A stretch of 64,000 bases of DNA, from NCBI GenBank assembly GCA_014695345.1, contig JACJOC010000012.1:248001-312000 (forward strand). Reading direction: 5' to 3'. The notes under the pieces are model-generated. The model did no database searches, was not told the DNA's origin, and was given only the letters and a program-made list of their open reading frames with translations. The stretch comes from Cyanobacteria bacterium FACHB-471 (GTDB lineage: Bacteria > Cyanobacteriota > Cyanobacteriia > Elainellales > Elainellaceae). The translations under genes were made by a program, and so were the position numbers. Shown here piece by piece: positions 1-64,000 of this stretch. Each line of letters starts with the position of its first letter. Position 1 is the first letter of the stretch.

Positions 1-78
1 CAGCAGACTTCTTTGTAGAGAAGGACTGACTTACATCAGGTTCCGATTAAGTGTAGAGGTCAAACATCACCTTCCGGT

Positions 79-276
79 TTAGGAAGAAACGCTATCCAAA
101 TCCAACTTCCATTCGTGCTTCAAAAGATTCTGATACATCGTCTTTTGAGACATCATAAGTCTGTGTTGTTCAACCAAAAATTCTTGCGCCTGCTCATGAG
201 ACATCTGTTTTACCTGATCTGCAAAGATCCGGAGGCTAAATTCTTGATCTAAAGTGAGTTCAATTGATTGGTTCAT
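79..276 (-). CDS. nblA: NblA phycobilisome degradation adaptor
   Basis: This 65-residue protein has the size and sequence pattern of NblA: an N-terminal stretch rich in Glu/Gln with LxxEFSxRxFxxQV, then MSxEQAQEFLVxxxRxMM and a C-terminal TMYxNLLKHEW segment. NblA binds phycobiliprotein rods and the ClpC chaperone and targets phycobilisomes for proteolysis under nutrient or high-light stress; that role is known for the family, not shown here. The ATG at 276 follows a purine-rich leader (GAAGGCAG). The long upstream region (277-650) carries an inverted repeat that may be regulatory. Two other phycobilisome-linked genes, the OCP and an ApcA paralogue, lie within 7 kb on the same strand. Confidence 0.93.
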   Translation of the reverse strand: MNQSIELTLDQEFSLRIFADQVKQMSHEQAQEFLVEQHRLMMSQKTMYQNLLKHEWKLDLDSVSS

Positions 277-451
277 AACTGCCTTCTAATAAAAAACAAA
301 AGCTTTGAATCTAGTAACGCACTAACGGTTTTAAAACTTGAGCCGAAACTGACTGATCACACTCAGCATTTGAGAGAGGTGAATTAATCTATGTGAGCGT
401 GAGCATTAGGTTTTTGCCAATCAGGAACAAAATTTTGACTTATTTATTGCG

Positions 452-485
452 CTATGTAAACTAGTATAACAAATTATTTACATAG
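452..485 (-). promoter_or_regulatory. Inverted repeat upstream of nblA (possible RpaB-type half sites)
   Basis: A perfect 9-bp inverted repeat, CTATGTAAA (452-460) and TTTACATAG (477-485), is separated by 16 nt and lies about 175-210 nt upstream of the nblA start. Each arm contains TTTACATA, which fits the half site KTTACAWW of the RpaB-binding HLR1 element. HLR1 is a direct repeat with a 2-nt gap, whereas here the halves are inverted, so regulator identity is inference. Confidence 0.3.
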
Positions 486-547
486 TTTCACAATCTAAAT
501 CAAAAGATGCAACCTCATAAAAACGGGATTAGGGTGATTGAGCTGAT

Positions 548-584
548 AAAAAAATCCACCTGCTTATCTTGAATAAGCGGTGGA
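548..584 (-). terminator. Rho-independent terminator of the 43-aa basic protein gene
   Basis: Read on the minus strand, a stem (TCCACCGCTTAT pairing with ATAAGC(A)GGTGGA, one bulged base, 5-nt loop, 555-584) is followed by a run of seven T residues (554-548). It sits about 65 nt beyond the stop codon of the small minus-strand ORF at 651-782, which supports that ORF being transcribed. Confidence 0.75.
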
Positions 585-650
585 AGTTAAAGCAATCAAG
601 CGATCGCACTTTACAGAATAAGAGCAAAATCAAAAGGCATTAGTGAAAGT

Positions 651-782
651 CTATTTTGAAGAGCCAAATAGCCCTGATGTTCTTCCATCATGCTTTTTGA
701 GGTCTTTCTTCTGTTTTCGGGTTTCATCAGAAACGGCTTTTGGTTTTTTAGGTTCTTTATTGCTTTTTCTTTGCTTTGACAT
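651..782 (-). CDS. Small highly basic protein of unknown function (43 aa)
   Basis: The ORF has an ATG at 782, a good Shine-Dalgarno (GAGGAG, 6-7 nt upstream) and a terminator after it. The product begins MSKQRKSNKEPKKPKAV and contains about 14 Lys plus Arg in its first 31 residues, ending in HDGRTSGLFGSSK. The composition suggests a nucleic-acid-binding or ribosome-associated small protein, but no family is recognised. Overlapping ORFs of similar length on both strands have no ribosome-binding site and look like shadows. The ribosome-binding site plus terminator make this one convincing despite its length. Confidence 0.65.
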   Translation of the reverse strand: MSKQRKSNKEPKKPKAVSDETRKQKKDLKKHDGRTSGLFGSSK

Positions 783-876
783 AAGATCTCCTCAATCAAA
801 ATTTTCAACATACCTTAGACAATGATTAGCAGTACTACTTAGCTAACTGCGCCTCTAACCAGCGGCAGATTGTTGA

Positions 877-936
877 TCAATCACCTAGACAATTGGCAGA
901 TTCTAAATAATCCTTCAAAACTTCATTGGCATCCAT
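877..936 (-). pseudogene. Truncated N-terminus resembling a pentapeptide protein
   Basis: A 19-codon ORF encodes MDANEVLKDYLESANCLGD. Its first ten residues resemble the start of the pentapeptide protein at 1024-1578 (MDAQEILRLY), a typical N-terminus for that family. It stops before any pentapeptide repeat. It is most simply a remnant of a duplicated or deleted pentapeptide gene, but it is very short and could be chance. Confidence 0.25.
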
Positions 937-1023
937 TTTGGCTGCCTCGCAACGTGTAGCGTTGTCGCTGTTTATATCTCTATTCTAGTTTGCAATGACT
1001 TGCTTAAACGCCCGTCTGAGTGA

Positions 1024-1578
1024 TTAGTTATGTGTAGTTCCATTCGGCATTTTAGTTTTGCTCAACCTTGCTCTATCCATATTTACTCCTTGAATATTTG
1101 CCCCCGTTAAATCTGCTTCACCCAGATATGCCCCATCTAAATTTGTGTGGCTAAGATTTGTCTGCCGTAAATCCGCACCCGTCAAATCTGCACACCGCAA
1201 ATCTCCCCCGCTCAAATCTGCTCTACCCAGGTTGGCTTGCCGCAAATCTGCCCCCCCTAGATTGGCTCCGCTGAGGTCTGCCCCACTCAGATCAGCGTGA
1301 GTCAAATCTGCTCCACTGAGGTCTGCCCCACTCAAATCAGCGTGAGTTAAGCAAACTTGAATCATTTCTGCATTAGCTAGGTTGGCTTGATTCAGCTTTG
1401 CTTGGTTGAGATGAGCCTCAGTCAGATCTGCTCCACGTAAATCAGCCCCAATCAACTCGGCTCCAATCAGCGTTGCCCCAATTAACTTTGCATTGGTTAG
1501 GCAGACTTGAACCAGGTTTACATGACTAAAATCTCGTTGTCCTGTGGAGTAGAGTCTCAAAATCTCTTGAGCATCCAT
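1024..1578 (-). CDS. Pentapeptide-repeat protein
   Basis: From about residue 20 to 178 of 184, nearly the whole protein is A(D/N)Lxx repeats, for example GADLSGADLTHADLSGADLSGANLGGADL. This predicts a right-handed quadrilateral beta-helix. The first 18 residues (MDAQEILRLYSTGQRDFS) form the usual cap of this cyanobacterial subfamily. There is no signal peptide or membrane segment, so it should be cytoplasmic. Function is unknown; pentapeptide proteins are numerous in cyanobacteria and some act as DNA mimics, but nothing here points to that. The repeats at DNA level (GTCTGCCCCACTCA-type units) are nearly identical between 1255 and 1345, suggesting recent repeat expansion. Confidence 0.88.
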   Translation of the reverse strand: MDAQEILRLYSTGQRDFSHVNLVQVCLTNAKLIGATLIGAELIGADLRGADLTEAHLNQAKLNQANLANAEMIQVCLTHADLSGADLSGADLTHADLSGADLSGANLGGADLRQANLGRADLSGGDLRCADLTGADLRQTNLSHTNLDGAYLGEADLTGANIQGVNMDRARLSKTKMPNGTTHN

Positions 1579-1801
1579 AATTTTGTCCTTCGATCGAGTT
1601 GGTTTTATTAAGGTGAATATCGAGTTGAAATAGCATCTTCGAGCTATCTAAGCGCTTCACGAAATGTAGAGATAAAAATATTGAGTTGGAAGCGATCGCA
1701 CACAAATCCTATGAAACGCATGGATCGTGAGAACCGAACTTCAGCAGAGCGCTTGCACTTCTCACAACCCAGCCACAATCAATTGACCCAAAACTAGGAA
1801 A

Positions 1802-2764
1802 TTAGCGACGTACTAAGGTCAACAGTTCCCTGGGTGAAGCCAGCAGATCAATCACGACAAAGAAGATTTTGCCTTCCGGATCAAGCAAAAACCGCCATGC
1901 AATATTCATGCCCACGCTACTACCAAACCAGGGAGTTTGAACCTTGCCAGTCACTTTGATTGGGGTATACCCCTCTTCCACACTTTCCACAACGCCCTGC
2001 TCGGGCATCAGCTTCAGCCCCTGGCATTCCTCTCGCATATACGCAAGAATCAAGTCGCGACCCAAGATTGGTTTTTGAAAGGGAGGCTGTAGGGCACCAT
2101 TGGGCGCAAATAGGTCAACAGCGACCTCAAAGTCATTAGCGTTCATATTGTCGATGTAGCTCAAAACTGTTGGATGAGTTACACCTTCAATTTGGATTTG
2201 GGTTCGGTTTGCCATCTCCGTGGGTATCACAACCGGATCAGCAACCTTTTTAGGACTGTCTAAATCCTGCGAGTCAAACCCCATATTGACTACGGTGCTG
2301 CGGAGAATAGTGATTTGCTGTCCCGGATCAGCATTCTTAATCGACTTCAACACCGCATTTGCCTGAGAAGAAAGCTGATAGCCCTGAGGAATCGGAGCGA
2401 CAAGTCCTTTTTCCATCCATTCTCCCAACTGATTCCAGAAGCCGAGTTTGATATTCATGGTGAAAGAACCATAGGTCCGGCAAATGGGTGTATCCGCATG
2501 GTTGGTTAAATCACACATCACCTGCGTTTGCTCAGCAGGTGACATTTGCTTAATCTGGTCAAGAGTGCTCTGAGCAAACATCATGTTGGCGGCACCCGGA
2601 GCCGCAATAGTGATCGTTTTACCCATCTCAGTGAAGGCAAACCAAATCAATGCCAGTTGGTCTTCTGCTTTGAGTTTGTCAAATTGCTCAATTGTTTTTG
2701 GAACAACAGCAGAAACCTTGGTATCAGGAAAAATAGAGCGAGCAGATTCGGTTGTAAAAGTCAT
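1802..2764 (-). CDS. ocp: Orange carotenoid protein (OCP)
   Basis: OCP senses blue-green light through a keto-carotenoid and quenches phycobilisome energy. The 320-residue product matches full-length OCP: an alpha-helical N-terminal domain (EDQLALIWFAFTEMGKT, DTPICRTY, KLGFW), a linker at about residues 163-185, and an NTF2-like C-terminal domain (NANDFEVAVDLFAPNGALQPPF, GKVQTPWFG). Key residues are present: W41, W110, R155 (interdomain salt bridge), and Y203/W290, which correspond to the ketone-binding Tyr201/Trp288 with a linker two residues longer. The usual Tyr44 is Phe. I chose the ATG at 2764, not the TTG at 2776, because GGAG lies 8 nt upstream and family N-termini match. No FRP gene is visible nearby, so the OCP1/OCP2/OCPX type is not assigned. 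Confidence 0.95.
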   Translation of the reverse strand: MTFTTESARSIFPDTKVSAVVPKTIEQFDKLKAEDQLALIWFAFTEMGKTITIAAPGAANMMFAQSTLDQIKQMSPAEQTQVMCDLTNHADTPICRTYGSFTMNIKLGFWNQLGEWMEKGLVAPIPQGYQLSSQANAVLKSIKNADPGQQITILRSTVVNMGFDSQDLDSPKKVADPVVIPTEMANRTQIQIEGVTHPTVLSYIDNMNANDFEVAVDLFAPNGALQPPFQKPILGRDLILAYMREECQGLKLMPEQGVVESVEEGYTPIKVTGKVQTPWFGSSVGMNIAWRFLLDPEGKIFFVVIDLLASPRELLTLVRR

Positions 2765-2819
2765 AGAAAACTCCAAAATTTGGACTACATTGAATCTGTC
2801 AAAAGTGATAGATGGATGT

Positions 2820-2846
2820 AACTGTTCTATGCAAGGTAGAACAGTT
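2820..2846 (-). promoter_or_regulatory. Perfect inverted repeat in the OCP leader
   Basis: AACTGTTCT (2820-2828) and AGAACAGTT (2838-2846) form a perfect 9-bp inverted repeat with a 9-nt spacer, 56-82 nt upstream of the OCP start codon. It could be an operator for a dimeric regulator or a hairpin in the 5' leader. The regulator is unknown. Confidence 0.35.
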
Positions 2847-2978
2847 TCAGGAAAAGGAATACAGCTATATCCGTAAAAGCTTAAAGGTTGACAGTTAGAT
2901 TGTATTGAGTGAATGATGACAGCAAGCTGTTTAAGTTCAGTAGAACAACTTGCTGCAATCTACCCAGGCTATAAATTC

Positions 2979-3152
2979 CTAGCTAGCAGCCAATGCAACG
3001 AACCTTTTTGAAGCGACAGAGAGTACAGTTCCCGTTCTTAGAGAAGCATAGTGTCGCTGTTGTTGTCGTAAAGAATATGCTGAAACAGAAATGATAGGCT
3101 CAATTGCGTAGTTATTGATGAGACCTTCATCGTCTGAGATGTAACCAACCAT
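2979..3152 (-). pseudogene. Degenerate Ssl1498-like light-harvesting-like small protein
   Basis: From the ATG at 3152 the 57-residue product reads MVGYISDDEGLINNYAIEP, then a QQQRHYA segment and a C-terminal AAS. The EGL-NNYAIEP and QQQRxYA signatures match cyanobacterial Ssl1498-family light-harvesting-like proteins of about 55-60 aa. In that family the last 20 residues are a hydrophobic helix; here they are polar (SLRTGTVLSVASKRF), so the copy seems decayed. There is no ribosome-binding site, and the same frame stays open upstream to 3347 without any ATG, GTG or TTG. This suggests a fusion with lost 5' end, or a pseudogene. Confidence 0.4.
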
Positions 3153-3473
3153 AAAATGAGTAGCAATCAGTCGAGCGCCATCAGAGCGAATATTAGCTTG
3201 GACTTCAGCCGAAATTTGTTCACTGCCATCGCTGCGATGCTTTTCAGGAAGGAAGGTTTTCCCTCGGCTTTTGGTGTAGCTCGTGGGTGTCCTTTTTGCA
3301 AGCCTTACAACATCATCATAGTCTATTTCAATGATGATTGAATTACGCTAACAGAGTGCCGACCACGGCATCAACTGTGCAAAATCATACACTCTATAGG
3401 TTGTGGTTATTAAAAACAAAATTAATCCATTAGTTGAAGCTGCTGAAATCGCAAAGCATCTGCAAGGCTTTTC

Positions 3474-5072
3474 CTAGGCTGATCGAGGTGCTATCAACTC
3501 AGTGGCTTTCGATTCGATGGGTGAATCATCAATTAGTTGAGCTTCAATTTCATCTCGCACAATTTGGCGGTAGTCGATGAAGTGTTCTAGATGCGCGCAA
3601 TTAGTCAGGTAGTGTTTGAATACGCCTGGATTATGCTGAATGATTGAAAACAACTGCTGCCAAAACTGCCAGCGGGTGTTGCGTTTTAACCCTTGTCGCC
3701 AGCAAATAATGAACAGGGCTCGCAGGTCTATGAGTGCTGGCAGCTTGAATTTTTTCTTATGAGGTTTGGGTTTCATGTCAATGAAATGGCGATAGACCCG
3801 TGCCAGGTAGCGATCGGGTTCATATAAATCCCAAAAGCAGCGGACATATTCGTGAGCAATCTCTACTAGGGGACGGGTAGGAACAAAATTAATTAACGTG
3901 GTTTGATGAATATTAGCCTCCCCCGTTTCGAGTAATCTTCCTTCTTTTTGCAAGCGCTGCGATAGAGCAGTATTGGGTAAGGCTTGCAGCATACTGAAAT
4001 GAGCCTGGGGAATAGCCGTAGCTTCCACAAAGTCAATGATGCGATCGCCCGCTCCTGATTTCTCGCCATCAAACCCAATGATGAATCCTGCCATCACTCG
4101 CAGCCCTGATCGGTTAATAGTTTGAACGGATTCTATGAGCGAGTTGCGCGTATTTTGAAATTTTTGAGTCAGAGATAGGCTATCAGTATCTGGAGTCTCT
4201 ATCCCTAAAAAGACGGCACCAAAATTTGCAGCAATCATCAAATCTAGCAATTCCTGATCTTGCGCCAAATCGACAGAAGCTTCGGTTGAAAAACTAAAGG
4301 GATAGCCTCGTTCTGCCATCCAAGGAGCCAGTTCTCGCAGCATTAGCTTGGCATTCCGTTTGTTGCCGATGAAATTATCATCTACAACGAAGATCGATCG
4401 CCGCCATCCCAAATCGTAGAGCTTTTGCAACTCTGCTAATAATTGAGCAGGTGTTTTGGTGCGAGGTTTTCGTCCGTACAGCACAATAATGTCGCAGAAT
4501 TCGCATTGATAGGGACACCCCCGCGAAAACTGAACTGACATATCGCTGTAAGCGTTTAGATTAAGCAGATCAAATCGTGGAAGAGGGGTAGTTGTGACAT
4601 CTGGTTTTTCACCGTTAGAGCGGAAAACTCCTGTAGTCTCTCCTCGTTCCAGCGCTTCGACTAACAAGGGTAAGGTGATTTCACCTTCATCTAACACCAA
4701 AAAATCAGCTCCAGCCACTTGTGCAGCATCAGGAACAGAAGTAACGTAAGGGCCTCCGACCGCAACTCGCTTGCCCCGTCGCTTTGCCGCTTCAATCAGA
4801 TGCAGCATGTCTTCCTTCTGCACAATCATGCCAGAGATGATCACCAGATCTGCCCAGTACCAATCTGCTTCACTCTCATAACCCACATTTCGGTCTACCA
4901 AACGAAACTCCCAGGTTTGAGGCAGAATAGCAGCAACAGTGGTCAAACTCAACGGCGGCAGAGAAACTTTACGCCCGATCAATTCAAGAGCTTTGTCGAA
5001 AGACCAGAATGATTTTGGGAAGAGAGGATAAAGTAATAAAACTCGCATAATACTGCTTTTATTGATTGCCAT
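3474..5072 (-). CDS. B12-binding-domain radical SAM protein (DUF4070 type)
   Basis: The N-terminal part (about residues 8-150) is a cobalamin-binding Rossmann-type domain. The radical SAM core follows, with the cluster motif CPYQCEFC (CxxxCxxC) at about residues 186-193, then IFVVDDNFIGN and the FLGIETPD strand. The C-terminus (GFIIGFDGE onward) fits DUF4070. Proteins of this class include hopanoid methylases (HpnP/HpnR) and BchE-like cyclases, and this is the widespread cyanobacterial paralogue whose substrate I cannot name. An in-frame ATG at 5048 (MRVLLLYPLFPKSFWSF) matches the usual family start and may be the true one. Next to the OCP and DUF1830 genes, but no operon is evident. Confidence 0.85.
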   Translation of the reverse strand: MAINKSSIMRVLLLYPLFPKSFWSFDKALELIGRKVSLPPLSLTTVAAILPQTWEFRLVDRNVGYESEADWYWADLVIISGMIVQKEDMLHLIEAAKRRGKRVAVGGPYVTSVPDAAQVAGADFLVLDEGEITLPLLVEALERGETTGVFRSNGEKPDVTTTPLPRFDLLNLNAYSDMSVQFSRGCPYQCEFCDIIVLYGRKPRTKTPAQLLAELQKLYDLGWRRSIFVVDDNFIGNKRNAKLMLRELAPWMAERGYPFSFSTEASVDLAQDQELLDLMIAANFGAVFLGIETPDTDSLSLTQKFQNTRNSLIESVQTINRSGLRVMAGFIIGFDGEKSGAGDRIIDFVEATAIPQAHFSMLQALPNTALSQRLQKEGRLLETGEANIHQTTLINFVPTRPLVEIAHEYVRCFWDLYEPDRYLARVYRHFIDMKPKPHKKKFKLPALIDLRALFIICWRQGLKRNTRWQFWQQLFSIIQHNPGVFKHYLTNCAHLEHFIDYRQIVRDEIEAQLIDDSPIESKATELIAPRSA

Positions 5073-5126
5073 AGTGTTGTTAATCCATAAGAATTTAGCC
5101 TAAGAAATCTAGTCTACAAACTCTAA

Positions 5127-5414
5127 TTACAAAGTTTTGCGAAGACCGAATCCTTCGCTAACTTGCAGTGTTTTACAATCAATTTTTCTTGATTTTGTCT
5201 TATTGATTAGAAACGAATAGACTTCTAAATAGGATTCTGACAACGCTTCAAATAAAATACGTTCTTCTGAGAAAACGACCCGCTCAAAATTACACCTTGC
5301 TCCACTCATCGCCCGAATGACTTGAATACTGCTTGTGTCATTCATGTAATAGCAAAGAATCTGAGGGTGTTCTTGAGAAGATTCAGTTGTTAAAAGGGAA
5401 AGTAAGTAAGTCAT
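5127..5414 (-). CDS. DUF1830 family protein
   Basis: This 95-residue cyanobacterial protein contains the DUF1830 signature: QILCYYMNDTSSIQVIRA followed by FERVVFSEERILFEALSESYLEVYS. The family is restricted to cyanobacteria and its function is unknown. Residues 70-95, after the domain, are basic and unconserved in pattern. It lies just upstream (in transcription) of the radical SAM gene with about 55 nt between them, so cotranscription is possible. Confidence 0.75.
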   Translation of the reverse strand: MTYLLSLLTTESSQEHPQILCYYMNDTSSIQVIRAMSGARCNFERVVFSEERILFEALSESYLEVYSFLINKTKSRKIDCKTLQVSEGFGLRKTL

Positions 5415-5644
5415 AATCTTTTGAAATTAAATTTAGATGAAACATCATTTTTATGCTGTCAAGCAACATCCCATAAGAACGATTGAAATAATGTTGATGC
5501 AGGTGTTTGAATTGTATAAGTTGCATCAAAACGTATTAAAATTTTGCAATCAAAATCGGTGCTACTCAGGAGATGGACGACTATAAAAGCTGGGAAAGCA
5601 GCCAGGAGAGGCACTTCCCTGGTTGAAACAGTATTTAGTACTGC

Positions 5645-5794
5645 TTACCTGCTTAGTAGTCTGTCAACAGCAGAGTTAACAATAGTAAGGTTGCCTGAGA
5701 CGAAGAATTGAGGGTTTGTTTGTACCCATTGCTCTGGATGACTATGATGATCGATGCGATTAGAAGAGCGATCGAGGACAAGGATCTTAGGCAT
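5645..5794 (-). CDS. Possible 49-aa protein downstream of receiver gene
   Basis: An ORF starting at ATG 5794, four bases after the stop of the receiver gene, encodes MPKILVLDRSSNRIDHHSH and onward to a stop at 5645. The start resembles the first strand of a Rossmann or receiver fold (KILVLD), but the protein is too short for either. Its close spacing would allow translational coupling. No clear ribosome-binding site and no recognised family, so support is weak. Confidence 0.3.
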   Translation of the reverse strand: MPKILVLDRSSNRIDHHSHPEQWVQTNPQFFVSGNLTIVNSAVDRLLSR

Positions 5795-5798
5795 CGAT

Positions 5799-6278
5799 TC
5801 AACTCACCCTAACACTCGAACACAATGTGCCCCAGCGTTGAAGGTTAAGCGGATAGGCAACACTTGATAGGAGTGTCAGTCGCCAGATCTCATGGACAAA
5901 ACGATTGAGTTCAATAGGCTTGAGCAAATATGCTTCAACCTCCAATCCCCACTGTTGAGCAAAGCTTGTTGAAGAACTGGTCGAAGTAACTATGACAGGG
6001 AGCATTCTGCCCGTGGTGAGCGTAAGATGCTTGACGTGTTGAATGAGTGGATAGATACCTTCACCCAGGAATCTTGTCTCACAAATCAAAATGGTGGGGA
6101 TGCGCCACTCTAGAAAGTCTAATGCGTCTTTGATTGAGCTAATTGTGGTCACTCTTGCTCCATAGCTTTCCAGTAGACAAGCGTACAAATCTCTGCTGTC
6201 GCGATCGTTGTCTACTACAAAGATTTCCACATTTTTGAGTAAACCAGGATTAAGCAAGAGTTCATTCGTTATCAACAT
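5799..6278 (-). CDS. Receiver-domain protein with Glu at the phosphorylation site
   Basis: The 159-residue product, from the ATG at 6278, is essentially a lone receiver domain. It has VEIFVVDNDRDSR (first strand), TILICETRF (third strand), PVIVTSTS and AYLLKPIEL (conserved Lys). The phospho-accepting Asp is replaced by Glu (E67) and the second acidic-pair residue by Asn (N24). The Thr/Ser and Lys switch residues remain. This predicts a receiver that is not controlled by normal phosphorylation, perhaps permanently active-like or a docking module. The longer reading frame begins at a TTG at 6332; MLITNE is preferred. No output domain is present. Confidence 0.8.
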   Translation of the reverse strand: MLITNELLLNPGLLKNVEIFVVDNDRDSRDLYACLLESYGARVTTISSIKDALDFLEWRIPTILICETRFLGEGIYPLIQHVKHLTLTTGRMLPVIVTSTSSSTSFAQQWGLEVEAYLLKPIELNRFVHEIWRLTLLSSVAYPLNLQRWGTLCSSVRVS

Positions 6279-6338
6279 GTTGATTCCTCGCTTGTAGTGA
6301 TGATGACTGGAGCGAATGAACTGACCCGACAAGCTTGC

Positions 6339-6569
6339 TTAAGTGGCAAATGTAATTTTGCCTTTTATGGCTGGCATTAGCTGGTGACAATGCCTACAAC
6401 GCCAGTAAAACCTACCAAAACAAACATGACGGAGCAAAACATTTGAGCAACACGGGCATAGTCGTCTACTACTCATAAACTGATCAAGATTAATAGGATC
6501 AGCTTGCCAATCCCCCCTTAGAAAGGTTTGTTTGGACAACTGTTTCAGTAGCCTTGTGTGAGAGGTCAT
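6339..6569 (-). CDS. Small zinc-ribbon-like protein
   Basis: The 76-residue product has Cys pairs CPCC (39-42) and CRHC (58-61) separated by a short aromatic segment (HVCFGRFYW), which looks like a compact zinc ribbon. The N-terminus is basic. It directly precedes the receiver gene on the same strand, with about 60 nt between it and the ATG chosen for that gene, so the two are probably cotranscribed. No named family is recognised; a role in nucleic-acid or protein binding is only inference. Confidence 0.6.
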   Translation of the reverse strand: MTSHTRLLKQLSKQTFLRGDWQADPINLDQFMSSRRLCPCCSNVLLRHVCFGRFYWRCRHCHQLMPAIKGKITFAT

Positions 6570-6778
6570 TGAATCATCCGTATTCTGAAACTTTGCATTC
6601 TAAACCTTGGGTAAAGCGGGTTTAGCTGGCTTTTCTAGTACTTTGAAGCGGTGCTGTTTGATTTACTGTAAGACTTGATTGACTACAGCTCGATTCGGGA
6701 TGGAATAACGCAATAAGAGAAGTTTGTCAGCGCTTCAAGTCTTGCACTGAACCCCTGAGGAAATGAAATTAGATACAG

Positions 6779-7264
6779 CTATTGAAGTGCGTTAATCAAG
6801 TAGTCAAAGTAAGAACCAACTTCAGTGGACTCTTCTGGCGACAATATTGTGGTTGTGGCACCTTTCATTGCCCGCACGCCTTCAGCTACAGCATCAATGG
6901 GAGTGCCGAGAGAATGATACATTTGGCGGACTCCGATTACCCCAATTTCCTCAAGAGGAGTTGTTTCTCCAGCCGCCACGCTGTAGGTAATTAAGCGCAG
7001 GTAGTAGTCTAAATCTCGCAGGCAAGTCGCAGTCATAGCTTCACCATAAGCGTTACCACCGGGTGAGACGAGGCTGGGACGACGCTGGAATAATTGGTTG
7101 GCGGCTTGCTTAATAATGCGATCGCGACTTTCCGTTAAAACTCTGACCAGTCTCAGGCGGCGATCGCCACTCACCACGAAACGCTTGATTTGGTCCGTCT
7201 CTCCGGGAGTTAGATAGCGGCATTCAGCATCAGCATCCACAATTAATTTTTTGATAATACTCAT
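6779..7264 (-). CDS. apcA2: Allophycocyanin alpha-subunit paralogue (ApcA2-like)
   Basis: At 161 aa, this is a phycobiliprotein alpha subunit closest to ApcA in pattern: [22 protein letters not shown], [18 protein letters not shown], and [17 protein letters not shown] with the bilin-binding Cys at position 81. It is separate from any apcA-apcB-apcC operon, so it is a dispersed paralogue. ApcD is less likely because the ApcA-type N-terminus and C-terminus ([10 protein letters not shown]) are kept. Dispersed ApcA2 proteins are thought to modify phycobilisome cores or act under special light; the role here is inferred. A Shine-Dalgarno (AAGGAG) precedes the ATG. Confidence 0.85.
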
Positions 7265-7443
7265 GAGTCAGCTCCTTAAGGATGGGAATGAATGTTCAAG
7301 TTAGTTCGCTATTTTTTGATTAGTCTCAGCGGCTAGCTGATTCACCCTTTAGGCCTATAACTATGACCGATCAGCGTTTGATTTCGTGAATGAGTTGATT
7401 GACTCCAACACAATGTGCAAAAAATATTTTTCAAATCGAGCTA

Positions 7444-8205
7444 TTAAGGGCTGAATTGGCGATGGCTAATCTTTTTATAGCTGGGATCATCAGTGCCAAG
7501 TAAGGTGTCCCAAAAAGTAAAATACAGCCCGTAGTGGGTGGTGTACTTAAGATGATGAATGGAATGATGGGCAGGTCCAATAAACCACCGGCCGAGCCAA
7601 TGGTGAGGAAATGAAGCAGGTAAGCGATCGATCCCAAGATGGTTTAACGCTGCCCATACCGTCATCGTTGTAAGAACCGCAATCAGCGTAACGAAATGCA
7701 GCGGCATAACAAAGATGATGCCGACCAGGAAAAGCGACTGAACAACTGCCTCTAAAGGATCAAAAGCAAACGAAGTCCACGGGGTAGGATAGCGCGATCG
7801 GTGATGCCCCTGGTGCAGCCAGGGAAAGAGTGCTGGGTGGTGAAATAAGCGATGGGTAAAGTAAAAGTAGGCATCCTGGAGAACTAACACCGCGACATAA
7901 CTCGCTCCCAAATACCACAGCCCATACTGTTGAGGATAGCTGTACAAGCGGGTAATGCCCCAACCGTAAGCTGACAGGGTAAACGCTGCCGCTAGCGCAA
8001 AAACGCCTGCCGAAAGAACAGAGAGTTGAATATCACGTTGAATCGATCGCCAGGAAGGAGATCGATGCTGCGGGATACGATCAACAAAGGATTGACTGAA
8101 TCGCGAGTAGAACAATAAGTAAGTTCCTCCCGCTACCAGAAAATATCGCAACAAAATAATTCCAAAAAAAGCAATGCCGTAAAACCCAAACGATTGACTA
8201 ATCAA
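7444..8205 (-). CDS. Membrane di-iron hydroxylase (sterol desaturase / fatty acid hydroxylase superfamily)
   Basis: The 253-residue integral membrane protein carries the eight-histidine signature: HRLFHH (118-123), HQGHH (131-135), NHLG (His189) and HHSIHH (213-218). At least four hydrophobic segments surround these motifs. Superfamily members hydroxylate or desaturate lipids, sterols or carotenoids using di-iron and O2; no subgroup-specific feature lets me name the substrate, and carotenoid hydroxylase is possible. The start lies one base after the NACHT stop at 8207, a tight two-gene transcription unit. Confidence 0.85.
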   Translation of the reverse strand: MISQSFGFYGIAFFGIILLRYFLVAGGTYLLFYSRFSQSFVDRIPQHRSPSWRSIQRDIQLSVLSAGVFALAAAFTLSAYGWGITRLYSYPQQYGLWYLGASYVAVLVLQDAYFYFTHRLFHHPALFPWLHQGHHRSRYPTPWTSFAFDPLEAVVQSLFLVGIIFVMPLHFVTLIAVLTTMTVWAALNHLGIDRLPASFPHHWLGRWFIGPAHHSIHHLKYTTHYGLYFTFWDTLLGTDDPSYKKISHRQFSP

Positions 8206-8206
8206 T

Positions 8207-10534
8207 TTACTCTCCTTGCCACTCCCGATCTTCTAGTTCCTTTTGAGGCAACAGCAATGTAGTTTCAATCTCTTGCCGGATCGCTGCCGTGACTTCACAG
8301 TTACTATTCAAACAATCGACTAGAAGTTGATTAGCATCGTAGTAGCTTTGCAGAACTTGCTTTTGCTCCGAGCTAAACTGCCAGGAATGGTGAATACTTC
8401 GGTAATTGGCGGTTGTGTCCCGCAATTGTTTTATCCAGGCAGAATAGTGAGTTTGCCACCAAGTCTGAAACCGTTCTTGATTTTGATTAGGAGAGGGTAG
8501 CTGATCTCTCAACTGTTGAAGAGACTTATAAAACCCCGCATCTAAAACCATCACCATAATGTTGTTGAGTGCTTCGCCACACGCATTGGCATGGGCAAAA
8601 TCCTGACTGTGACTAATGGCGCACTCTAGCAACAAATTGTCCAGCGCCGCATCTAAAAACATTCCTTGATCCAGGGTGCTAGCTAGGGTGAAGTGAGTTG
8701 CCGTGTGAGGGGTTTGGGCAAGCGCAAGGTAAAACGCCCGTGAAGTTGCAACTTTGGGTTGGGATGAGAGGGTTTGAGATTTTTGGCTAGCCCACATCAA
8801 AAATTCTTGCAAATAGGGATCTTGGGCAACCAATCCATCAATCTGTTGCTTCATCAACTGCACCAACGAATCGGCGCTCCGCAACATAGCAGCTGTTAAC
8901 AAGAAAACTTCGCGCCAATGCTGATCGGTGATGTGGCTGACCAGTCCTCCTAGGGTTTGCTCTAATGCCCGCAAATTATGACTAGCAACGATTTTTCGTG
9001 CTGTAAAGTATTCTTGAAATGCCAGATAGGAAAACGAAAAAATTCCTCTTGCCCGCTCGGTCAGCAAGCCGTGTTGTGCCTCGATCGCATTCAACATAGC
9101 CTCGCTTTCGAGTTGCAGTTCCTCTGGCTCTAGGGGCACCCCCGGCAAGTTTCGCAAGTAGTCGCTGATGTACTGCTCGATTGTGCGCTGTTCAAAGAAG
9201 TATTGACCCTGTTCAAAAGTTACTGCTGCTAACTGACTCAGCAGTCTCAACTTTTGGGGCAACAAAAAACCCCGATACACATCATCACGTTCAACTCCTT
9301 TCGCTTCATCCCATTGACCTAGCAGCAGATCTAGCCCTTGCTTATAAAACTCACTTCGCTTAGTTGGAAACTTTTCTTGACCGTGAAACACCCAGCAAGC
9401 GAGATGCAAAAACAAAGGTGTAACCACTAGTTGCCGAAACTGCCAGTTTTCTGGCAAATCCAGCTTCTGAATAAACTGAGCAGCCTGCTCCTGTCCAGAT
9501 CGAGCCGTCGTTTGAGTGAGTGCCAAAAACCACTTTTGCGCGAAAATAGTAATTTGTGCTTGAGTAAAGGGGGCAATTTCTACATCCGTAAACCCTTGCA
9601 GTTGCAGCCTTTGGGCAGCAGTGCGACAGGACACAACAAATCGATTGCGGTGATACTGGTTAGAGAATTTGCGAATTTCTCTTAGAACGGCTGTTGCATC
9701 TTGGCTTAGCACCTCATCCATGCCGTCCAATAACAGCAAAACTCGCCCTGCTTGCAGTAAGGTTTCCAGCACAGAGGAGTTAGAAATTCCAGCGGTGAGA
9801 AAGGACTGACGAATGTAGCTTAAGAGGCTGAACTTGCCTGTATCTCTGGATTCTTCAGCAAAATCTCTCAAAGCGATGAAGATCGGCACTTGATGGGCAG
9901 CAAACTCACCTCGGTTGCACCGAATTGCTAAGTGCTGCAAAAAAGTAGTTTTGCCCACGCCTGGTTTGCCCAACACCCGAAGCTTTGAGTAGGTTTCAAC
10001 CGCCTGTATTCCCGGTATTTGCTTTTGCTCAACTGCTCCCAAACCTACGCGATCAAATTCAGAGGGTTTCAAGTTTTGCAAGTCAGCAATTTCAAGCCAC
10101 TGTTGACTGGCAATTTCCTCCAAAATATTCAGATCTACATAAATGTCATCCAGGCTAATAGGGCGACTGACATCGAGCAACTGCAAAATTCCGCACTGAT
10201 ATTGAATGGTATCTCGACGTTGCGATCGCACCTGTTGCACCAGCGCATCGATATTTTGAGAATCTAGAGAAACAGACCCAACCGTCTCTCCGAGTCCCGG
10301 AAAATCCGCCGGCGGATTTTCCGAAATTTCTCGCCAATCCAGGTCGAGGATCGAGCAAATAGATAGAAAAACTTGGCGATCGACAGGTTGTCCCGTAAAG
10401 AATCGCCAGATTGGTTGGCGGGTCTTTAGGTTTATTTCCCCTGCTAGATTTTCTTGAGTCCATTCTTTGATAGCAAATGCTCGTTTAGCCTGTTGAATGC
10501 CAGAAGGGGATGCTCGGAGCGATCGCTTGACCAT
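8207..10534 (-). CDS. NACHT-domain NTPase with N-terminal HTH
   Basis: The 775-residue STAND NTPase has three parts. Residues 12-70 form an HTH-like region (WTQENLAGEINLKTRQPIWRFF). A connector follows (CGILQLLDVSRPISLDDIYVDLNILEEI), as in other cyanobacterial NACHT proteins. The NACHT core has Walker A GKPGVGKTT (189-197) and Walker B VLLLLDGMDE (265-274), with a helical C-terminus lacking obvious WD40 or TPR repeats. NACHT proteins in bacteria include antiphage effectors and sensors (bNACHT), and cyanobacteria encode many. Immediately downstream is a membrane hydroxylase with a 1-bp gap. The start follows a long AT-rich divergent region. A defence or stress-sensing role is inference. Confidence 0.9.
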   Translation of the reverse strand: MVKRSLRASPSGIQQAKRAFAIKEWTQENLAGEINLKTRQPIWRFFTGQPVDRQVFLSICSILDLDWREISENPPADFPGLGETVGSVSLDSQNIDALVQQVRSQRRDTIQYQCGILQLLDVSRPISLDDIYVDLNILEEIASQQWLEIADLQNLKPSEFDRVGLGAVEQKQIPGIQAVETYSKLRVLGKPGVGKTTFLQHLAIRCNRGEFAAHQVPIFIALRDFAEESRDTGKFSLLSYIRQSFLTAGISNSSVLETLLQAGRVLLLLDGMDEVLSQDATAVLREIRKFSNQYHRNRFVVSCRTAAQRLQLQGFTDVEIAPFTQAQITIFAQKWFLALTQTTARSGQEQAAQFIQKLDLPENWQFRQLVVTPLFLHLACWVFHGQEKFPTKRSEFYKQGLDLLLGQWDEAKGVERDDVYRGFLLPQKLRLLSQLAAVTFEQGQYFFEQRTIEQYISDYLRNLPGVPLEPEELQLESEAMLNAIEAQHGLLTERARGIFSFSYLAFQEYFTARKIVASHNLRALEQTLGGLVSHITDQHWREVFLLTAAMLRSADSLVQLMKQQIDGLVAQDPYLQEFLMWASQKSQTLSSQPKVATSRAFYLALAQTPHTATHFTLASTLDQGMFLDAALDNLLLECAISHSQDFAHANACGEALNNIMVMVLDAGFYKSLQQLRDQLPSPNQNQERFQTWWQTHYSAWIKQLRDTTANYRSIHHSWQFSSEQKQVLQSYYDANQLLVDCLNSNCEVTAAIRQEIETTLLLPQKELEDREWQGE

Positions 10535-10966
10535 AAAATAAATAGCTCATATCTTAGGCGGAGAAATTTAAACTTTTATAAAAAATATACATTTCATCGG
10601 TTCTTTTATGTTAACTGCCTTTCAAGGTAGTGAAATAATACATATCCTAAAGACACTGCGCTAATCTTCGTTGGGTTGAAATTAAATCAAACACTTCTGC
10701 TGCAAAAAATAATCCCTGTTTTCCTAGGAAGTTTCCTTAAAGTTCTCCTTTAACTCTTCGTTTCAGTACTTTCAGGCTGATTCGCCTTTCGCCTTATCAG
10801 AATATTGGCTAACATCAAATTTCAATGTTTTGTAACGAACTAAAACATGACGATCGCAATCTTATACCCCTAATTTTTTTGCCGAATAGATCTGAGAACT
10901 ACACTAGAGAAAGGAAATCCCGATAAATCACGATCAGGAAGCAATTTTGAACACTCTGAGGAAGAC
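10535..10966. other. AT-rich divergent intergenic region
   Basis: This 432-nt region lies between the divergent NACHT gene and the phosphoesterase gene and should hold both promoters. A TACACT at 10900-10905 could be a -10 box for the plus-strand gene. I see no ORF, RNA gene or clear repeat. It is markedly more AT-rich than its flanks, which fits a regulated or acquired gene, but proves neither. Confidence 0.5.
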
Positions 10967-11422
10967 ATGCAGGTTGGCGTAATCTCTGACACACACGGGC
11001 TGTTGCGCCCTGAAGCAGTAGCGGCTCTGGCAAATTCTGAGCTAATTCTTCATGCGGGGGATATTGGTAACCCGGAAGTTTTGGCAGAGTTGGAAGCGAT
11101 CGCCCCTGTAGTTGCAGTGCGTGGCAACAATGATACGGATGAATGGGCAAAGGCGATCGCTGAACGTCAAACTCTCAAAATTGAAGATGTATCCGTTCAT
11201 ATCCTGCACATCGGACGAGAGTTCAATCTGTTTGAAACCACCGGTGTACAGGTTGTGATTAGCGGACATTCCCACAAGCCGTCGATTGTAGAAAACAATG
11301 GAATTCTTTTTCTCAACCCAGGAAGTGCTGGGCCAAGACGATTTAAGTTACCGATCTCAGTGGCTCACCTGCGCGTAGAGGGAAAAGCTGTCCACGCAGA
11401 AATTGTGGAACTGGCCGTATAA
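10967..11422 (+). CDS. YfcE/MJ0936-type metallophosphoesterase
   Basis: The 151-residue protein shows the calcineurin-like phosphoesterase motifs in order: GVISDTHG (D8, H10), LHAGDIG, VRGNND, and GHSHKP near the C-terminus, then NPGSAGPRR. This is the small YfcE/YsnB branch, which hydrolyses phosphodiesters such as bis-pNPP in vitro and whose natural substrate is unknown. Two metal ions would be bound by the Asp/His/Asn set seen here. GAGGAAG precedes the ATG. A small unknown gene follows within 26 nt. Confidence 0.93.
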   Translation: MQVGVISDTHGLLRPEAVAALANSELILHAGDIGNPEVLAELEAIAPVVAVRGNNDTDEWAKAIAERQTLKIEDVSVHILHIGREFNLFETTGVQVVISGHSHKPSIVENNGILFLNPGSAGPRRFKLPISVAHLRVEGKAVHAEIVELAV

Positions 11423-11447
11423 AGTGAGTTTTTGAGTGACTGATTCA

Positions 11448-11711
11448 ATGTCCGACCTCTCTCCCCAAAGCGTTGCTGAGCAGCTTCTGGCTGATTTTCG
11501 CCAAGAGCAACAACTGGTGAATCTAATCATTCAAGGCTGCATTGAACATCGTTGGGCAGTTGGAGAAGCAGAAAAAGAGATATCCAAAGCGATGATTTAC
11601 AATGCCTTCGAAACCTATGCGGTTGAACGAGGGATTCCCCTAGAGCAAGCAGAACAATTCTGTGAACAGCATCTAGATGAGTTGATTCAACGAGTGCAAT
11701 CAGCCCTTTGA
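11448..11711 (+). CDS. Small acidic helical protein, unknown
   Basis: Starting at ATG 11448, the 87-residue product is acidic and predicted helical, with repeated Glu/Gln-rich segments (EQLLADFRQEQQLVNLI, LEQAEQFCEQHLDELIQRV). A longer frame begins at a GTG at 11436. There is no signal peptide or membrane segment. It lies 25 nt downstream of the phosphoesterase and is probably cotranscribed. No family recognised. Confidence 0.7.
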   Translation: MSDLSPQSVAEQLLADFRQEQQLVNLIIQGCIEHRWAVGEAEKEISKAMIYNAFETYAVERGIPLEQAEQFCEQHLDELIQRVQSAL

Positions 11712-11750
11712 TTTGTTTGGAAATTTAGGAGCGCCCCAGCAACTTAATTC

Positions 11751-13847
11751 TTAATTGTGCTCCTCATTCAAAACCTCCTGTTGAATTGGCAACTCGATGA
11801 TAAATTCAGCTCCTTGCCCCAGTGTGGAAATACACTGTAAGTTTCCTCCATGCCTTTCGGTGATAATCCGATAGCTGATGGATAGCCCTAACCCTGTTCC
11901 CTTACCGACCGATTTAGTCGTGAAGAAAGGGTCAAACAATTGCCGTTGAGTGGTTTCGGAAATACCTGACCCATTGTCTGCAATCCGAATAGCAATCCGT
12001 TGAGAGTTGAGCCTCTGGGTTCTGATCCAGATTGTTGCTGATAGCTCCGGATGTAACTGAAAGTGCTGCTGATATTCCTCTAGTGCATCAATTGCATTGC
12101 TCAAAATATTCATAAAGACTTGATTAATTTGCCCGGCATCGCACTCTACCAAAGGCAGTTCATCATACTCTTTGATGATAGTAATGCCCGCAAATCCTAA
12201 CTTAGCTTTGAGTCGGCTTTGCAGAATTAACAGCGTACTTTCAAGTCCCTCATGTAGGTCGGATGGTTTGAAAGTTGCACCATCGATACGAGAGAAGTTT
12301 CGCAATGCCAAAACGATCTCTTGGATGCGATCGACTCCAACCTGCATAGAGGACAGCAGCTTGGGCAGATCATCTATCAAGAAATCCAGGTCGATTGAGT
12401 TAGCTTCTGCCTGAATTTCGGGTGCAGGGCAGCAATAGTATTGTTGATAGCGCTCCAGCAACCCCAGTAAATCATGAATGTAACTGTTGGCATAAGTGAG
12501 ATTGCCCGCAATGAAAGTTAGGGGATTATTAATTTCATGGGCAACGCCTGCAACAAGCTGTCCGAGAGAAGACATCTTCTCACTGTGAATGAGCTGAGTT
12601 TGGGTTTCTTTCAGTTGCCATAGAGCTTGTTCTAGCTGTTGAGCGTATGTTCGCAAATAGTTTTCTGAGCTACGCAGTTGCAGTTCCACCTGATGACGTT
12701 CTGCCATTTCTGCCAACAGGTCTTCATTGGTTCTTCTTAGGGCGATAGTACGCTGTTCAACTCGTTGCTCTAACTCCTCTTTGGATTGACTCAATGCTTG
12801 CTGAGAGTGTTCTAATGTGACTAACAACTGATTGAGCATCCTAATCAAACGGGACAGCTCGTCGCGACCACCCTCCTGTAAGCGCAAGGATAAGTCTTCG
12901 GTATCACGAATATTGCTAACTTCCCGGCTCAGCCTGGTTAGTCTGGATAAAACGAGCTTTTCTAGTAGCACTAGGGTGACGATGCCAAACAGCAAACCAG
13001 TAGAGAATAGGACTTGAATCAAGTACCTCCAGCTTCTTAGCCCCTTGTGATAAACGTCTCGCTCACTGTCTACCCGTATCAGCAGAGCAGGATTGTTGTA
13101 GATGTCGCGGATTTGAGTATAGCCAGCAATGCGATCGCGGCTTAGGGGTTCTACATAAATGGATGAAGAGTCACCTAGAGCCATCTGTGCTGCCCGAAAG
13201 TCCTCAGGCAAGGGCTGTTGTGCAGGAAAAGCAGCGATCGATAGGTGAGTTAATGCTTCCAGCTTCTTAAATTTAGATGCATCCAGGCATCGTCCAAAAA
13301 TTAAAGTGCCTCGTATGGGGCCAGAGCGATCGCTGCGTCGAATCGGTTGTGAGGCAACTAGAAAGGGGACTTCGGGCAGCATCAGAATGCCGCTCAGTTT
13401 GCTCTCAAGTTCAGCGTGACGCGCCAAACGGGGATGATTAGTCAGGTGTTCTTGTAAGCCTGAGGGCAAAGGAGTGACTTCATGCTTTTGAAGATCAAAA
13501 CCTTGAGCAAAAACAATCTTCCCAGCTTGGTTGATGTAAACAACAAGATTTAGTTTGAAATTAGCAATGGAACTGTTATCTAAATTTCCTGCAATGTATG
13601 CTGCGTTGCGATCTTCAATGAACTGATAGGTTTCATCCCAAGGCGACCAATCCCCTACCATTGCCTCTAACTCTGCCATATCATTGGCGATCGCATCTGA
13701 GACTCGTTGAACATTCTGGTAAGTCTGCTGTATTTCAACCCGTTCAAACCCGGTCAACCAAATCCGGGAGAGAACCAGCGACAGCACCAGCAGCAAACCC
13801 AGCAAAGTAGCCGCAATGATCAAGAGCGTCTTGTGGCGAAGCGTCAC
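11751..13847 (-). CDS. CHASE4-HAMP sensor histidine kinase
   Basis: The 698-residue kinase has an N-terminal membrane helix (residues 8-33) and a CHASE4-type extracytoplasmic sensor (about 35-270, with DWSPWDETYQFI). A second membrane helix (275-298), HAMP (about 299-350), a coiled coil (350-425), the HisKA phospho-acceptor box (GQLVAGVAHEINNPL, His437) and a HATPase domain follow (DNGSGI, DPFFTTKSVGKGTGLGL). This last part senses and autophosphorylates; the ligand of CHASE4 is unknown. No response regulator is adjacent, so its partner is elsewhere. The gene converges on the small plus-strand gene at 11448-11711. Confidence 0.93.
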   Translation of the reverse strand: MTLRHKTLLIIAATLLGLLLVLSLVLSRIWLTGFERVEIQQTYQNVQRVSDAIANDMAELEAMVGDWSPWDETYQFIEDRNAAYIAGNLDNSSIANFKLNLVVYINQAGKIVFAQGFDLQKHEVTPLPSGLQEHLTNHPRLARHAELESKLSGILMLPEVPFLVASQPIRRSDRSGPIRGTLIFGRCLDASKFKKLEALTHLSIAAFPAQQPLPEDFRAAQMALGDSSSIYVEPLSRDRIAGYTQIRDIYNNPALLIRVDSERDVYHKGLRSWRYLIQVLFSTGLLFGIVTLVLLEKLVLSRLTRLSREVSNIRDTEDLSLRLQEGGRDELSRLIRMLNQLLVTLEHSQQALSQSKEELEQRVEQRTIALRRTNEDLLAEMAERHQVELQLRSSENYLRTYAQQLEQALWQLKETQTQLIHSEKMSSLGQLVAGVAHEINNPLTFIAGNLTYANSYIHDLLGLLERYQQYYCCPAPEIQAEANSIDLDFLIDDLPKLLSSMQVGVDRIQEIVLALRNFSRIDGATFKPSDLHEGLESTLLILQSRLKAKLGFAGITIIKEYDELPLVECDAGQINQVFMNILSNAIDALEEYQQHFQLHPELSATIWIRTQRLNSQRIAIRIADNGSGISETTQRQLFDPFFTTKSVGKGTGLGLSISYRIITERHGGNLQCISTLGQGAEFIIELPIQQEVLNEEHN

Positions 13848-14123
13848 AGCATTAGTTCCTTACCATTACGGCAATCTCGTTCTGCTTGACTTAACCTTAA
13901 GTAGATGAAAAACCCTGCTCAATCAAGCGTTCTATCGCACCCGCTTTCATATAGAACATAACTGAGGTACTTTACCTGAACTGATACCTATATTTGCTCT
14001 TTCGCTATGAAAATAGAACCTACTGATATAACCGATATATTAGCTAACCGAAACCAAGCAAGAAGGGATCTATCAAGCTAGTTCTCTAGTAGGTCGCACA
14101 CTGATCTAGTTTCTAGTTTGAAT

Positions 14124-14771
14124 CTAGCTTGTTGCGGGTGTGAACGGGCTTTCTCCTACAGAAAGCTTCACTTGTTCGTCTAACTTGGACGCAATTTCTT
14201 GCAGAGATGTAAGCGGCGTTGGATGATTTGGGTGAATGATAAACACGGTGTTGAGCATTGCACCTCTGCGAAATAGCCCGATGTCTGCTGCACCGATCGC
14301 CTCTACTGTTCCTCTAAACCCAACTGCTGAATCACCAATACCTTTTAATTCCAGGAATTCTAAATCTGCCGGTTTTTCTTGCCCCAACAGTTGAGATAAT
14401 GCATCTGGATTGCTTAACATGGCATCCAAAAATGCCTCACCAAGAGCAGAATTTGACTCACTATCCCCAAAGATATTGCTGATTGGCGATGAGGTCACAC
14501 AAACCCGTTCAATGATCTCACCGTCTTGCTGCAAGGCAAAGGCATATCCCTGAGCTTCAGCCGCCTCACAGTTGGCGATCGCCCCGGAGGAGCTGTTTTG
14601 CATCCCCTCACTCGAATAGTAAGTAAACCCAGGCGGCAAGTCCTCTAGAGTGAGTAGCGGTGTAGATGTGGATGCCCAAGCAGCGTGGTTAGACAGTGAG
14701 AAGGTCAAAACACAGGTCAACCAAATCAACAGAACTGCAAAAGTGAGTATTTTAGCTATCGGTTTAACCAT
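14124..14771 (-). CDS. Exported protein of unknown function
   Basis: The 215-residue product begins with a signal peptide: MVKPIAKI, a hydrophobic core to about residue 28, and a probable AWA/S cleavage at 31-33. The mature part starts LLTLEDLPPGFTYYS and contains two cysteines that might pair (NCEAAE and ERVCVT). The pattern of a short LEDLPPGF start is seen in other cyanobacterial secreted unknowns. Divergent from the SLH-WG gene with about 105 nt between start codons. Confidence 0.75.
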   Translation of the reverse strand: MVKPIAKILTFAVLLIWLTCVLTFSLSNHAAWASTSTPLLTLEDLPPGFTYYSSEGMQNSSSGAIANCEAAEAQGYAFALQQDGEIIERVCVTSSPISNIFGDSESNSALGEAFLDAMLSNPDALSQLLGQEKPADLEFLELKGIGDSAVGFRGTVEAIGAADIGLFRRGAMLNTVFIIHPNHPTPLTSLQEIASKLDEQVKLSVGESPFTPATS

Positions 14772-14877
14772 TAATTTTTATACACTCACAGGGGAAATTT
14801 AGATCTTAGCGTTTGAAGAGAGCATATTAAGTTCTGTGCTTTATGATGAACACCCTCATCCCTCTCAATTTATGGTT

Positions 14878-16488
14878 ATGAATCTATTGAAACCGATTCT
14901 TCTGAGAAGTAAAGTTTCACTCCTGACTGTCGCTCTGTGGGGTGTGGTTAGCCCGATCGCCCTTGCTTTTTCTGATACACAAAGCCATTGGGCAAATCCT
15001 TGCATCAACCAACTATCGAGTCAGCGTCTCGTCAGTGGCTATCCTGACAACAGTTTTAGACCCCAATCGACGCTCACCCGTGCAGAGTTTGCGATTCTGA
15101 TGCTCAATGCCTTTCCACGGGTTGAGCCAACTCGACAAGCGCCTGCTTTCAGCGATGTGCCGACTAGCCACTGGGCGTATCGGGCAATTCGAGATGCTTA
15201 TGCGCGGCAGTTTTTCTCTGGCTATCCAGATGGCAGCTTTCAACCGTCACAGCCAATTCCTCGGACTCAGGCGATCGCCATCCTCGCTAATGCCGCAAAC
15301 ATGAGTAGCTCCGAAGCACCAGAAGCCACTCTACAGCGATATTTTGACGATGCCCAGCAGGTACCAGCTTACGCACGACGGGCGATCGCTGCGGGAACCG
15401 TTGGACGCATTGTGGTCAACTATCCTAATGTGCGTCAGCTTCGCCCCAATCAGCCGACAACAAGAGGTGAAGTAGCAGCGCTGCTGTGCCAATCTCTCAA
15501 TTTGCCGCGTACCGTTCCTTTGGAATATGTGGGGGGCGATCGCAGCCTGTTTGCAATTCCACCCGAGATGGGTGGTGTGTCTCACTTTTCAGCAGGCTTA
15601 GCAACTGTTTACGTAAATGGCAAGCTAGGCTACATGGATACGCAAGGAACCATTGTGATTCAACCGCAGTTTGATGAAGCGTTGCCCTTCTCAGAAGAAC
15701 TGGCGGCTGTTCGGGTAGGAGAGCGTTGGGGCTTCATTGACCGAACTGGGCAACTCGTCATTCAGCCGCAGTTCAACTATGTTCCAGAAGGCTTCTCAGA
15801 CGGACTGGCGAGAGTTTTTACCAATAATGGTGAAGTTGGCTTTATCAATAAGACAGGGCAGTTTGTGATTCAGCCCCAACTGTATAGCACCACTGCTTTT
15901 TCAGAAGGGTTGGCTAGTTTTAGCGTCAATGGCAATTGGGGCTACATGGATAAGACAGGGGCGATCGCCATTGAACCTCAATTTAAGGACGCGAAAACTT
16001 TTGCTGACGGATTAGCCCCTGTGCAGATAACCAGCGGCTATTGGGGTTACATCAATCGCAGCGGTGAAATGGTGGTTGAGCCCCAATTTGCTAATGCTGA
16101 ACCTTTTTCTGAAGGCTTAGCCGCCGTTGAAATGAGCGTAGCTGATGCGTCCAATCGCTGGGGCTACATCGATCGCAACGGCAGTACCGTGATTCCGGCC
16201 CAGTTCTATCTTCCCAACTACGAATTCCGGGGCAGCGTATTGACTGCTTTCTCGGGTGGCATCGCAATGGCTCGTATTGGCGATCAGGTTGGTTTTGTCG
16301 ATCGCTCCGGTCGATGGACCGTAATACCTAATGCAGTGGCTCTACATAGCGTTTCGGCAGGTTTAGCCAAGGTGAACGTCGGTGGAACCTGGGTTAGAGG
16401 ACAAACGGGTTGCACTCACAGTGACGGCTGTTTTTACAGCATCAATTTGCAGGGAGGCAAGTGGGGGTACATTCGGGTGCCTCGATAA
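14878..16488 (+). CDS. SLH-domain protein fused to WG repeats
   Basis: From the ATG at 14878 the product is about 536 aa, with a signal peptide ending near ALAFS. Three SLH modules follow (FSDTQSHWANPCI..GYPDNSFRPQSTLTRAEF; FSDVPTSHWAYRAI..GYPDGSFQPSQPIPRTQAI; a weaker third with YPNVRQLRPNQPTTRGE). The rest is about eight WG repeats of the form GKxGYMDxxGxxVIxPQFD. SLH modules bind peptidoglycan-linked polymer, so the WG beta domain should face the periplasm or surface; WG function is unknown. A longer GTG-started frame begins at 14836 but would put extra residues before the signal peptide. Confidence 0.88.
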   Translation: MNLLKPILLRSKVSLLTVALWGVVSPIALAFSDTQSHWANPCINQLSSQRLVSGYPDNSFRPQSTLTRAEFAILMLNAFPRVEPTRQAPAFSDVPTSHWAYRAIRDAYARQFFSGYPDGSFQPSQPIPRTQAIAILANAANMSSSEAPEATLQRYFDDAQQVPAYARRAIAAGTVGRIVVNYPNVRQLRPNQPTTRGEVAALLCQSLNLPRTVPLEYVGGDRSLFAIPPEMGGVSHFSAGLATVYVNGKLGYMDTQGTIVIQPQFDEALPFSEELAAVRVGERWGFIDRTGQLVIQPQFNYVPEGFSDGLARVFTNNGEVGFINKTGQFVIQPQLYSTTAFSEGLASFSVNGNWGYMDKTGAIAIEPQFKDAKTFADGLAPVQITSGYWGYINRSGEMVVEPQFANAEPFSEGLAAVEMSVADASNRWGYIDRNGSTVIPAQFYLPNYEFRGSVLTAFSGGIAMARIGDQVGFVDRSGRWTVIPNAVALHSVSAGLAKVNVGGTWVRGQTGCTHSDGCFYSINLQGGKWGYIRVPR

Positions 16489-16504
16489 AATTAGCGAATG
16501 TCCC

Positions 16505-16577
16505 TGTAAAGGCTTAGCGTTCGGGCAAAGAATCTTGGTCTATTCCGGAGCTATCCGCCGAATGCCAAGCCCTTACA
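16505..16577. repeat. Palindromic repeat element, copy 1
   Basis: A 73-bp element has imperfect inverted ends: TGTAAAGGCTTAGCGTTCGG at the left and CCGAATGCCAAGCCCTTACA at the right, with an unrelated-looking centre containing TCTATTCC. The second copy is at 32587-32657 with the same ends and TCTATTCC. It lies between the converging SLH-WG and ilvA genes. It resembles short palindromic MITE-like elements common in cyanobacterial intergenic DNA. Confidence 0.7.
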
Positions 16578-16612
16578 TATCTTGGGTTACGATTCAGCTT
16601 TTCAAACATCAT

Positions 16613-18121
16613 CTACCCCAAAAACAGCTTATAAGCCGGATTCTGGCTCTCATCCCAATAGCGATAACCCAGGGTATCCAGGAAGGTTTGCCACTCCTCC
16701 ATTTCGTGGGGTGGCACCTGCATTCCCACGACAATTCGCCCGTAGTCTGCACCGTTGTTGCGGTAGTGGAACATGCTGATATTCCAGTTGGGGTGCATGG
16801 AGCCGACAAATTTCATCAGGGCACCGGGACGCTCAGGAAACTCGAAACGGTAAAGTAACTCGTGGTGAGCTAAGGGCGATCGCCCGCCTACCATGTGCCG
16901 CAGATGCAGTTTGGTTAACTCATCATCAGTCAGGTCAAGGGTTTTGAATCCTTTTTCCTCAAAGGTTTCAGCCATCCGAACAGCATCAGCTCGGTTCTCA
17001 ATTTGTACACCCACAAAGATGTGGGCTTCTTGCTCATCGGCAATCCGATAGTTAAATTCGGTGAGATTGCGTTTGCCAATACACTCACAAAAGTTACGCA
17101 GGCTGCCCCGCTCTTCAGGAATCGTGACGGCAAAGATAGCTTCGCGGCGCTCGCCCAGTTCTGCCCGTTCTGCCACAAACCGTAAGCGATCGAAGTTCAT
17201 ATTTGCGCCACAGGCAATCGCGATCAGGGTTTGCCCAGTGATTTGCTCTCGCTCAACGTAGGCTTTGGCAGCGGCGATCGCCAGTGCTCCAGCAGGTTCT
17301 ACGATCGATCGCGTGTCTTCAAACACATCTTTGATTGCAGCGCAAATATCATCGGTTTCTACCAGGATGATGTCATCTACATATTGCTGGCATAGGCGAA
17401 AGGTTTCTTCACCCACCTCCCGCACCGCAACTCCATCGGCAAACAAGCCAACCTGAGGCAATCGCACCCGATGTCCGGCTTTGAGCGATTGATACATTGC
17501 GTCTGCATCAACGGGTTCAACCCCAATAATTTTAATTTCAGGACGCAAGCGTTTTACGTAGGCGGCAATTCCAGAGATCAAACCGCCACCGCCAATCGCC
17601 ACAAAGATTGCATGAATGGGTTTCTGACACTGTCGCAACAGCTCCATTCCAATCGTGCCCTGTCCTGCAATCACATCCGGGTCATTAAACGGATGAATGA
17701 AAATCAGCCCTTTTTCTGCTTCAAGCTGACGGGCATGGGCATAGGCTTCGTCAAAAGTATCGCCGTACAGCACCACTTCTCCGCCTCTGGCTCTGACCGC
17801 ATCGACCTTGACCTGAGGAGTGGTGACGGGCATGACGATAATCGCTCGTGTACCCAAGTGTTGAGCGGCAAGGGCAACTCCCTGAGCATGGTTTCCCGCA
17901 GAAGCGGCGATCGCTCCCTGCGCCAGCACGTCTGGCGGCAGTTGCGCCATTTTGTTATAGGCACCCCGCAGCTTAAACGAAAACACCGACTGCATATCTT
18001 CCCGCTTCAGCAAAAGCCGATTGTTCAACCGAGCAGACAGATTTGGCGCATAGTCGAGCGGCGTTTCCTGAGCCACATCATACACACGAGCAGTCAGGAT
18101 ACGTTCCAGGTAGTCAGGCAT
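16613..18121 (-). CDS. ilvA: Threonine ammonia-lyase, biosynthetic
   Basis: IlvA deaminates threonine to 2-oxobutanoate, the first committed step of isoleucine synthesis, using PLP. The 502-residue product has the catalytic lysine motif SVFSFKLRGAYN (Lys50), ASAGNHAQGVA, the phosphate-binding GGGGLISG, and two C-terminal ACT-like regulatory domains (about 325-415 and 420-500). This is the long, isoleucine-feedback-controlled form rather than the short catabolic TdcB type. A 227-codon antisense ORF within it is a shadow. The gene ends just beyond the palindromic repeat at 16505-16577. Confidence 0.96.
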   Translation of the reverse strand: MPDYLERILTARVYDVAQETPLDYAPNLSARLNNRLLLKREDMQSVFSFKLRGAYNKMAQLPPDVLAQGAIAASAGNHAQGVALAAQHLGTRAIIVMPVTTPQVKVDAVRARGGEVVLYGDTFDEAYAHARQLEAEKGLIFIHPFNDPDVIAGQGTIGMELLRQCQKPIHAIFVAIGGGGLISGIAAYVKRLRPEIKIIGVEPVDADAMYQSLKAGHRVRLPQVGLFADGVAVREVGEETFRLCQQYVDDIILVETDDICAAIKDVFEDTRSIVEPAGALAIAAAKAYVEREQITGQTLIAIACGANMNFDRLRFVAERAELGERREAIFAVTIPEERGSLRNFCECIGKRNLTEFNYRIADEQEAHIFVGVQIENRADAVRMAETFEEKGFKTLDLTDDELTKLHLRHMVGGRSPLAHHELLYRFEFPERPGALMKFVGSMHPNWNISMFHYRNNGADYGRIVVGMQVPPHEMEEWQTFLDTLGYRYWDESQNPAYKLFLG

Positions 18122-18241
18122 GAGGAGATGAGGGTTGGCAAATGCTTAATATAGGCAATTCTACTCTATAGAAGGGGTGCCTTATCCAAAGGTAAACTGC
18201 TTTAGACTGAAGCAAGAAATATCAGTCGCTAAAGTGCCGCG

Positions 18242-18877
18242 ATGAGTCAGCTACAGGCAAAGATACCAACTGACACTTGGGTGAATGCGTCCTGGGAAGA
18301 GTACCTTCAGGTCATTGATAATCCTGCCCATGCGGAAACCAAAGGCTATTACTACAACGGACGCATGAGGCTCGAAATGTCTCCTCTTGGTAATCCCCAT
18401 TCACGCGATCATTTCATTGTGATTAGTGCGATCGCCCTGTTCGCTAGTGTGCGAGGAATTGACTTAGACGGACATGACAACTGCACCTATCGCAAAATGG
18501 GCTGTGAAGAGGCTCAACCCGACGTTTCTTTTTACCTGGGTGCGAATGCAGAAGTAGTACCCTGGGAAGCAACAATTATCGACCTGGATGTTTACCCGCC
18601 GCCTGATCTGGTGGTTGAAGTCGCTTGTTCTTCTTTAGCAGATGACAAAGGTGAAAAACGGCTGTTGTATGAGGCGTTAGGGGTGCGAGAGTACTGGATC
18701 ATCGACGTGCAGAATGTGCAGATTATCGCCTTTGAGGTGCAAAACGGAGGTAGTCGTAGGATTGCTCAATCCCAAGTTTTTTCAGGGTTAGACATAGGAC
18801 TACTGGAGGAAGCACTGCGTCGTAGCCGCCAGATGAATCATGGCAAAGTGAGTGCCTGGCTGCTATCTCAGCTTTAA
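18242..18877 (+). CDS. Uma2 family (DUF820) PD-(D/E)XK protein
   Basis: The 211-residue protein fits the Uma2 family, a restriction-endonuclease-like fold abundant in cyanobacteria. Expected residues are present: the early Glu in the RMRLEMSP strand, QPDVSFYL, PDLVVEVACSS (Asp and Glu of the core) and a following Lys in the DKGEKRLLYEALGVREYWIID block. Function of the family is unresolved and no partner gene is adjacent. The first base of its ATG is 120 nt from the ilvA start on the other strand. A second Uma2 gene lies at 39358-40140. Confidence 0.88.
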   Translation: MSQLQAKIPTDTWVNASWEEYLQVIDNPAHAETKGYYYNGRMRLEMSPLGNPHSRDHFIVISAIALFASVRGIDLDGHDNCTYRKMGCEEAQPDVSFYLGANAEVVPWEATIIDLDVYPPPDLVVEVACSSLADDKGEKRLLYEALGVREYWIIDVQNVQIIAFEVQNGGSRRIAQSQVFSGLDIGLLEEALRRSRQMNHGKVSAWLLSQL

Positions 18878-18900
18878 GTTATCTCATACTAATTCTCTTT

Positions 18901-18961
18901 AAGGCTGCATATTTTGGAGTGTGCTCCACATACGCGGAGCACACTCCAAAATATGCAGCTT
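18901..18961. terminator. Perfect 24-bp hairpin after Uma2 gene
   Basis: Positions 18904-18927 and 18936-18959 are perfectly complementary (GCTGCATATTTTGG... and ...CCAAAATATGCAGC) around an 8-nt loop ACATACGC. It starts 27 nt after the Uma2 stop codon. There is no T tract on either side, so it is either a factor-assisted terminator or an mRNA-stabilising hairpin, or a small palindromic repeat element. Confidence 0.6.
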
Positions 18962-19092
18962 CAATGTAGAAACGGTATCAGCTTTATAAATCTGTGGTTA
19001 AGCCGAAATTTATTCAGGAGCAACTGTTGTATCCAGTGTGGGTTGTGGGAAGAGTTTGGCTAGACCTTTCATCTTTAACTTAGAAGAGGTTT

Positions 19093-20022
19093 ATGGCTTT
19101 TGTTGTTTCTCTCTTGACGACTCTAGTTGCGCTACTGGTTTATTTCTCTAGCAAAAAGATGACGAGTTCTCGCAATCGTTCTGGTGTGCAGGCGATCGCC
19201 GCTCTCATCGGGTTAGTTTCAATCCTGGTTTGTTTCTCACGCACGTTAAGAATCATTTCGGCTGGCAATGTTGGAGTAGTAGAGTCCTTTGGCAAGGTTG
19301 CGGAGCGTCCTCTCACTCCGGGAATTCATGCGGTTAATCCATTCTCTGATTTAGAAGTTTTCTCAACTCGCCTCAGAGACGTGACCGAAGAGATTGAGGT
19401 GACTTCCCAGGAAGGGTTGACCTTCAATCTGCATGTTAGTTTGCAATATCGCTTGGAACCCCAGCAGGTCGTTAATTTCTACCAGTCGATTGGGGATGAC
19501 GAAACAGAAATTGTTCGCTCTCGGTTTCGCTCTATCGTTCGAGAAATCACGGCAAGTTATCCAGTCGAATCGGTTTACTCTAGCCGACGGCAGGAAGTAT
19601 CGGAGCAAATGCAAGAACGACTGAGTGAACAACTTGAACCGTTAGGATTTAGCGTAGAAGGCGCTTACCTGCGAGAGGTGATTTTGCCTGAAACACTGCA
19701 AGCTGCAATTCAAGAAAAGCTAAGCGCGGAACAGGAAAGTCAGCAAATGGCGTTTACCCTGGAGCGCGAACGCCAAGAGGCAGAACGCAAACGAGTTGAG
19801 GCGCAAGGCGTAGCAGATGCTCAGGCAATTGTGGCTGAAAGTTTGACGGCTGAAGCCTTGCAGTTGAGGGCGATCGAGGCAACTGAAAGTTTAGCTACGT
19901 CTGACAATGCCAAGGTAGTTGTGATTGGTGGTGGCGAAGGCGGAGCGCCCCTGGTGTTTCAGCTGAATTCAGACTTGGCGGGACAATCTTCAGCCCCACA
20001 AGTTTCGACTGCCCCAAACTAG
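19093..20022 (+). CDS. SPFH/prohibitin-family membrane protein
   Basis: The 309-residue product has two N-terminal hydrophobic segments (about 3-18 and 31-46). The prohibitin-type SPFH domain follows (GNVGVVESFGKVAERPLTPGIHAVNPFSDLEVF), then an Arg/Glu-rich coiled coil (AEQESQQMAFTLERERQEAERKRVEAQG, about 215-250) and a low-complexity tail. Prohibitin-like proteins form ring scaffolds in the plasma or thylakoid membrane and affect protease access; the cyanobacterial homologue is Slr1106-like. Monocistronic in appearance, with AGAAGAGG upstream of the ATG, and its stop overlaps the metalloprotease stop on the other strand by four bases. Confidence 0.9.
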   Translation: MAFVVSLLTTLVALLVYFSSKKMTSSRNRSGVQAIAALIGLVSILVCFSRTLRIISAGNVGVVESFGKVAERPLTPGIHAVNPFSDLEVFSTRLRDVTEEIEVTSQEGLTFNLHVSLQYRLEPQQVVNFYQSIGDDETEIVRSRFRSIVREITASYPVESVYSSRRQEVSEQMQERLSEQLEPLGFSVEGAYLREVILPETLQAAIQEKLSAEQESQQMAFTLERERQEAERKRVEAQGVADAQAIVAESLTAEALQLRAIEATESLATSDNAKVVVIGGGEGGAPLVFQLNSDLAGQSSAPQVSTAPN

Positions 20023-20831
20023 TCCAATGCCCAACCTAGTCGAGTTGGCTGTTCATAAATCCGTTTGAGTGTGTTGACATCCCTGGCTGATATTTGAGGA
20101 GGGTTACGAACCTGCGAGAAATAAAGTGCATCGGTTTCTGACAAGCTGTGTCCCCAGATGCCCAGGGCATGACCTAGCTCATGTCTTGCCGCTGCGCGAA
20201 TGTAGTGGTCGGTTTGGCTGGGGCGCAGCAGAATGTTGAAGCGTTGGGTGAGATAGGCGGGCGCGTTGACTGGACGTACCCGATAAATTTGATAACGGGT
20301 CTCCGCAGAGCGGGCACGGAGATTCCCTTCCTGCCAGCCTTCAATGGGTGGGGTCGATCGCCAAATAGAAATATCAGCCGCTTCAAAGGAATCAATCTGC
20401 TCTAGCGGCAAATAGGCATTCCACTCCTGAACCGCCTGCGTGACTACCTCAAACCAGGCTTGAGAGCGGTTGCCTCCCACCAAGGCTTCCGTAGGCGGCT
20501 GCACATAAACTTTCACTGGAAGCCTTGACCACACCAGATAGCCCAGCTCAGTGGGAGTGATTTCTGAAAAGTAATCACCTTGATTACTGGAATCTGCCCA
20601 TTGCGCCAATGTCAGCGGTAGCGGATGCACCTGGGGCGCAGGCAAACTTAGCGGCGATGAGGGTTGCGGCTCTACCTGAGCTAGAGCAGGAATGGGAAAT
20701 TGAAAATGTAGAAAGATCGATAGGAGAACGGCGATCGCCACTCCACTCCAGAACAGACTCACCTGCGGCAAAAATCGCCACCTGCAACTCAGATGGCGAT
20801 TTAAAGAAGCTGAAGGGCGATCGCCTTTCAT
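20019..20831 (-). CDS. Exported zincin-type metalloprotease (M10-like)
   Basis: I prefer the ATG at 20831 (MKGDRPSAS); a longer frame from 20867 would overlap secG by 22 nt. A hydrophobic segment followed by ALA (near residue 50) is a signal peptide or anchor. The zinc site is HELGHALGIWGH, i.e. HExxHxxGxxxH, with one more residue before the third His than the metzincin HExxHxxGxxH. The upstream strand VKVYV and EADISIW pattern are typical of matrixin-like folds. Likely a periplasmic protease of unknown substrate. It is the last gene of a gpmI-secG-protease run. Confidence 0.82.
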   Translation of the reverse strand: MKGDRPSASLNRHLSCRWRFLPQVSLFWSGVAIAVLLSIFLHFQFPIPALAQVEPQPSSPLSLPAPQVHPLPLTLAQWADSSNQGDYFSEITPTELGYLVWSRLPVKVYVQPPTEALVGGNRSQAWFEVVTQAVQEWNAYLPLEQIDSFEAADISIWRSTPPIEGWQEGNLRARSAETRYQIYRVRPVNAPAYLTQRFNILLRPSQTDHYIRAAARHELGHALGIWGHSLSETDALYFSQVRNPPQISARDVNTLKRIYEQPTRLGWALD

Positions 20832-20845
20832 TCTTGAGCAATATC

Positions 20846-21085
20846 CTACTGGGGAGGGTTTAGCCAACCCGCACTCAGTACAATGGTCAACCCCATAAAG
20901 ATGATAGTGAGCGTCCAGGTGATGCGGTTGAGGGTTGTCTCAGCGCTCTTGGTGCTGGTAAAGAGCTGCGCCTGTCCGCCCAGTCCGCCTAGACCGTCAC
21001 CTTTGGGACTATGCAACAGCACAAGAACAATCAAACCAACAGCGGACAATAACCACAAGATTTCTATTGCACTGGTCAACGTCAT
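20846..21085 (-). CDS. secG: Preprotein translocase subunit SecG
   Basis: This 79-residue protein has two membrane helices (about 5-24 and 53-72) joined by a loop with the SecG signature SPKGDGLGGLGGQAQLFTSTKSAETTLNRITW. SecG is the small accessory subunit of the SecYEG channel. It follows gpmI on the same strand, an arrangement common in cyanobacteria, with a hairpin in the 100-nt gap. Confidence 0.96.
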   Translation of the reverse strand: MTLTSAIEILWLLSAVGLIVLVLLHSPKGDGLGGLGGQAQLFTSTKSAETTLNRITWTLTIIFMGLTIVLSAGWLNPPQ

Positions 21086-21139
21086 AACGAATACCTGGAT
21101 AGCTGACTCTATTCTACAGACAACAGGGATGAGTTAGTT

Positions 21140-21174
21140 TTTTTGGTGCAGAAGCGTCGCTCTTGCACCAAAAA
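21140..21174 (-). terminator. Hairpin between gpmI and secG
   Basis: TTTTTGGTGCA (21140-21150) pairs with TGCACCAAAAA (21164-21174) around a partly paired 13-nt centre. It lies just after the gpmI stop on the minus strand. Since the U-rich arm is 5' on the transcript, it is probably a partial terminator or RNA-processing signal rather than a full intrinsic terminator. Confidence 0.5.
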
Positions 21175-21187
21175 CCTGGTGAAGCTC

Positions 21188-22786
21188 CTATAGAGAAACT
21201 CGCACGGGCGTGCGGTTTGCTTTGACTTCAAATCCAACTGGCTCCAAAATAGAGAGCCCAGTCATCTCTGGAGGCTGCGGCAGCTTCAAGATTTCCAGGA
21301 TCGTCGGGGCAATGTCTGCCAACCGTCCGTCTGAGCGCAAGCTAACCTCTGTGCCGTGTCCGGGAATTTTGCGTCCCTCTCCCTCAACCAGGATGAAGGG
21401 TACCAGATTGGTCGTGTGAGCAGTCCAGGGATTGCCCTGCTCATCGTACATGTACTCCGCGTTACCGTGATCAGCAATGATAATGGTTGTGCCGCCAGCC
21501 CGAACAATGCTTTCCAACAGCCAACCGACGCAGCGATCAACCGTCTCGATCGCCTTCACAGTTGCTTCCATCTGGCCAGTGTGACCGACCATATCGGGGT
21601 TAGCGTAGTTGATCACGATGAGCGAATAAATCTGCTTTTCGACAGCAGCGATCGCCACATCTGTCACCTGCTTAGCGGACATTGCGGGAGCACGATCATA
21701 CGTTGCCACCATCGGGCTTTGCACCAGTTCCCGGTCTTCTCCCTCAAATGGCTCTTCGATACCGCCATTGAAGAAGTAGGTAACATGGGCATATTTTTCC
21801 GTTTCTGCGGTGCGAAACTGACGCAAACCATGCTGGGCAATCACCTGTCCCAGAATGTTATCGAGATTTTGCGGCTCGAACGCAACCAATACTGGCAAAT
21901 TGGAGTCGTACTGGGTGAAGGTGGCAAAGGTTAGCGGCGTAACTCTTTCTCGCTCAAACCCTTTGAAATTGGGGTCAACAAAAGCCTGGGTTAACTGACG
22001 GGCGCGGTCAGGGCGGAAGTTGAAGAAAATCACCCCATCTCCGGGCTGTACCGCTCCGGGTGCAATGCGAGTGGGAATGACAAATTCATCGGTGACTTCT
22101 TCCGCATAAGAGGCTTTCAGCACCTCTAATGCAGTGCGACCATCACCTTCGCCATCTTGAGTCATCACCTCATAAACGCGCTGAATTCGATCCCAACGGT
22201 GGTCTCGATCCATGCTGTAGTAGCGACCACTCAGGGTCACGATGCGCCCCAAGCCAATTTGAGCAATGTAGTCTTGAATGCGTTGAACCGCGGCTACACC
22301 ATCGGTCGGTTTTGTGTCCCGCCCATCTGTGGTCAGATGAACGCAGACTTCAGAAATATTTTGAGCCTTTGCTAGGTCTAACAGTCCCAGCAAATGACTG
22401 AGGTGAGAATGGACTCCACCGTATGAGCAAAGCCCAACTAGGTGCAGTTTGCCACCGCTTTGCTTAATTTCTTGACAGGCTTTAAGCAGGGCTGGATTGC
22501 TTAACAACGACCCGTCTTCGACAGCATCTGAGATGCGAACTAGCTCTTGAGGAACGACTCGACCTGCGCCGATGTTCAAATGCCCCACTTCGGAGTTCCC
22601 CATTTGCCCATCGGGAAGCCCCACGTTTTTGCCAGAGGTGTGAATCAGAGTTCGGGGATAAGCAGCCCAAAGGCTATCCATGATTGGAGTACTAGCAGCG
22701 GCGATCGCATTGCCATTGGAGTCTTCCCGATGACCCCAACCGTCTAAAATGACTAGCACCACAGGAGAAACCGGCGCTTGTGTCAT
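21188..22786 (-). CDS. gpmI: 2,3-bisphosphoglycerate-independent phosphoglycerate mutase
   Basis: GpmI interconverts 3- and 2-phosphoglycerate in glycolysis using two Mn ions. The 532-residue product has LVILDGWGHRED (metal ligand Asp), the catalytic Ser65 in QMGNSEVGHLNIGAGR, TDGRDT, SGRYYSMDRDHRWDR, and the C-terminal metal motifs YANPDMVGHTG and IIADHGNAE. Length matches the plant/cyanobacterial form. First gene of the run with secG and the metalloprotease. Confidence 0.97.
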   Translation of the reverse strand: MTQAPVSPVVLVILDGWGHREDSNGNAIAAASTPIMDSLWAAYPRTLIHTSGKNVGLPDGQMGNSEVGHLNIGAGRVVPQELVRISDAVEDGSLLSNPALLKACQEIKQSGGKLHLVGLCSYGGVHSHLSHLLGLLDLAKAQNISEVCVHLTTDGRDTKPTDGVAAVQRIQDYIAQIGLGRIVTLSGRYYSMDRDHRWDRIQRVYEVMTQDGEGDGRTALEVLKASYAEEVTDEFVIPTRIAPGAVQPGDGVIFFNFRPDRARQLTQAFVDPNFKGFERERVTPLTFATFTQYDSNLPVLVAFEPQNLDNILGQVIAQHGLRQFRTAETEKYAHVTYFFNGGIEEPFEGEDRELVQSPMVATYDRAPAMSAKQVTDVAIAAVEKQIYSLIVINYANPDMVGHTGQMEATVKAIETVDRCVGWLLESIVRAGGTTIIIADHGNAEYMYDEQGNPWTAHTTNLVPFILVEGEGRKIPGHGTEVSLRSDGRLADIAPTILEILKLPQPPEMTGLSILEPVGFEVKANRTPVRVSL

Positions 22787-22917
22787 GCAGATAGCCCTTT
22801 TGTTGAATAATTTCTCAGCAATAATATCATTCGAGTTCCTAAGTCTGACTAAGTCAATCTGGGGAAATTGATATTTGTCTGTACTTCCTGTATTTCTGTC
22901 TGTGGTTAGAGCTGCAC

Positions 22918-24624
22918 CTAAACCTTTTTGACCTTGGCTTTTTGTTTTTGTTTCTCGCGCTTAGCAGCAGCTTTTGCATCCTTTTCAGCAGCGATCGCTT
23001 CTAGTCTAGCTTTCTCTTTTTCCTCGGCTATTTTGTCCAGGTAATAATGATAATCACCCCGATAAAGCCGTAGCTCTCCGTCCCGAATTTCAACGATTTT
23101 ATTGGCGACCTGAGAGATAAAGTAGCGATCGTGAGAAACAACGATTACAGTACCATCATAATTTTGAATGGACTCTTCTAGCATTTCTTTTGCAGGAATA
23201 TCTAGATGGTTTGTCGGCTCATCCAGAATCAATAAATTAGCAGGACGTAGCAGCATTTTTGCCAGTGCCAGCCGCGCTTTTTCGCCTCCACTTAAAGCCG
23301 AAACTTTCTTAAAAACGGTATCACTACTGAACAAAAATCGACCCAATAGTGTACGAACTTCTTCGTTTTTCCAGTCGGGCACTTCGTCATGAATTGTTTC
23401 CATGACGGTTTTATCTAAGTCCAGCGCTTCTGCCTGGTTCTGCTCAAAGTAGCCAGGAATTACGTTATGATCCCCTAACTCAACGGCACCTTCTGTGGGT
23501 TGCTCCATGCCCATCATCAGGTGAAGCAGGGTAGACTTACCTGCTCCATTTGGACCAACAAAGGCAACGCGATCGCCCCGTTCAATCAGCAAATCCGCTC
23601 CCAAAAATAGAATCTTTTCATCATAGGTATGCACCAGATCTTTGATGATCACCACCTCGCGGCCGCTACGGGGCGCAGGCGGAAAGCGGAAGTGAAGGGT
23701 TCTGACGCTGCCAGTGGGAGCTTCGATTCGCTCAATTTTTTCTAACTGTTTCTCACGGCTTTTTGCTTGAGTACTGCGAGTCGCGCTAGCCCGAAACCGA
23801 TCGACAAAGGTCTGCTGTTTCTCCAGTTCTTTTTGCTGCCGTTCAAAGGCGCTGAGTTGCGCCAGTTGTGCCTCTTCTTTTTGTTGGAGGTAGGCGGTGT
23901 AATTGCCAAGATAGGTGGAGGAAACGCCTCGTTCAGTCTCAACGATTTGGGTGCAGAGGCGATCGAGAAATTCGCGGTCGTGGGAGACAATCACCATCGG
24001 CGTAGTCAGCCCTCTCAGATAAGTTTCTAACCATTCAATCGTTTCCAGGTCGAGGTGGTTCGTCGGCTCGTCCAGCAGCAGTAGGTCGGGTGCCTGGAGC
24101 AAAATTTTGCCCAAACTCATCCGCATCTGCCAGCCGCCGCTGAAAGCACTCACCAGGCGATCGCCATCTTCTGGGTCAAACCCCATCTCTGGCAAAATCT
24201 TCTCAATTCGCGCCTCCAAGCCATAACCATCCAGCCCTTCAAACTGCCGCTGTGCTCGGTCTAGTTTATGAATCAGCTTATCCAATTCTTCCATGCTGGC
24301 GGTTTCCATCTGCCGCTGAACCAGGGCGATCGCCTGTTGCGCTGCATTGGCTTCAGTAAACACCGTCCAAAATTCTTCCCGCACGGTGCGGCCCGGATCA
24401 ACCTCAAACTCTTGGGTCAGGTAGGCAATGTGCAGGCTGTTGGGGCGAATGATTTGACCAGAAGTGGGCTCCATCTCACCCGCAATGATCTTGAGCTGCG
24501 TTGATTTGCCTGCGCCATTTACCCCGACTAAACCGATGCGATCGCCGGGTTTAACTTCCCAGTTGATATCCTTGAGAACTTCACCCGTCGGATAAATTTT
24601 GCTGACATGTTCCAGGCGCAACAT
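22918..24624 (-). CDS. ABC-F family ATPase
   Basis: Two ABC domains in one 568-residue chain without membrane segments define an ABC-F protein. Walker A motifs are GVNGAGKST and GPNGAGKST. Signatures are FSGGWQMRMSLGKILL and LSGGEKARLALAKML, and both Walker B motifs read LLLDEPTNHLD / LILDEPTNHLD. A charged helical linker separates the domains, and the C-terminal end (EEKEKARLEAIAAEKDAKAAAKREKQKQKAKVKKV) is a short basic tail in place of the longer Uup coiled coil. ABC-F proteins act on the ribosome, as translation factors or in antibiotic resistance; which applies here is unclear. Confidence 0.93.
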   Translation of the reverse strand: MLRLEHVSKIYPTGEVLKDINWEVKPGDRIGLVGVNGAGKSTQLKIIAGEMEPTSGQIIRPNSLHIAYLTQEFEVDPGRTVREEFWTVFTEANAAQQAIALVQRQMETASMEELDKLIHKLDRAQRQFEGLDGYGLEARIEKILPEMGFDPEDGDRLVSAFSGGWQMRMSLGKILLQAPDLLLLDEPTNHLDLETIEWLETYLRGLTTPMVIVSHDREFLDRLCTQIVETERGVSSTYLGNYTAYLQQKEEAQLAQLSAFERQQKELEKQQTFVDRFRASATRSTQAKSREKQLEKIERIEAPTGSVRTLHFRFPPAPRSGREVVIIKDLVHTYDEKILFLGADLLIERGDRVAFVGPNGAGKSTLLHLMMGMEQPTEGAVELGDHNVIPGYFEQNQAEALDLDKTVMETIHDEVPDWKNEEVRTLLGRFLFSSDTVFKKVSALSGGEKARLALAKMLLRPANLLILDEPTNHLDIPAKEMLEESIQNYDGTVIVVSHDRYFISQVANKIVEIRDGELRLYRGDYHYYLDKIAEEKEKARLEAIAAEKDAKAAAKREKQKQKAKVKKV

Positions 24625-24886
24625 CGTAGAGTCTCCAGACTGTGAAGGATAAAAGGAAAAGGCGATCGGTCAATTTAGCAGCCGCAAGAACTTAGTCTGC
24701 TCAGGTCAGGCATTGCACAAGTTCCGCTTCATAAATATTAACTGCATTAACATTCTTTCATGGGTTGGCTCTCAATCTTTGCCAGAAGTTTACTCTACTG
24801 CCTATAAGTCGCCGTCTATCCTGGAGCTATGGGTACCCTAGGCATCTGCCGGATTTTTTAATCACCGCTTCGGAGATTGCTTTCTC

Positions 24887-27586
24887 ATGGTTACAGCAGA
24901 TGCTGCAGAAATACAGGATAGTTTGGCACCACAGCCTTTTAATGGCGAAACGTCTAATAGCCCAACGTCCAGTTCAGCATCTAGACGGTTAGAAACCAAG
25001 GCAATTCAGCCAAGAGTATCTGCACCGGAAGCAGTGCAAGAATCAGGCATCCAGGAATCAAGCATTCAGGAATCAGGCATCCGGGAAACGGCCGTAGAAA
25101 AAGCGCTAAGGGAACGAGAAGCAAATCTTCTAGCTCTGATCGAAAATACGCAGGATGCGGTCTGGTCGGTCGATCGCCAGTATCAGATTGTCACGCTCAA
25201 CTCCACCTTTAAGCAACAGTTTCAGATCGTTTATGGGGTCGAGTTAGCGCTGGGTATGAATATTATCAGTTGTCTACCCGATGCCGCAAAAGCCATCTGG
25301 ATAGACTACTATGACCGGGCACTGAGGGGCGATCGCTTTGCTATTGAGCTACATGTTGATTTGCCCGACAGCCCTGCATATATTGAAGTCTCGTTTAACC
25401 CCATTATCACGAATATTGAGGAAATTACAGGCGTAGCCGTTTTTGGCAGAAACATCACTGATCGCAAGCGAGCTGAGGCAGACCTGCAACAGGCAAAAGA
25501 TCAGCTTCAGGCGGTACTGGATGCTGTCCCTGGCTGCGTTTCCTGGTTTAGCTCAGACTGCAAATACTTAGGGATCAATCGTTACCTGGCGGCCACTTTT
25601 AACGTTCGCCCAGAAGATTTTGTCGGCAGAGAATTGGGTTTTATGGAATCCAGCCCCGGATTTGCCGAGTTTGTGCAGAAGTTTATCGCCAGTTCAGTGA
25701 AGGAAAGCTCGGTAGAAATTGCATCCCGAGTTGGCGACTCGATCCGCAATTACATCGTCGTTGCCCAAAAATATTTTCAGGATCAGGCAGCCGTCTTCGT
25801 TGGGCTGGACATTACTGACCGAATGAAGGTTGAAGAAGCGCTGCGGGAAAGCCAGGAACGTTACGCTCTGGCAGTGCGCGGTGCCAACGACGGGCTGTGG
25901 GATTGGAATCTGAGAACCAACGAAATTTACTTTTCTCCCCGTTGGCGGGAAATGCTGGGCTACGAGGAGGGAAAGATTGGCAACACTTTAGATGAATGGT
26001 TTAGCCGAGTTCACTCAGAAGACCTATATCGCGTTAAAACTCAACTCAATGCTCATCTAGATGGGTCAACGGTTCACTTTGAGAGCGAGTACCGAATGCG
26101 GCATCGAGACGGCTCCTACCGCTGGTTGCTGAACCGAGGACTGGCAGTGCGAGATGAGAATGGCAAAGCCTGCCGCATGGCGGGATCGCAGACTGACATC
26201 ACCAAACGCCGCCAAGCCGAAGAGCAGCTTTTGCATGATGCCCTGCATGACGTGCTCACAGGACTACCTAATCGCGCTTTGTTTATCGATCGCCTCTCTC
26301 AAGCAATTGAGCGAACTAGACGCCCCCAGAGCTACCGATTTGCGGTGCTGTTTCTAGATGTCGATCGGTTTAAGGTGATCAATGACAGCCTCGGTCATGT
26401 AGTTGGGGATCAGCTTTTGGTGGCGATCGCCCAACGTCTGCAAACTTGCCTTCGCATCGGCGATACAATCGCTCGGCTAGGAGGAGACGAGTTCACAATT
26501 TTGATGGAAGACATCAGGAGCCACACCGACAGCACTCAACTGGCAGAGCGAATCCATCAAGAATTCTTGCTGCCATTCAATCTGAATGGGCAAGAGGTCT
26601 TTACTACCGTCAGCATTGGCATTGCTCTAAGTGAATCGGGGGGCGATCGCCCTGAAGACTTGCTGCGAAATGCAGACACCGCCATGTACCGCGCCAAAGT
26701 TTTAGGGCGGGCTCGCCACGAGATATTTGATGCAGCAATGCACGCCCGCGCTGTTGCTCTATTGCAGCTAGAGACTGACCTGAGACGGGCCGTTTCAACC
26801 CTGCAAGTAGGTTTGACCAGTCAAGAATTTCAACTGCGCTATCAGCCCATCGTCTCGCTAGAAACTTCCGAAATCATTGGGTTTGAGGCGTTGGTTCGCT
26901 GGCAGCACCCAGAGCGTGGCTGGATTTCTCCCGGTGATTTTATCCCGGTTGCCGAAGATACGGGTTTGGTGCTCCCGCTAGGACAGTGGATTTTGGCGGA
27001 GGCGTGTCGTCAGCTTCGGGAATGGCAGCTTCAGTTTCCTCACAGCAGAGCGTTATCCGTTAGCGTGAATCTTTCGACTAAGCAGTTTGCCCAACCCCAA
27101 CTGATTCAGCAAATCAGCCAGTTACTTCAGCAATATCAGATAGAACCTCATCGCCTGAAAATTGAGATTACCGAAAGCGCCATTATGGAAAATACTGAGT
27201 CCGCAACGGCTCTACTAGAGCAGCTTAAGGCGCTGGGGCTGCAACTGATGATTGACGACTTTGGCACAGGCTATTCGTCCCTAAGCTATTTGCATCAGTT
27301 CCCGATTGATACGGTCAAAATTGACCAGTCCTTTGTCGGCAGAATGGGAGCCGATGACACAGAAGATGAGGGATCTGAAATTGTGCGAGCGATTGTCACG
27401 CTGGCTCACACCCTAAACATGAATGTGGTTGCTGAAGGAATTGAAACCGCTGAACAAGTTTCACAACTTAAAACCCTAAAAGCCGAATATGGGCAAGGCT
27501 ATTTTTTTGCGAAACCTTTGAGTAGTGAAGAAGCTGGCATTCTGATCAAGACTGATCCCCAACGCTTAAACGAGGACGTCGCCTAG
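24887..27586 (+). CDS. PAS-PAS-PAS-GGDEF-EAL cyclic-di-GMP enzyme
   Basis: The 899-residue soluble protein has three PAS/PAC units (about 68-195, 200-318, 322-447), a diguanylate cyclase domain with intact RLGGDEF (532-536), and an EAL phosphodiesterase domain with GFEALVRWQHP (Glu667), ENTESA and DDFGTGYSSL. Both catalytic signatures look complete, so it could make or degrade c-di-GMP, or be tuned by PAS input. Near residues 50-66 there is a short tandem repeat of E-S-G/S-I-Q units. It ends in a four-base overlap with the permease gene on the other strand. Confidence 0.95.
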   Translation: MVTADAAEIQDSLAPQPFNGETSNSPTSSSASRRLETKAIQPRVSAPEAVQESGIQESSIQESGIRETAVEKALREREANLLALIENTQDAVWSVDRQYQIVTLNSTFKQQFQIVYGVELALGMNIISCLPDAAKAIWIDYYDRALRGDRFAIELHVDLPDSPAYIEVSFNPIITNIEEITGVAVFGRNITDRKRAEADLQQAKDQLQAVLDAVPGCVSWFSSDCKYLGINRYLAATFNVRPEDFVGRELGFMESSPGFAEFVQKFIASSVKESSVEIASRVGDSIRNYIVVAQKYFQDQAAVFVGLDITDRMKVEEALRESQERYALAVRGANDGLWDWNLRTNEIYFSPRWREMLGYEEGKIGNTLDEWFSRVHSEDLYRVKTQLNAHLDGSTVHFESEYRMRHRDGSYRWLLNRGLAVRDENGKACRMAGSQTDITKRRQAEEQLLHDALHDVLTGLPNRALFIDRLSQAIERTRRPQSYRFAVLFLDVDRFKVINDSLGHVVGDQLLVAIAQRLQTCLRIGDTIARLGGDEFTILMEDIRSHTDSTQLAERIHQEFLLPFNLNGQEVFTTVSIGIALSESGGDRPEDLLRNADTAMYRAKVLGRARHEIFDAAMHARAVALLQLETDLRRAVSTLQVGLTSQEFQLRYQPIVSLETSEIIGFEALVRWQHPERGWISPGDFIPVAEDTGLVLPLGQWILAEACRQLREWQLQFPHSRALSVSVNLSTKQFAQPQLIQQISQLLQQYQIEPHRLKIEITESAIMENTESATALLEQLKALGLQLMIDDFGTGYSSLSYLHQFPIDTVKIDQSFVGRMGADDTEDEGSEIVRAIVTLAHTLNMNVVAEGIETAEQVSQLKTLKAEYGQGYFFAKPLSSEEAGILIKTDPQRLNEDVA

Positions 27587-28776
27587 CTATCTCCGGGAGC
27601 TGAAGCAAGTTCTCCAGAGGCAGTACTGCTGATATTTGATGTGCCGTGTAAGTTGCGGGGATCAAGCGCGTCTCGCAAACCATCCCCTAGCAGGTTAAAC
27701 GCCAGCACGGTCAATACAATTAAAATTGCAGGCGACCAGACCAGCCACGGTTGCAGCACCAAAATTGAGGCATTGGTAGCTAGAGACAACATATTTCCCC
27801 ATGACGGATCAGGCTGCTGAATGCCCAGACCAATCAAGCTAAGAACGGCCTCCGCCACAATGAAACTGGGAATTGCCAGCGTTGCAGAAATGATGATGTA
27901 GGTCGCAGTTTGCGGTAGGACGTGCCGAATGATGATGTAGAGCGGTCGCCCGCCCATTGCCTTAGCCGCCTGGACAAATTCTCGCTCCTTAATAGAAAGC
28001 ACCTGACCGCGAACCACCCGTGCCAACCCGGACCAACTGACAAACGAGGTAATCAGCACAATCAACAAGAATCGCTGGGAACTGGTCAGTCCAGCAGGCA
28101 ATACAGCAGCTAAGGCAACCAGCAAATAGATCGACGGGATCGTCATCAATACTTCTACGAAACGCATCAGTATGCCATCAGTGGCTCCGCCAAAGTAGCC
28201 AGAGATCCCGCCCACCAACATTCCCAAGGGGAAAGAGATAACGATACCAACCAAACCAATGCTGAGGCTAATGCGACCGCCATAAACGAGGCGGCTGAAC
28301 TGATCCCGCGCCTGTTCATCAGTACCCAGCAGGTTAATTGTGCCTTCCCCCGCTGCGCCAAACAGGTGCAGGTTTCCGGGAATGCCAGGGAAAAGCTGCA
28401 CTTCCTCGAACCTGGGATTCGTGAGTGAGAAGTGGGTCGGCAGCGGCAGCCGCAATTGCAGCATCCGATATTCTGAACCTTGTACAAACAGGCGTAGGGG
28501 AGAAGGGCGCTCAAAGTCTACGAATAGCTGGCGATCGCCCGTCTCCAGATCTACAGGACCCTGCGTTGTGGGGTAAACGTGTGGACCAATAAATTGTCCT
28601 TCTTGAGTACGCCAGTAAATTTGAGTCGGTGGCAGGAGGGAGCCGTCAACCTGCGAAGCATAAGGGTCGTAGGGCGCAACAAATTCTGCCGCTATCACAA
28701 CTACATAAAAAATCAGCAGCACAATCGCGCCGAATTGGGCTAGTGAGTTTTTCCTGAGTTTTTGCAACCAGTTCAT
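27583..28776 (-). CDS. DppC/OppC-type ABC transporter permease with large insertion
   Basis: The product starts most plausibly at MNWLQKLRKN (ATG 28776), with a TTG-like longer frame above. The first membrane helix is at 20-35. A roughly 125-residue extracytoplasmic insertion (including GPVDLETGDRQLFVDFERPSP) separates it from the core permease with GGRISLSIGLVGI and the EAA-like loop REREFVQAAKAMGGRPLYIIIRHVLPQ. DppC proteins import peptides or similar solutes with DppB and ATPases. None of those partners is nearby, so it is an orphan whose partners lie elsewhere. The insertion is characteristic of the cyanobacterial homologues I recall. Confidence 0.87.
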   Translation of the reverse strand: MNWLQKLRKNSLAQFGAIVLLIFYVVVIAAEFVAPYDPYASQVDGSLLPPTQIYWRTQEGQFIGPHVYPTTQGPVDLETGDRQLFVDFERPSPLRLFVQGSEYRMLQLRLPLPTHFSLTNPRFEEVQLFPGIPGNLHLFGAAGEGTINLLGTDEQARDQFSRLVYGGRISLSIGLVGIVISFPLGMLVGGISGYFGGATDGILMRFVEVLMTIPSIYLLVALAAVLPAGLTSSQRFLLIVLITSFVSWSGLARVVRGQVLSIKEREFVQAAKAMGGRPLYIIIRHVLPQTATYIIISATLAIPSFIVAEAVLSLIGLGIQQPDPSWGNMLSLATNASILVLQPWLVWSPAILIVLTVLAFNLLGDGLRDALDPRNLHGTSNISSTASGELASAPGDS

Positions 28777-28813
28777 ACGCTGCCTTCCCGCCACAGTTGA
28801 TGTTGATTATAGG

Positions 28814-29767
28814 TTAGACACAGCCAGTCAGAGAGCCGTCGTCCCATTCCAGGGTGTCACCGATCTCGGTGCCATCGTGGTAAGCCGCTAGCAAAACTTC
28901 GCTAGTTTTGCCCCAAGCGATCGCCCCACTCTGGTCAATACCAATCGCGCCTAAATCTCGCTGATTTTGCTGAGCCTCTGTAAAGGAGCGATCAAACGCG
29001 GCTGGCAGCGTTAGCCCATCGGTGACACGCACTACAATTCGGGCAGCTAAGCATTCATCAATGATGTCTTCGCCAATGCCCGTACAGCTCACCGCTGCAT
29101 GGGAAGTACCGTAGTTGCCTGCAGGCATGGCAGAGTCGCTAACTCGCCCAATTCGCTCAAACCCCTTACCGCCTGTGGAAGTGCCAACTGCAAGCTGCCC
29201 CTGCTGATCTAACACAACCACGCCAATAGTGCCCCGTCCTGCACTGCTTTCAGTAACTAATTCACGTTCGGCAACGACTCCAGCCATTTCTTTGTTAAAG
29301 TCACCCCGTCGTTCCTGAATCCATTCCAGCAGACGCAATTCAGTGAGGGGATCGTGGTCAGGGACCTGAAGCTCTCGCAGTAGATTTGCCGCACCATTGT
29401 CAGATAGAACGCGATCGGGTGAGCTCTGCAGTGCTAAAGCTAGCTCAATTGGATTTTTGACCCGCGAAACGTTAATTACGCCACTAAACCGCTGGCTAAA
29501 GCCGTCCATCAGAGCAGCACTCATACGAATCTGCCCGTCAGATTGCAGCACAGAGCCTGTTCCTGCATTGAAGCGAGGATTGTCTTCTAGCAACTGACAA
29601 CCCCGCACAACCGCACATGGAGCACTCATGCCCTCTAGTAACAGTCGATGAATTTCTTCAACAATTTTGTGGAGCGACTGGCGCACCGACTCAACGCCTC
29701 CCTTGCTTTTGAGAGAGCTTCCGGCTCCACCGTGAATGATGATTTTGGGCTGCACTGCGATTGACAT
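28814..29767 (-). CDS. iaaA: Isoaspartyl peptidase / L-asparaginase
   Basis: This Ntn hydrolase cleaves beta-aspartyl dipeptides and asparagine after self-cleavage to alpha and beta chains. The 317-residue precursor shows IIHGGAG at the start, NPRFNAGTGS, and the autocleavage/nucleophile site GRGTIGVVVLD with Thr180. Substrate-pocket motifs STGGKGFERIGRVSDSAMPAGNY and CTGIGEDI follow. Length and spacing match EcAIII-type enzymes. In cyanobacteria it also helps break down cyanophycin-derived beta-Asp-Arg, a known role for this family. Confidence 0.95.
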   Translation of the reverse strand: MSIAVQPKIIIHGGAGSSLKSKGGVESVRQSLHKIVEEIHRLLLEGMSAPCAVVRGCQLLEDNPRFNAGTGSVLQSDGQIRMSAALMDGFSQRFSGVINVSRVKNPIELALALQSSPDRVLSDNGAANLLRELQVPDHDPLTELRLLEWIQERRGDFNKEMAGVVAERELVTESSAGRGTIGVVVLDQQGQLAVGTSTGGKGFERIGRVSDSAMPAGNYGTSHAAVSCTGIGEDIIDECLAARIVVRVTDGLTLPAAFDRSFTEAQQNQRDLGAIGIDQSGAIAWGKTSEVLLAAYHDGTEIGDTLEWDDGSLTGCV

Positions 29768-29778
29768 AAAATTCCTTT

Positions 29779-29868
29779 AGAAGTTTTGAGTTCTGAGTTC
29801 TAAGTTTTAAGTTCTGAGCTTTGAGTTGGAACTTGAACTCACAATTCAACTCCCAAAATTCAAAACTT
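29779..29868. repeat. Short-period AGTTCTG-type repeats
   Basis: Between the asparaginase start and the DUF2256 gene, about six degenerate copies of a 7-nt unit (GAGTTCT, AAGTTTT, AAGTTCT) run in tandem. They are followed by inverse-complementary copies (CAATTCAA, AATTCAAAACTT). This is typical of short tandemly repeated repetitive sequences (STRR) in filamentous cyanobacteria. Confidence 0.65.
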
Positions 29869-29871
29869 AAT

Positions 29872-30024
29872 TTAGTTCTCTTTGGCGGTTGAGCGGCGAC
29901 GACGGCAGCGCTCGGAGCAATATTTCACTTCATCCCAGCAATCTTCCCATTTTTTGCGCCAAGTGAAGGGGCGATCGCAAACTGGGCAAATTTTGGTGGG
30001 CAGGTCTGATTTGGAGCGGGGCAT
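29872..30024 (-). CDS. DUF2256 zinc-finger-like protein (50 aa)
   Basis: The ORF, too short for usual gene lists, encodes a 50-residue protein with [16 protein letters not shown], then [10 protein letters not shown]. The Cys pairs (13/16 and 36/40) and the RPFTWRKKW motif are diagnostic for DUF2256. In many bacteria this small domain is encoded beside, or fused to, cryptochrome/photolyase-like genes; no such gene is near here. Function is unknown, and a zinc-binding RNA or protein contact is plausible. Placed upstream of the repeat at 29779-29868. Confidence 0.88.
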
Positions 30025-30111
30025 AGAAGGGGCTAGAGGCTAGGGACTGAGGGCTAGGGTGTAGGGTGAGAGTAGCGACGTGACTTTGAAAATCTAACTT
30101 TTATATCCTAG

Positions 30112-30879
30112 ATGGTTGAGCAAGTATTAGTAGGGGTGAGGATTGTGCTGGTGGAGCCAGCCGGGCCGCTGAATGTGGGGGGAATTGCCCGGGTGATGAA
30201 GAATATGGGGCTTAGCCAAATGGTTCTGGTAAATCCTCACTGCGACTGGTTGGGGGAAGAAGCACGACTAATGGCAGTCCATGCGGCGAACTTGTTGGAA
30301 ACGGCGCAGCGAGTGGATAACATACCGGATGCATTGAAAGGATGTCAGCGGGCGATCGCCACTACTTCACGCGATCGCAGCCCTGAAGCCTCCCTCGTTT
30401 CACCCAAAGTAGGCTTACCCTGGCTGCTAGAAGCCAACCATCCTAACGCAACCTCAATGGAATCGGCGCTAATTTTTGGCCCCGAAGATCGAGGCTTAAG
30501 CAACACCGAATTAAGTTATGCCCAACGCTTCGTCCGCATTCCCTCCAGTCCGACCTACCCCTCACTCAACCTGGCTCAAGCCGTCGCTATCTGCTGCTAC
30601 GAACTTCATCAAACCGCCCTCACCTTCTCCGAACATCCAGCCCCTAGCCCCCAGCCCTTAACCCCTACCCCCCCTTCCCTCGACCTGCTCGAGGGCTACT
30701 ACCAACAGCTCGAAACCCTGCTGCTCAAAATCGGCTACCTCTATCCACACACAGCCCCCAGCCGCATGGAAAAATTCCGCCGCCTGTTTAACCGAGCAGA
30801 CCTCTCAACCGAGGAAGTGACTATGCTCAGAGGAATTCTCAGGCAAATGGAATGGGCATTGGGGCAAAAGGATTCGTAG
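30112..30879 (+). CDS. TrmH/TrmJ-family RNA 2'-O-methyltransferase
   Basis: The 255-residue SPOUT enzyme begins VRIVLVEPAGPLNVGGIARVMKNMG, the TrmJ-type motif 1. It has IFGPEDRGLSNTEL (motif 2) and IPSSPTYPSLNLAQAVAICCYEL (motif 3), which build the knotted SAM site. TrmJ methylates position 32 of some tRNAs; that assignment is by similarity only. Between motif 3 and the helical C-terminus, residues 177-192 (PSPQPLTPTPPS) are encoded by C-rich short repeats that also occur between genes here, so this segment is probably a repeat insertion tolerated in a linker. Confidence 0.88.
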   Translation: MVEQVLVGVRIVLVEPAGPLNVGGIARVMKNMGLSQMVLVNPHCDWLGEEARLMAVHAANLLETAQRVDNIPDALKGCQRAIATTSRDRSPEASLVSPKVGLPWLLEANHPNATSMESALIFGPEDRGLSNTELSYAQRFVRIPSSPTYPSLNLAQAVAICCYELHQTALTFSEHPAPSPQPLTPTPPSLDLLEGYYQQLETLLLKIGYLYPHTAPSRMEKFRRLFNRADLSTEEVTMLRGILRQMEWALGQKDS

Positions 30880-31137
30880 GTTGAGTGAAGCAAAGCGAAA
30901 CCCAACAAAGTCAGAACTTACGCAAGCAGAACGAGCATCAAGCGATCGCCAGACAAAAGGCACTTAAGTATCTCATTTTAAGCTCCTTATTTTAGGGAAG
31001 AAGAGGTCTTAGAGCGTTCCAACCTGCGTATGCTCATGCAAATAAAATTACATTGACTTTGTCTTAACTTAATATTTCTCTCACGGATATTTGCTAGATT
31101 TAGTCCCTATCGTACATTCGTATTCCTCAGTTCCAGA

Positions 31138-31350
31138 GTGCAGTTGGCGCTAGACAAGTTGATTCAGTATTTACCGAAGAGGCGGGTGTATCGTATGGAT
31201 TTTGGTGCTGTAGTGGGTTTGTTGTTAGTTGCTTATGTTTGTACATTCTTGTTTCCTCCGAAGGAAGTGACTCCAGAAAAGAAACTGGCGGATGCACTGA
31301 GTACGCTCCTAACCAAAGGGATCAAAGTTCGGATTGACAAGCAGGATTAG
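31138..31350 (+). CDS. Small membrane-anchored protein, unknown
   Basis: A 70-residue ORF with a GTG start has a basic N-terminus, one hydrophobic segment (MDFGAVVGLLLVAYVCTFLF, about 20-39), and a charged tail (PPKEVTPEKKLADALSTLL). An in-frame ATG at 31195 would begin right at the hydrophobic segment. No family recognised. It is flanked on both sides by CAG(G/A)ACTTACGCAAG sequence, part of transposase-derived repeat DNA on the right. Confidence 0.55.
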   Translation: MQLALDKLIQYLPKRRVYRMDFGAVVGLLLVAYVCTFLFPPKEVTPEKKLADALSTLLTKGIKVRIDKQD

Positions 31351-31381
31351 GTAGTGAGCGTCGAAGCACTCTGAAAAACTT

Positions 31382-31515
31382 TCAAAGTTCAGGACTTACG
31401 CAAGGGGCAAGTAACCGGAACAGTTTCACCTTCTTGTCTTTAGGAAAGCCGCGCACTCTGATGAGCTTGCCTTGTTGCAATTCCTCACTATGCCAAGCCT
31501 TATCAAGAGTTGATT
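31382..31515 (-). pseudogene. IS701/IS4-like transposase fragment
   Basis: Read on the minus strand, about 43 codons encode STLDKAWHSEELQQGK followed by LIRVRGFPKDKKVKLFRL. The pattern W-(S)-EEL-QGK-xI-(K/R)-GFPKxxKVKLFR is familiar from cyanobacterial IS701/IS4-type transposases. There is no start, no catalytic DDE region and no complete insertion element. It is a remnant between the small membrane protein gene and a hairpin. Confidence 0.55.
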
Positions 31516-31522
31516 GGCGTGT

Positions 31523-31555
31523 AGAACTGCGACTTCTTTAAGAAGTCGCAGTTCT
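31523..31555. terminator. Perfect 15-bp hairpin after epimerase gene
   Basis: AGAACTGCGACTTCT (31523-31537) and AGAAGTCGCAGTTCT (31541-31555) flank a 3-nt loop. It lies 7 nt beyond the epimerase stop codon on the minus strand, so it most likely ends that transcript, although no long T tract follows on either side. Confidence 0.6.
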
Positions 31556-31561
31556 TTACCC

Positions 31562-32533
31562 CTACAATTGGCGATCGCCCAACCTGGCAACACCACTAAC
31601 CTTCAACAAATCAGCAATGGTTGGACAGTAAGTCGGTAAACCGTAGCTAGCAGGACTAACCGGATTCTCATAGGTAAAGTGGCGATAGCTGAGGCAAAAC
31701 CGATCCCAGGCTTCCATCTGAATCCGAAATAGCACGATGAATAGGTCAGCTAACTGAGTTGAGAGCGGAATTCGCACGGAAATGGGTTTGTTGAGATAAT
31801 GACAGACTTGCTCTACTGCCTGATTTACCGTAATTGCGGAATTGCCCAAAACTAGCTGGCGCGATTCTCCTGGTGCTGGCGGGTGTTCGGTCAGGTGTAG
31901 CACGACCTGAGCAATGTCTTCCCCATGTAAGAAGTGAAAGCTGCCGTCGGCTTTAAAGAAGCGGATTAGATTGATCCACTTTGCCACTTCGGGCAAGCCG
32001 GAGGTGAGGTGAGAATAGGGCTTTTGACCATCTCCACCAAAGACGAGCGTAGGAAAAACGGTGGTGATGCGATGGGCGATCGCCAGCCTTGGCAACTGCT
32101 GAAAACAATTGTGCTTGGACTTGATGTAGTCTGTGCCTAACTGTCCCGCTTCCTTCAAAAGCTGATTGTGGCGACCCAGAATGCTAGCGGTAGAAAAGTA
32201 AATCACCTGCTGGCACACATCCGGGTCAAGCAAATTCATCAGCCGCAGCGTTTTCAAAACGTTGATGTCATACACCTCCTGAGCGCCACCCCAGGCAGTC
32301 GCGGTCAGTATTGCGGTATCGATGGTTTTGAGCAAATCGGCAAACTGCTCAATTTCTCGCAGGTCAGCCTGAAGGATAGTGACTCCTGGACGAGCATTGT
32401 AGTCAAACTTCAGCTTTTGCGGATTTCTCACCAGCAAAAACAGATCATGAGACGTTTCTCGAATGAGGCGATCGCAAATGTAATGACCAATGCAGCCGCT
32501 AGCACCCGTTACCAAAATTCGCTTCGCAGTCAT
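31562..32533 (-). CDS. NAD(P)-dependent epimerase/dehydratase (extended SDR)
   Basis: From the ATG at 32533 (MTAKRILVTGASGCIGHYIC), the protein of 323 aa has the extended short-chain dehydrogenase nucleotide motif TGASGCIG (GxxGxxG) and a DYIKSKHNC block that places Tyr and Lys of the YxxxK site. Sugar-nucleotide epimerases, dehydratases and flavonoid-type reductases share this fold; the substrate is not evident. A TTG-started longer frame up to 32578 would run towards the palindromic repeat at 32587-32657. Confidence 0.82.
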   Translation of the reverse strand: MTAKRILVTGASGCIGHYICDRLIRETSHDLFLLVRNPQKLKFDYNARPGVTILQADLREIEQFADLLKTIDTAILTATAWGGAQEVYDINVLKTLRLMNLLDPDVCQQVIYFSTASILGRHNQLLKEAGQLGTDYIKSKHNCFQQLPRLAIAHRITTVFPTLVFGGDGQKPYSHLTSGLPEVAKWINLIRFFKADGSFHFLHGEDIAQVVLHLTEHPPAPGESRQLVLGNSAITVNQAVEQVCHYLNKPISVRIPLSTQLADLFIVLFRIQMEAWDRFCLSYRHFTYENPVSPASYGLPTYCPTIADLLKVSGVARLGDRQL

Positions 32534-32586
32534 AATCAAGCAACCATCTTGTATCAGCGCACCGCTAATAGGGTGCATTCAATTGA

Positions 32587-32657
32587 GTAAGGGCGTGGCA
32601 TTCGGCAACGGTCCTGTAGTTTTGCCCAGGATCTATTCCCGAATGCCGCGCCCTTAC
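32587..32657. repeat. Palindromic repeat element, copy 2
   Basis: GTAAGGGCGTGGCATTCGG at the left end is nearly the inverse complement of CCGAATGCCGCGCCCTTAC at the right end. The centre includes TCTATTCC as in copy 1 (16505-16577). It lies between the epimerase start and the hemE stop. Confidence 0.72.
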
Positions 32658-32689
32658 AGGGTTGGCATCATTTTAGCGGCGTAGTGCCA

Positions 32690-33754
32690 TTAGGCATGAA
32701 CCGCCAACAGTTGGTCTGCCTGTTTCGCAGTTTCAAAGAAGAAAGCTGCATTTTCCTCTGGCGTGTCGGGCAAAATGCCGTGTCCCAGATTGAGAATGTG
32801 CCCCTGGTTGCCTGCCTTGCGAATCGTGTCGAGAACGCGATCGCGAATGAACTCGCGTGAGCCAAACAGCACACCAGGATCAAGGTTGCCCTGCACCTTC
32901 ATCTGCCGTCCCAACCGCTGACGAGCCTCTGCCATATCAACCGTCCAATCAAGACTGATGATATCGGCTCCAGAACGACCCATCCGCTCCAAAACGCCCG
33001 CACTGCCGCTGACCAAAAGAATTAGAGGTGTATCGGGGTGCGTTTCCTTTACCTGCCGGAAAACGCGCTGCTGATAGGGCAAGGCAAACGTTTCATAATC
33101 TTGAGGGCTGAGTTGACCCGCCCAGGAATCGAACATTTGCACGACCTGTGCGCCACTATCGATCTGGTAACGAGCGTAGACGGCGATCGCATCTGCCAAT
33201 TTAGCCAAAAGCTGATGCAAAATTGCCGAGTCAGAGAAGGCCATTCCCTTAATAACCGAGTAGGTTTTTGAGCCTTTACCTTCTACCGCATAGGCTGCCA
33301 ATGTCCAAGGCGCGCCCACAAACCCCAACACGGTTGAACGATTGCCCACCTCCTGCCGCAGTGCCTGCAAGATTTCTTGAATAAACGGCATCGACTCGGC
33401 TGGGTCAAGCGGCCGCAGCGCATCTACCTGTTCCTGAGTACGAATGGGGCGCTCGATAATCGGGCCTTTTCCTTCTGCAATGTCCATCTCAATTCCCAGA
33501 CCGGGCAGGGGAGTGACGATGTCAGAGAACAGAATTACTCCGTCTGGTTGGAATGCCCGCCAGGGTTGCAATGAAACCTCGATCGCTACTTCTGGAATCT
33601 CAGAGCGCTGTCGAAACGACGGATATTTTTCTCGCAAATCCCGATAGGCTTTCATGTAGCGCCCTGCCTGTCGCATCATCCACACAGGAGGACGGTCTAA
33701 CGTTTCACCACGAGCAGCCCGCAGCAGATAAGGAACCTGGGTCAGTCCAGCCAT
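32690..33754 (-). CDS. hemE: Uroporphyrinogen decarboxylase
   Basis: HemE decarboxylates uroporphyrinogen III to coproporphyrinogen III in heme, chlorophyll and bilin synthesis. The 354-residue product has the active-site N-terminus [63 protein letters not shown] and [10 protein letters not shown], and the typical length. Monocistronic in appearance, separated from the epimerase by the palindromic repeat and divergent from cpcS. Confidence 0.97.
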
Positions 33755-34062
33755 CTAAAGTTTCTCTCTTAAAGTTACAGACTTCACAGCAAGGGTTTGG
33801 CGATCGCTAACTTCTATAAATCTTTGTGTTCAGACGCTGACGGTTTAGACACAAAAATGCGCTTAGATTCAGCAATTCCAGGATTAAGATTATATAGCGA
33901 TTCTGCGTGTCGAAGGGTCATTGGTCATGGGCTGTTTGCCGCAATAGCGGTTTACAAATGACAAAGGACAAAAGGCGAGTCACAAATGACTAACGCCAAC
34001 TCAGCTTAAACTAGTGAGTATTAGAGTGAACGTTAAGAACTGTTAGCAACTGCATCGACTTC
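33755..34062. other. Divergent hemE-cpcS intergenic region
   Basis: This 308-nt region should hold the promoters of hemE (minus) and cpcS (plus). It has no ORF I can support. Around 33920-33995 short repeats of the type (G/C)A(A)ATGAC(A/T) occur in both orientations (GTCATTGGTCAT, CAAATGACAAAGGACAAA, CACAAATGAC), similar to short-period repeats elsewhere. Confidence 0.5.
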
Positions 34063-34587
34063 ATGGATATTACAGAATTTTTTCAGCAAAGTGCTGGCAA
34101 ATGGTTTTCACAGCGCACCAGTCATCATCTCGCTTTCAAGCAGTCTGAGAGCGGCAAATCTGACATTCGCATTGAAATGCTGCCCCAGGATGCACCTGAA
34201 GTAATTGAGCTGTGCCAGCAAAATGAGGTCGAGCCGACTCTGGCGCTCTGCGGTGCGCGAGTCACCTGGGACGGCACGATGGAATGGGACAAGGAAAAGC
34301 ACGAAGGATCTACCGTTCTAGTTCCTGTTGCCGATCCAGATAAGCCCAACGAAGGGAAATTGCTGAGAGATACAGGTTACGCAGAGAAAGCACCTGTTGC
34401 CGGACGGTATGTCATGGGTGACGACGGTTCCCTAACGCTGATTACTGAATACGAATCAATGTACTCTGAAGAGCGCCTCTGGTTCGCTAGCCCTAATCTA
34501 CGTCTGAGAACCAGCATCCTAAAGCGTTTCGGCGGCTTTAGCATGGCTACATTTTGCTCTGAAATCCGGATGGGCGGGCAGGGCTAA
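34063..34587 (+). CDS. cpcS: CpcS/CpeS-type phycobiliprotein lyase
   Basis: The 174-residue lipocalin-like protein begins [25 protein letters not shown], with the CpcS fold signatures W(F)SQRTSH and SER/EERLWFA-x-NLRLR. These bind phycocyanobilin and attach it to the Cys-84-type site of phycocyanin beta and allophycocyanin subunits. The family is assigned confidently; exact subgroup (CpcS-III type) is inferred. It could serve the ApcA paralogue in this window, among others. Confidence 0.92.
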
Positions 34588-34638
34588 GAATGAAAGATGA
34601 GGGACAAGGAGACAAGTTTCGTCCTTAATCCCTCATCC

Positions 34639-35619
34639 CTACTCCCGCTCCCGCTGTTCCTGCAGGGAAATACTATCTCCAGCTAGAGCAAGGTCGGTGA
34701 AGTAGTCATCTCTGCTTTGCACAACAGCTTTGAGCTTGGTGTAAAAGTTGGAAACGCCTGTAGAGGGGACGAACTGGTGAATGGGGTGTTTGCTAACGCG
34801 ATCGCCTGCCCATTGCACCAATTCTGTTGCGTCTAACCCAGCGTTGACGGGTTTAAACGTTGGAATGGGAGACTCTGTGACTTCTGAGCCAGGTAATTGA
34901 GTGGGGGTAGAAGTGGAATGTTCACGGTTGGCTTCTACAGATTCATGGGTTGCAGAAGTTGCTGAGGGTTCAGGGGTAGCTGAGGGCATTCCGACAGTGC
35001 CGTCTTCAGGAAGGGAAGTTCGTGATGGCTCTAGGGGGGATTTAGCAGCAGGAAGGAGGGCACGGACGGGGCGATCGCTGGTGTCTGGTCGCAGTATTTC
35101 TTGCGCGGGTAGTTGCTTAGATGGCGCGTCGTCTACCCTTGCATCCGATGATTCTTTTTCTACATCAGTAACACTAGCTTCACTCGTTTCACCTACTGCG
35201 ATCGCATCTTCAAAAAGCTGGAGTTCTGAAACCTCAGCGCTTCTCGGCAAGATTGCGGCAGAATGGCGATCGTTACTCAAGCTCGAAGTTTGGGGGGAGG
35301 GGCGAGTTAGAGCAGGCAGTTCAGATGAAGTGATCGAAGATTTTGGAAATCTCCCACAAACCATGCGCTCAAACTCATGGTTGAAGTGATAGAGCGGCTG
35401 TCCTCGCCTCTTCCAAAGCGTCAAGATTTGGGTTACAGACACCGCTTTATAGCGTCCCTGATAAAGCGCTTCTACTAGCGCAGACCGCAACCAGTTGGCC
35501 GGATATTCTCTCAGCCAATAGTCAATTAGACGCTCAATTGTAAAGCCACCCAGGTCAAAACTGTAATGGGCCAACAACTCAGCAGCATCTATAGCAGCAT
35601 CTCTCGCCAGTTCTGTCAT
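34639..35619 (-). CDS. Cyanobacterial conserved protein with disordered middle, unknown
   Basis: Residues 1-92 of 326 form a helical, Trp/Tyr-rich domain (FTIERLIDYWLREYPANWLRSALVEALYQGRYKAVSVTQIL) that resembles an N-terminal domain of unknown function in cyanobacterial proteins. Residues 95-265 are Ser/Thr/Pro/Glu-rich and probably disordered. The last 60 residues are conserved-looking again (LDATELVQWAGDRVSKHPIHQFVP). No enzyme motif. Its stop lies 50 bp from the stop of cpcS on the other strand. Confidence 0.72.
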   Translation of the reverse strand: MTELARDAAIDAAELLAHYSFDLGGFTIERLIDYWLREYPANWLRSALVEALYQGRYKAVSVTQILTLWKRRGQPLYHFNHEFERMVCGRFPKSSITSSELPALTRPSPQTSSLSNDRHSAAILPRSAEVSELQLFEDAIAVGETSEASVTDVEKESSDARVDDAPSKQLPAQEILRPDTSDRPVRALLPAAKSPLEPSRTSLPEDGTVGMPSATPEPSATSATHESVEANREHSTSTPTQLPGSEVTESPIPTFKPVNAGLDATELVQWAGDRVSKHPIHQFVPSTGVSNFYTKLKAVVQSRDDYFTDLALAGDSISLQEQRERE

Positions 35620-35702
35620 CGCTAGGGTAGAGTCAAATCAAAACTTTAACAAAATTCTGATCATTCCGCCGAGCCTAAACGTTAGTCTGTTTTTCCACAA
35701 AC

Positions 35703-38700
35703 TTAATCGTTCCTGCGGCGTACACCTCCGTCTACTGTGCCTGATTCGTCCCCACCAAAGGGTTCAGGATCAATATTCCAGTTAAAGTCGCTGATGCGCA
35801 AGCCGAGAGAGGCTTGTTCTCGTCGGGGGTTTACTCGTAGCGTAATCGCATAGGTTCTTCTGCTGTATTCCAAAATGTATTCCGTTTGGATTTCGCGATC
35901 GCGATCTAAACTGAGCGAAGTTTGAAATCCAACCCTGAAGGGCCCATAAAGCTGCTGAATAATGCCGCCCGAAATTACCCGGTCATCGACAACCCGGTCA
36001 AATCGGAAGGGCGATTCTCCATCTCGAATATTTTGAGAATAGGTCAAGTTGAACCCGGTGTAGTCAAAGAATGGGCGAGAGAAATGCCCAAATTGTCCAC
36101 GCACTCCAAGGCTAGCAGTGTAGACCTGCTGAGTATCGCCATTGCTGTAGGCGCTAAACACCCCCCTCAAACCTGCCACCAAGCTCACGTAGGGAACAAC
36201 GGGGTTGGGGGTATATCTTAACCCCTCTGTTGCAGTGGGGGGAAGCGGCTCGCCTTGCCACAGCAAAAAGCCTCGCCGCAGGGCAACGCCAGCCTGATAG
36301 CGAGTTAGCTCAATTGGGTTGCCGCCATCTGAGGCAAGGATCAGGTTACGGCGATCGGTGTTAGCGCTAATGAGTTGTACGCCAGTTTGATAGCTCAGAT
36401 TAATGCCAGTGTTGCCTAACTCATAAGTAGGTGAAGTAAGCACTAAGCCCAAACTGCGCTGCACAGTCTGGAAACCTAGAGAGCCATTGAAGAGGCGATC
36501 GCGATAGCTATATTCTGCGGTCAGGGTATGGTTAAATAGCCGCTGCTGTAGCCGTAAGCTGCCGCGAAACTGAGTCTCCAATTCGTCCAAATCGAGACTG
36601 GTAAAAACGGCATTTCCTCGTAAAACCGTAGTTGGGCTGAACTGGACATTTAACTCACCGATCAACCCATAGTTTGCGGGGTCAGTCAGGTTGAAGCCGT
36701 TATCGTAGGCTCGCTGAAGCAAAATTTGCGGTCTGAGTGAAAGCTCCACCTGAGGACTAAGGGCATACTCAAAATTGCTTTCAACAAAGAAGCCACCCCG
36801 GTCTTCTTCGTCAAAGCCGAACTGAACTAGTCCAGGACGACGTTCTCGGTCATCTAAAATGACTCGATTTTGGAAATAAGGAATCGATAGCCCCTGATCA
36901 AACACAATCCGAGGTCGCCTTGCTCGAATTTCACTGCGAGTTGGCGATAGCCGCGTAAAGGTAGCGGTGTCTGCCCTTAGCTCTAGCTCTGGTGGTGAGA
37001 ATGGGTCGTTGGTGATGCGGACGTTGGTTGCAACCCAACCATTAGGCGTAAACTCCACCTCATCTGCCTCAAATCGAATCCGCCGAACTTCACCGCCTGT
37101 GCCGCCTCGCCTAGCATTTCCTGAACCCAAAGTTACCGATAGCCCACCTGGACTGCTAACAGGCGCATCAGAATCTTCATCGGCTTCAGAGTTAATTGCA
37201 TCTGAGGCATCGGTTGGAATTTCGTCTTCGTCCTCGTCTTCTACAGTGGGTGTGCTATCCAGATCGGGCTGAGTGTCAACATCAGGTAGCGCACCAGAAT
37301 CATCCACACCCGTGACAGCACTTTCATCAGGTTGAACTTCGGGCTGTTCAGCGCTGATCAGGTCGCCTCTAAGTGGCTCTTGCGCTCCAGCACTGGCGTC
37401 AGTAGGCAACGTTGCCGAAAAGTCGTCACCCGCTGAGGGCAGAAATATTTCACCGCTGGCATTGAGGATATCGCCGCGCTCCTGAACAAAGTTGTAGACA
37501 AAACGTTCGCCCCTGAACTCCTGCTGTCCGCTAACCAGGGTGACATTTCCTTCGGCGACTGCAATGCGATTGAGCAAATTCACCCGTAGCCGATCTGAGG
37601 TTAAAACGGCTCTGCGAAAGCGCATTTCAACGCTGCCTTCGGCGACAAATACCTGCTGAATTTGGTCAAACCGCTGGCGATCGGCAGAAAGTTCGATTAC
37701 TTCTCCGGTGCCCGATGGGTCGAGCAGAAACGGCTCGCCATCCGTAGGGATTTGATCAGGAGATACCCCATCTACAGGGGGTTCTTGCTCTTCTCCATTC
37801 ATTTGAGGCGAATCAGACGGCTCACCTTCTTCGGGTTCCGCTTCTTCCGATGGCGATTCTGGAAGGGGAGGCAGTTCATCGGGAATGACTAAAGTTTCCC
37901 CTGATGGCTGGGTGTTATCTGAGTCAGGCAAGTGATCGGGTAGTGATTCAGGGTCGATGGGTTCACCCGATTCATCTGGTGGCAACGGAGCTGAATCAAG
38001 CGGAGGCAAAGGTTGAGGTTCTAGCTCAGGTAGTTGAGCCAATTCTGATTCCGCTTCTTGAGCAAAGATATTTAGCCGTAGCGACTCGAGAATGGGAGAA
38101 CGAGTTCTTTGAGGCGATCGCCCCGCCAATTCAGACAAGTAACGGAATGAAATCTGCCGCTGGAAGAGGGACAGGGGAGACTCGGCGGCTGTTGCTCCCG
38201 CCACGACCGAATTGCTAATGCTTTCATTCCCAACTGTTTCACTAGCTACTTCCCCGACACCTGCCTGTGAAGCGATTGCAGGCAAAGCGGAAGAGGCTGC
38301 ATTCGCAACTGCTTCTCTCTCGCTTGCTATAGATGGGGGAACGGTTGCAGGCAAGGCAGAAGGTGCAGCCCTTTCTGTCGCTTCGCGCTCGGTTACTAAG
38401 GTTGGCGAAGCAATCGCTGGGGATGAGGACGGGGATACGGCACTCGCAGCCGCTTCTGTTCTAGTTGCAGTCGATGGAGCGATCGCTGCAGGTGAAGCAG
38501 AAGGCGAAGCTGTAGAAAATAAGTCTTCGGAAGTAACGCCGTAGGTCATCGCAGCCTCTTGCTGACTTGAGAGGGTTAGCTGCGGTGGGTTGAGTTCAAC
38601 GGGAGCACCTAACAGAGCCGCATCAGATGCTCCAGTATTGGCAGCATCTGAGACGGTTGACCACTCGACTGAAGCAGGCGATCGCTCTGGCGCAAAGCGT

Positions 38701-38873
38701 TCGGGTGGGGTTGGAACCGGAGCAACACCGCTGCCCGAAGTGAGTTGGGCAGGCTCCGCAGGCAAAACAGCCGTTGAAGAAGGTAAAGGATGGCTAATTT
38801 CCTCTGGTTGCGACAGATCGATAACCGGAGAAGTAGGCGGCAGAACCGGGTAGGGCATACTTTGGCACGACAA
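35703..38873 (-). CDS. Cyanobacterial LptD-like outer-membrane protein (OstA-N + DUF3769)
   Basis: The 1056-residue product has a Ser/Pro/Glu-rich disordered N-terminal 390 residues. An OstA/LptA-like beta domain follows (about 395-485, IELSADRQRFDQIQQVFVAEGSVEMRF, LNRIAVAEGNVTLV). The rest is a long beta-barrel region with alternating strands (about 600-1056, FRGSLRLQQRLFNHTLTAEYSYRDRLF) of the DUF3769 type. This arrangement is the cyanobacterial counterpart of LptD, which inserts LPS into the outer membrane. There is no obvious signal peptide at MSCQSMPYPVLPP, as I recall for other members. The low-complexity segment runs on a second reading frame as antisense shadow ORFs. Confidence 0.87.
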   Translation of the reverse strand: MSCQSMPYPVLPPTSPVIDLSQPEEISHPLPSSTAVLPAEPAQLTSGSGVAPVPTPPERFAPERSPASVEWSTVSDAANTGASDAALLGAPVELNPPQLTLSSQQEAAMTYGVTSEDLFSTASPSASPAAIAPSTATRTEAAASAVSPSSSPAIASPTLVTEREATERAAPSALPATVPPSIASEREAVANAASSALPAIASQAGVGEVASETVGNESISNSVVAGATAAESPLSLFQRQISFRYLSELAGRSPQRTRSPILESLRLNIFAQEAESELAQLPELEPQPLPPLDSAPLPPDESGEPIDPESLPDHLPDSDNTQPSGETLVIPDELPPLPESPSEEAEPEEGEPSDSPQMNGEEQEPPVDGVSPDQIPTDGEPFLLDPSGTGEVIELSADRQRFDQIQQVFVAEGSVEMRFRRAVLTSDRLRVNLLNRIAVAEGNVTLVSGQQEFRGERFVYNFVQERGDILNASGEIFLPSAGDDFSATLPTDASAGAQEPLRGDLISAEQPEVQPDESAVTGVDDSGALPDVDTQPDLDSTPTVEDEDEDEIPTDASDAINSEADEDSDAPVSSPGGLSVTLGSGNARRGGTGGEVRRIRFEADEVEFTPNGWVATNVRITNDPFSPPELELRADTATFTRLSPTRSEIRARRPRIVFDQGLSIPYFQNRVILDDRERRPGLVQFGFDEEDRGGFFVESNFEYALSPQVELSLRPQILLQRAYDNGFNLTDPANYGLIGELNVQFSPTTVLRGNAVFTSLDLDELETQFRGSLRLQQRLFNHTLTAEYSYRDRLFNGSLGFQTVQRSLGLVLTSPTYELGNTGINLSYQTGVQLISANTDRRNLILASDGGNPIELTRYQAGVALRRGFLLWQGEPLPPTATEGLRYTPNPVVPYVSLVAGLRGVFSAYSNGDTQQVYTASLGVRGQFGHFSRPFFDYTGFNLTYSQNIRDGESPFRFDRVVDDRVISGGIIQQLYGPFRVGFQTSLSLDRDREIQTEYILEYSRRTYAITLRVNPRREQASLGLRISDFNWNIDPEPFGGDESGTVDGGVRRRND

Positions 38874-38958
38874 ATTTATGCGGACAGCCCGGATACATCG
38901 CTTTAGCCGTCCTCAGCGCAGACTGATTGCCTGGGGGAGCAAGGAGTGTTTTGGCTGT

Positions 38959-39075
38959 CTATTCTAAATCCCGACGATTAGGGTTACGAGCGGGATCATT
39001 TGACAAAAATCCAAACACAAAAAGCGCAATAAAGAAGCTAACAACGATGTAAACGGCGATTTTAAGAGTCAGCAT
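38959..39075 (-). CDS. psbI: Photosystem II reaction-centre protein I
   Basis: The 38-residue ORF reads [19 protein letters not shown] and then [19 protein letters not shown], essentially the canonical PsbI sequence: one membrane helix followed by the conserved FLSxDPxRNPxRxDLE tail. PsbI sits beside D1 and stabilises PSII assembly and dimers. It is too short for default gene lists. GGAG precedes the ATG by 9 nt, and a TATTAT (minus strand, 39110-39105) is a plausible -10 box. It lies alone, next to the LptD-like gene. Confidence 0.96.
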
Positions 39076-39104
39076 GTGAAGCATCTCCAGCAATAGGCTT
39101 TCTT

Positions 39105-39110
39105 ATAATA
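39105..39110 (-). promoter_or_regulatory. Candidate -10 box of psbI
   Basis: TATTAT on the minus strand lies 30 nt upstream of the psbI ATG. No clear TTGACA-like -35 is at the expected distance, so this is tentative. Confidence 0.3.
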
Positions 39111-39357
39111 TCGAAACAGTGTCCTTTTTCTTACACAGCATTTGGATTGCTGTCGGATGACTGAAGATCTTTGACCTAAATGCTTGATGAGAGATAATTC
39201 GCTGAAGCATCACTGAGGGGCACAGCGATCGCCATTTAAGGCAGCAACAATACACTCTACCTTAAGTCAGATGGGTTCTGGTAATTGGATGTTCCCCAAG
39301 ATGACGGTCTAGGGAGATAAGGTAGGATCAGGACACTTCGATCGACAGGATGTTCCG

Positions 39358-40140
39358 ATGACGATCGCCTCATCTCAGCCGGCCCTTACCCTTCCGGACC
39401 ATACGCAACTGCCGGAAACAGACGGTACATTTGTGAAAAATTTCCAGGAGCATCCGCAGAGTTTGCTGCTGACTGATTCTATCCGCCCGATTCTTGATGC
39501 CCTTCACCCAACAGGACAGTACGCTATTGGTCAAGACTGCGGCATCTACTGGCGGCTGACCGAGCCACCAGAGCGAGGCGCTGAGGCTCCTGATTGGTTC
39601 TACGTGCCGAACGTACCACCGCTGCTTGATGGAAAAAGGCGGCGCTCCTATGTGATGTGGAAGGAAATAGTCGCGCCCCTGATTGTGATTGAGTTTGTCT
39701 CGGGTGATGGCTCCGAGGAAAGAGACACGACCTCGCCCTTCACAGACGATGCCGCGAAGGCTGGAAAATTCTGGGTGTATGAGCAGGCAATTCGAGTGCC
39801 GTTTTACGCCATTTATGCAGTAGACAAAGCCTCAGTTGAAGTTTACGAATTAATTGCCAATCACTATCAACGCTGTGATCCCAACGAGCGAGGGCATTTC
39901 CCCATTGTACCGATGGGTGTGGAATTGGGAATTTGGCAGGGGCAGTACATTAATCAGACCTTTCCCTGGTTGCGCTGGTGGGATAGCAACGGCAATTTGC
40001 TGTTGAACGGAGACGAGCGAGCCGACCAGGAAAAACAACGCGCTGAACAAGAAAAACAACGCGCTGAACAAGAAAAACAGCGCGCTGACCGCTTAGCGAA
40101 TAGGTTAAGGGAGCTGGGGTTTGACCCAGATGAAATATAA
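39358..40140 (+). CDS. Uma2 family (DUF820) protein with repeated C-terminal heptads
   Basis: The 260-residue protein matches a cyanobacterial Uma2 subgroup: DCGIYWRLTEPPERGAEAPDWFYVPNVPP, VMWKEIVAPLIVIEFVSGDGSEERD (core acidic residues) and WVYEQAIRVPFYAIY, with a PD-(D/E)XK-type fold. The C-terminus has three copies of EKQRA(E/D)Q-type heptads from a 21-bp tandem DNA repeat (about 40025-40090), which should extend a coiled coil. The role of Uma2 is unknown. Confidence 0.85.
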   Translation: MTIASSQPALTLPDHTQLPETDGTFVKNFQEHPQSLLLTDSIRPILDALHPTGQYAIGQDCGIYWRLTEPPERGAEAPDWFYVPNVPPLLDGKRRRSYVMWKEIVAPLIVIEFVSGDGSEERDTTSPFTDDAAKAGKFWVYEQAIRVPFYAIYAVDKASVEVYELIANHYQRCDPNERGHFPIVPMGVELGIWQGQYINQTFPWLRWWDSNGNLLLNGDERADQEKQRAEQEKQRAEQEKQRADRLANRLRELGFDPDEI

Positions 40141-40187
40141 GTCCAGCAAGACGTGATAGTCGGAGGACTCATGCAAACCAATAATCC

Positions 40188-41798
40188 TTAGCTGCGCCGA
40201 CCGTGCCGGAGCCAGTTCCAAACTTTAGCAAGGGTTTCTTCTATCCAGACCATGCCTGAATCGATCCATTCCAGGAATTGCTCTAAAGGATGTTTGACGT
40301 AGCCGACAAGAGTAGCTTCCGTTTCAATCCAGGTGGTTTGCAGGTCAGATGAGCTTTGAGGATTGGGTTGATCTAGCTGTCCGGCTGCGTCTGGTTGGGA
40401 GGGTTGTAGAGCCGAGCCAGTTTCAGGGGAGGGAGGCATTGGGGCGATCGCTACTGTCTTTCCTGAGTCTTCAACCTGGGCTAATCTCTTCTCTGACCAG
40501 ACCGTTCTCAAGCTTGGCAAGATTCTGCTGAAGCGATTTGCCTGAGGATTGGCTTGAGAATTTGCCTGAGGAGAATCTTGCCGCTTACCCGCAAACGGAA
40601 ACACACCGCTAAAGCGAGAACTTTTTAGCAGGCGCATAGGTGTTGCGGCTGAGGGATTCAAAGTTGCTCGCTGCCGTCGTTCCCAGGGATTGACCATTGC
40701 CGCTGAAAACTCCGTCATCTCAATAAAGCCGCTAGTGTCGTCATCCTCAGTCCAGGGATCGTCAGCCCCAAGCTCAGTAAAGTTGGCAAGGTGGGTGTAG
40801 GCGATCGCTTGATCAGCTTGCAGTCTTGCGACCAAAACAGATTCGTGGAATAAGTTGGTGGCGATCGCCACCGAGCCGGTCTGCATCCACGCCATTAGCC
40901 GCCGAAACAGTCGCACGGGAGGCAGTGCATTTTGGTGAACTTCGGGTAGCGGCAGGGGAAACGGGACCGGCTGCTGCTCCGCCCACAAGGCTCGTCGGGT
41001 TCGCCAGTACTGAGCCACTTCCCAGACAATGCGTCGGTGTAACTGAACCTGCTGCTCAGTCGTCAAAATGTCTAGAATCTGACTCTGGTTGGTAACTAGC
41101 ACTAAGGAACGGCTGGTCAACAAAGATGCGATACCAATAATTTTGCTGGAGGGGGAAAGCGATCGCGCGGTTCCATTTGCACTGATAGTCTCATTCCCAT
41201 TAACAGCCCCATTCCCATTAACAGCACTGCTTCCACTGATAGTGCCGTTCTGACTGACAGCAATTCCTGCTTCGGTTGCCTTTCCAAACGCCCTGTGTTC
41301 AATCGCACCGTGTTCAGTCGCACTATATTTAGCTGCATCGTGACGGACTGTTAGTCCATCAATCTGAATTGCTTGCACAGTCAGTTCAGCCTGATCCTGA
41401 AGCTGAGACAGATCGGATGAGGCGGCTAGCTCCAGCGGCGTTTTCACCGTTGGCAGCAACGCGAACGCTTCTACCGTCTGCAACACTTTATAGATTGGCG
41501 TATCAGAACTGAGGGTAGGTTCGGGCCGGGGAGGCGCGTTGACATGTTTCACTTTCTCAATCGCCTTCTCAACTGCCTTGAGCCGAAGTGAAGTCGTTTG
41601 CACCGCCTGGCGAAGCTGCTGCGCCGTTACTCGTCCCGTCTGAAATGCCACATAAGCTGGATATAGCAAAATTTGCACACCCCAGGTAGCGGTCGTTTTA
41701 ACTGAACGAACAGTGCGTCTGATCTGTTCACTCAATTGCAGCGATTGCCGATTGAGAAAGTTAAATACGCTGCTCTGATAGCGACCGGGGGAAGGCAT
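40188..41798 (-). CDS. Conserved cyanobacterial protein of unknown function (536 aa)
   Basis: No family can be named. The N-terminal 95 residues are basic and helical (SVKTTATWGVQILLYPAYVAFQTGRVTAQQLRQAVQ). Residues 105-300 include a possible folded region (ILTTEQQVQLHRRIVWEVAQYWRTRRALW). A region near 155-215 is rich in Asn, Gly, Ser and Ala (SQNGTISGSSAVNGNGAVNGNETIS) from a short DNA repeat. The last 40 residues are again conserved-looking (GYVKHPLEQFLEWIDSGMVWIEETLAKVWNWLRHG), compatible with membrane association. It is divergent from the alpha-mannosidase gene with about 90 nt between start codons. Confidence 0.65.
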   Translation of the reverse strand: MPSPGRYQSSVFNFLNRQSLQLSEQIRRTVRSVKTTATWGVQILLYPAYVAFQTGRVTAQQLRQAVQTTSLRLKAVEKAIEKVKHVNAPPRPEPTLSSDTPIYKVLQTVEAFALLPTVKTPLELAASSDLSQLQDQAELTVQAIQIDGLTVRHDAAKYSATEHGAIEHRAFGKATEAGIAVSQNGTISGSSAVNGNGAVNGNETISANGTARSLSPSSKIIGIASLLTSRSLVLVTNQSQILDILTTEQQVQLHRRIVWEVAQYWRTRRALWAEQQPVPFPLPLPEVHQNALPPVRLFRRLMAWMQTGSVAIATNLFHESVLVARLQADQAIAYTHLANFTELGADDPWTEDDDTSGFIEMTEFSAAMVNPWERRQRATLNPSAATPMRLLKSSRFSGVFPFAGKRQDSPQANSQANPQANRFSRILPSLRTVWSEKRLAQVEDSGKTVAIAPMPPSPETGSALQPSQPDAAGQLDQPNPQSSSDLQTTWIETEATLVGYVKHPLEQFLEWIDSGMVWIEETLAKVWNWLRHGRRS

Positions 41799-41890
41799 GG
41801 GTCGAGGGGGAATGCAATGCTGAGGGGGAGTGAGGGATTCTGTTGTACAGTCGGGGGAAGCCGTACGAATGCCCTGATCTTAGTCGAAAG

Positions 41891-44800
41891 ATGACCGATG
41901 TTACCTCAGTTGCCCAAAATCAAATGCCGCAAAATGCTGTCTTAACTGTCGTGGAGCAGATCGATCAGGCGATCGCCCATTTGCGTCAACTGACCCAGCT
42001 CGATATTCAGGCAAACTGGCATTATTGCCTTGAGGATTTATCGATTGCGGAAGCAAACCAACCTGAACGGTGGAAAGAGTGGGCGATCGCTTCCCTCAAC
42101 GCGCGGCATCACGTCGCCTGGGCAAAAGGACAGCAAGTGCTGTGGCTGGGACAAACTCTGACTATTCCGCCAGCTTTGGAAGGATATTTCCTGGAAGGGC
42201 TGGCTTTGCGGCTGGCTGTGGTCTGGTGGGCAGAGGACGCGCAAATTTTTGTGAATGGGGAGCTGGTGCAGGAAGGCGATATTTTTGACGCTTCCACCCG
42301 AATTTTGCTTAGCCCATCTGCCAAACCGGGAGAGCAAATTCACGTTGCGCTGCGGCTGGTCAGTCCCGGTCATGACGATGGTGCGCTGGTCAAGTCGCTC
42401 TGCCTCTACGAAAATTCGTTTCCCAATTCGCCTACTCCTGAACCGGGATTTGTGGCAGATGAGTTGGCTGTTTTGCAGCGATATCTCACCGCCTTTGCAC
42501 CCGAAAAGCTGGAAACGCTAGCGACTGCCGTTGCTCAACTCGATTGGGCAGCACTGCGGGATCAATCTATAGCGGCTCGTCTTCGCTTTGACCAATCGCT
42601 GCAAGCCCTGCGACAAGAACTTCAGCCGTTGGGTGACTGGCTAAAACAGCGGCAAGTTCAGCTTGTGGGACATGCCCACCTGGATCTGGCGTGGCTGTGG
42701 ACGGTAAGTGACACCTGGGAAGCAGCAGAGCGCACCTTTAAGTCGGTTCTCTCGCTTCAGCAAGATTTTCCTGAATTGACCTTCTGCCACTCGTCACCTG
42801 CACTGTTTGCCTGGATCGAACAGCACCGGCCGGAGCTGTTTGCAGCAATTCAAGCCCAGGTTGCAGCGGGTACCTGGGAAATCGCAGCGGGGCTTTGGGT
42901 GGAGCCAGAGCTGAATCTAGTTAACGGTGAGTCGATTGTGCGGCAGGTGCTTTACGGTCAGCGCTATGTGCAGGAAAAGTTTGGCAAACTGAGCGCGATC
43001 GCCTGGTTGCCCGACAGTTTTGGGTTTTGCTGGCAGCTTCCGCAAATTCTCAAGCAAGGGGGCATTGAATACTTCGTCACCCAAAAACTGCGCTGGAACG
43101 ACACCACAGAATTTCCCCATGAACTGTTTTGGTGGCGATCGCCCGACGGCAGCGAAATTCTTAGCTTCATGTCACCCCGTATCGGTGAAGGTATCGATCC
43201 GCTAAAAATCTCTGAATACGCTTCCACTTGGGAAGCCAAGACTACCGTTCAGCAATCTCTTTGGCTTCCTGGTGTGGGCGATCACGGCGGCGGACCCACT
43301 CGCGACATGCTAGAAGTCGGCCACCGCTGGCAGCACTCCCCCTTCTTCCCCCAACTCACCTTCAGCACCGTCCTGGACTACCTGCGATCGCTGCCTCAGA
43401 TGGGCAATGCCCACCCCCCTTCCCTAGTCCCTAGTCCCCACCAGCCCCCAATCCCTTCCCTCCCCACTCTGAACTCCGAACTCTACCTCGAATTCCATCG
43501 CGGCTGCTACACATCTCATGCCGACCAAAAATGGTGGAATCGTCGCTGTGAACGGTTGCTCTATCAGGCTGAATTATTCAGCTCCGTAGCAACCCTGCTT
43601 ACAGGCGCAAGTTATCCTAAAGCGGCAATTGAAAGTGCCTGGAAACAGGTGCTTTTCAACCAGTTTCACGATATTTTGCCCGGTTCCTCAATCGCAGAAG
43701 TCTTTGACGATGCCAATCAAGCCTGGATAAAGGCAGAGCAAATCGGAGAACAGCTTTTGGTGAAGGCACTGGAGGCGATCGCCACTCAAATTCACCTCCC
43801 TGCTCCACCACAGCCTGATTGTCAGCCCATTGTGGTCTTCAATTCACTGAACTGGGCGCGATCGGAGGTCGTTGCCGTTCCCATATCTGATCCAGATTTA
43901 AACTGGCGAGTGTTTGATTTGGAAGAACGTGAGATTCCTAGTCAGATACAGCAGGATCATGACTCTGCCTTTTTGCTGTTTTATGCAGAGAAGATGCCTG
44001 GATTGGGCTATCAGGTGTACTGGTTGAAGGGCGATCGCCTCACAGGGGAAACTGCTTCGCACTCTTCTCAAATTTTGGCTGAATCATCTGCCCCTTCAGA
44101 GGTTTGGGTACTGGAAAACGAAATTCTGCGGGTCAGCATCGATCCCGAAACGGGAAACCTGAGCAGCGTGTTTGACAAGGTGCAGCAACGGCAGGTGTTG
44201 AGCAATGCGGGCAATCAGCTTCAGTTTTTCAAGGATAGCGGTCAGTATTGGGATGCCTGGAATATCGACCCTGACTACGCCAAACATGCTTTGCCAGCAG
44301 CAACACTGAAGCAAATTTGCTGGCTAGAGCGAGGCGAAATTCAGCAGAGGCTCAGAGTAGTACGCCAGTTTGGGCAATCGGAATTTCAGCAAGATTACAT
44401 TTTGCAGCGGGGATTGCCCGTTCTCAAAATCGCCACTGTTGTGAATTGGCAAGAAAGTCAGGTGTTGGTGAAAGCGGCTTTTCCACTGAATTTGAGAGCT
44501 GACTTCGCGACTTATGAAATTCCCTGTGGGGCGATCGCTCGTCCCACGCTTCCTCCCAATGACCAAACCAATGACCAAGCCGATACTGCCTCACTCCCCG
44601 ATGCGGTTCGAGCTAAGTGGGAGGTTCCAGCCTTACAGTGGGCTGACCTGAGCCAGTCTGACGAAGGCATTCACTACGGCGTGAGTTTGCTCAACGACTG
44701 CAAACATGGATATGACAGCCAACCATCTCAGTTGCGGTTGACACTGCTGCGTAGTTCAGAATGGCCCCATGCCGCAGCCGATCGCGGCATTCACCAATTT

Positions 44801-45208
44801 TGCTATGCGCTTTATCCTCACAGTGGCGATTGGCAAACAGCCGAGACAGTGCATCGCGGCTATGAGCTAAATCAACCGTTGCTGGTAGTCCAACCTAAGC
44901 AAGCAGGCACCCGCAAATTGTTGCCATCAACCGGACAATTCCTTCAGCTAGAATCACAAAACCTGGTTCTTACTGCCTTTAAGCAATCGGAACAGGGCGA
45001 TCGGTGGGTTTTGAGAGTTTATGAATGTGAGGGGCGATCGGCAGAGCTAAAGCTGGCGGATCTAGGAGATCTTCTATCTGAATATCTCGAGCCTGAAACT
45101 GCCCAAATCACGACTCTGCTAGAGGAGTCAGATGGTTCTTCTTTAAACCAAGAGACACGAGCTTTTCACATTTCTCCCTGGCGAATTGCAACGTTCACAT
45201 TCAAATAA
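41891..45208 (+). CDS. GH38 alpha-mannosidase
   Basis: From the ATG at 41891 the product is 1105 aa. The catalytic domain has GHAHLDLAWLWTVSDT (zinc-binding His/Asp), YVQEKFGKLSAIAWLPDSFGF (the nucleophile Asp in LPDSFGF) and the FHDILPGSSI motif (QFHDILPGSS), typical of GH38. The C-terminal beta domains follow (VLENEILRVSIDPETGNLSSVFDK). GH38 enzymes hydrolyse alpha-mannosides in glycan turnover. No signal peptide is seen, so it is cytoplasmic. Residues about 507-530 (HPPSLVPSPHQPPIPSLP) are encoded by C-rich repeats and look like an inserted linker. Confidence 0.93.
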   Translation: MTDVTSVAQNQMPQNAVLTVVEQIDQAIAHLRQLTQLDIQANWHYCLEDLSIAEANQPERWKEWAIASLNARHHVAWAKGQQVLWLGQTLTIPPALEGYFLEGLALRLAVVWWAEDAQIFVNGELVQEGDIFDASTRILLSPSAKPGEQIHVALRLVSPGHDDGALVKSLCLYENSFPNSPTPEPGFVADELAVLQRYLTAFAPEKLETLATAVAQLDWAALRDQSIAARLRFDQSLQALRQELQPLGDWLKQRQVQLVGHAHLDLAWLWTVSDTWEAAERTFKSVLSLQQDFPELTFCHSSPALFAWIEQHRPELFAAIQAQVAAGTWEIAAGLWVEPELNLVNGESIVRQVLYGQRYVQEKFGKLSAIAWLPDSFGFCWQLPQILKQGGIEYFVTQKLRWNDTTEFPHELFWWRSPDGSEILSFMSPRIGEGIDPLKISEYASTWEAKTTVQQSLWLPGVGDHGGGPTRDMLEVGHRWQHSPFFPQLTFSTVLDYLRSLPQMGNAHPPSLVPSPHQPPIPSLPTLNSELYLEFHRGCYTSHADQKWWNRRCERLLYQAELFSSVATLLTGASYPKAAIESAWKQVLFNQFHDILPGSSIAEVFDDANQAWIKAEQIGEQLLVKALEAIATQIHLPAPPQPDCQPIVVFNSLNWARSEVVAVPISDPDLNWRVFDLEEREIPSQIQQDHDSAFLLFYAEKMPGLGYQVYWLKGDRLTGETASHSSQILAESSAPSEVWVLENEILRVSIDPETGNLSSVFDKVQQRQVLSNAGNQLQFFKDSGQYWDAWNIDPDYAKHALPAATLKQICWLERGEIQQRLRVVRQFGQSEFQQDYILQRGLPVLKIATVVNWQESQVLVKAAFPLNLRADFATYEIPCGAIARPTLPPNDQTNDQADTASLPDAVRAKWEVPALQWADLSQSDEGIHYGVSLLNDCKHGYDSQPSQLRLTLLRSSEWPHAAADRGIHQFCYALYPHSGDWQTAETVHRGYELNQPLLVVQPKQAGTRKLLPSTGQFLQLESQNLVLTAFKQSEQGDRWVLRVYECEGRSAELKLADLGDLLSEYLEPETAQITTLLEESDGSSLNQETRAFHISPWRIATFTFK

Positions 45209-45457
45209 CAGCGCGATCAATAGCCCGATCGCCTTAAATGAAGGCAGTTTTCTGGAATTAGGTAATCCCAGACCGTAGATCAAAGGGCAGCTTTTGAGGG
45301 TGAATGGGTACCCACGTCAAGAGCATTAAAGATTTCCAATTTCAAAATTGGCAACCAACAGCCAACACTTGTGCGATCGCCCGCATAATCTTGAAGTAAG
45401 CCTGGTGCTGAAAACCTTTCCTCGTCCTATCGCTAAGTTTGGTGTGACCTGAGTTCC

Positions 45458-47566
45458 ATGTCATCAATTTACTGTAGTCAAAGTCATGAGAACCCACCGG
45501 GCAGCCGATTTTGTCGACTGTGTGGCGAAAAACTTGTCAACAGCCAGGTACATCCAGGCTCAGTCGCTCAAGGGATAGACACCACGATTGGTTTGCGCTA
45601 TCGGATCAAGCGGCAGTTAGGTCATGGTGGCTTTGGTCGCACTTACCTGGCAGAAGATTTAAATCGGTTTAACGAACCGTGCGTGCTGAAAGAGTTTGCT
45701 CCCCAGGTTCACGGAACCTACGCCCTCCAGAAAGCAGAGGAATTGTTTGAGCGGGAAGCAGGCGTACTGTACAAGCTTCAACACCCCCAAATTCCCCGCT
45801 TTCGAGAACTATTTCGGGCAGATTTTGAGAAACAGGCGCATCTATTTCTAGTTCAGGACTATGTTGAGGGACAAACCTATCGGCAGCTTTTAGATGCGCG
45901 TAAGCTTCAGGGAATGAGCTTTACTGAGTCGGAAGTGATGCAGCTTCTGATTCAGCTTTTGCCTGTGTTGCAGTACATCCATAGCGTTGGGGTAATTCAC
46001 CGGGATATTTCGCCTGACAACTTGATTTTGCGCTACAGCGATCAGCTACCTGTGTTGATTGATTTTGGTGGCGTCAAGCAAGTGGCAGCGGCAGTTTCGC
46101 AATACGTGCAGGGAACGATGCAGGCACAGCCGATGTCTGCACCAGAGACTCGACTCGGCAAGGTTGGCTATGCTCCCGAAGAGCAAATGCAGCTTGGCAG
46201 GGCTTATCCTCACAGCGATTTGTATGCATTAGCGATGACGGTGTTGGTGCTATTGACGGGCAAAGAGCCGCAGGAGTTTTTGGGTAGCTTGCCGCGCCGC
46301 AACTGGAGTCAGGAACTAAACCTCAGTCCAGGGCTGAGTGCCATATTGGAACAGATGCGATCGCCCCGCCCCAACGATCGCTACCAATCCGCTGCGGAAG
46401 TCTTGCAAGCCCTGGGAATTACCCCCGTCGATCTTGGCTATGTTCAAACCCAGCCGCCCCCCAGCTACATTCCCCCTGCGCCGCCTAACTTTGAGATCCA
46501 GGGAACTGTGGCGATTGCCCCTCCTGTCACACCTCATAGCCCTACACCCTACGCCCCTACACCCCACACCCCCTCTCGCCAAGGTTTTGGCTTTGGCAAA
46601 CTTCTAGTAGTGCTAGCTCTAATTTCGGGTTCCGCCGGAGCAGGCTGGTGGACAACCACAAACTGGCTCTTGCCAGAACAGGTACCCGGCCCACCTACAG
46701 AAGAAGCCGTTGAGCCAGGTTCCGATGAGTCTCCCCGCTTTTCGGAAGCTGAGCAAGCCCGCAAAGCAGAACTTCAGGCACAGCGAGAGGAATTGGGCAT
46801 TCCCTACGAGTTTTACGTCAACCTGGCAAACTCGACGTTTTACGAACGTCATCCTGACCAGCGAGGCCGCACCCTCACTGATGGACCGGAGGATGAAGAA
46901 TGGCGATCACGCTGGGACGAGATCGCTGCTGAGTGGCTGGATACTCTAGAAACTAGCCTTAGCTCAGAAGCGCGCAGACAGTTGGGCAGCTATGACGAAG
47001 GCGATCGCGAACAGTGGAAACAGCAAGCCAATCAGCTTTATGTTGGCAGTCGATCGCTCTATGACCTGGCAGATGCTCAATTCTTTCATCTGTTTCCTGA
47101 GCAGCGAGGCAAAGATTTTCTCGACCAGCCGCTGGGACAGGTATGGCAAGGAATTGTGTTTGACCGCTTGAGAACCTTGCAAGATGGCTCAATGCTGGAA
47201 CAGATAAAGTTTGACGCTGACTCCTACAGCGAACAGTTAGAGGAAAGTCTAGAGCCAGGAGAAGGTCGAGTCTACACGGCTAACCTCTCAGAAGGGCAAA
47301 TTCTGCGCCTGGATCTGGATGCTCCTTCTGACGCTACTCAGCTTTCGGTGTATCTACCTCGCCCCACGTCTAACCTGCCCGTTTTGCTGGAAGACTCTAC
47401 AGACACCCGCTGGTCGAGCAAGCTGCCCCAGTCAGGCTTCTATGAAGTGGTAGTGGTCTCAACTGCCTCGGAGTCGATCGACTATCAGCTTGACCTCACC
47501 GTTGATAACGTCACCTCATCGCCTGTGGAGCCGGAAGAACCGGAAGCCCCAGAAGCCAAAAACTAG
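45458..47566 (+). CDS. Zinc-ribbon Ser/Thr protein kinase with membrane anchor
   Basis: The 702-residue eukaryotic-type kinase starts with a small zinc-binding segment (Cys6, His10, Cys19, Cys22). The kinase domain (about 48-320) has GHGGFGRTY, VLKEFAP (Lys), HRDISPDN (catalytic Asp) and IDFGGVK (DFG), so it appears active. Then comes a proline-rich stretch, one membrane helix (about 384-404) and an extracytoplasmic region with a beta-rich PPC-like end (LEPGEGRVYTANLSEGQILRLDLDAP). A TPR membrane protein follows 63 nt downstream. Residues about 354-372 (PPVTPHSPTPYAPTPHTP) are again repeat-encoded. Confidence 0.93.
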   Translation: MSSIYCSQSHENPPGSRFCRLCGEKLVNSQVHPGSVAQGIDTTIGLRYRIKRQLGHGGFGRTYLAEDLNRFNEPCVLKEFAPQVHGTYALQKAEELFEREAGVLYKLQHPQIPRFRELFRADFEKQAHLFLVQDYVEGQTYRQLLDARKLQGMSFTESEVMQLLIQLLPVLQYIHSVGVIHRDISPDNLILRYSDQLPVLIDFGGVKQVAAAVSQYVQGTMQAQPMSAPETRLGKVGYAPEEQMQLGRAYPHSDLYALAMTVLVLLTGKEPQEFLGSLPRRNWSQELNLSPGLSAILEQMRSPRPNDRYQSAAEVLQALGITPVDLGYVQTQPPPSYIPPAPPNFEIQGTVAIAPPVTPHSPTPYAPTPHTPSRQGFGFGKLLVVLALISGSAGAGWWTTTNWLLPEQVPGPPTEEAVEPGSDESPRFSEAEQARKAELQAQREELGIPYEFYVNLANSTFYERHPDQRGRTLTDGPEDEEWRSRWDEIAAEWLDTLETSLSSEARRQLGSYDEGDREQWKQQANQLYVGSRSLYDLADAQFFHLFPEQRGKDFLDQPLGQVWQGIVFDRLRTLQDGSMLEQIKFDADSYSEQLEESLEPGEGRVYTANLSEGQILRLDLDAPSDATQLSVYLPRPTSNLPVLLEDSTDTRWSSKLPQSGFYEVVVVSTASESIDYQLDLTVDNVTSSPVEPEEPEAPEAKN

Positions 47567-47629
47567 TGTCTGCATCCCTCACAGCTACTTCCCCATAGCA
47601 ACCCCACAAGCTACCCATGTCTCTAACCC

Positions 47630-48895
47630 ATGTCTTTACTAGAGCATTCGCTGGAAAATTATGAAGATAGGTTGTTTGAATTAGAAACGGCTGATCCGCT
47701 GCCGTCGGTCGAGCAAGTTTTAGATGTGTTGACGGCGCGAGATGTAGTTCATGCATTGTTGTGCGATCGCACCAGAGATGTCATCCGTCGCCCTGCCGTC
47801 CTCACGTACCTCGATCGCCGTTTAAGAAAGCAGTCTGACAGAATTACCCGGGTAGCTGACCTAGAAGATCTGCGAACCAGCTTTCACCCTAAAGCTGAAG
47901 CTTGGTGGTGGTTCTTTGAAGCTCCCGTCCCAGTTTACTGGTGGGATCGGTTCGATCGCCTGTGGAATGCGCTGGCGATTTTCCTATCGCTGCTCAGTCT
48001 GTTTGCGTTGTACAGCATTTCTACCCGGTTTTTGAGTGGCGATCGCGACACTCTCGGCTCAGTTGTGGTTGCCTTACAAACAGCACTCACAGGTTTAGTA
48101 ATTGGCGGAGTCGTAACCAAAGATGGTCATATGACGATCGATCGCGTTTTGACCACGCTCAAAGTTCCAATCCACTTTAAGCAAGAAGGGCGGCTGATTC
48201 TGGTGACGCTGCTGCTGGCATCTCTAATTGGTTTTCGGCTATCTTTTCCGCTAATTGCTAATGCCTACACCTTCAATGGCGCAAAGGATTATGAAGCGGG
48301 GCGGCTGGTCGAAGCTCAGTTGAACTATCAGCGCGCAATTAACCTCAACCCAGACAATCTGGAAGCTCGATTTAAGCTGGCACTGGCGTTAGAGGATTTG
48401 GGCGAATTGGAAGATGCCAGTCGCGAATATCGCATCGTCAGCAGTAGCCGCAAAACTAATCCAAATGCGCTGAATCTAGAAGGATTGAATAACCTGGCGC
48501 GTTTATACATCTTGGCTGAAGACTATGACGAGGCGATTCCTTTACTCCTGCAAGCAAAGGATCAAGTCAAACCTGAAGCAGAATATCTGCGGTATTCCAT
48601 TCTTAAAAACCTGGGTTGGGCCAGGTTGGGACAGGAGCGCTATGACGAAGCGGAGGTATATCTACAGGAAGCCATTAAAGTCAACAATGCTATGGCACCC
48701 GCACACTGCTTGCTGGCACAGGTGTTGGAGAAATTGGATCAGCCACAAGACGCGATCGCCGTATGGGAACGCTGCCTCTCGTCTGCGAAGGTAACTGACC
48801 CAGATGAGGATAAGTGGTATGGAATGGCGAGAGAAAGATTAGGAGAAATGGTGCCTCAGACGGTCTTTCAAAGTGAAGATGCCCCAACTGAATAG
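47630..48895 (+). CDS. Membrane protein with C-terminal TPR repeats
   Basis: The 421-residue protein has an N-terminal cytoplasmic part, about three hydrophobic segments between residues 108 and 210 (WNALAIFLSLLSLFALYSI, ALQTALTGLVIGGVV, LILVTLLLASLIGFRLSF), and at least four TPR units (about 220-400, for example AKDYEAGRLVEAQLNYQRAINLNPDNLEA). TPRs bind protein partners. It follows the Ser/Thr kinase and is probably in the same operon, so it may be a partner or substrate of the kinase (inference). Confidence 0.85.
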   Translation: MSLLEHSLENYEDRLFELETADPLPSVEQVLDVLTARDVVHALLCDRTRDVIRRPAVLTYLDRRLRKQSDRITRVADLEDLRTSFHPKAEAWWWFFEAPVPVYWWDRFDRLWNALAIFLSLLSLFALYSISTRFLSGDRDTLGSVVVALQTALTGLVIGGVVTKDGHMTIDRVLTTLKVPIHFKQEGRLILVTLLLASLIGFRLSFPLIANAYTFNGAKDYEAGRLVEAQLNYQRAINLNPDNLEARFKLALALEDLGELEDASREYRIVSSSRKTNPNALNLEGLNNLARLYILAEDYDEAIPLLLQAKDQVKPEAEYLRYSILKNLGWARLGQERYDEAEVYLQEAIKVNNAMAPAHCLLAQVLEKLDQPQDAIAVWERCLSSAKVTDPDEDKWYGMARERLGEMVPQTVFQSEDAPTE

Positions 48896-49320
48896 ACTAC
48901 ATTTCTTGTGAAAGGGGCATCTCGCCCCTTAAGTGGACAAGCTATTCGCTCTACGGATCATTTAATTCACAGTTTAAATTCAAGGTTAAGGAGGTTCTTA
49001 AGAGATTCAAAGGAATGGAACTTGATAGTTTGCTGCAGCATCTACACAACATGAAGGATGCATTCAGTATGAGAATTGCGCTTTTATATACTCAGGGTCT
49101 AATTCTTAAATTAGTTAGTTTAATTGGGTGCTTGAGCGATCGCCTTTAACGCCGCAACGGGTAGTGTTGCCGCGATAAGAACTGTCAGCGATCGCACCAA
49201 ATTAGGGGTTGCACAGTCTAAATTGGAAGGATATCGATCCCGTACTACACGAGGGTCATTTTTGCATTTTGAAGCAAGTAGCAGTCACCAAGCTAAATTG
49301 GAAACTAGGTAAAACAGGTC
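48896..49320. other. Intergenic region after TPR gene
   Basis: In this 425-nt gap I find one small hairpin (AAGGGGC at 48912-48918 with GCCCCTT at 48924-48930, 5-nt loop, no T tract) and nothing else convincing. A 44-codon ORF at 49015-49149 has an AAGGAGG 17-18 nt upstream, too far for a normal start, and is not called. Confidence 0.5.
48912..48930 (+). terminator. Small hairpin after kinase-TPR operon
   Basis: Seven perfect G:C-rich pairs with a 5-nt loop lie 17 nt past the TPR stop. There is no clear T tract, so termination would be weak or factor-assisted. Confidence 0.4.
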
Positions 49321-49698
49321 ATGCGGCGTGAAAGTTTCACTTTTGTTATTTTGGGCTTAGCACTGGCGGGGTTAGGCTACGGAATTGCTTATGATCTGGC
49401 TACTGCACAGCAATCCACCTCAATCTTCCGATCGTCCGAGCGTTCAGAGGCGATCGCCCGCATTGTTGATGTTAACAACGGTCGAGTGGCTCGCAAAAGA
49501 GTTAATGCCCAGGATTACCAACTCGTTGATGTCAACACAGACCTCTTTGCAGGCGACCTGATTTTGCCCGAAGGCAATGCTGTTGTTCTGGTTCAGTGCA
49601 ACGAGTCTGGAACGGTCTGGCGAGTTCCAACAGGCAGCCCCTCCGGAGTAAGCAGCGGTTGTGCGTCTCCCGATCGCTTCAACTTCGGTCCCAGATAA
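49321..49698 (+). CDS. Exported FecR-like domain protein
   Basis: The 125-residue protein has a signal peptide or anchor (residues 6-27). A region follows with VDVNNGRVARKRVNAQDYQLVDVNTDLFAGDLILPEGNAVVLVQCNESGTVWRVPTG, resembling the FecR-like surface-facing beta domain found next to CHAT/TPR proteins in cyanobacteria. Cys residues in QCNES and SGCAS could form a disulfide. No CHAT gene is adjacent, but the kinase-TPR pair lies just upstream. Function unknown. Confidence 0.6.
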   Translation: MRRESFTFVILGLALAGLGYGIAYDLATAQQSTSIFRSSERSEAIARIVDVNNGRVARKRVNAQDYQLVDVNTDLFAGDLILPEGNAVVLVQCNESGTVWRVPTGSPSGVSSGCASPDRFNFGPR

Positions 49699-49886
49699 CT
49701 CTAAAATAAATTTTTCTTTAGAATAATTTTTCTCAATAGCTCTCCCTTACTAGCCTTTGATGCCCAATCCCTAGTCGCACCTCCTCCTATCTGACCAAAT
49801 AGGGCGATGAGGAAATCGCTCTAAAGAGTTAGACTCTTGGGTTAGAGGATTCACCTGCCAGAACAGAGCAACACGGGAGATGAGCG

Positions 49887-50930
49887 ATGCAGCAAACGGC
49901 TCTGCTTTGCCTGATTTTTGTTAGCCTGATCGTTACTGGATGTAGAGGGACACTACCGCCGATCGCCAGTCCAACCTGCTACGAAACCACCAACCTAGCG
50001 GATGAAAGTGGGCTCTATCCCGTTCGCCAAAACAACCAGGTCGGTTTTATCAATCGCAGCGGGTACACCGTCATTGAGCCTCAGTTTGACGAAGCCTGTG
50101 GATTTTCTGAAGGGTTATCTCTGGCTGCTGCAAATGGCAAATGGGGCTACATTGACCGCACCGGGGAGTTTGTCATCCAGCCTCAATACGATTACGCAGA
50201 GCATTTTGTTGGCGGCATCGCGTTTGTTGAAAAAGACGGTCAGTTTACCTACATTGACGCAGCAGGGCAGCTAGTGGCTGAGGTCGCCGGACAGGTTTCT
50301 TACGAGGATGGCAGCCGCAACGCCACCTGGAAAGTACCCAGCACCTTTGTCGATCGCCGTTCTGGTAGAGAAGTTCGCAATCCGCAGCGAGAAGCGGAAG
50401 CGCGCGAAAGAGATTTTGTCCCCGCACCGCAGGTTGAGATCGACCAATATGAGGGGCACAGCTACGCCTCTGAAGGGTTTATGGCAGTGCAGGTGAATGG
50501 CAAGTGGGGCTATATCGACCAGACCGGAAAATTTATCATCGAGCCACAGTTCAGCAACTTTAGACCTTTTTCTGAGGGGCTGGTGGCCGTGCAGGTCGGC
50601 GACAAATGGGGATACATGAATCAGCAGGGAGAATTTGTGATTCAGCCTCAGTTTTCCGGTGTCAAAGATTTTTCTGAAGGGTTAGCAGCGGTGAGCTTGG
50701 ATCCTAAACAGTCTGAGTGGGGATATATCAACCGTTCAGGAGACTTTGCGATCGCCCCCCAGTTTGACGGCTTTGCAGAAAACTTTGATGGCGGGCTAGC
50801 CCTAGTAAACCATGACAGCGTCGATTACTATATCGATCCTCATGGGCGCATCGTTTGGCAATCGACCAAAAGCTGGCTCGTGACCGCAATCCATTTTGTT
50901 CAAGATTTTTGGGCAATTCGGGCAGGGTAA
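49887..50930 (+). CDS. WG-repeat lipoprotein
   Basis: The 347-residue protein starts with a lipoprotein signal peptide (lipobox VTGC, Cys19). Nearly all of the rest is WG repeats of the form VNGKWGYIDxTGKFIIEPQF, about eight units. It is the soluble-anchored counterpart of the SLH-WG protein at 14878-16488. WG repeats are common in cyanobacterial secreted proteins but have no established function. The central stretch 145-185 (EDGSRNATWKVPSTFVDRRSG) interrupts the repeats with unrelated sequence. Confidence 0.88.
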   Translation: MQQTALLCLIFVSLIVTGCRGTLPPIASPTCYETTNLADESGLYPVRQNNQVGFINRSGYTVIEPQFDEACGFSEGLSLAAANGKWGYIDRTGEFVIQPQYDYAEHFVGGIAFVEKDGQFTYIDAAGQLVAEVAGQVSYEDGSRNATWKVPSTFVDRRSGREVRNPQREAEARERDFVPAPQVEIDQYEGHSYASEGFMAVQVNGKWGYIDQTGKFIIEPQFSNFRPFSEGLVAVQVGDKWGYMNQQGEFVIQPQFSGVKDFSEGLAAVSLDPKQSEWGYINRSGDFAIAPQFDGFAENFDGGLALVNHDSVDYYIDPHGRIVWQSTKSWLVTAIHFVQDFWAIRAG

Positions 50931-50985
50931 GCAGGTGAAGGATAGATGGAATTCCAGGAATCTTTGAAAATTTAACCTCCATTTC

Positions 50986-51047
50986 TCACTCCCAACCCTC
51001 AATTTCCACTCTCCAAACCTTAATCTCTAATCCTCAATTCCTAATAC
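50986..51047. repeat. Short-period CCTCAATTCC-type repeats
   Basis: Degenerate copies of a 7-nt unit (CTCAATT, CCTTAAT, TCTCTAA, CCTCAAT, CCTAATA) lie between the WG lipoprotein and grxC. Same kind of DNA as at 62002-62050 and 29779-29868. Confidence 0.5.
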
Positions 51048-51086
51048 ACCATTAAGATTGGAGTATGTGTGATTTAAATGTGAATT

Positions 51087-51347
51087 ATGACTGCCAACGT
51101 TGAAATTTACACTTGGGCTTCTTGTCCTTTCTGCATTCGAGCTAAAGCACTGCTGAATAAGAAGGGAATTGAGTTTACCGAATACCCCATTGATGGTGAT
51201 GAACAGGCGCGAGCAGTAATGGCTGAACGGGCTCACGGTAGACGTTCCTTGCCCCAAATCTTTATCAACGATCAGCACATTGGCGGCTGCGATGACCTGT
51301 ATACACTCAACTCTCGTGGCAAGCTAGATGATCTGCTAGCCGCATAA
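51087..51347 (+). CDS. grxC: Glutaredoxin 3
   Basis: The 86-residue thioredoxin-fold protein has the dithiol active site CPFC after YTWAS, then cis-Pro TLPQIF-like SLPQIFIND and the GSH-binding GGCDDLYTL. It reduces disulfides using glutathione. It precedes gshB by 83 nt on the same strand, a pairing widely conserved in cyanobacteria, so the two genes probably form an operon. Confidence 0.95.
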   Translation: MTANVEIYTWASCPFCIRAKALLNKKGIEFTEYPIDGDEQARAVMAERAHGRRSLPQIFINDQHIGGCDDLYTLNSRGKLDDLLAA

Positions 51348-51430
51348 GAACTTGGACATGGCTGCTTTGGACATAGCTGCTTTGCGGTTTAATGTAGAGT
51401 TGCCCAAGTGCATCGCTGGAGAGTGGCTGC

Positions 51431-52405
51431 GTGAAATTTGCGTTTATTATTGACCCGATTCAAAAGCTTGATCCTGGTCACGACACCAGCGTGGCGCTCA
51501 TGGAGGCAGCACAAATGCTGGGTCATGAGGTTTGGGTGACGGAGGCAAGATTGCTCAGCGTGACGGGTGGCAAGGCCTGGGCTGAGCTACAGCAAGTGCA
51601 GATCACTCCGGCGCAGTTGGTCGATGGACACTGGGTAGTGGAGTCAAACTGGTATCAGCTTGGCGATCGCACCCTCCTCTGCCTGGAGGAAATGGACGCC
51701 GTGTTCATGCGAACTGACCCGCCCGTGAATGTGCCCTACCTCTACGCCACCTACATTCTGGACTATGTGAATCCGGCAAAAACGCTGGTGGTTAATTCGC
51801 CTGCTGGACTGCGCCTGGCGAATGAAAAAATGTATGCGCTTCAGTTTGCTGATGTGATCCCGAAGACGATCGTGAGTCAAGATAAGCGGGTGATCCGGCA
51901 GTTTATTGAGCAACAGGGTGCGGCGGTAATTAAACCGCTGGGTGGTAAAGGCGGCGAGGGAATTTTGCTGATCGAACCAGGCGATCGCAACTTCAATTCT
52001 CTGGTCGAAATCAGCACCCAAAACCAGTACCCGATCATGGTGCAAACGTTTTTGCCAGAAGCCAAAGACGGTGACAAACGGGTAATTCTGCTAAACGGTG
52101 AGCCCATTGGTGCCGTGAATCGGATTCCGACGGGCAGTGAGTTTCGCGGCAACATGGCAGTGGGCGGACGGGTGGCTGCGGCAGAGGTTACTGAGCGCGA
52201 TCGCCAAATTTGTAGCCTCTTAGCCCCTACGTTGCGGCGAGATGGCTTAATCTTTGTGGGAATTGATGTGATTGGGGGCTACCTAACTGAAGTAAATGTC
52301 ACTAGCCCAACCGGAATCCGCGAAGTGGATCGGCTCAACAATGTGCGACTGGGTGCACAGGTGATTCGTTGGGTGGAACAGCAACCTGCAATCCGTTCAG
52401 TCTGA
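51431..52405 (+). CDS. gshB: Glutathione synthetase
   Basis: The 324-residue ATP-grasp enzyme joins gamma-glutamylcysteine and glycine. It has FIIDPIQKLDPGHDTSVALM at the N-terminus, VFMRTDPPVN, GKGGEGI (glycine-rich ATP loop), QTFLPEAKDGDKRVILLNGEP and VNVTSPTGIREVDRL at the C-terminus. The start is GTG at 51431. The downstream NMT1-type binding protein is separated by about 125 nt containing an NtcA-like site, so it is not in this operon. Confidence 0.96.
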   Translation: MKFAFIIDPIQKLDPGHDTSVALMEAAQMLGHEVWVTEARLLSVTGGKAWAELQQVQITPAQLVDGHWVVESNWYQLGDRTLLCLEEMDAVFMRTDPPVNVPYLYATYILDYVNPAKTLVVNSPAGLRLANEKMYALQFADVIPKTIVSQDKRVIRQFIEQQGAAVIKPLGGKGGEGILLIEPGDRNFNSLVEISTQNQYPIMVQTFLPEAKDGDKRVILLNGEPIGAVNRIPTGSEFRGNMAVGGRVAAAEVTERDRQICSLLAPTLRRDGLIFVGIDVIGGYLTEVNVTSPTGIREVDRLNNVRLGAQVIRWVEQQPAIRSV

Positions 52406-52424
52406 GAAGCGTTTGGGGCGATCG

Positions 52425-52456
52425 CCCGTATCTGAAAGACCCGTATCTAAAAATAC
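52425..52456 (+). promoter_or_regulatory. NtcA-type palindrome and 9-bp direct repeat upstream of transporter operon
   Basis: An exact GTA-N8-TAC palindrome (52443-52456) overlaps the second copy of a 9-bp direct repeat CCCGTATCT (52425-52433 and 52440-52448, 15 nt apart). The palindrome is 74-87 nt upstream of the binding-protein ATG. A TAGCTT at 52484-52489 could be a -10 box, but the spacing (27 nt) exceeds the usual 22-23 nt for NtcA activation. No thiamine-riboswitch motif was seen. Confidence 0.45.
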
Positions 52457-52529
52457 AGTTTCCCTCTGGTCTGTTTGTTTTAGTAGCTTCAGAGCGAGGG
52501 ATCTCATTTCCAACTCAAAGGAGACTTGC

Positions 52530-53645
52530 ATGAGCCGACTGCGCTATCCAAAGCCTGGAATTTATGGGATCAACCGGGGGATCAACCGGCGTAAATTTAT
52601 TCAATATGGAGCAATGGCAGTGGGGGCAGGCGTGGTTGCTTCCTGCACTGGCAATCAGCCCGCCGCTGAAGAAGATGAAGCAGCAGAATCTTCCGCCGCT
52701 GCCAGCCCTTCTCCTAGCGGTGAATTGACGTCCGTCACCTACGGCACCAACTGGTATGCTCAGGCAGAGCACGGCGGCTTCTATCAGGCGGTTGCTGCGG
52801 GCATTTATGAGGAGCATGGTCTGGATGTGACCATTCAAATGGGCGGTCCCCAAGTCAACGGCACGCAGCTATTGATGGGCGGTGCAGTCGATTTCTTCAT
52901 GGGCTATACGGCAGATGCGATCAAGGCGATCGAGGAAGACATCCCCAAGGTCACGGTAGCGGCGATGTTCCAAAAAGACCCGCAAATCCTGATTGCTCAC
53001 CCCGACACGGGAGCAGAATCACTGGAAGATTTAAAAGGCAGACCTGTCTTTGTTTCGGCAGCAGCAAACACCACCTACTGGCCGTTCCTGGTTGCACGCT
53101 ACGGCTTCACCGAAGACCAAAAGCGTCCCTATAACTTCAACCCCGGTCCGTTCTTAGCAGACAAGCAAGCGGCTCAGCAGGGTTACCTCAGTTCTGAACC
53201 GCTGGCGATCTCAAAGGAGGGCGGCTTTGAGCCAGTCGTATTCCTACTAGCAGATTACGGCTACGATCCTTATTCCACCACAATCGAAACGCGGCGAGAA
53301 TTGGTTGAATCTGACCCAGATCTAGTGCAGCGGTTTGTTGATGCGTCGATCAAGGGCTGGTATAGCTACTTTGAAGATCCGGCTCCGGGAAATGAGCTAA
53401 TCAAGCAAGCTAACCCTGAAATGACCGACGAACAAATTGCCTACGGCATCGAAAAAATGCAGGAATACGGCATTGCCATTTCTGGTGAGGCAGAAATGCA
53501 AGGCATTGGCGCAATGACCGATGGGCGCTGGAAGTCTTTCTTTGACACGATGGCAGAGGCAGGCGTGTTTGATCCTAATACGGATTACAAGCAGGCTTAC
53601 ACACTGGAGTTTGTCAACAAAGGCGCAGAAGCTTATCAGGCTTAA
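52530..53645 (+). CDS. NMT1/THI5-like ABC substrate-binding lipoprotein (Tat-exported)
   Basis: The ATG at 52530 follows AAAGGAG at 7 nt; a TTG-started frame extends to 52413. The N-terminus has a twin-arginine motif NRRKFIQYG and a lipobox ASC near residue 40, so it is a Tat-exported lipoprotein. The mature domain is NMT1/THI5-like (YGTNWYAQAEHGGFYQAVAAGIYEEHGLDVTIQMGGPQVNG), a class that binds pyrimidine precursors, sulfonates or similar small molecules. It opens a five-gene operon with ATPase, permease, deaminase and oxidase, which favours a nitrogenous ligand. Confidence 0.88.
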   Translation: MSRLRYPKPGIYGINRGINRRKFIQYGAMAVGAGVVASCTGNQPAAEEDEAAESSAAASPSPSGELTSVTYGTNWYAQAEHGGFYQAVAAGIYEEHGLDVTIQMGGPQVNGTQLLMGGAVDFFMGYTADAIKAIEEDIPKVTVAAMFQKDPQILIAHPDTGAESLEDLKGRPVFVSAAANTTYWPFLVARYGFTEDQKRPYNFNPGPFLADKQAAQQGYLSSEPLAISKEGGFEPVVFLLADYGYDPYSTTIETRRELVESDPDLVQRFVDASIKGWYSYFEDPAPGNELIKQANPEMTDEQIAYGIEKMQEYGIAISGEAEMQGIGAMTDGRWKSFFDTMAEAGVFDPNTDYKQAYTLEFVNKGAEAYQA

Positions 53646-53695
53646 GGCTATTTGGGTTGGTACACGCACACTGCACTTTATTTGCACAAACGCTA

Positions 53696-54496
53696 ATGAC
53701 TCATCCTGCCATTACGCTCAGCGACATCACCAAGGTCTATTCCAATGGCACCGTGGCGCTACAGCACCTCAATTTGGCGATTGAGGAAGGACAGTTTATC
53801 AGCCTGGTTGGACCGTCTGGCTGCGGTAAAAGTACTGTACTGCGAATGATTGCAGGTTTAGGCAAGATGAGTTCGGGACAGATCGAATGGAGTAGTGGTC
53901 ATTCCCAGCGCCAGCTTGCGTTTGTGTTTCAGGAAGCTGCTCTAATGCCCTGGGCAACGGTGCAAGACAATGTGCGATTGCCCTTGAAACTGGCAGGGGT
54001 TTCCTATTCTGCATCTAGGACGGCTGTAGCTGAAGCGCTGGAACTGGTTGACCTAACTGGCTTTGAGAAGTGTTACCCGCGTGAACTGTCAGGCGGGATG
54101 AAGATGAGGGTATCGATCGCCCGTGCCCTGGTGACAAAGCCAGAAGTATTGCTGATGGATGAGCCGTTTGGGGCGCTGGATGAGATGACTCGCAGCAGGC
54201 TCAACAGCGACTTGCTCGCTCTGTGGAGCCAAAAGCAATGGACGGTGATATTTGTCACCCACAACATTTATGAGGCAGTATACCTGTCGAATCGGGTAAT
54301 CGTGATGGCAGCACGTCCAGGGCGAGTTGTGGCAGATGTGCCGATCGCCGCTCCCTATCCCCGCACCGAAGAGTTTCGCCTCTCCCCCCTCTACGGTGAA
54401 TACTGCCGCCAGATTTCTTCTGCCCTTTCCCAGGCTGCGAGTGGGCAAGATGTGGCGATCGCCAACCCTGACCGACGAGCTGCAGAATATGTCTAG
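53696..54496 (+). CDS. ABC transporter ATPase (NitT/TauT/ThiZ-type)
   Basis: The 266-residue protein (ATG 53696) has Walker A GPSGCGKST, Q-loop AFVFQEAALMPW, signature LSGGMKMRVSIARAL and Walker B LLMDEPFGALD, as in the nitrate/taurine/thiamine-precursor family. It energises import together with the neighbouring binding protein and permease. A TTG-started longer frame from 53657 is less likely. Confidence 0.93.
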   Translation: MTHPAITLSDITKVYSNGTVALQHLNLAIEEGQFISLVGPSGCGKSTVLRMIAGLGKMSSGQIEWSSGHSQRQLAFVFQEAALMPWATVQDNVRLPLKLAGVSYSASRTAVAEALELVDLTGFEKCYPRELSGGMKMRVSIARALVTKPEVLLMDEPFGALDEMTRSRLNSDLLALWSQKQWTVIFVTHNIYEAVYLSNRVIVMAARPGRVVADVPIAAPYPRTEEFRLSPLYGEYCRQISSALSQAASGQDVAIANPDRRAAEYV

Positions 54497-54590
54497 TGGT
54501 AGATAGTAGACCGCAAGCAGGAAGACTGTCTTAACCCCTTACCTGCTAACTATCCTTCATCCTTCTTCCGTCCCCCTTTCTCCTTCCTCC

Positions 54591-55556
54591 ATGCTGCTGC
54601 GCCAACTGACTGCCCTAATTCTGGAACTGCAAAATTTGTTGATGGGCCGCATCAACTTCACGGCAGGGAGCGATCGCCCCAATGGATCGATCCCTGCCCT
54701 TGCGGCTAAACCGATTGGCAAACTGGGAACTGCGGGGTTGTCAGGGATGCGGCAATTGCTTTCGGCCGATTTGCTGGCTCCGGTAGGGGTGGGCTTTTTG
54801 GTGCTGGCATTCTGGGAAATTGCGGTGCGAATGAGTGGCGTTCAGCCTTACCTGCTCCCAGGTCCGCTGTTGGTGCTGCAAACGCTAATTAGCGAATGGG
54901 GAACGCTGTTTCCGTCGTTGGTGATCACGTTTCAAATTACCCTGGCTGCTTTCGTTGTAGCGGTGATTTCTGGACTGTTGGTGTCGGTTCTGTTTACCCA
55001 GAGCAAGTGGATTGAGCGCAGCTTTTTTCCCTACGCGGTGATCTTGCAAACGACCCCGGTGGTGGCGATCGCCCCACTGATCATTATTTGGGTCAGGCAG
55101 GTTGTACCGGGAGACAACAGCACCTTTGTGGCACTGGTAATCTGCGCTTGGATTGTGGCGCTGTTCCCCATCATCGCTAATACGACCTTGGGTTTGAATA
55201 GCGCTGACCACAACCTGATCAACCTGTTCCAGCTTTACAAAGCTTCCCGCTGGCAGACGTTGCTGCATCTGCGCTTGCCCAGCGCTATGCCCTACTTTTT
55301 GGGTGGATTGCGAATCAGCGGCGGGCTGGCTTTGATCGGCGCAGTGGTGGCAGAATTCGTTGCCGGAACGGGCGGTACCAAATCGGGGATCGCCTACCAA
55401 ATCCTGATTTCCAGCTACAATCTACAGATTCCCCGGATGTTTGCTGCCCTACTGATGACTACTGGGTTGGGCGTGCTCATCTTTGTGCTGCTGACGCTGC
55501 TTTCTGACTTTTTGCTTGGCAAGTGGCACGAAAGCGCTGTTCGACGAGAAAATTGA
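54591..55556 (+). CDS. ABC transporter permease (NitT/TauT/ThiX-type)
   Basis: The 321-residue protein has about six membrane helices from residue 60 on (LLAPVGVGFLVLAFWEIAV, TFQITLAAFVVAVISGLLVSVLF, FFPYAVILQTTPVVAIAPLIIIW) and the EAA-like loop ASRWQTLLHLRLPSAMPYFLGGLRI. About 55 residues precede the first helix, with a possible shorter start. It is the membrane part of the transporter, 95 nt after the ATPase and 13 nt before the deaminase gene. Confidence 0.92.
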   Translation: MLLRQLTALILELQNLLMGRINFTAGSDRPNGSIPALAAKPIGKLGTAGLSGMRQLLSADLLAPVGVGFLVLAFWEIAVRMSGVQPYLLPGPLLVLQTLISEWGTLFPSLVITFQITLAAFVVAVISGLLVSVLFTQSKWIERSFFPYAVILQTTPVVAIAPLIIIWVRQVVPGDNSTFVALVICAWIVALFPIIANTTLGLNSADHNLINLFQLYKASRWQTLLHLRLPSAMPYFLGGLRISGGLALIGAVVAEFVAGTGGTKSGIAYQILISSYNLQIPRMFAALLMTTGLGVLIFVLLTLLSDFLLGKWHESAVRREN

Positions 55557-55569
55557 GCATCTACCTGCG

Positions 55570-56958
55570 ATGAAGATCCCTGGAGCGTCCCATTACTGGC
55601 TGAAGAATGCCCATGTCCCATTTACCCTGATTCAGCTAGCCGATGGGGAAACGATTGGCGAATCGGAATTACTGAATCCAATTGAGCCGCTGCTGCTGCT
55701 AGACATTGAGATTCGGGATGGAGTGATTCATTCGTTACAACAATCTGCAACCGTTCCAGATGAAATTCCCTCAGTCGATTTGCAGCGAGGAATGGTCTGG
55801 CCCTGCTTTGTGGATTTGCACACGCATTTAGATAAAGGGCATACCTGGGGGCGATCGCCCAACCTGGCAGGCACGTTTGATAGCGCCTTAGCTTTAGTAA
55901 GTAGCGATCGCGAGAAACACTGGGATGCCGAGGATGTTTATCGCCGTATGGAGTTTGGGCTGAAGTGCAGCTATGCTCACGGCACTCGTGCCCTGCGGAC
56001 TCACATCGACTCTGCTAACGGACAAGCGAAAATCAGTCTGGAGGTCTTCAAAGCACTAAAAGCGGAATGGCAAGGTCGGCTAGAACTTCAGGCTGTTTCC
56101 CTGGTGCCGTTGGACTATTTCATGGGCGCAGAGGGAGAAGTATTGGCTGACCAGATCGCTGAAGCGGGAGGCTGTTTGGGCGGTTTGCCGCTGATGAACG
56201 AAGATTTAGAGCGGCAGATCGATCGGGTTTTTGAGTTAGCGGGCGATCGCCAGCTCAACCTCGACTTTCACACCGATGAAAGCGGCAACCCCGCCGACAT
56301 TACCCTGCGCCACATTGCAGCGGCAACCCTGCGCCACGAATTCACCGGGCGGGTAGTTTGTGGTCACTGTTGTAGCCTCTCGGTACAACCTGCCGAGGAA
56401 GTTCAGAAAACGATTGATCTAGTCAAGCAGGCGCGAATCGGAATCGTTAGCTTGCCGATGTGTAACCTTTACCTGCAAGACCGCAACCAGCAAACTTCTC
56501 AGCATTTCCTGTATGCCCCGCTAGAGCAGCAGCTTGCATTTAACTCCAAGTTTCCCAGTCGCACTCCGCGCTGGCGAGGGGTAACGCTCCTGCATGAGCT
56601 AAAGCACTCTGGCGTACCCACAGCGGTTGCCAGCGATAACTGCCGCGACCCATTTCACGCGTTTGGGGATCACGACGTGCTGGAGGTATTTACCCAGTCT
56701 GCCAAGATTGCTCATTTTAATGCAGCCTATGGTGATTGGTGTACAGCGGTAACGACCACCCCTGCAGACCTGATGGGTTTCCCAACCATTGGGCGAATTG
56801 GAACTGGACTGCCCGCCGATTTGATTCTCTTTAGAGGGCGTTACTTTAGTGAATTGCTGTCACGATCGCAGCATGATCGAGTCGTGTTACGACAGGGAAA
56901 GGCGATCGATACCGCTCTTCCTGACTATGCCGAACTGGATGACTTGCTGGTGAAATGA
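55570..56958 (+). CDS. Cytosine-deaminase-type amidohydrolase
   Basis: From the ATG at 55570 the 462-residue enzyme shows the metal-dependent amidohydrolase set: DLHTHLDKGHTW (metal His), RTHIDSA, LDFHTDESGNP, VCGHCCSLS and ASDNCRDPF (metal Asp). This pattern fits the CodA/cytosine deaminase branch, which hydrolyses amino groups from pyrimidines or related rings. The exact substrate cannot be told, but with the transporter it suggests uptake and deamination of an imported N-heterocycle. Start follows the permease stop by 13 nt. Confidence 0.88.
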   Translation: MKIPGASHYWLKNAHVPFTLIQLADGETIGESELLNPIEPLLLLDIEIRDGVIHSLQQSATVPDEIPSVDLQRGMVWPCFVDLHTHLDKGHTWGRSPNLAGTFDSALALVSSDREKHWDAEDVYRRMEFGLKCSYAHGTRALRTHIDSANGQAKISLEVFKALKAEWQGRLELQAVSLVPLDYFMGAEGEVLADQIAEAGGCLGGLPLMNEDLERQIDRVFELAGDRQLNLDFHTDESGNPADITLRHIAAATLRHEFTGRVVCGHCCSLSVQPAEEVQKTIDLVKQARIGIVSLPMCNLYLQDRNQQTSQHFLYAPLEQQLAFNSKFPSRTPRWRGVTLLHELKHSGVPTAVASDNCRDPFHAFGDHDVLEVFTQSAKIAHFNAAYGDWCTAVTTTPADLMGFPTIGRIGTGLPADLILFRGRYFSELLSRSQHDRVVLRQGKAIDTALPDYAELDDLLVK

Positions 56959-57005
56959 CAGGACACTTAATTTAACTTGACTTTGTATATTAGGAGGCTA
57001 GCGAG

Positions 57006-58367
57006 ATGACTGCAACGGCTGCAACAGGGCGATCGCTTGATTGGGATGCGTTAACCAACGCCCTCAGCGGCATTGAAATAATTCGAGAACCGACTCAAGT
57101 AGCCAAGCTTTCGCAAGACTACTACAGCTTTAGCCCGCTGTTGCAGGCACAGTTGACCGGCAAAGTTGGCGATCTAGTAGTTCGCCCTGTTAACGAAGCC
57201 GAAGTGCTGCGCGTGGCGGAGGTTTGCGTGAAATTCAAACTACCGTTGACGGTTCGTGGAGCAGGCACCGGAAACTATGGGCAGTGCGTCCCCTTAGAAG
57301 GCGGCGTAATTCTTGATCTGAGCCGAATGCAGGCGGTTCGCTGGCTAAAACCTGGACTCGCATGCGTTGAACCTGGCGTAAAACTAGCCGCACTTGACAA
57401 ACAGGCACGGGAAACCGGCTGGGAAATTCGTATGACCCCTTCCACTTATCGGACTGCGACAATTGGGGGCTTTATTGGGGGTGGTAGTGGTGGCATCGGC
57501 TCGATCACCTATGGGCAACTGCGCGATCGCGGCAACCTGCACGCCGTTCGGGTCGTAACAATGGAAGACCAGCCTCGTGTGATCGAGCTACGCGGCGACG
57601 ATGTACAGAAAGTGAACCATGCCTATGGTACCAACGGCATTATTACCGAGCTAGAAATTCCCCTTGGTCCGGCTTATCCCTGGGCAGAATACATCGTCAG
57701 CTTCTCCGATTTTATGAGCGCGGCCCGATTCGGTCAGGCGCTAGGCGACTCAGACGGCATCATTAAAAAATTAATCTGCATTTGTGCTGCCCCAATTCCT
57801 AACTACTTTGCTGCGCTGCGGAGCCATATTCCCGAAAATAGCCACTGTGCCCTGCTAGTCGTCTCAGAATCCTGCCGGGAACCCCTGACTGGACTAGTGC
57901 GGGAGTATGGTGGTGCATTCTGTTATGAGAAAGCCGCCAAGGATGCCAGCAAAGGGGTGACGCTGGTGGAATATTCCTGGAATCACACCACCCTCCACGC
58001 TCGTAGCGTTGACCCGTCTCTCACCTATTTGCAAACGCTGTTTCCGCCAGATAAGCAGCTCAAACTGGTAGAGCAGATGTATCACCACTTTGGCGACGAA
58101 GCAATGATGCATCTAGAATTCATCCGGGTGAATGGCTCCGTGCTTCCGGCGGCACTGCAAATTATTCGCTATTCCACTGCTGAACGGCTTCAAGAAATTA
58201 TTCAATATCACGAGGAGCAGGGTGCGTTTATTGCCAATCCGCATACCTACGTTTTGGAAGATGGTGGCAGGAAAACCATTGATCCGGTGCAGCTTAAGTT
58301 TAAGGAAATGGTCGATCCTTACGGTTTGCTGAATCCGGGCAAAATGCGGGCATGGTTAGAGCGGTAG
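57006..58367 (+). CDS. FAD-linked oxidase (PCMH-type)
   Basis: The 453-residue flavoprotein has the PCMH-type FAD-binding pattern VRGAGTGNYGQCVPLEGGVILDLSRM and IGGFIGGGSGGIGSITYGQLRDRG, like GlcD and other FAD-linked oxidases. Its C-terminus ends NPGKMRAW as these enzymes often do. Strong Shine-Dalgarno AGGAGG is 9 nt before the ATG. It is the last gene of the transporter-deaminase operon and may act on the deaminated product; the substrate is not known. Confidence 0.88.
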   Translation: MTATAATGRSLDWDALTNALSGIEIIREPTQVAKLSQDYYSFSPLLQAQLTGKVGDLVVRPVNEAEVLRVAEVCVKFKLPLTVRGAGTGNYGQCVPLEGGVILDLSRMQAVRWLKPGLACVEPGVKLAALDKQARETGWEIRMTPSTYRTATIGGFIGGGSGGIGSITYGQLRDRGNLHAVRVVTMEDQPRVIELRGDDVQKVNHAYGTNGIITELEIPLGPAYPWAEYIVSFSDFMSAARFGQALGDSDGIIKKLICICAAPIPNYFAALRSHIPENSHCALLVVSESCREPLTGLVREYGGAFCYEKAAKDASKGVTLVEYSWNHTTLHARSVDPSLTYLQTLFPPDKQLKLVEQMYHHFGDEAMMHLEFIRVNGSVLPAALQIIRYSTAERLQEIIQYHEEQGAFIANPHTYVLEDGGRKTIDPVQLKFKEMVDPYGLLNPGKMRAWLER

Positions 58368-58386
58368 GGGTTGTTGGTAATGGGCT

Positions 58387-58974
58387 TCAATCAAAGGCAG
58401 ATTGAATGTACTGCTGGAGGATAAGTCGATAGCCTGATACAACCAGGGGTTGTCCCAATTTGACAGGTCTGGAGATGATTGGACTGGTCTGCTGTGGAAG
58501 TGTAATAGTTGAATCTTCAGCAGCAGTCGAGTTAGCTTGCTTGAAAATGGGAATGGGCGATCGCCCGTAGCTCACTAGTGCCACATCAAATCGACAGGGC
58601 AACTCTGCCAACTCAGGTTGTTCTGCCAGAAATAGCTGAGCAGCCTGCCATAATTTTGCCTGCTTTTTGGGCGTAATTGCTAACAGCCCATTCGCATCCC
58701 AATTTCCCCGACCGCGAGCCTTAACTTCAACGAAGGCAAGCACCGGCTGAGATTGGAGAGGAGCGTTCTTAGATATGGTTTTAAGAATTGGGGCGATCGC
58801 CCCTTTCGCCACTAGATCCAGCTCACCCCAGCGGCAGTGCCAGCGACGCTGCAAAATTTCCCAGCCTTGACCAATCAGCCATTGCGCTACCAAGTCCTCT
58901 GCCAAAAAACCAATGGTTTGTGTAACTTTGCCGGGTTTGGCAGGTTGGGAAGCAGGATTGAGTGAAGAATTCAC
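58387..58974 (-). CDS. YraN/UPF0102 family nuclease-like protein
   Basis: The conserved domain reads GFLAEDLVAQWLIGQGWEILQRRWHCRWGELDLVAKG and FVEVKARGRGNWDANG, an endonuclease-like fold with Asp-Glu-Lys (GELDLV, EVKAR) typical of YraN. I take a GTG at 58974 as the most compact start (195 aa) because the conserved part starts near residue 20 from there. An ATG at 59115 and a longer frame to 59217 also exist; the ATG choice overlaps the divergent pentapeptide gene. Function is unknown, though DNA processing has been proposed for the family. Confidence 0.8.
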   Translation of the reverse strand: MNSSLNPASQPAKPGKVTQTIGFLAEDLVAQWLIGQGWEILQRRWHCRWGELDLVAKGAIAPILKTISKNAPLQSQPVLAFVEVKARGRGNWDANGLLAITPKKQAKLWQAAQLFLAEQPELAELPCRFDVALVSYGRSPIPIFKQANSTAAEDSTITLPQQTSPIISRPVKLGQPLVVSGYRLILQQYIQSAFD

Positions 58975-59113
58975 AAGGCAATTCAAAGAATGTAACGGTG
59001 ACTGAAGTTTGCCCACTTCTACAACCCTGATCTGCAAATGGCACGACACATTCGGGTAGGATTGGGTTGAAATAAATCGACTTGAATTGTTATTCACGTT
59101 ACCTTCAATTCGC

Positions 59114-59653
59114 ATGATCAGGCTTTGTGATTTCTCCTGGACGCGATGCTGCCGATTTGCAGCGCGATGGTTTCCCAGTTTAGTAGGGTGGTGGGTACTG
59201 GTGGGGGCGATCGCCACCCTAAACCTTATATTTATTCCTCAAGCCCTAGCAGACAACTACAACAAAGAAAGCCTCATCGACGTTGACTTTTCTGGACGAG
59301 TCCTGACCGATTCCAGTTTTACCAAAGCCAACCTCCGCAGCAGCAACCTGAGCCACGCCGACCTGCGCGGCGTGAGCTTCTTTGGTGCAAATCTAGAAGA
59401 CGTGAATCTGGAAGGAGCCAACCTGAGCTTTGCCACCCTCGACTCCGCCCGCCTAGTCGGCGCAAATTTAACAAACGCCATCTTAGAAGGCGCATTTGCC
59501 TTCAACGCCAAATTTGAGGGCGCAACCCTGGATGGAGCCGACTTTACCGACGTACTTTTGCGTCAAGACACCCAAGATAAACTCTGTGAAATGGCCACAG
59601 GCACTAACCCTGTAACCGGGCGAAATACCCGCGAGACACTGGATTGTTTCTAG
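59114..59653 (+). CDS. Exported pentapeptide-repeat protein
   Basis: Starting at ATG 59114 the 179-residue product has a signal peptide (Arg-rich start, hydrophobic core LVGWWVLVGAIATLNLIFI, cleavage after ALA). Pentapeptide units follow (FTKANLRSSNLSHADLRGVSFFGANLEDVNLEGANLSFATL), and a Cys-containing tail (KLCEMATGTNPVTGRNTRETLDCF). The two C-terminal Cys residues likely pair. Such proteins are known in the thylakoid lumen of cyanobacteria. A longer TTG-started frame (59087) is less likely. The ATG overlaps, in the palindrome CATG (59113-59116), an ATG of the divergent yraN frame. Confidence 0.88.
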   Translation: MIRLCDFSWTRCCRFAARWFPSLVGWWVLVGAIATLNLIFIPQALADNYNKESLIDVDFSGRVLTDSSFTKANLRSSNLSHADLRGVSFFGANLEDVNLEGANLSFATLDSARLVGANLTNAILEGAFAFNAKFEGATLDGADFTDVLLRQDTQDKLCEMATGTNPVTGRNTRETLDCF

Positions 59654-59694
59654 GGGACAGGGGCTAGGGGCTGAGGCACAGGCAAGGAGTGCAA

Positions 59695-59976
59695 CAACCC
59701 CTTGCTAACCACCGATGCGAAGCGCGTTATACCACTCATTCCCAATTCCTTGCAGAGGGGGTCTGGGGGACGTGCTTCGTCCCCCAGTGGGGGTTTGGGG
59801 GCAAAGCCCCCAAGAAGGTCTTGGCTAAAAACCGAAGACCTCGTGCATTGAAAGACATGGTTATAACAAAGGAATTTGGGAGAATCCGAGCCTTGGGGGT
59901 TTCCCCCAAACCCCCTCCGATTAGATTGGGATAGGCGGCATAACGCGCTTCGCATCGGTGGTTAGCAAAGGGTTTG
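59695..59976. mobile_element. MITE-like element with long terminal inverted repeats
   Basis: A 282-bp element is bounded by inverted repeats of about 36 bp, of which 27 bp are identical: 59704-59730 (GCTAACCACCGATGCGAAGC...) and its inverse complement at 59940-59966. The interior has two G/C-rich hairpins (GGGGGACG with CGTCCCCC near 59765-59785, and GGGGGTTTGGGGG against CCCCCAAACCCCC around 59790-59925). It carries no credible gene. It lies between the pentapeptide gene and the dnaG stop codon. Confidence 0.7.
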
Positions 59977-59994
59977 TTTGCTTGTGGTGCAAAT

Positions 59995-61938
59995 TTAATT
60001 TGCGGCAGATTCCAGGGATTGGTAGAACTCTCCGACCCAGGGCACCTGGGCTAGATCTGCAAAGGTGGTTTGGCGTTCTTGCTGGTCAAGTTCTTCGATG
60101 CGCTGCTTTTCGGCGTAGATTTGCTGCTGGTAATACTGGCTGAGTTCACTTGCAACGGCACAGTCAGTTTTTTCCCATAGGCTGAGAAAATGGCGGCAGC
60201 GCTTTTCACACATAACCCGCTCCATGCAGGCGGTTGCGGCTCGAACGACTAAAGGCGCACGTACAATGTCTCGCTGAGTTTTTTCATCCAAATGAAACAG
60301 CGGATTGACCTGAGCTAAGCGATCGGGAAATTCGGTGAGGCGATCGCGCAATTGTCTAATCAAATCATCTTTTGTAATGTCAGACTGCAACTCCAAAATT
60401 TGCTGCCACAGAAACCGATGATGGGAAATGCTGAAATCAATGTCGCGTTCTTCCAGGGCATCAATGATTAGAGCCCGGTAGTCGGGCAGATTCAGGTATA
60501 GCCGCAATAACTGCGCTTCTGATTCTTCTAGGAGAGTGCGATCGCCTGGAGTTTGCCACTTTTGCGATCGCCCATGCCACCGCTGCCCCCGCACCTGTGT
60601 TCGCAAATCTTCCTCTAGGCGCAGAGTGAGTCGCGCTTCCCCCCGACTCAGTAGTTCTGCGCAGCGATGAATGTAATGGGTTCGCAGGGTGGCATTCGGC
60701 AAATTTCCTAGCAGCTTTACGATCGCCTGAGTGCTTTGCTGAAACTGATCTGCCTTACTTAAATCAGCATCCGCCAAGAGCTGCTGAATCTGCCAATCCA
60801 GCCATAGGGGCGCCTCTGCCAACAGTGCTCGATAGTCATCGGCAGAATGGCTCTGGAGAAATTCGTCTGGGTCTTTACCCTGAGGAGTGTTCAACACTCG
60901 CAGTTGCACTTCCCCTTTATAGGCTAGGTCTGCAACTTCCCCGATCGCCCGCTCAGCCGCCTTCGCCCCCGCTGCATCTGCATCAAAGTTCAGCACCACC
61001 TGCTTTGACTCGGTGTAGCGCAACAGTAGCCGCACCTGCACCAAACTTAGAGCTGTTCCCAGAGAGGCCACCACATTGTTGATCCCTGCTGCGTGGAGGG
61101 CAATCACATCGAAATAGCCCTCCACCACCACAGCACAATCCTGCTTGGCGATCGCCCCTCGTGCCTTATCCAGCCCAAATAGCGTTTTACCCTTGTCAAA
61201 TAGCTCCGTTTCAGGAGAATTCAAGTATTTGGGCTGCTCATCGCTCAGCGTCCTGCCGCCAAACCCAATCACCCGTCCCTGAAGATCGTGAATCGGAATC
61301 ATCAGGCGATCGCGAAACCGATCATAATATCCGCCCCCACCCTGCCGGGGAACGATCAGCCCCGCCTGTTCTACCAACTCCACCGGATAGTGCTTCTGCT
61401 CCACCAAATAGCCGTATAGCGTTTGCCAACCCGCCGGAGCATAGCCAAGCTGAAACTGTTGAATTGTTTCCTCGCTCAGCCGTCGCGCCTCCCGCAAATA
61501 GATTAAGGCTGCTTCACCCTGAGCCTGATGCAGTGCATGTTCATAAAATCGGGCTGTCAGTGCCAAAATCTCGTAAAGCTGATCTCGCAGTGAAAGCTGC
61601 CGCTGTAGCTCCTGTCGTTGAGCAGGCTCCAGCGTTTGCACTGATACCTGATAGCGCCGCGCCAGATCCAGCACCACATCACTAAACGAGCGCTTCCCAA
61701 ACTCCATCAAAAACTTAATCGCATTTCCCCCCGCCCCACAGCTAAAGCAGTAATAAAACTGTTTGCCAGGGCTGACGCTAAAGCTGGGTGACTTATCATC
61801 ATGAAACGGACATAGTCCCGTAAAGTCCTTCCCCCGCTTTCGTAGCACCACATGCTCTGAGACAACATCGACAATGTCAACTCGTTGCTTGACCTGCTCA
61901 ACCGTGTCGGGATGTAAACGGGGAACGTCCATTAGCAC
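59995..61938 (-). CDS. dnaG: DNA primase
   Basis: DnaG makes RNA primers at the replication fork. The 647-residue protein has the N-terminal CHC2 zinc finger (LCPFHDDKSPSFSVSPGKQFYYCFSCGAGG), the Toprim core (VVVEGYFDVIALH, LNFDADAAGAKA with the metal Asp residues) and a helicase-binding C-terminal region (about 450-647). Start is ATG at 61938, or 61932 (MDVPRLHP). Its stop lies 19 nt from the MITE-like element. Confidence 0.97.
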   Translation of the reverse strand: MLMDVPRLHPDTVEQVKQRVDIVDVVSEHVVLRKRGKDFTGLCPFHDDKSPSFSVSPGKQFYYCFSCGAGGNAIKFLMEFGKRSFSDVVLDLARRYQVSVQTLEPAQRQELQRQLSLRDQLYEILALTARFYEHALHQAQGEAALIYLREARRLSEETIQQFQLGYAPAGWQTLYGYLVEQKHYPVELVEQAGLIVPRQGGGGYYDRFRDRLMIPIHDLQGRVIGFGGRTLSDEQPKYLNSPETELFDKGKTLFGLDKARGAIAKQDCAVVVEGYFDVIALHAAGINNVVASLGTALSLVQVRLLLRYTESKQVVLNFDADAAGAKAAERAIGEVADLAYKGEVQLRVLNTPQGKDPDEFLQSHSADDYRALLAEAPLWLDWQIQQLLADADLSKADQFQQSTQAIVKLLGNLPNATLRTHYIHRCAELLSRGEARLTLRLEEDLRTQVRGQRWHGRSQKWQTPGDRTLLEESEAQLLRLYLNLPDYRALIIDALEERDIDFSISHHRFLWQQILELQSDITKDDLIRQLRDRLTEFPDRLAQVNPLFHLDEKTQRDIVRAPLVVRAATACMERVMCEKRCRHFLSLWEKTDCAVASELSQYYQQQIYAEKQRIEELDQQERQTTFADLAQVPWVGEFYQSLESAAN

Positions 61939-62001
61939 CAGAGTAAAAATGATTCCCTACATTGTCAGACCTAAAAGCCAAAGGGTAAAGAGCAAAATCA
62001 A

Positions 62002-62050
62002 ACTCCTCACCCAACCCTCAATCCCCAACTCCTAATCCCCAATCCCCAGT
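62002..62050. repeat. Short-period CCCCAACTCCTAAT-type repeats
   Basis: Seven-nt units such as CCCTCAA, TCCCCAA, CTCCTAA and TCCCCAG run in tandem between dnaG and the amidase gene. Similar sequence occurs inside several genes of this window. Confidence 0.55.
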
Positions 62051-62114
62051 TTTAACTGGTATCTTGAGCCATTAAGCGCTTAAATAGGCACAGTCAAAGG
62101 ACACTACTTAGCAC

Positions 62115-63470
62115 ATGGGACGAATTTTCATTTCAGCCGCTCACGGTGGGCTAGAAAATGGCTCGACCGACCCCGGCACCGTTGCAGGTGGCACCACAGA
62201 AGCCAGAGAAATGATCTTGACTCGCGACCTGATTGCCACTGAGTTGCGATCGCGCAATTTTGAAGTGTTGACCGTTCCTGACAACCTCAGTGCCACAGAA
62301 ACAATCGCCTGGATCAATGCGCGAGGGCGAAGAGACGATGTCGCCTTGGAAATTGGCATGGACGGTTCTCCAAATCCCTCTTTGCGCGGAGCCAGTGCCT
62401 ATCACATCGCCAACAACGACCAGCGCAAAGCCCATGCCGAACTGCTGCTGTTAGCGCTATTGCGGCGTGTCCCTCAATTGCCCAGTCGAGGAGCCAGACC
62501 CGACACCGCCACAGGATTAGGCAATCTACCCTTCTGTCGCCAGCTTGTTCCTCCTTCGCTGCTGCTAGAAGTCGGCTTCCTCACCAATCCAGACGATCGC
62601 CTGCTGTTGCAAAACCGCCGTCGTGACTTCGCCATCGGCATTGCAGACGGTCTTGCTGCCTGGAGTCGTGCAGTGGCAGGTACCTCTCCGTCCCCGTCTC
62701 CCTCCCCAACCTACACCTCTACCGATATCAACATCAATGGAGGCATCTATGATGAGCAAGGAGTCATCGTCAGCGGCAATGCCTACATCCCCATTGATCT
62801 AGTCGATCGGTTGAATATAGACCTGTCAAACTCACCAGGTATTAACCGTATCAGTTACCGTAATGTCGTATACATCAAGGCAATTGATCTCCGCGAATTT
62901 AATATCTCTGTAAGTTGGGATAGTGCCTCTCGCACGGTCATCCTGCGGTCGTCAGCATCGGTTTGCCCAGGACTCGTCGATCGCATCATGGGACGTGGTT
63001 CCACGTCTGAAGTGCAACTCATGATGTTTCTTAAGACCAACAACGAGAATGCTTTAACCCAGTTTCCCGACTTACCCAAGCTTTATCGTGAAGAAGCCAG
63101 TATTGAAGGCGTTAACTACGATGTAGCCTTCTCACAGATGTGTATTGAAACAGGATTTTTACAGTTTGGTGGCGCTCTAAAACCGTCTCAAAACAACTTT
63201 GGTGGCTTAGGCAGTGCAATCGTGGAAGAGGAAACAGCCTCCTTTCCTAGCGCCAGAATTGGAGTTAGGGCCCACATTCAGCACCTCAAAGCCTATGCCA
63301 GCACAGAACCACTCGTGCAAGAACTAGTTGACCCAAGGTTTCGTTTTGTTAGGCGCGGCATTGCGCCCCTCGTCAATCAACTCAGCGGGCGCTGGTCAGC
63401 GGATGCTCAATATGGGGAGAAGATTGTGGCGATCGTACGACGGCTATACGAGTCAGCAGGTTTACTCTAA
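62115..63470 (+). CDS. Modular cell-wall hydrolase: amidase + stalk + glucosaminidase
   Basis: The 451-residue protein has three parts. Residues 1-190 form an N-acetylmuramoyl-L-alanine amidase (Amidase_3) with AAHGG, TTEAREM (metal ligands) and LLEVGFLTNPDD. Next comes a Ser/Pro linker (SPSPSPSP), then a copper-amine-oxidase-N-like stalk domain (about 210-295, GNAYIPIDLVDRL). Residues 305-451 match a bacterial glucosaminidase (FSQMCIETGFLQFGG, NNFGGLGS, with catalytic Glu in IETGF). Together it would cut both peptide and glycan links of peptidoglycan. There is no signal peptide, so its export route is unclear. Confidence 0.88.
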   Translation: MGRIFISAAHGGLENGSTDPGTVAGGTTEAREMILTRDLIATELRSRNFEVLTVPDNLSATETIAWINARGRRDDVALEIGMDGSPNPSLRGASAYHIANNDQRKAHAELLLLALLRRVPQLPSRGARPDTATGLGNLPFCRQLVPPSLLLEVGFLTNPDDRLLLQNRRRDFAIGIADGLAAWSRAVAGTSPSPSPSPTYTSTDININGGIYDEQGVIVSGNAYIPIDLVDRLNIDLSNSPGINRISYRNVVYIKAIDLREFNISVSWDSASRTVILRSSASVCPGLVDRIMGRGSTSEVQLMMFLKTNNENALTQFPDLPKLYREEASIEGVNYDVAFSQMCIETGFLQFGGALKPSQNNFGGLGSAIVEEETASFPSARIGVRAHIQHLKAYASTEPLVQELVDPRFRFVRRGIAPLVNQLSGRWSADAQYGEKIVAIVRRLYESAGLL

Positions 63471-63501
63471 AAGCGTAGATTCCTAATTCAACATTAAACA
63501 A

Positions 63502-63561
63502 ATTTTGCATAGGAAGGGGTGTGAATCAAGTCCGCACCCCTTCCTATGCAAAATATTTTTT
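63502..63561. terminator. Bidirectional terminator between amidase and ybaB
   Basis: A perfect 20-bp stem (ATTTTGCATAGGAAGGGGTG at 63502-63521 with its complement at 63535-63554) surrounds a 13-nt loop. On the plus strand it is followed by AT6, and on the minus strand by T-rich DNA, so it can stop transcription from both converging genes. Confidence 0.85.
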
Positions 63562-63577
63562 GAGACAAAGCAATCAA

Positions 63578-63922
63578 TTACATTCCGGGCAAGTTTAAGC
63601 CACCCGTTAGTTCTTCCATACGTTCGCGCATGGTTGCCGTGGATTTATCGTAAGCATCTTTCATAGCCGCCGCTACAAGGTCAGAGAGCAAATCTGCACC
63701 TTCTTCTAGAGCTTGGGGTGAAATTTCGACCCGACGAGGCTCTTGGTTTCCGCTGAGCACAACTTTAACCAGCCCATTGCCAGAGGTGCCTTCAATTTCC
63801 ATCTCTTCAAGTTCTTCTTGCAGCTTTCTTGCGCCTTCTTGAACCTGCTGAGCCTTCTTAAACGCTTCGGTTAGCTCTTTCATCTTGCCTAAACCGAAGC
63901 CAAATCCTTGACCTTTAGACAT
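63578..63922 (-). CDS. ybaB: YbaB/EbfC nucleoid-associated protein
   Basis: The 114-residue protein begins [45 protein letters not shown] and contains [21 protein letters not shown], then a C-terminal [24 protein letters not shown]. This fits YbaB/EbfC, a dimeric DNA-binding nucleoid protein. It converges on the amidase, with the terminator between. The promoter lies in the last 78 nt of the window; the direct repeats CCTAACA/CCTTAACA there may be part of it. Confidence 0.94.
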
Positions 63923-64000
63923 AACTTTCTAAATCTTGCTGTTGATGAACTCAGTGTAACCCTAACACCTAACCTTAACATTGGTGTTTACAGATGAAGC

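Follow-up and report, generated by a model that had tools for sequence, protein, structure and literature searches.

The window analysed here is a stretch of 64,000 nucleotides from Cyanobacteria bacterium FACHB-471 (contig JACJOC010000012.1, positions 248,001 to 312,000). A preliminary description of this DNA had proposed a five-gene import-and-breakdown operon, in which a deaminase-type enzyme is followed by a flavin enzyme. All five genes were found, co-directional on the forward strand at positions 52530-58367. They encode a receptor, an ATPase, a permease, a CodA-like amidohydrolase (hereafter AMH) and, last, a FAD enzyme (hereafter FADOX). The intergenic gaps are 50, 94, 13 and 47 bases, each below 100. 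The operon is real, and its parts are of known kinds. The upstream neighbour, gshB, also adjoins the operon in many relatives and is outside the pathway. The features of the locus are as follows.

51431-52405, forward strand: gshB, glutathione synthase (TIGR01380, 434.2 bits against a cut-off of 299.05)
52425-52433, forward strand: CCCGTATCT, copy 1 of a direct repeat
52440-52448, forward strand: CCCGTATCT, copy 2 of the direct repeat, overlapping the NtcA-type site
52443-52456, forward strand: NtcA-type site GTATCTAAAAATAC (GTA-N8-TAC), a pattern that also precedes the receptor gene in relatives
52484-52489, forward strand: TAGCTT, putative -10 box of the TAN3T type, aligned with the -10 box of genome G002 (locus L086)
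52517-52523, forward strand: AAAGGAG, Shine-Dalgarno sequence of the receptor gene
52530-53645, forward strand: receptor, Tat-type lipoprotein, NMT1/THI5-like substrate-binding protein of 371 residues (PF09084, 101.9 bits)
53696-54496, forward strand: ABC transporter ATPase of 266 residues (PF00005)
54591-55556, forward strand: ABC transporter permease of 321 residues (PF00528)
55570-56958, forward strand: AMH, CodA-like amidohydrolase of 462 residues (NF005759, CodA fold)
56992-56997, forward strand: AGGAGG, Shine-Dalgarno sequence of the FADOX gene
57006-58367, forward strand: FADOX, FAD-binding enzyme of 453 residues, a relative of PDB 6v42

The encoded proteins and their closest relatives

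The receptor carries a twin-arginine motif (RRKFIQ) and a lipobox (VASC) in addition to its NMT1 domain, in agreement with the Tat lipoprotein first described. Across 37 receptor rows, the RRxF pattern and the lipobox pattern were each found in 29, and the receptor of the window has both. Its nearest PDB matches are 4nmy (52.9 bits), the ligand of which we take to be thiamine, and 3ix1 (48.3 bits). The likeness to the ThiY-type receptors represented by 3ix1 is that of an NMT1-type receptor; the score, however, is only 48.3 bits, and the window has no TPP riboswitch. At a threshold of E 1e-60, a receptor orthologue was found in 26 genomes, 20 of which have FADOX and 13 AMH, and it was missing from 40 of the 53 AMH genomes in the cyanobacterial set. 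The importer is therefore an optional part.

AMH passes the NCBI family NF005759 (PRK07583, 'cytosine deaminase') with 649.5 bits against a cut-off of 403. Its predicted model (pLDDT 84) has the same fold as E. coli CodA (Z 38.4), but the two proteins are only 22% identical. The candidate metal residues, H84, H86, H234, H266 and D356, match those of a plasmid-borne CodA. In CodA the glutamine of the FPQ motif serves in cytosine binding. This glutamine is replaced in the AMH of the window (P180), and none of the 31 AMH-type rows, FADOX-linked or not, has a glutamine after FP, whereas this residue is retained in two paralogues encoded by the window genome. A plain cytosine deaminase is for this reason disfavoured.

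We propose instead that AMH is a pterin 2-amino deaminase. According to PMC9513972, a Variovorax amidohydrolase has been proven to deaminate folic acid, and relatives of this enzyme (Variovorax F1 PDA) have an endoribonuclease gene downstream, an arrangement similar to the Pantoea-type loci with RidA considered below. Like AMH, the pterin deaminases Arad3529 and F1 PDA (EC 3.5.4.11) are of the amidohydrolase type, a likeness drawn from their description; F1 PDA has 399 residues against 462 in AMH.

FADOX matches PDB 6v42 with 444.9 bits, the next PDB match reaching 56.4 bits. The predicted model (pLDDT 74) superimposes on 6v42 with a Z of 35.4 (2.7 Å, 410 residues aligned, 43% identity), against a Z of 24.9 and 17% identity for the next-best structure. 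In sequence, FADOX aligns with the flavin oxygenase of 6v42/6v43 over its whole length at 49% identity. The motifs TGNYGQ and WNHTT are common to both and are invariant across all 34 rows compared. In the tree, 6v42 falls in a fully supported set with six FADOX rows (L034, L035, L110, L111, L112 and L115), all of which come from loci of the type substrate-binding protein, ATPase, permease, AMH, FADOX; for 6v42 itself, no locus was found. The identity of 6v42 to the Rhizobium and Agrobacterium rows is 63-65%.

The title of the 6v42 entry reads 'Crystal structure of the flavin oxygenase with cofactor bound involved in folate catabolism'. The link to folate rests on this title of a PDB entry, and no paper containing the code 6v42 or 6v43 was found in the literature searched. 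The FAD oxidase of the preliminary description, which left the substrate of the route unassigned, is better described as kin to a flavin oxygenase that is named for folate catabolism, and because of this kinship a pterin- or folate-derived class of substrate can be proposed. At 49% identity, judging from the sequences, the substrate of FADOX may differ from that of 6v42. The setting also differs: the FADOX gene of the window is part of an operon of a cyanobacterium that is preceded by an NtcA-type site, and neither a RidA nor a reductase gene adjoins it.

Related loci and the creatininase-family hydrolase

The same type of operon was found outside the cyanobacteria. On Rhizobium plasmids the five genes stand in the same order as in the window, and the encoded proteins are 56-57% (receptor), 45-46% (AMH) and 47% (FADOX) identical to those of the window. 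Twelve annotated proteobacterial loci with FADOX were available from 18 plasmid regions, after the region without annotation (L106) and those with no FADOX listed (L113, L114, L238, L240 and L242) had been set aside. All 12 contain amidohydrolase and ABC transporter genes together with a creatininase-family and a RidA-family gene, and 11 contain an NAD(P)H- or PDR/VanB-type oxidoreductase; since the loci were picked by their FADOX or amidohydrolase matches, only the other genes count as a finding. These loci, from Rhizobium, Agrobacterium, Pantoea, Rahnella and roseobacters, thus share importer, amidohydrolase and FADOX with the window. In these loci the creatininase and RidA genes are linked to the rest, in most cases along with a reductase gene and frequently with a regulator gene of the LysR or TetR type, whereas in the window genome the creatininase gene is unlinked and the promoter is of the NtcA type.

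At E 1e-60, 46 of 60 relatives have both AMH and FADOX, three AMH only, five FADOX only and six neither. At 80 loci found through AMH, FADOX was visible in 15 and a permease in 27, the stretch examined being short for many contigs. Clustering of 23 FADOX loci gave no general neighbour. A biotin-like gene group, judged by eye, recurs in four of these 23 loci.

The genome of the window has four creatininase-family genes. One of them (G000:C104:232402-233241), located away from the operon, encodes a protein 70-82% identical to copies that lie 2-3 kb from AMH or FADOX at four other cyanobacterial loci (L148, L155, L175 and L208), and 50% identical to the creatininase of the Pantoea operon. Among 386 cyanobacterial genomes, this creatininase was found in 70 and FADOX in 65, and 63 have both (thresholds of E 1e-70 for creatininase, 1e-50 for AMH and FADOX and 1e-60 for the receptor; other thresholds would shift the counts). 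AMH was found in 53 genomes, 46 of which have FADOX and 47 creatininase, and creatininase is also absent from six of the seven AMH genomes without FADOX. Nineteen of the 65 FADOX genomes have no AMH, and 17 of these belong to family f29. In this family, creatininase accompanies FADOX in 15 of the 17 genomes, AMH in none, and no genome has creatininase without FADOX.

Fisher's test of creatininase against FADOX over the 386 genomes gave p = 1e-61, a value that is too small because of shared ancestry. A control creatininase paralogue was found in only one of 319 genomes, the window's own. Most of the gene pairs are split between contigs or widely separated, so that their co-occurrence points to one pathway. 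The unlinked creatininase-family hydrolase is probably a member of the route. The two-step route of the preliminary description would therefore have at least three steps; its deaminase and flavin enzyme were retained.

A more distant family (f2) was counted apart from the 65 FADOX genomes because its FADOX-like proteins are only 37-47% identical. These genomes, of 1.6-3.7 Mb, are probably marine picocyanobacteria, and 57 of the 386 genomes are f2 genomes with a FADOX-like gene. In 10 of 12 f2 loci this gene adjoins an AMH-like gene with folC close by; in the other two the pair was not shown by ORF calling. One AMH-like protein of the family scored 255 bits on NF005759, below the cut-off of 403. 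The f2 loci examined gave no match to the importer of the window, and no f2 genome is among those with a receptor orthologue (E 1e-60). The proximity of folC is a hint and not a proof, because the f2 loci share one ancestral arrangement.

The promoter in the window and in relatives

The class II consensus of NtcA is GTA-N8-TAC followed by a TAN3T-type -10 box at a spacing of 20-24, usually 22-23. NtcA control had been proposed from the single exact site upstream of the operon. The window, however, contains four GTA-N8-TAC boxes against 4.31 expected. Because this count equals chance, the lone site is no evidence for NtcA, and the argument from it was rejected.

Comparison between species restored the proposal on other grounds. 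The scan covered 20 different promoters of cyanobacterial receptor genes, that of the window included, and left out five non-cyanobacterial rows, rows with fewer than 150 upstream bases and duplicates. The full motif (GTA-N8-TAC with TAN3T at 20-24) was present in nine of the 20 against 0.06 expected, the latter being the mean of first-order Markov copies, with a maximum of 1 in 300 rounds. The bare box was present in 11, including the window's, against 0.61 expected. Since the rows are related, the nine promoters with the full motif are not nine independent events. In the window the spacing from the site to the -10 box is 27, outside the range of 20-24, against 23 in G002 of the same genus, the window having a 4-base insertion. 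By these sequence comparisons, NtcA control is likely for the lineage. The response of this strain itself is less sure, because its spacing is four bases longer than in G002.

Other genes of the related loci were scanned in the same manner. GTA-N8-TAC was found upstream of a TPR-type gene in eight of 10 loci; one of the ten belongs to family f26 and the other nine to f29. The TPR-type gene was called by Pfam in three of the ten and by size and place in the rest. Among 25 upstream regions of 14 loci, the bare box occurred in 10 (1.8 expected) and the full motif in three (0.2 expected). In the upstream regions of a set of 30 FADOX genes, which included those of the window, G001, G002 and G059, where AMH precedes FADOX, the bare box was at the chance level (two, with 2.3 expected), and the full motif occurred in two (0.25 expected, up to two in shuffles). 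For AMH genes without an adjacent permease, the corresponding numbers were seven of 54 for the bare box (2.23 expected, reached in four of 300 shuffles) and one of 54 for the full motif (0.26 expected). No NtcA box was found in the 10 AMH-like promoters of family f2 that were scanned, nor upstream of the creatininase-family gene of the window genome.

The direct repeat, which had been described together with the NtcA-type site, is present as the site is. CCCGTATCT occurs three times in the window against 0.18 expected, one copy lying at 26956 on the opposite strand. The repeat is, however, not kept in G002, where copy 2 reads CTCGTATCT. Copy 1 is absent from that promoter, the sole same-genus promoter compared, and the repeat was rejected as a regulatory element. 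Consensus scans of the window gave two promoter sites against 3.8 in shuffles and six terminator sites against 6.3 in shuffles.

Proposed pathway and competing explanations

We consider it very probable that the operon encodes one pathway for the breakdown of an N-heterocycle with its own importer. The observed basis is the gene content and order, the kinship of FADOX to 6v42, the proteobacterial loci with creatininase and RidA, the co-occurrence of creatininase in cyanobacteria and the NtcA-type promoters in relatives. In the proposed pathway, the lipoprotein receptor would bind a pterin or another breakdown product of folate and pass it to the ABC importer. AMH would remove the exocyclic 2-amino group as ammonia to give a lumazine, the ring of which FADOX would oxygenate. 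The creatininase-family hydrolase would then open or trim the oxidised ring, and the released ammonia would enter assimilation. We infer the substrate class, the order of the steps, the bonds cut and the purpose from relatives. A pterin- or folate-derived substrate is somewhat favoured, and the purpose of the operon is probably the release of nitrogen.

The same proteins might act on a different ring scavenged for nitrogen, such as a purine or pyrimidine in methylated or oxidised form, a hydantoin or a creatinine-like compound. The combination of deaminase, flavin enzyme, RidA and reductase resembles the logic of the Rut breakdown of uracil. A creatininase-family hydrolase would suit any cyclic amide, and AMH shares its fold with CodA and AtzC, two enzymes that act on other N-heterocycles. 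However, the only solved structure close to FADOX carries folate catabolism in its title, and AMH lacks the CodA glutamine, so that we regard another ring as rather unlikely. Another explanation would be the use of cytosine, AMH being a true cytosine deaminase and FADOX an unrelated neighbour. The high score on NF005759 is in line with cytosine use, but this explanation is highly improbable in view of the low identity to E. coli CodA, the absent glutamine, the co-occurrence of FADOX with AMH and their operon linkage in several lineages, and the presence in the window genome of a paralogue that groups with the plasmid-borne CodA. A ThiY-like receptor, a 4-amino deaminase and a hydroxymethyl oxidase might also serve to salvage or degrade HMP, the pyrimidine of thiamine. 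This would fit the CodA fold of AMH and the receptor, which is of the NMT1/THI5 type and has the formyl-aminopyrimidine-binding protein 3ix1 among the solved proteins nearest to it. The preliminary description had argued against a thiamine role from the lack of a riboswitch. This argument was borne out: no Rfam family reached its gathering score in the window, hence no TPP riboswitch, the operon contains no thiamine gene, and the annotations of the 12 FADOX loci list none (the plasmid gene tables being incomplete). Together with the nitrogen-type promoter in relatives and the kinship of FADOX to an enzyme of folate catabolism, these facts make the thiamine pyrimidine an improbable substrate.

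A further explanation keeps the pterin substrate and changes the purpose. AMH and FADOX may remove the cell's own pterins and oxidised folates, the importer recapturing what leaks out. The many AMH genomes without a receptor orthologue would be explained in this way, as would the f2 pair near folC with no importer match. Cyanobacteria make pterin glycosides at high levels (PMC13259868), which is in line with such a need for clean-up. On the other hand, relatives of the window have a nitrogen-type promoter and a dedicated importer with these genes. We therefore judge metabolite clean-up to be unlikely as the purpose, although this judgement does not add up with the others, since clean-up shares its substrate with the proposed pterin pathway and both can hold.

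Returning to pterin breakdown for nitrogen, no publication that describes NtcA-type import and breakdown of pterins by cyanobacteria was found among the matches listed, mostly outside subscription papers. It is possible, as a tentative generalisation, that cyanobacteria scavenge pterin nitrogen, the operon then being a first candidate for a pterin importer coupled to ring breakdown under NtcA, and that the folC-linked pair is a reduced, two-enzyme form of it that serves as a core step of pterin or folate recycling in small-genome, probably marine, cyanobacteria. If the operon works as proposed, it would supply a specific importer and a route of breakdown for pterins, with nitrogen as the reason, and it would point to a role for two genes that are kept as a pair in cyanobacteria with small genomes.

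Promoter spacing in the window

Relative to the promoter of the same-genus genome G002 (locus L086), the window promoter has a 4-base insertion within 52470-52483, in the spacer that separates the -10 element from the NtcA-type site.

Relatives of the amidohydrolase and the FAD enzyme

In the small-genome cyanobacterial family f2, a gene like that of the CodA-like amidohydrolase (AMH) adjoins one like that of the FAD enzyme (FADOX), with folC close by, in 10 of the 12 loci read; argD and miaB, and mostly murA, share this stretch. These ten loci are L225, L125, L226-L229, L231, L233, L236 and L237.

L225 5759-9630 and L125 6285-10142: FADOX-like and AMH-like pair, family f2
L240 8938-10269: relative of the Pantoea operon amidohydrolase, plasmid pADP-1
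L114 4132-14900: AMH relative near genes for an ABC importer, isopenicillin-N-synthase-family oxygenase, YcaO and TfuA-like genes, Rhizobium leguminosarum plasmid
L234 6692-12554: diverged FADOX, ABC transporter genes and 282-aa protein, genome G055

On the atrazine plasmid pADP-1, the amidohydrolase adjoins a BMP-type ABC importer, and atzD, atzE and atzG are adjacent to them. FADOX was not among the genes listed for the Rhizobium region. The FADOX of G055 is diverged (45%) and lies near other ABC transporter genes; the 282-aa protein encoded nearby matched no NCBIfam model at E 1e-10.

Importer and receptor genes without the amidohydrolase

Genomes of another cyanobacterial family, f29, and genome G063 carry a TPR-type gene, the receptor and FADOX without AMH (L206, L207, L208 and L213), the receptor of L213 being a fragment. 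The ATPase and permease are also present at L206-L208. This gene set is an importer-oxygenase variant.

L206 5200-9827: TPR-type gene, receptor, FADOX, ATPase and permease; AMH absent
L212 7442-8527: receptor orthologue without AMH or FADOX

Six sampled genomes (G054, G099, G121, G169, G186 and G429) have a receptor orthologue but neither AMH nor FADOX at the thresholds used (receptor, E 1e-60; AMH and FADOX, E 1e-50). The receptor may therefore serve additional routes beyond the AMH/FADOX route.
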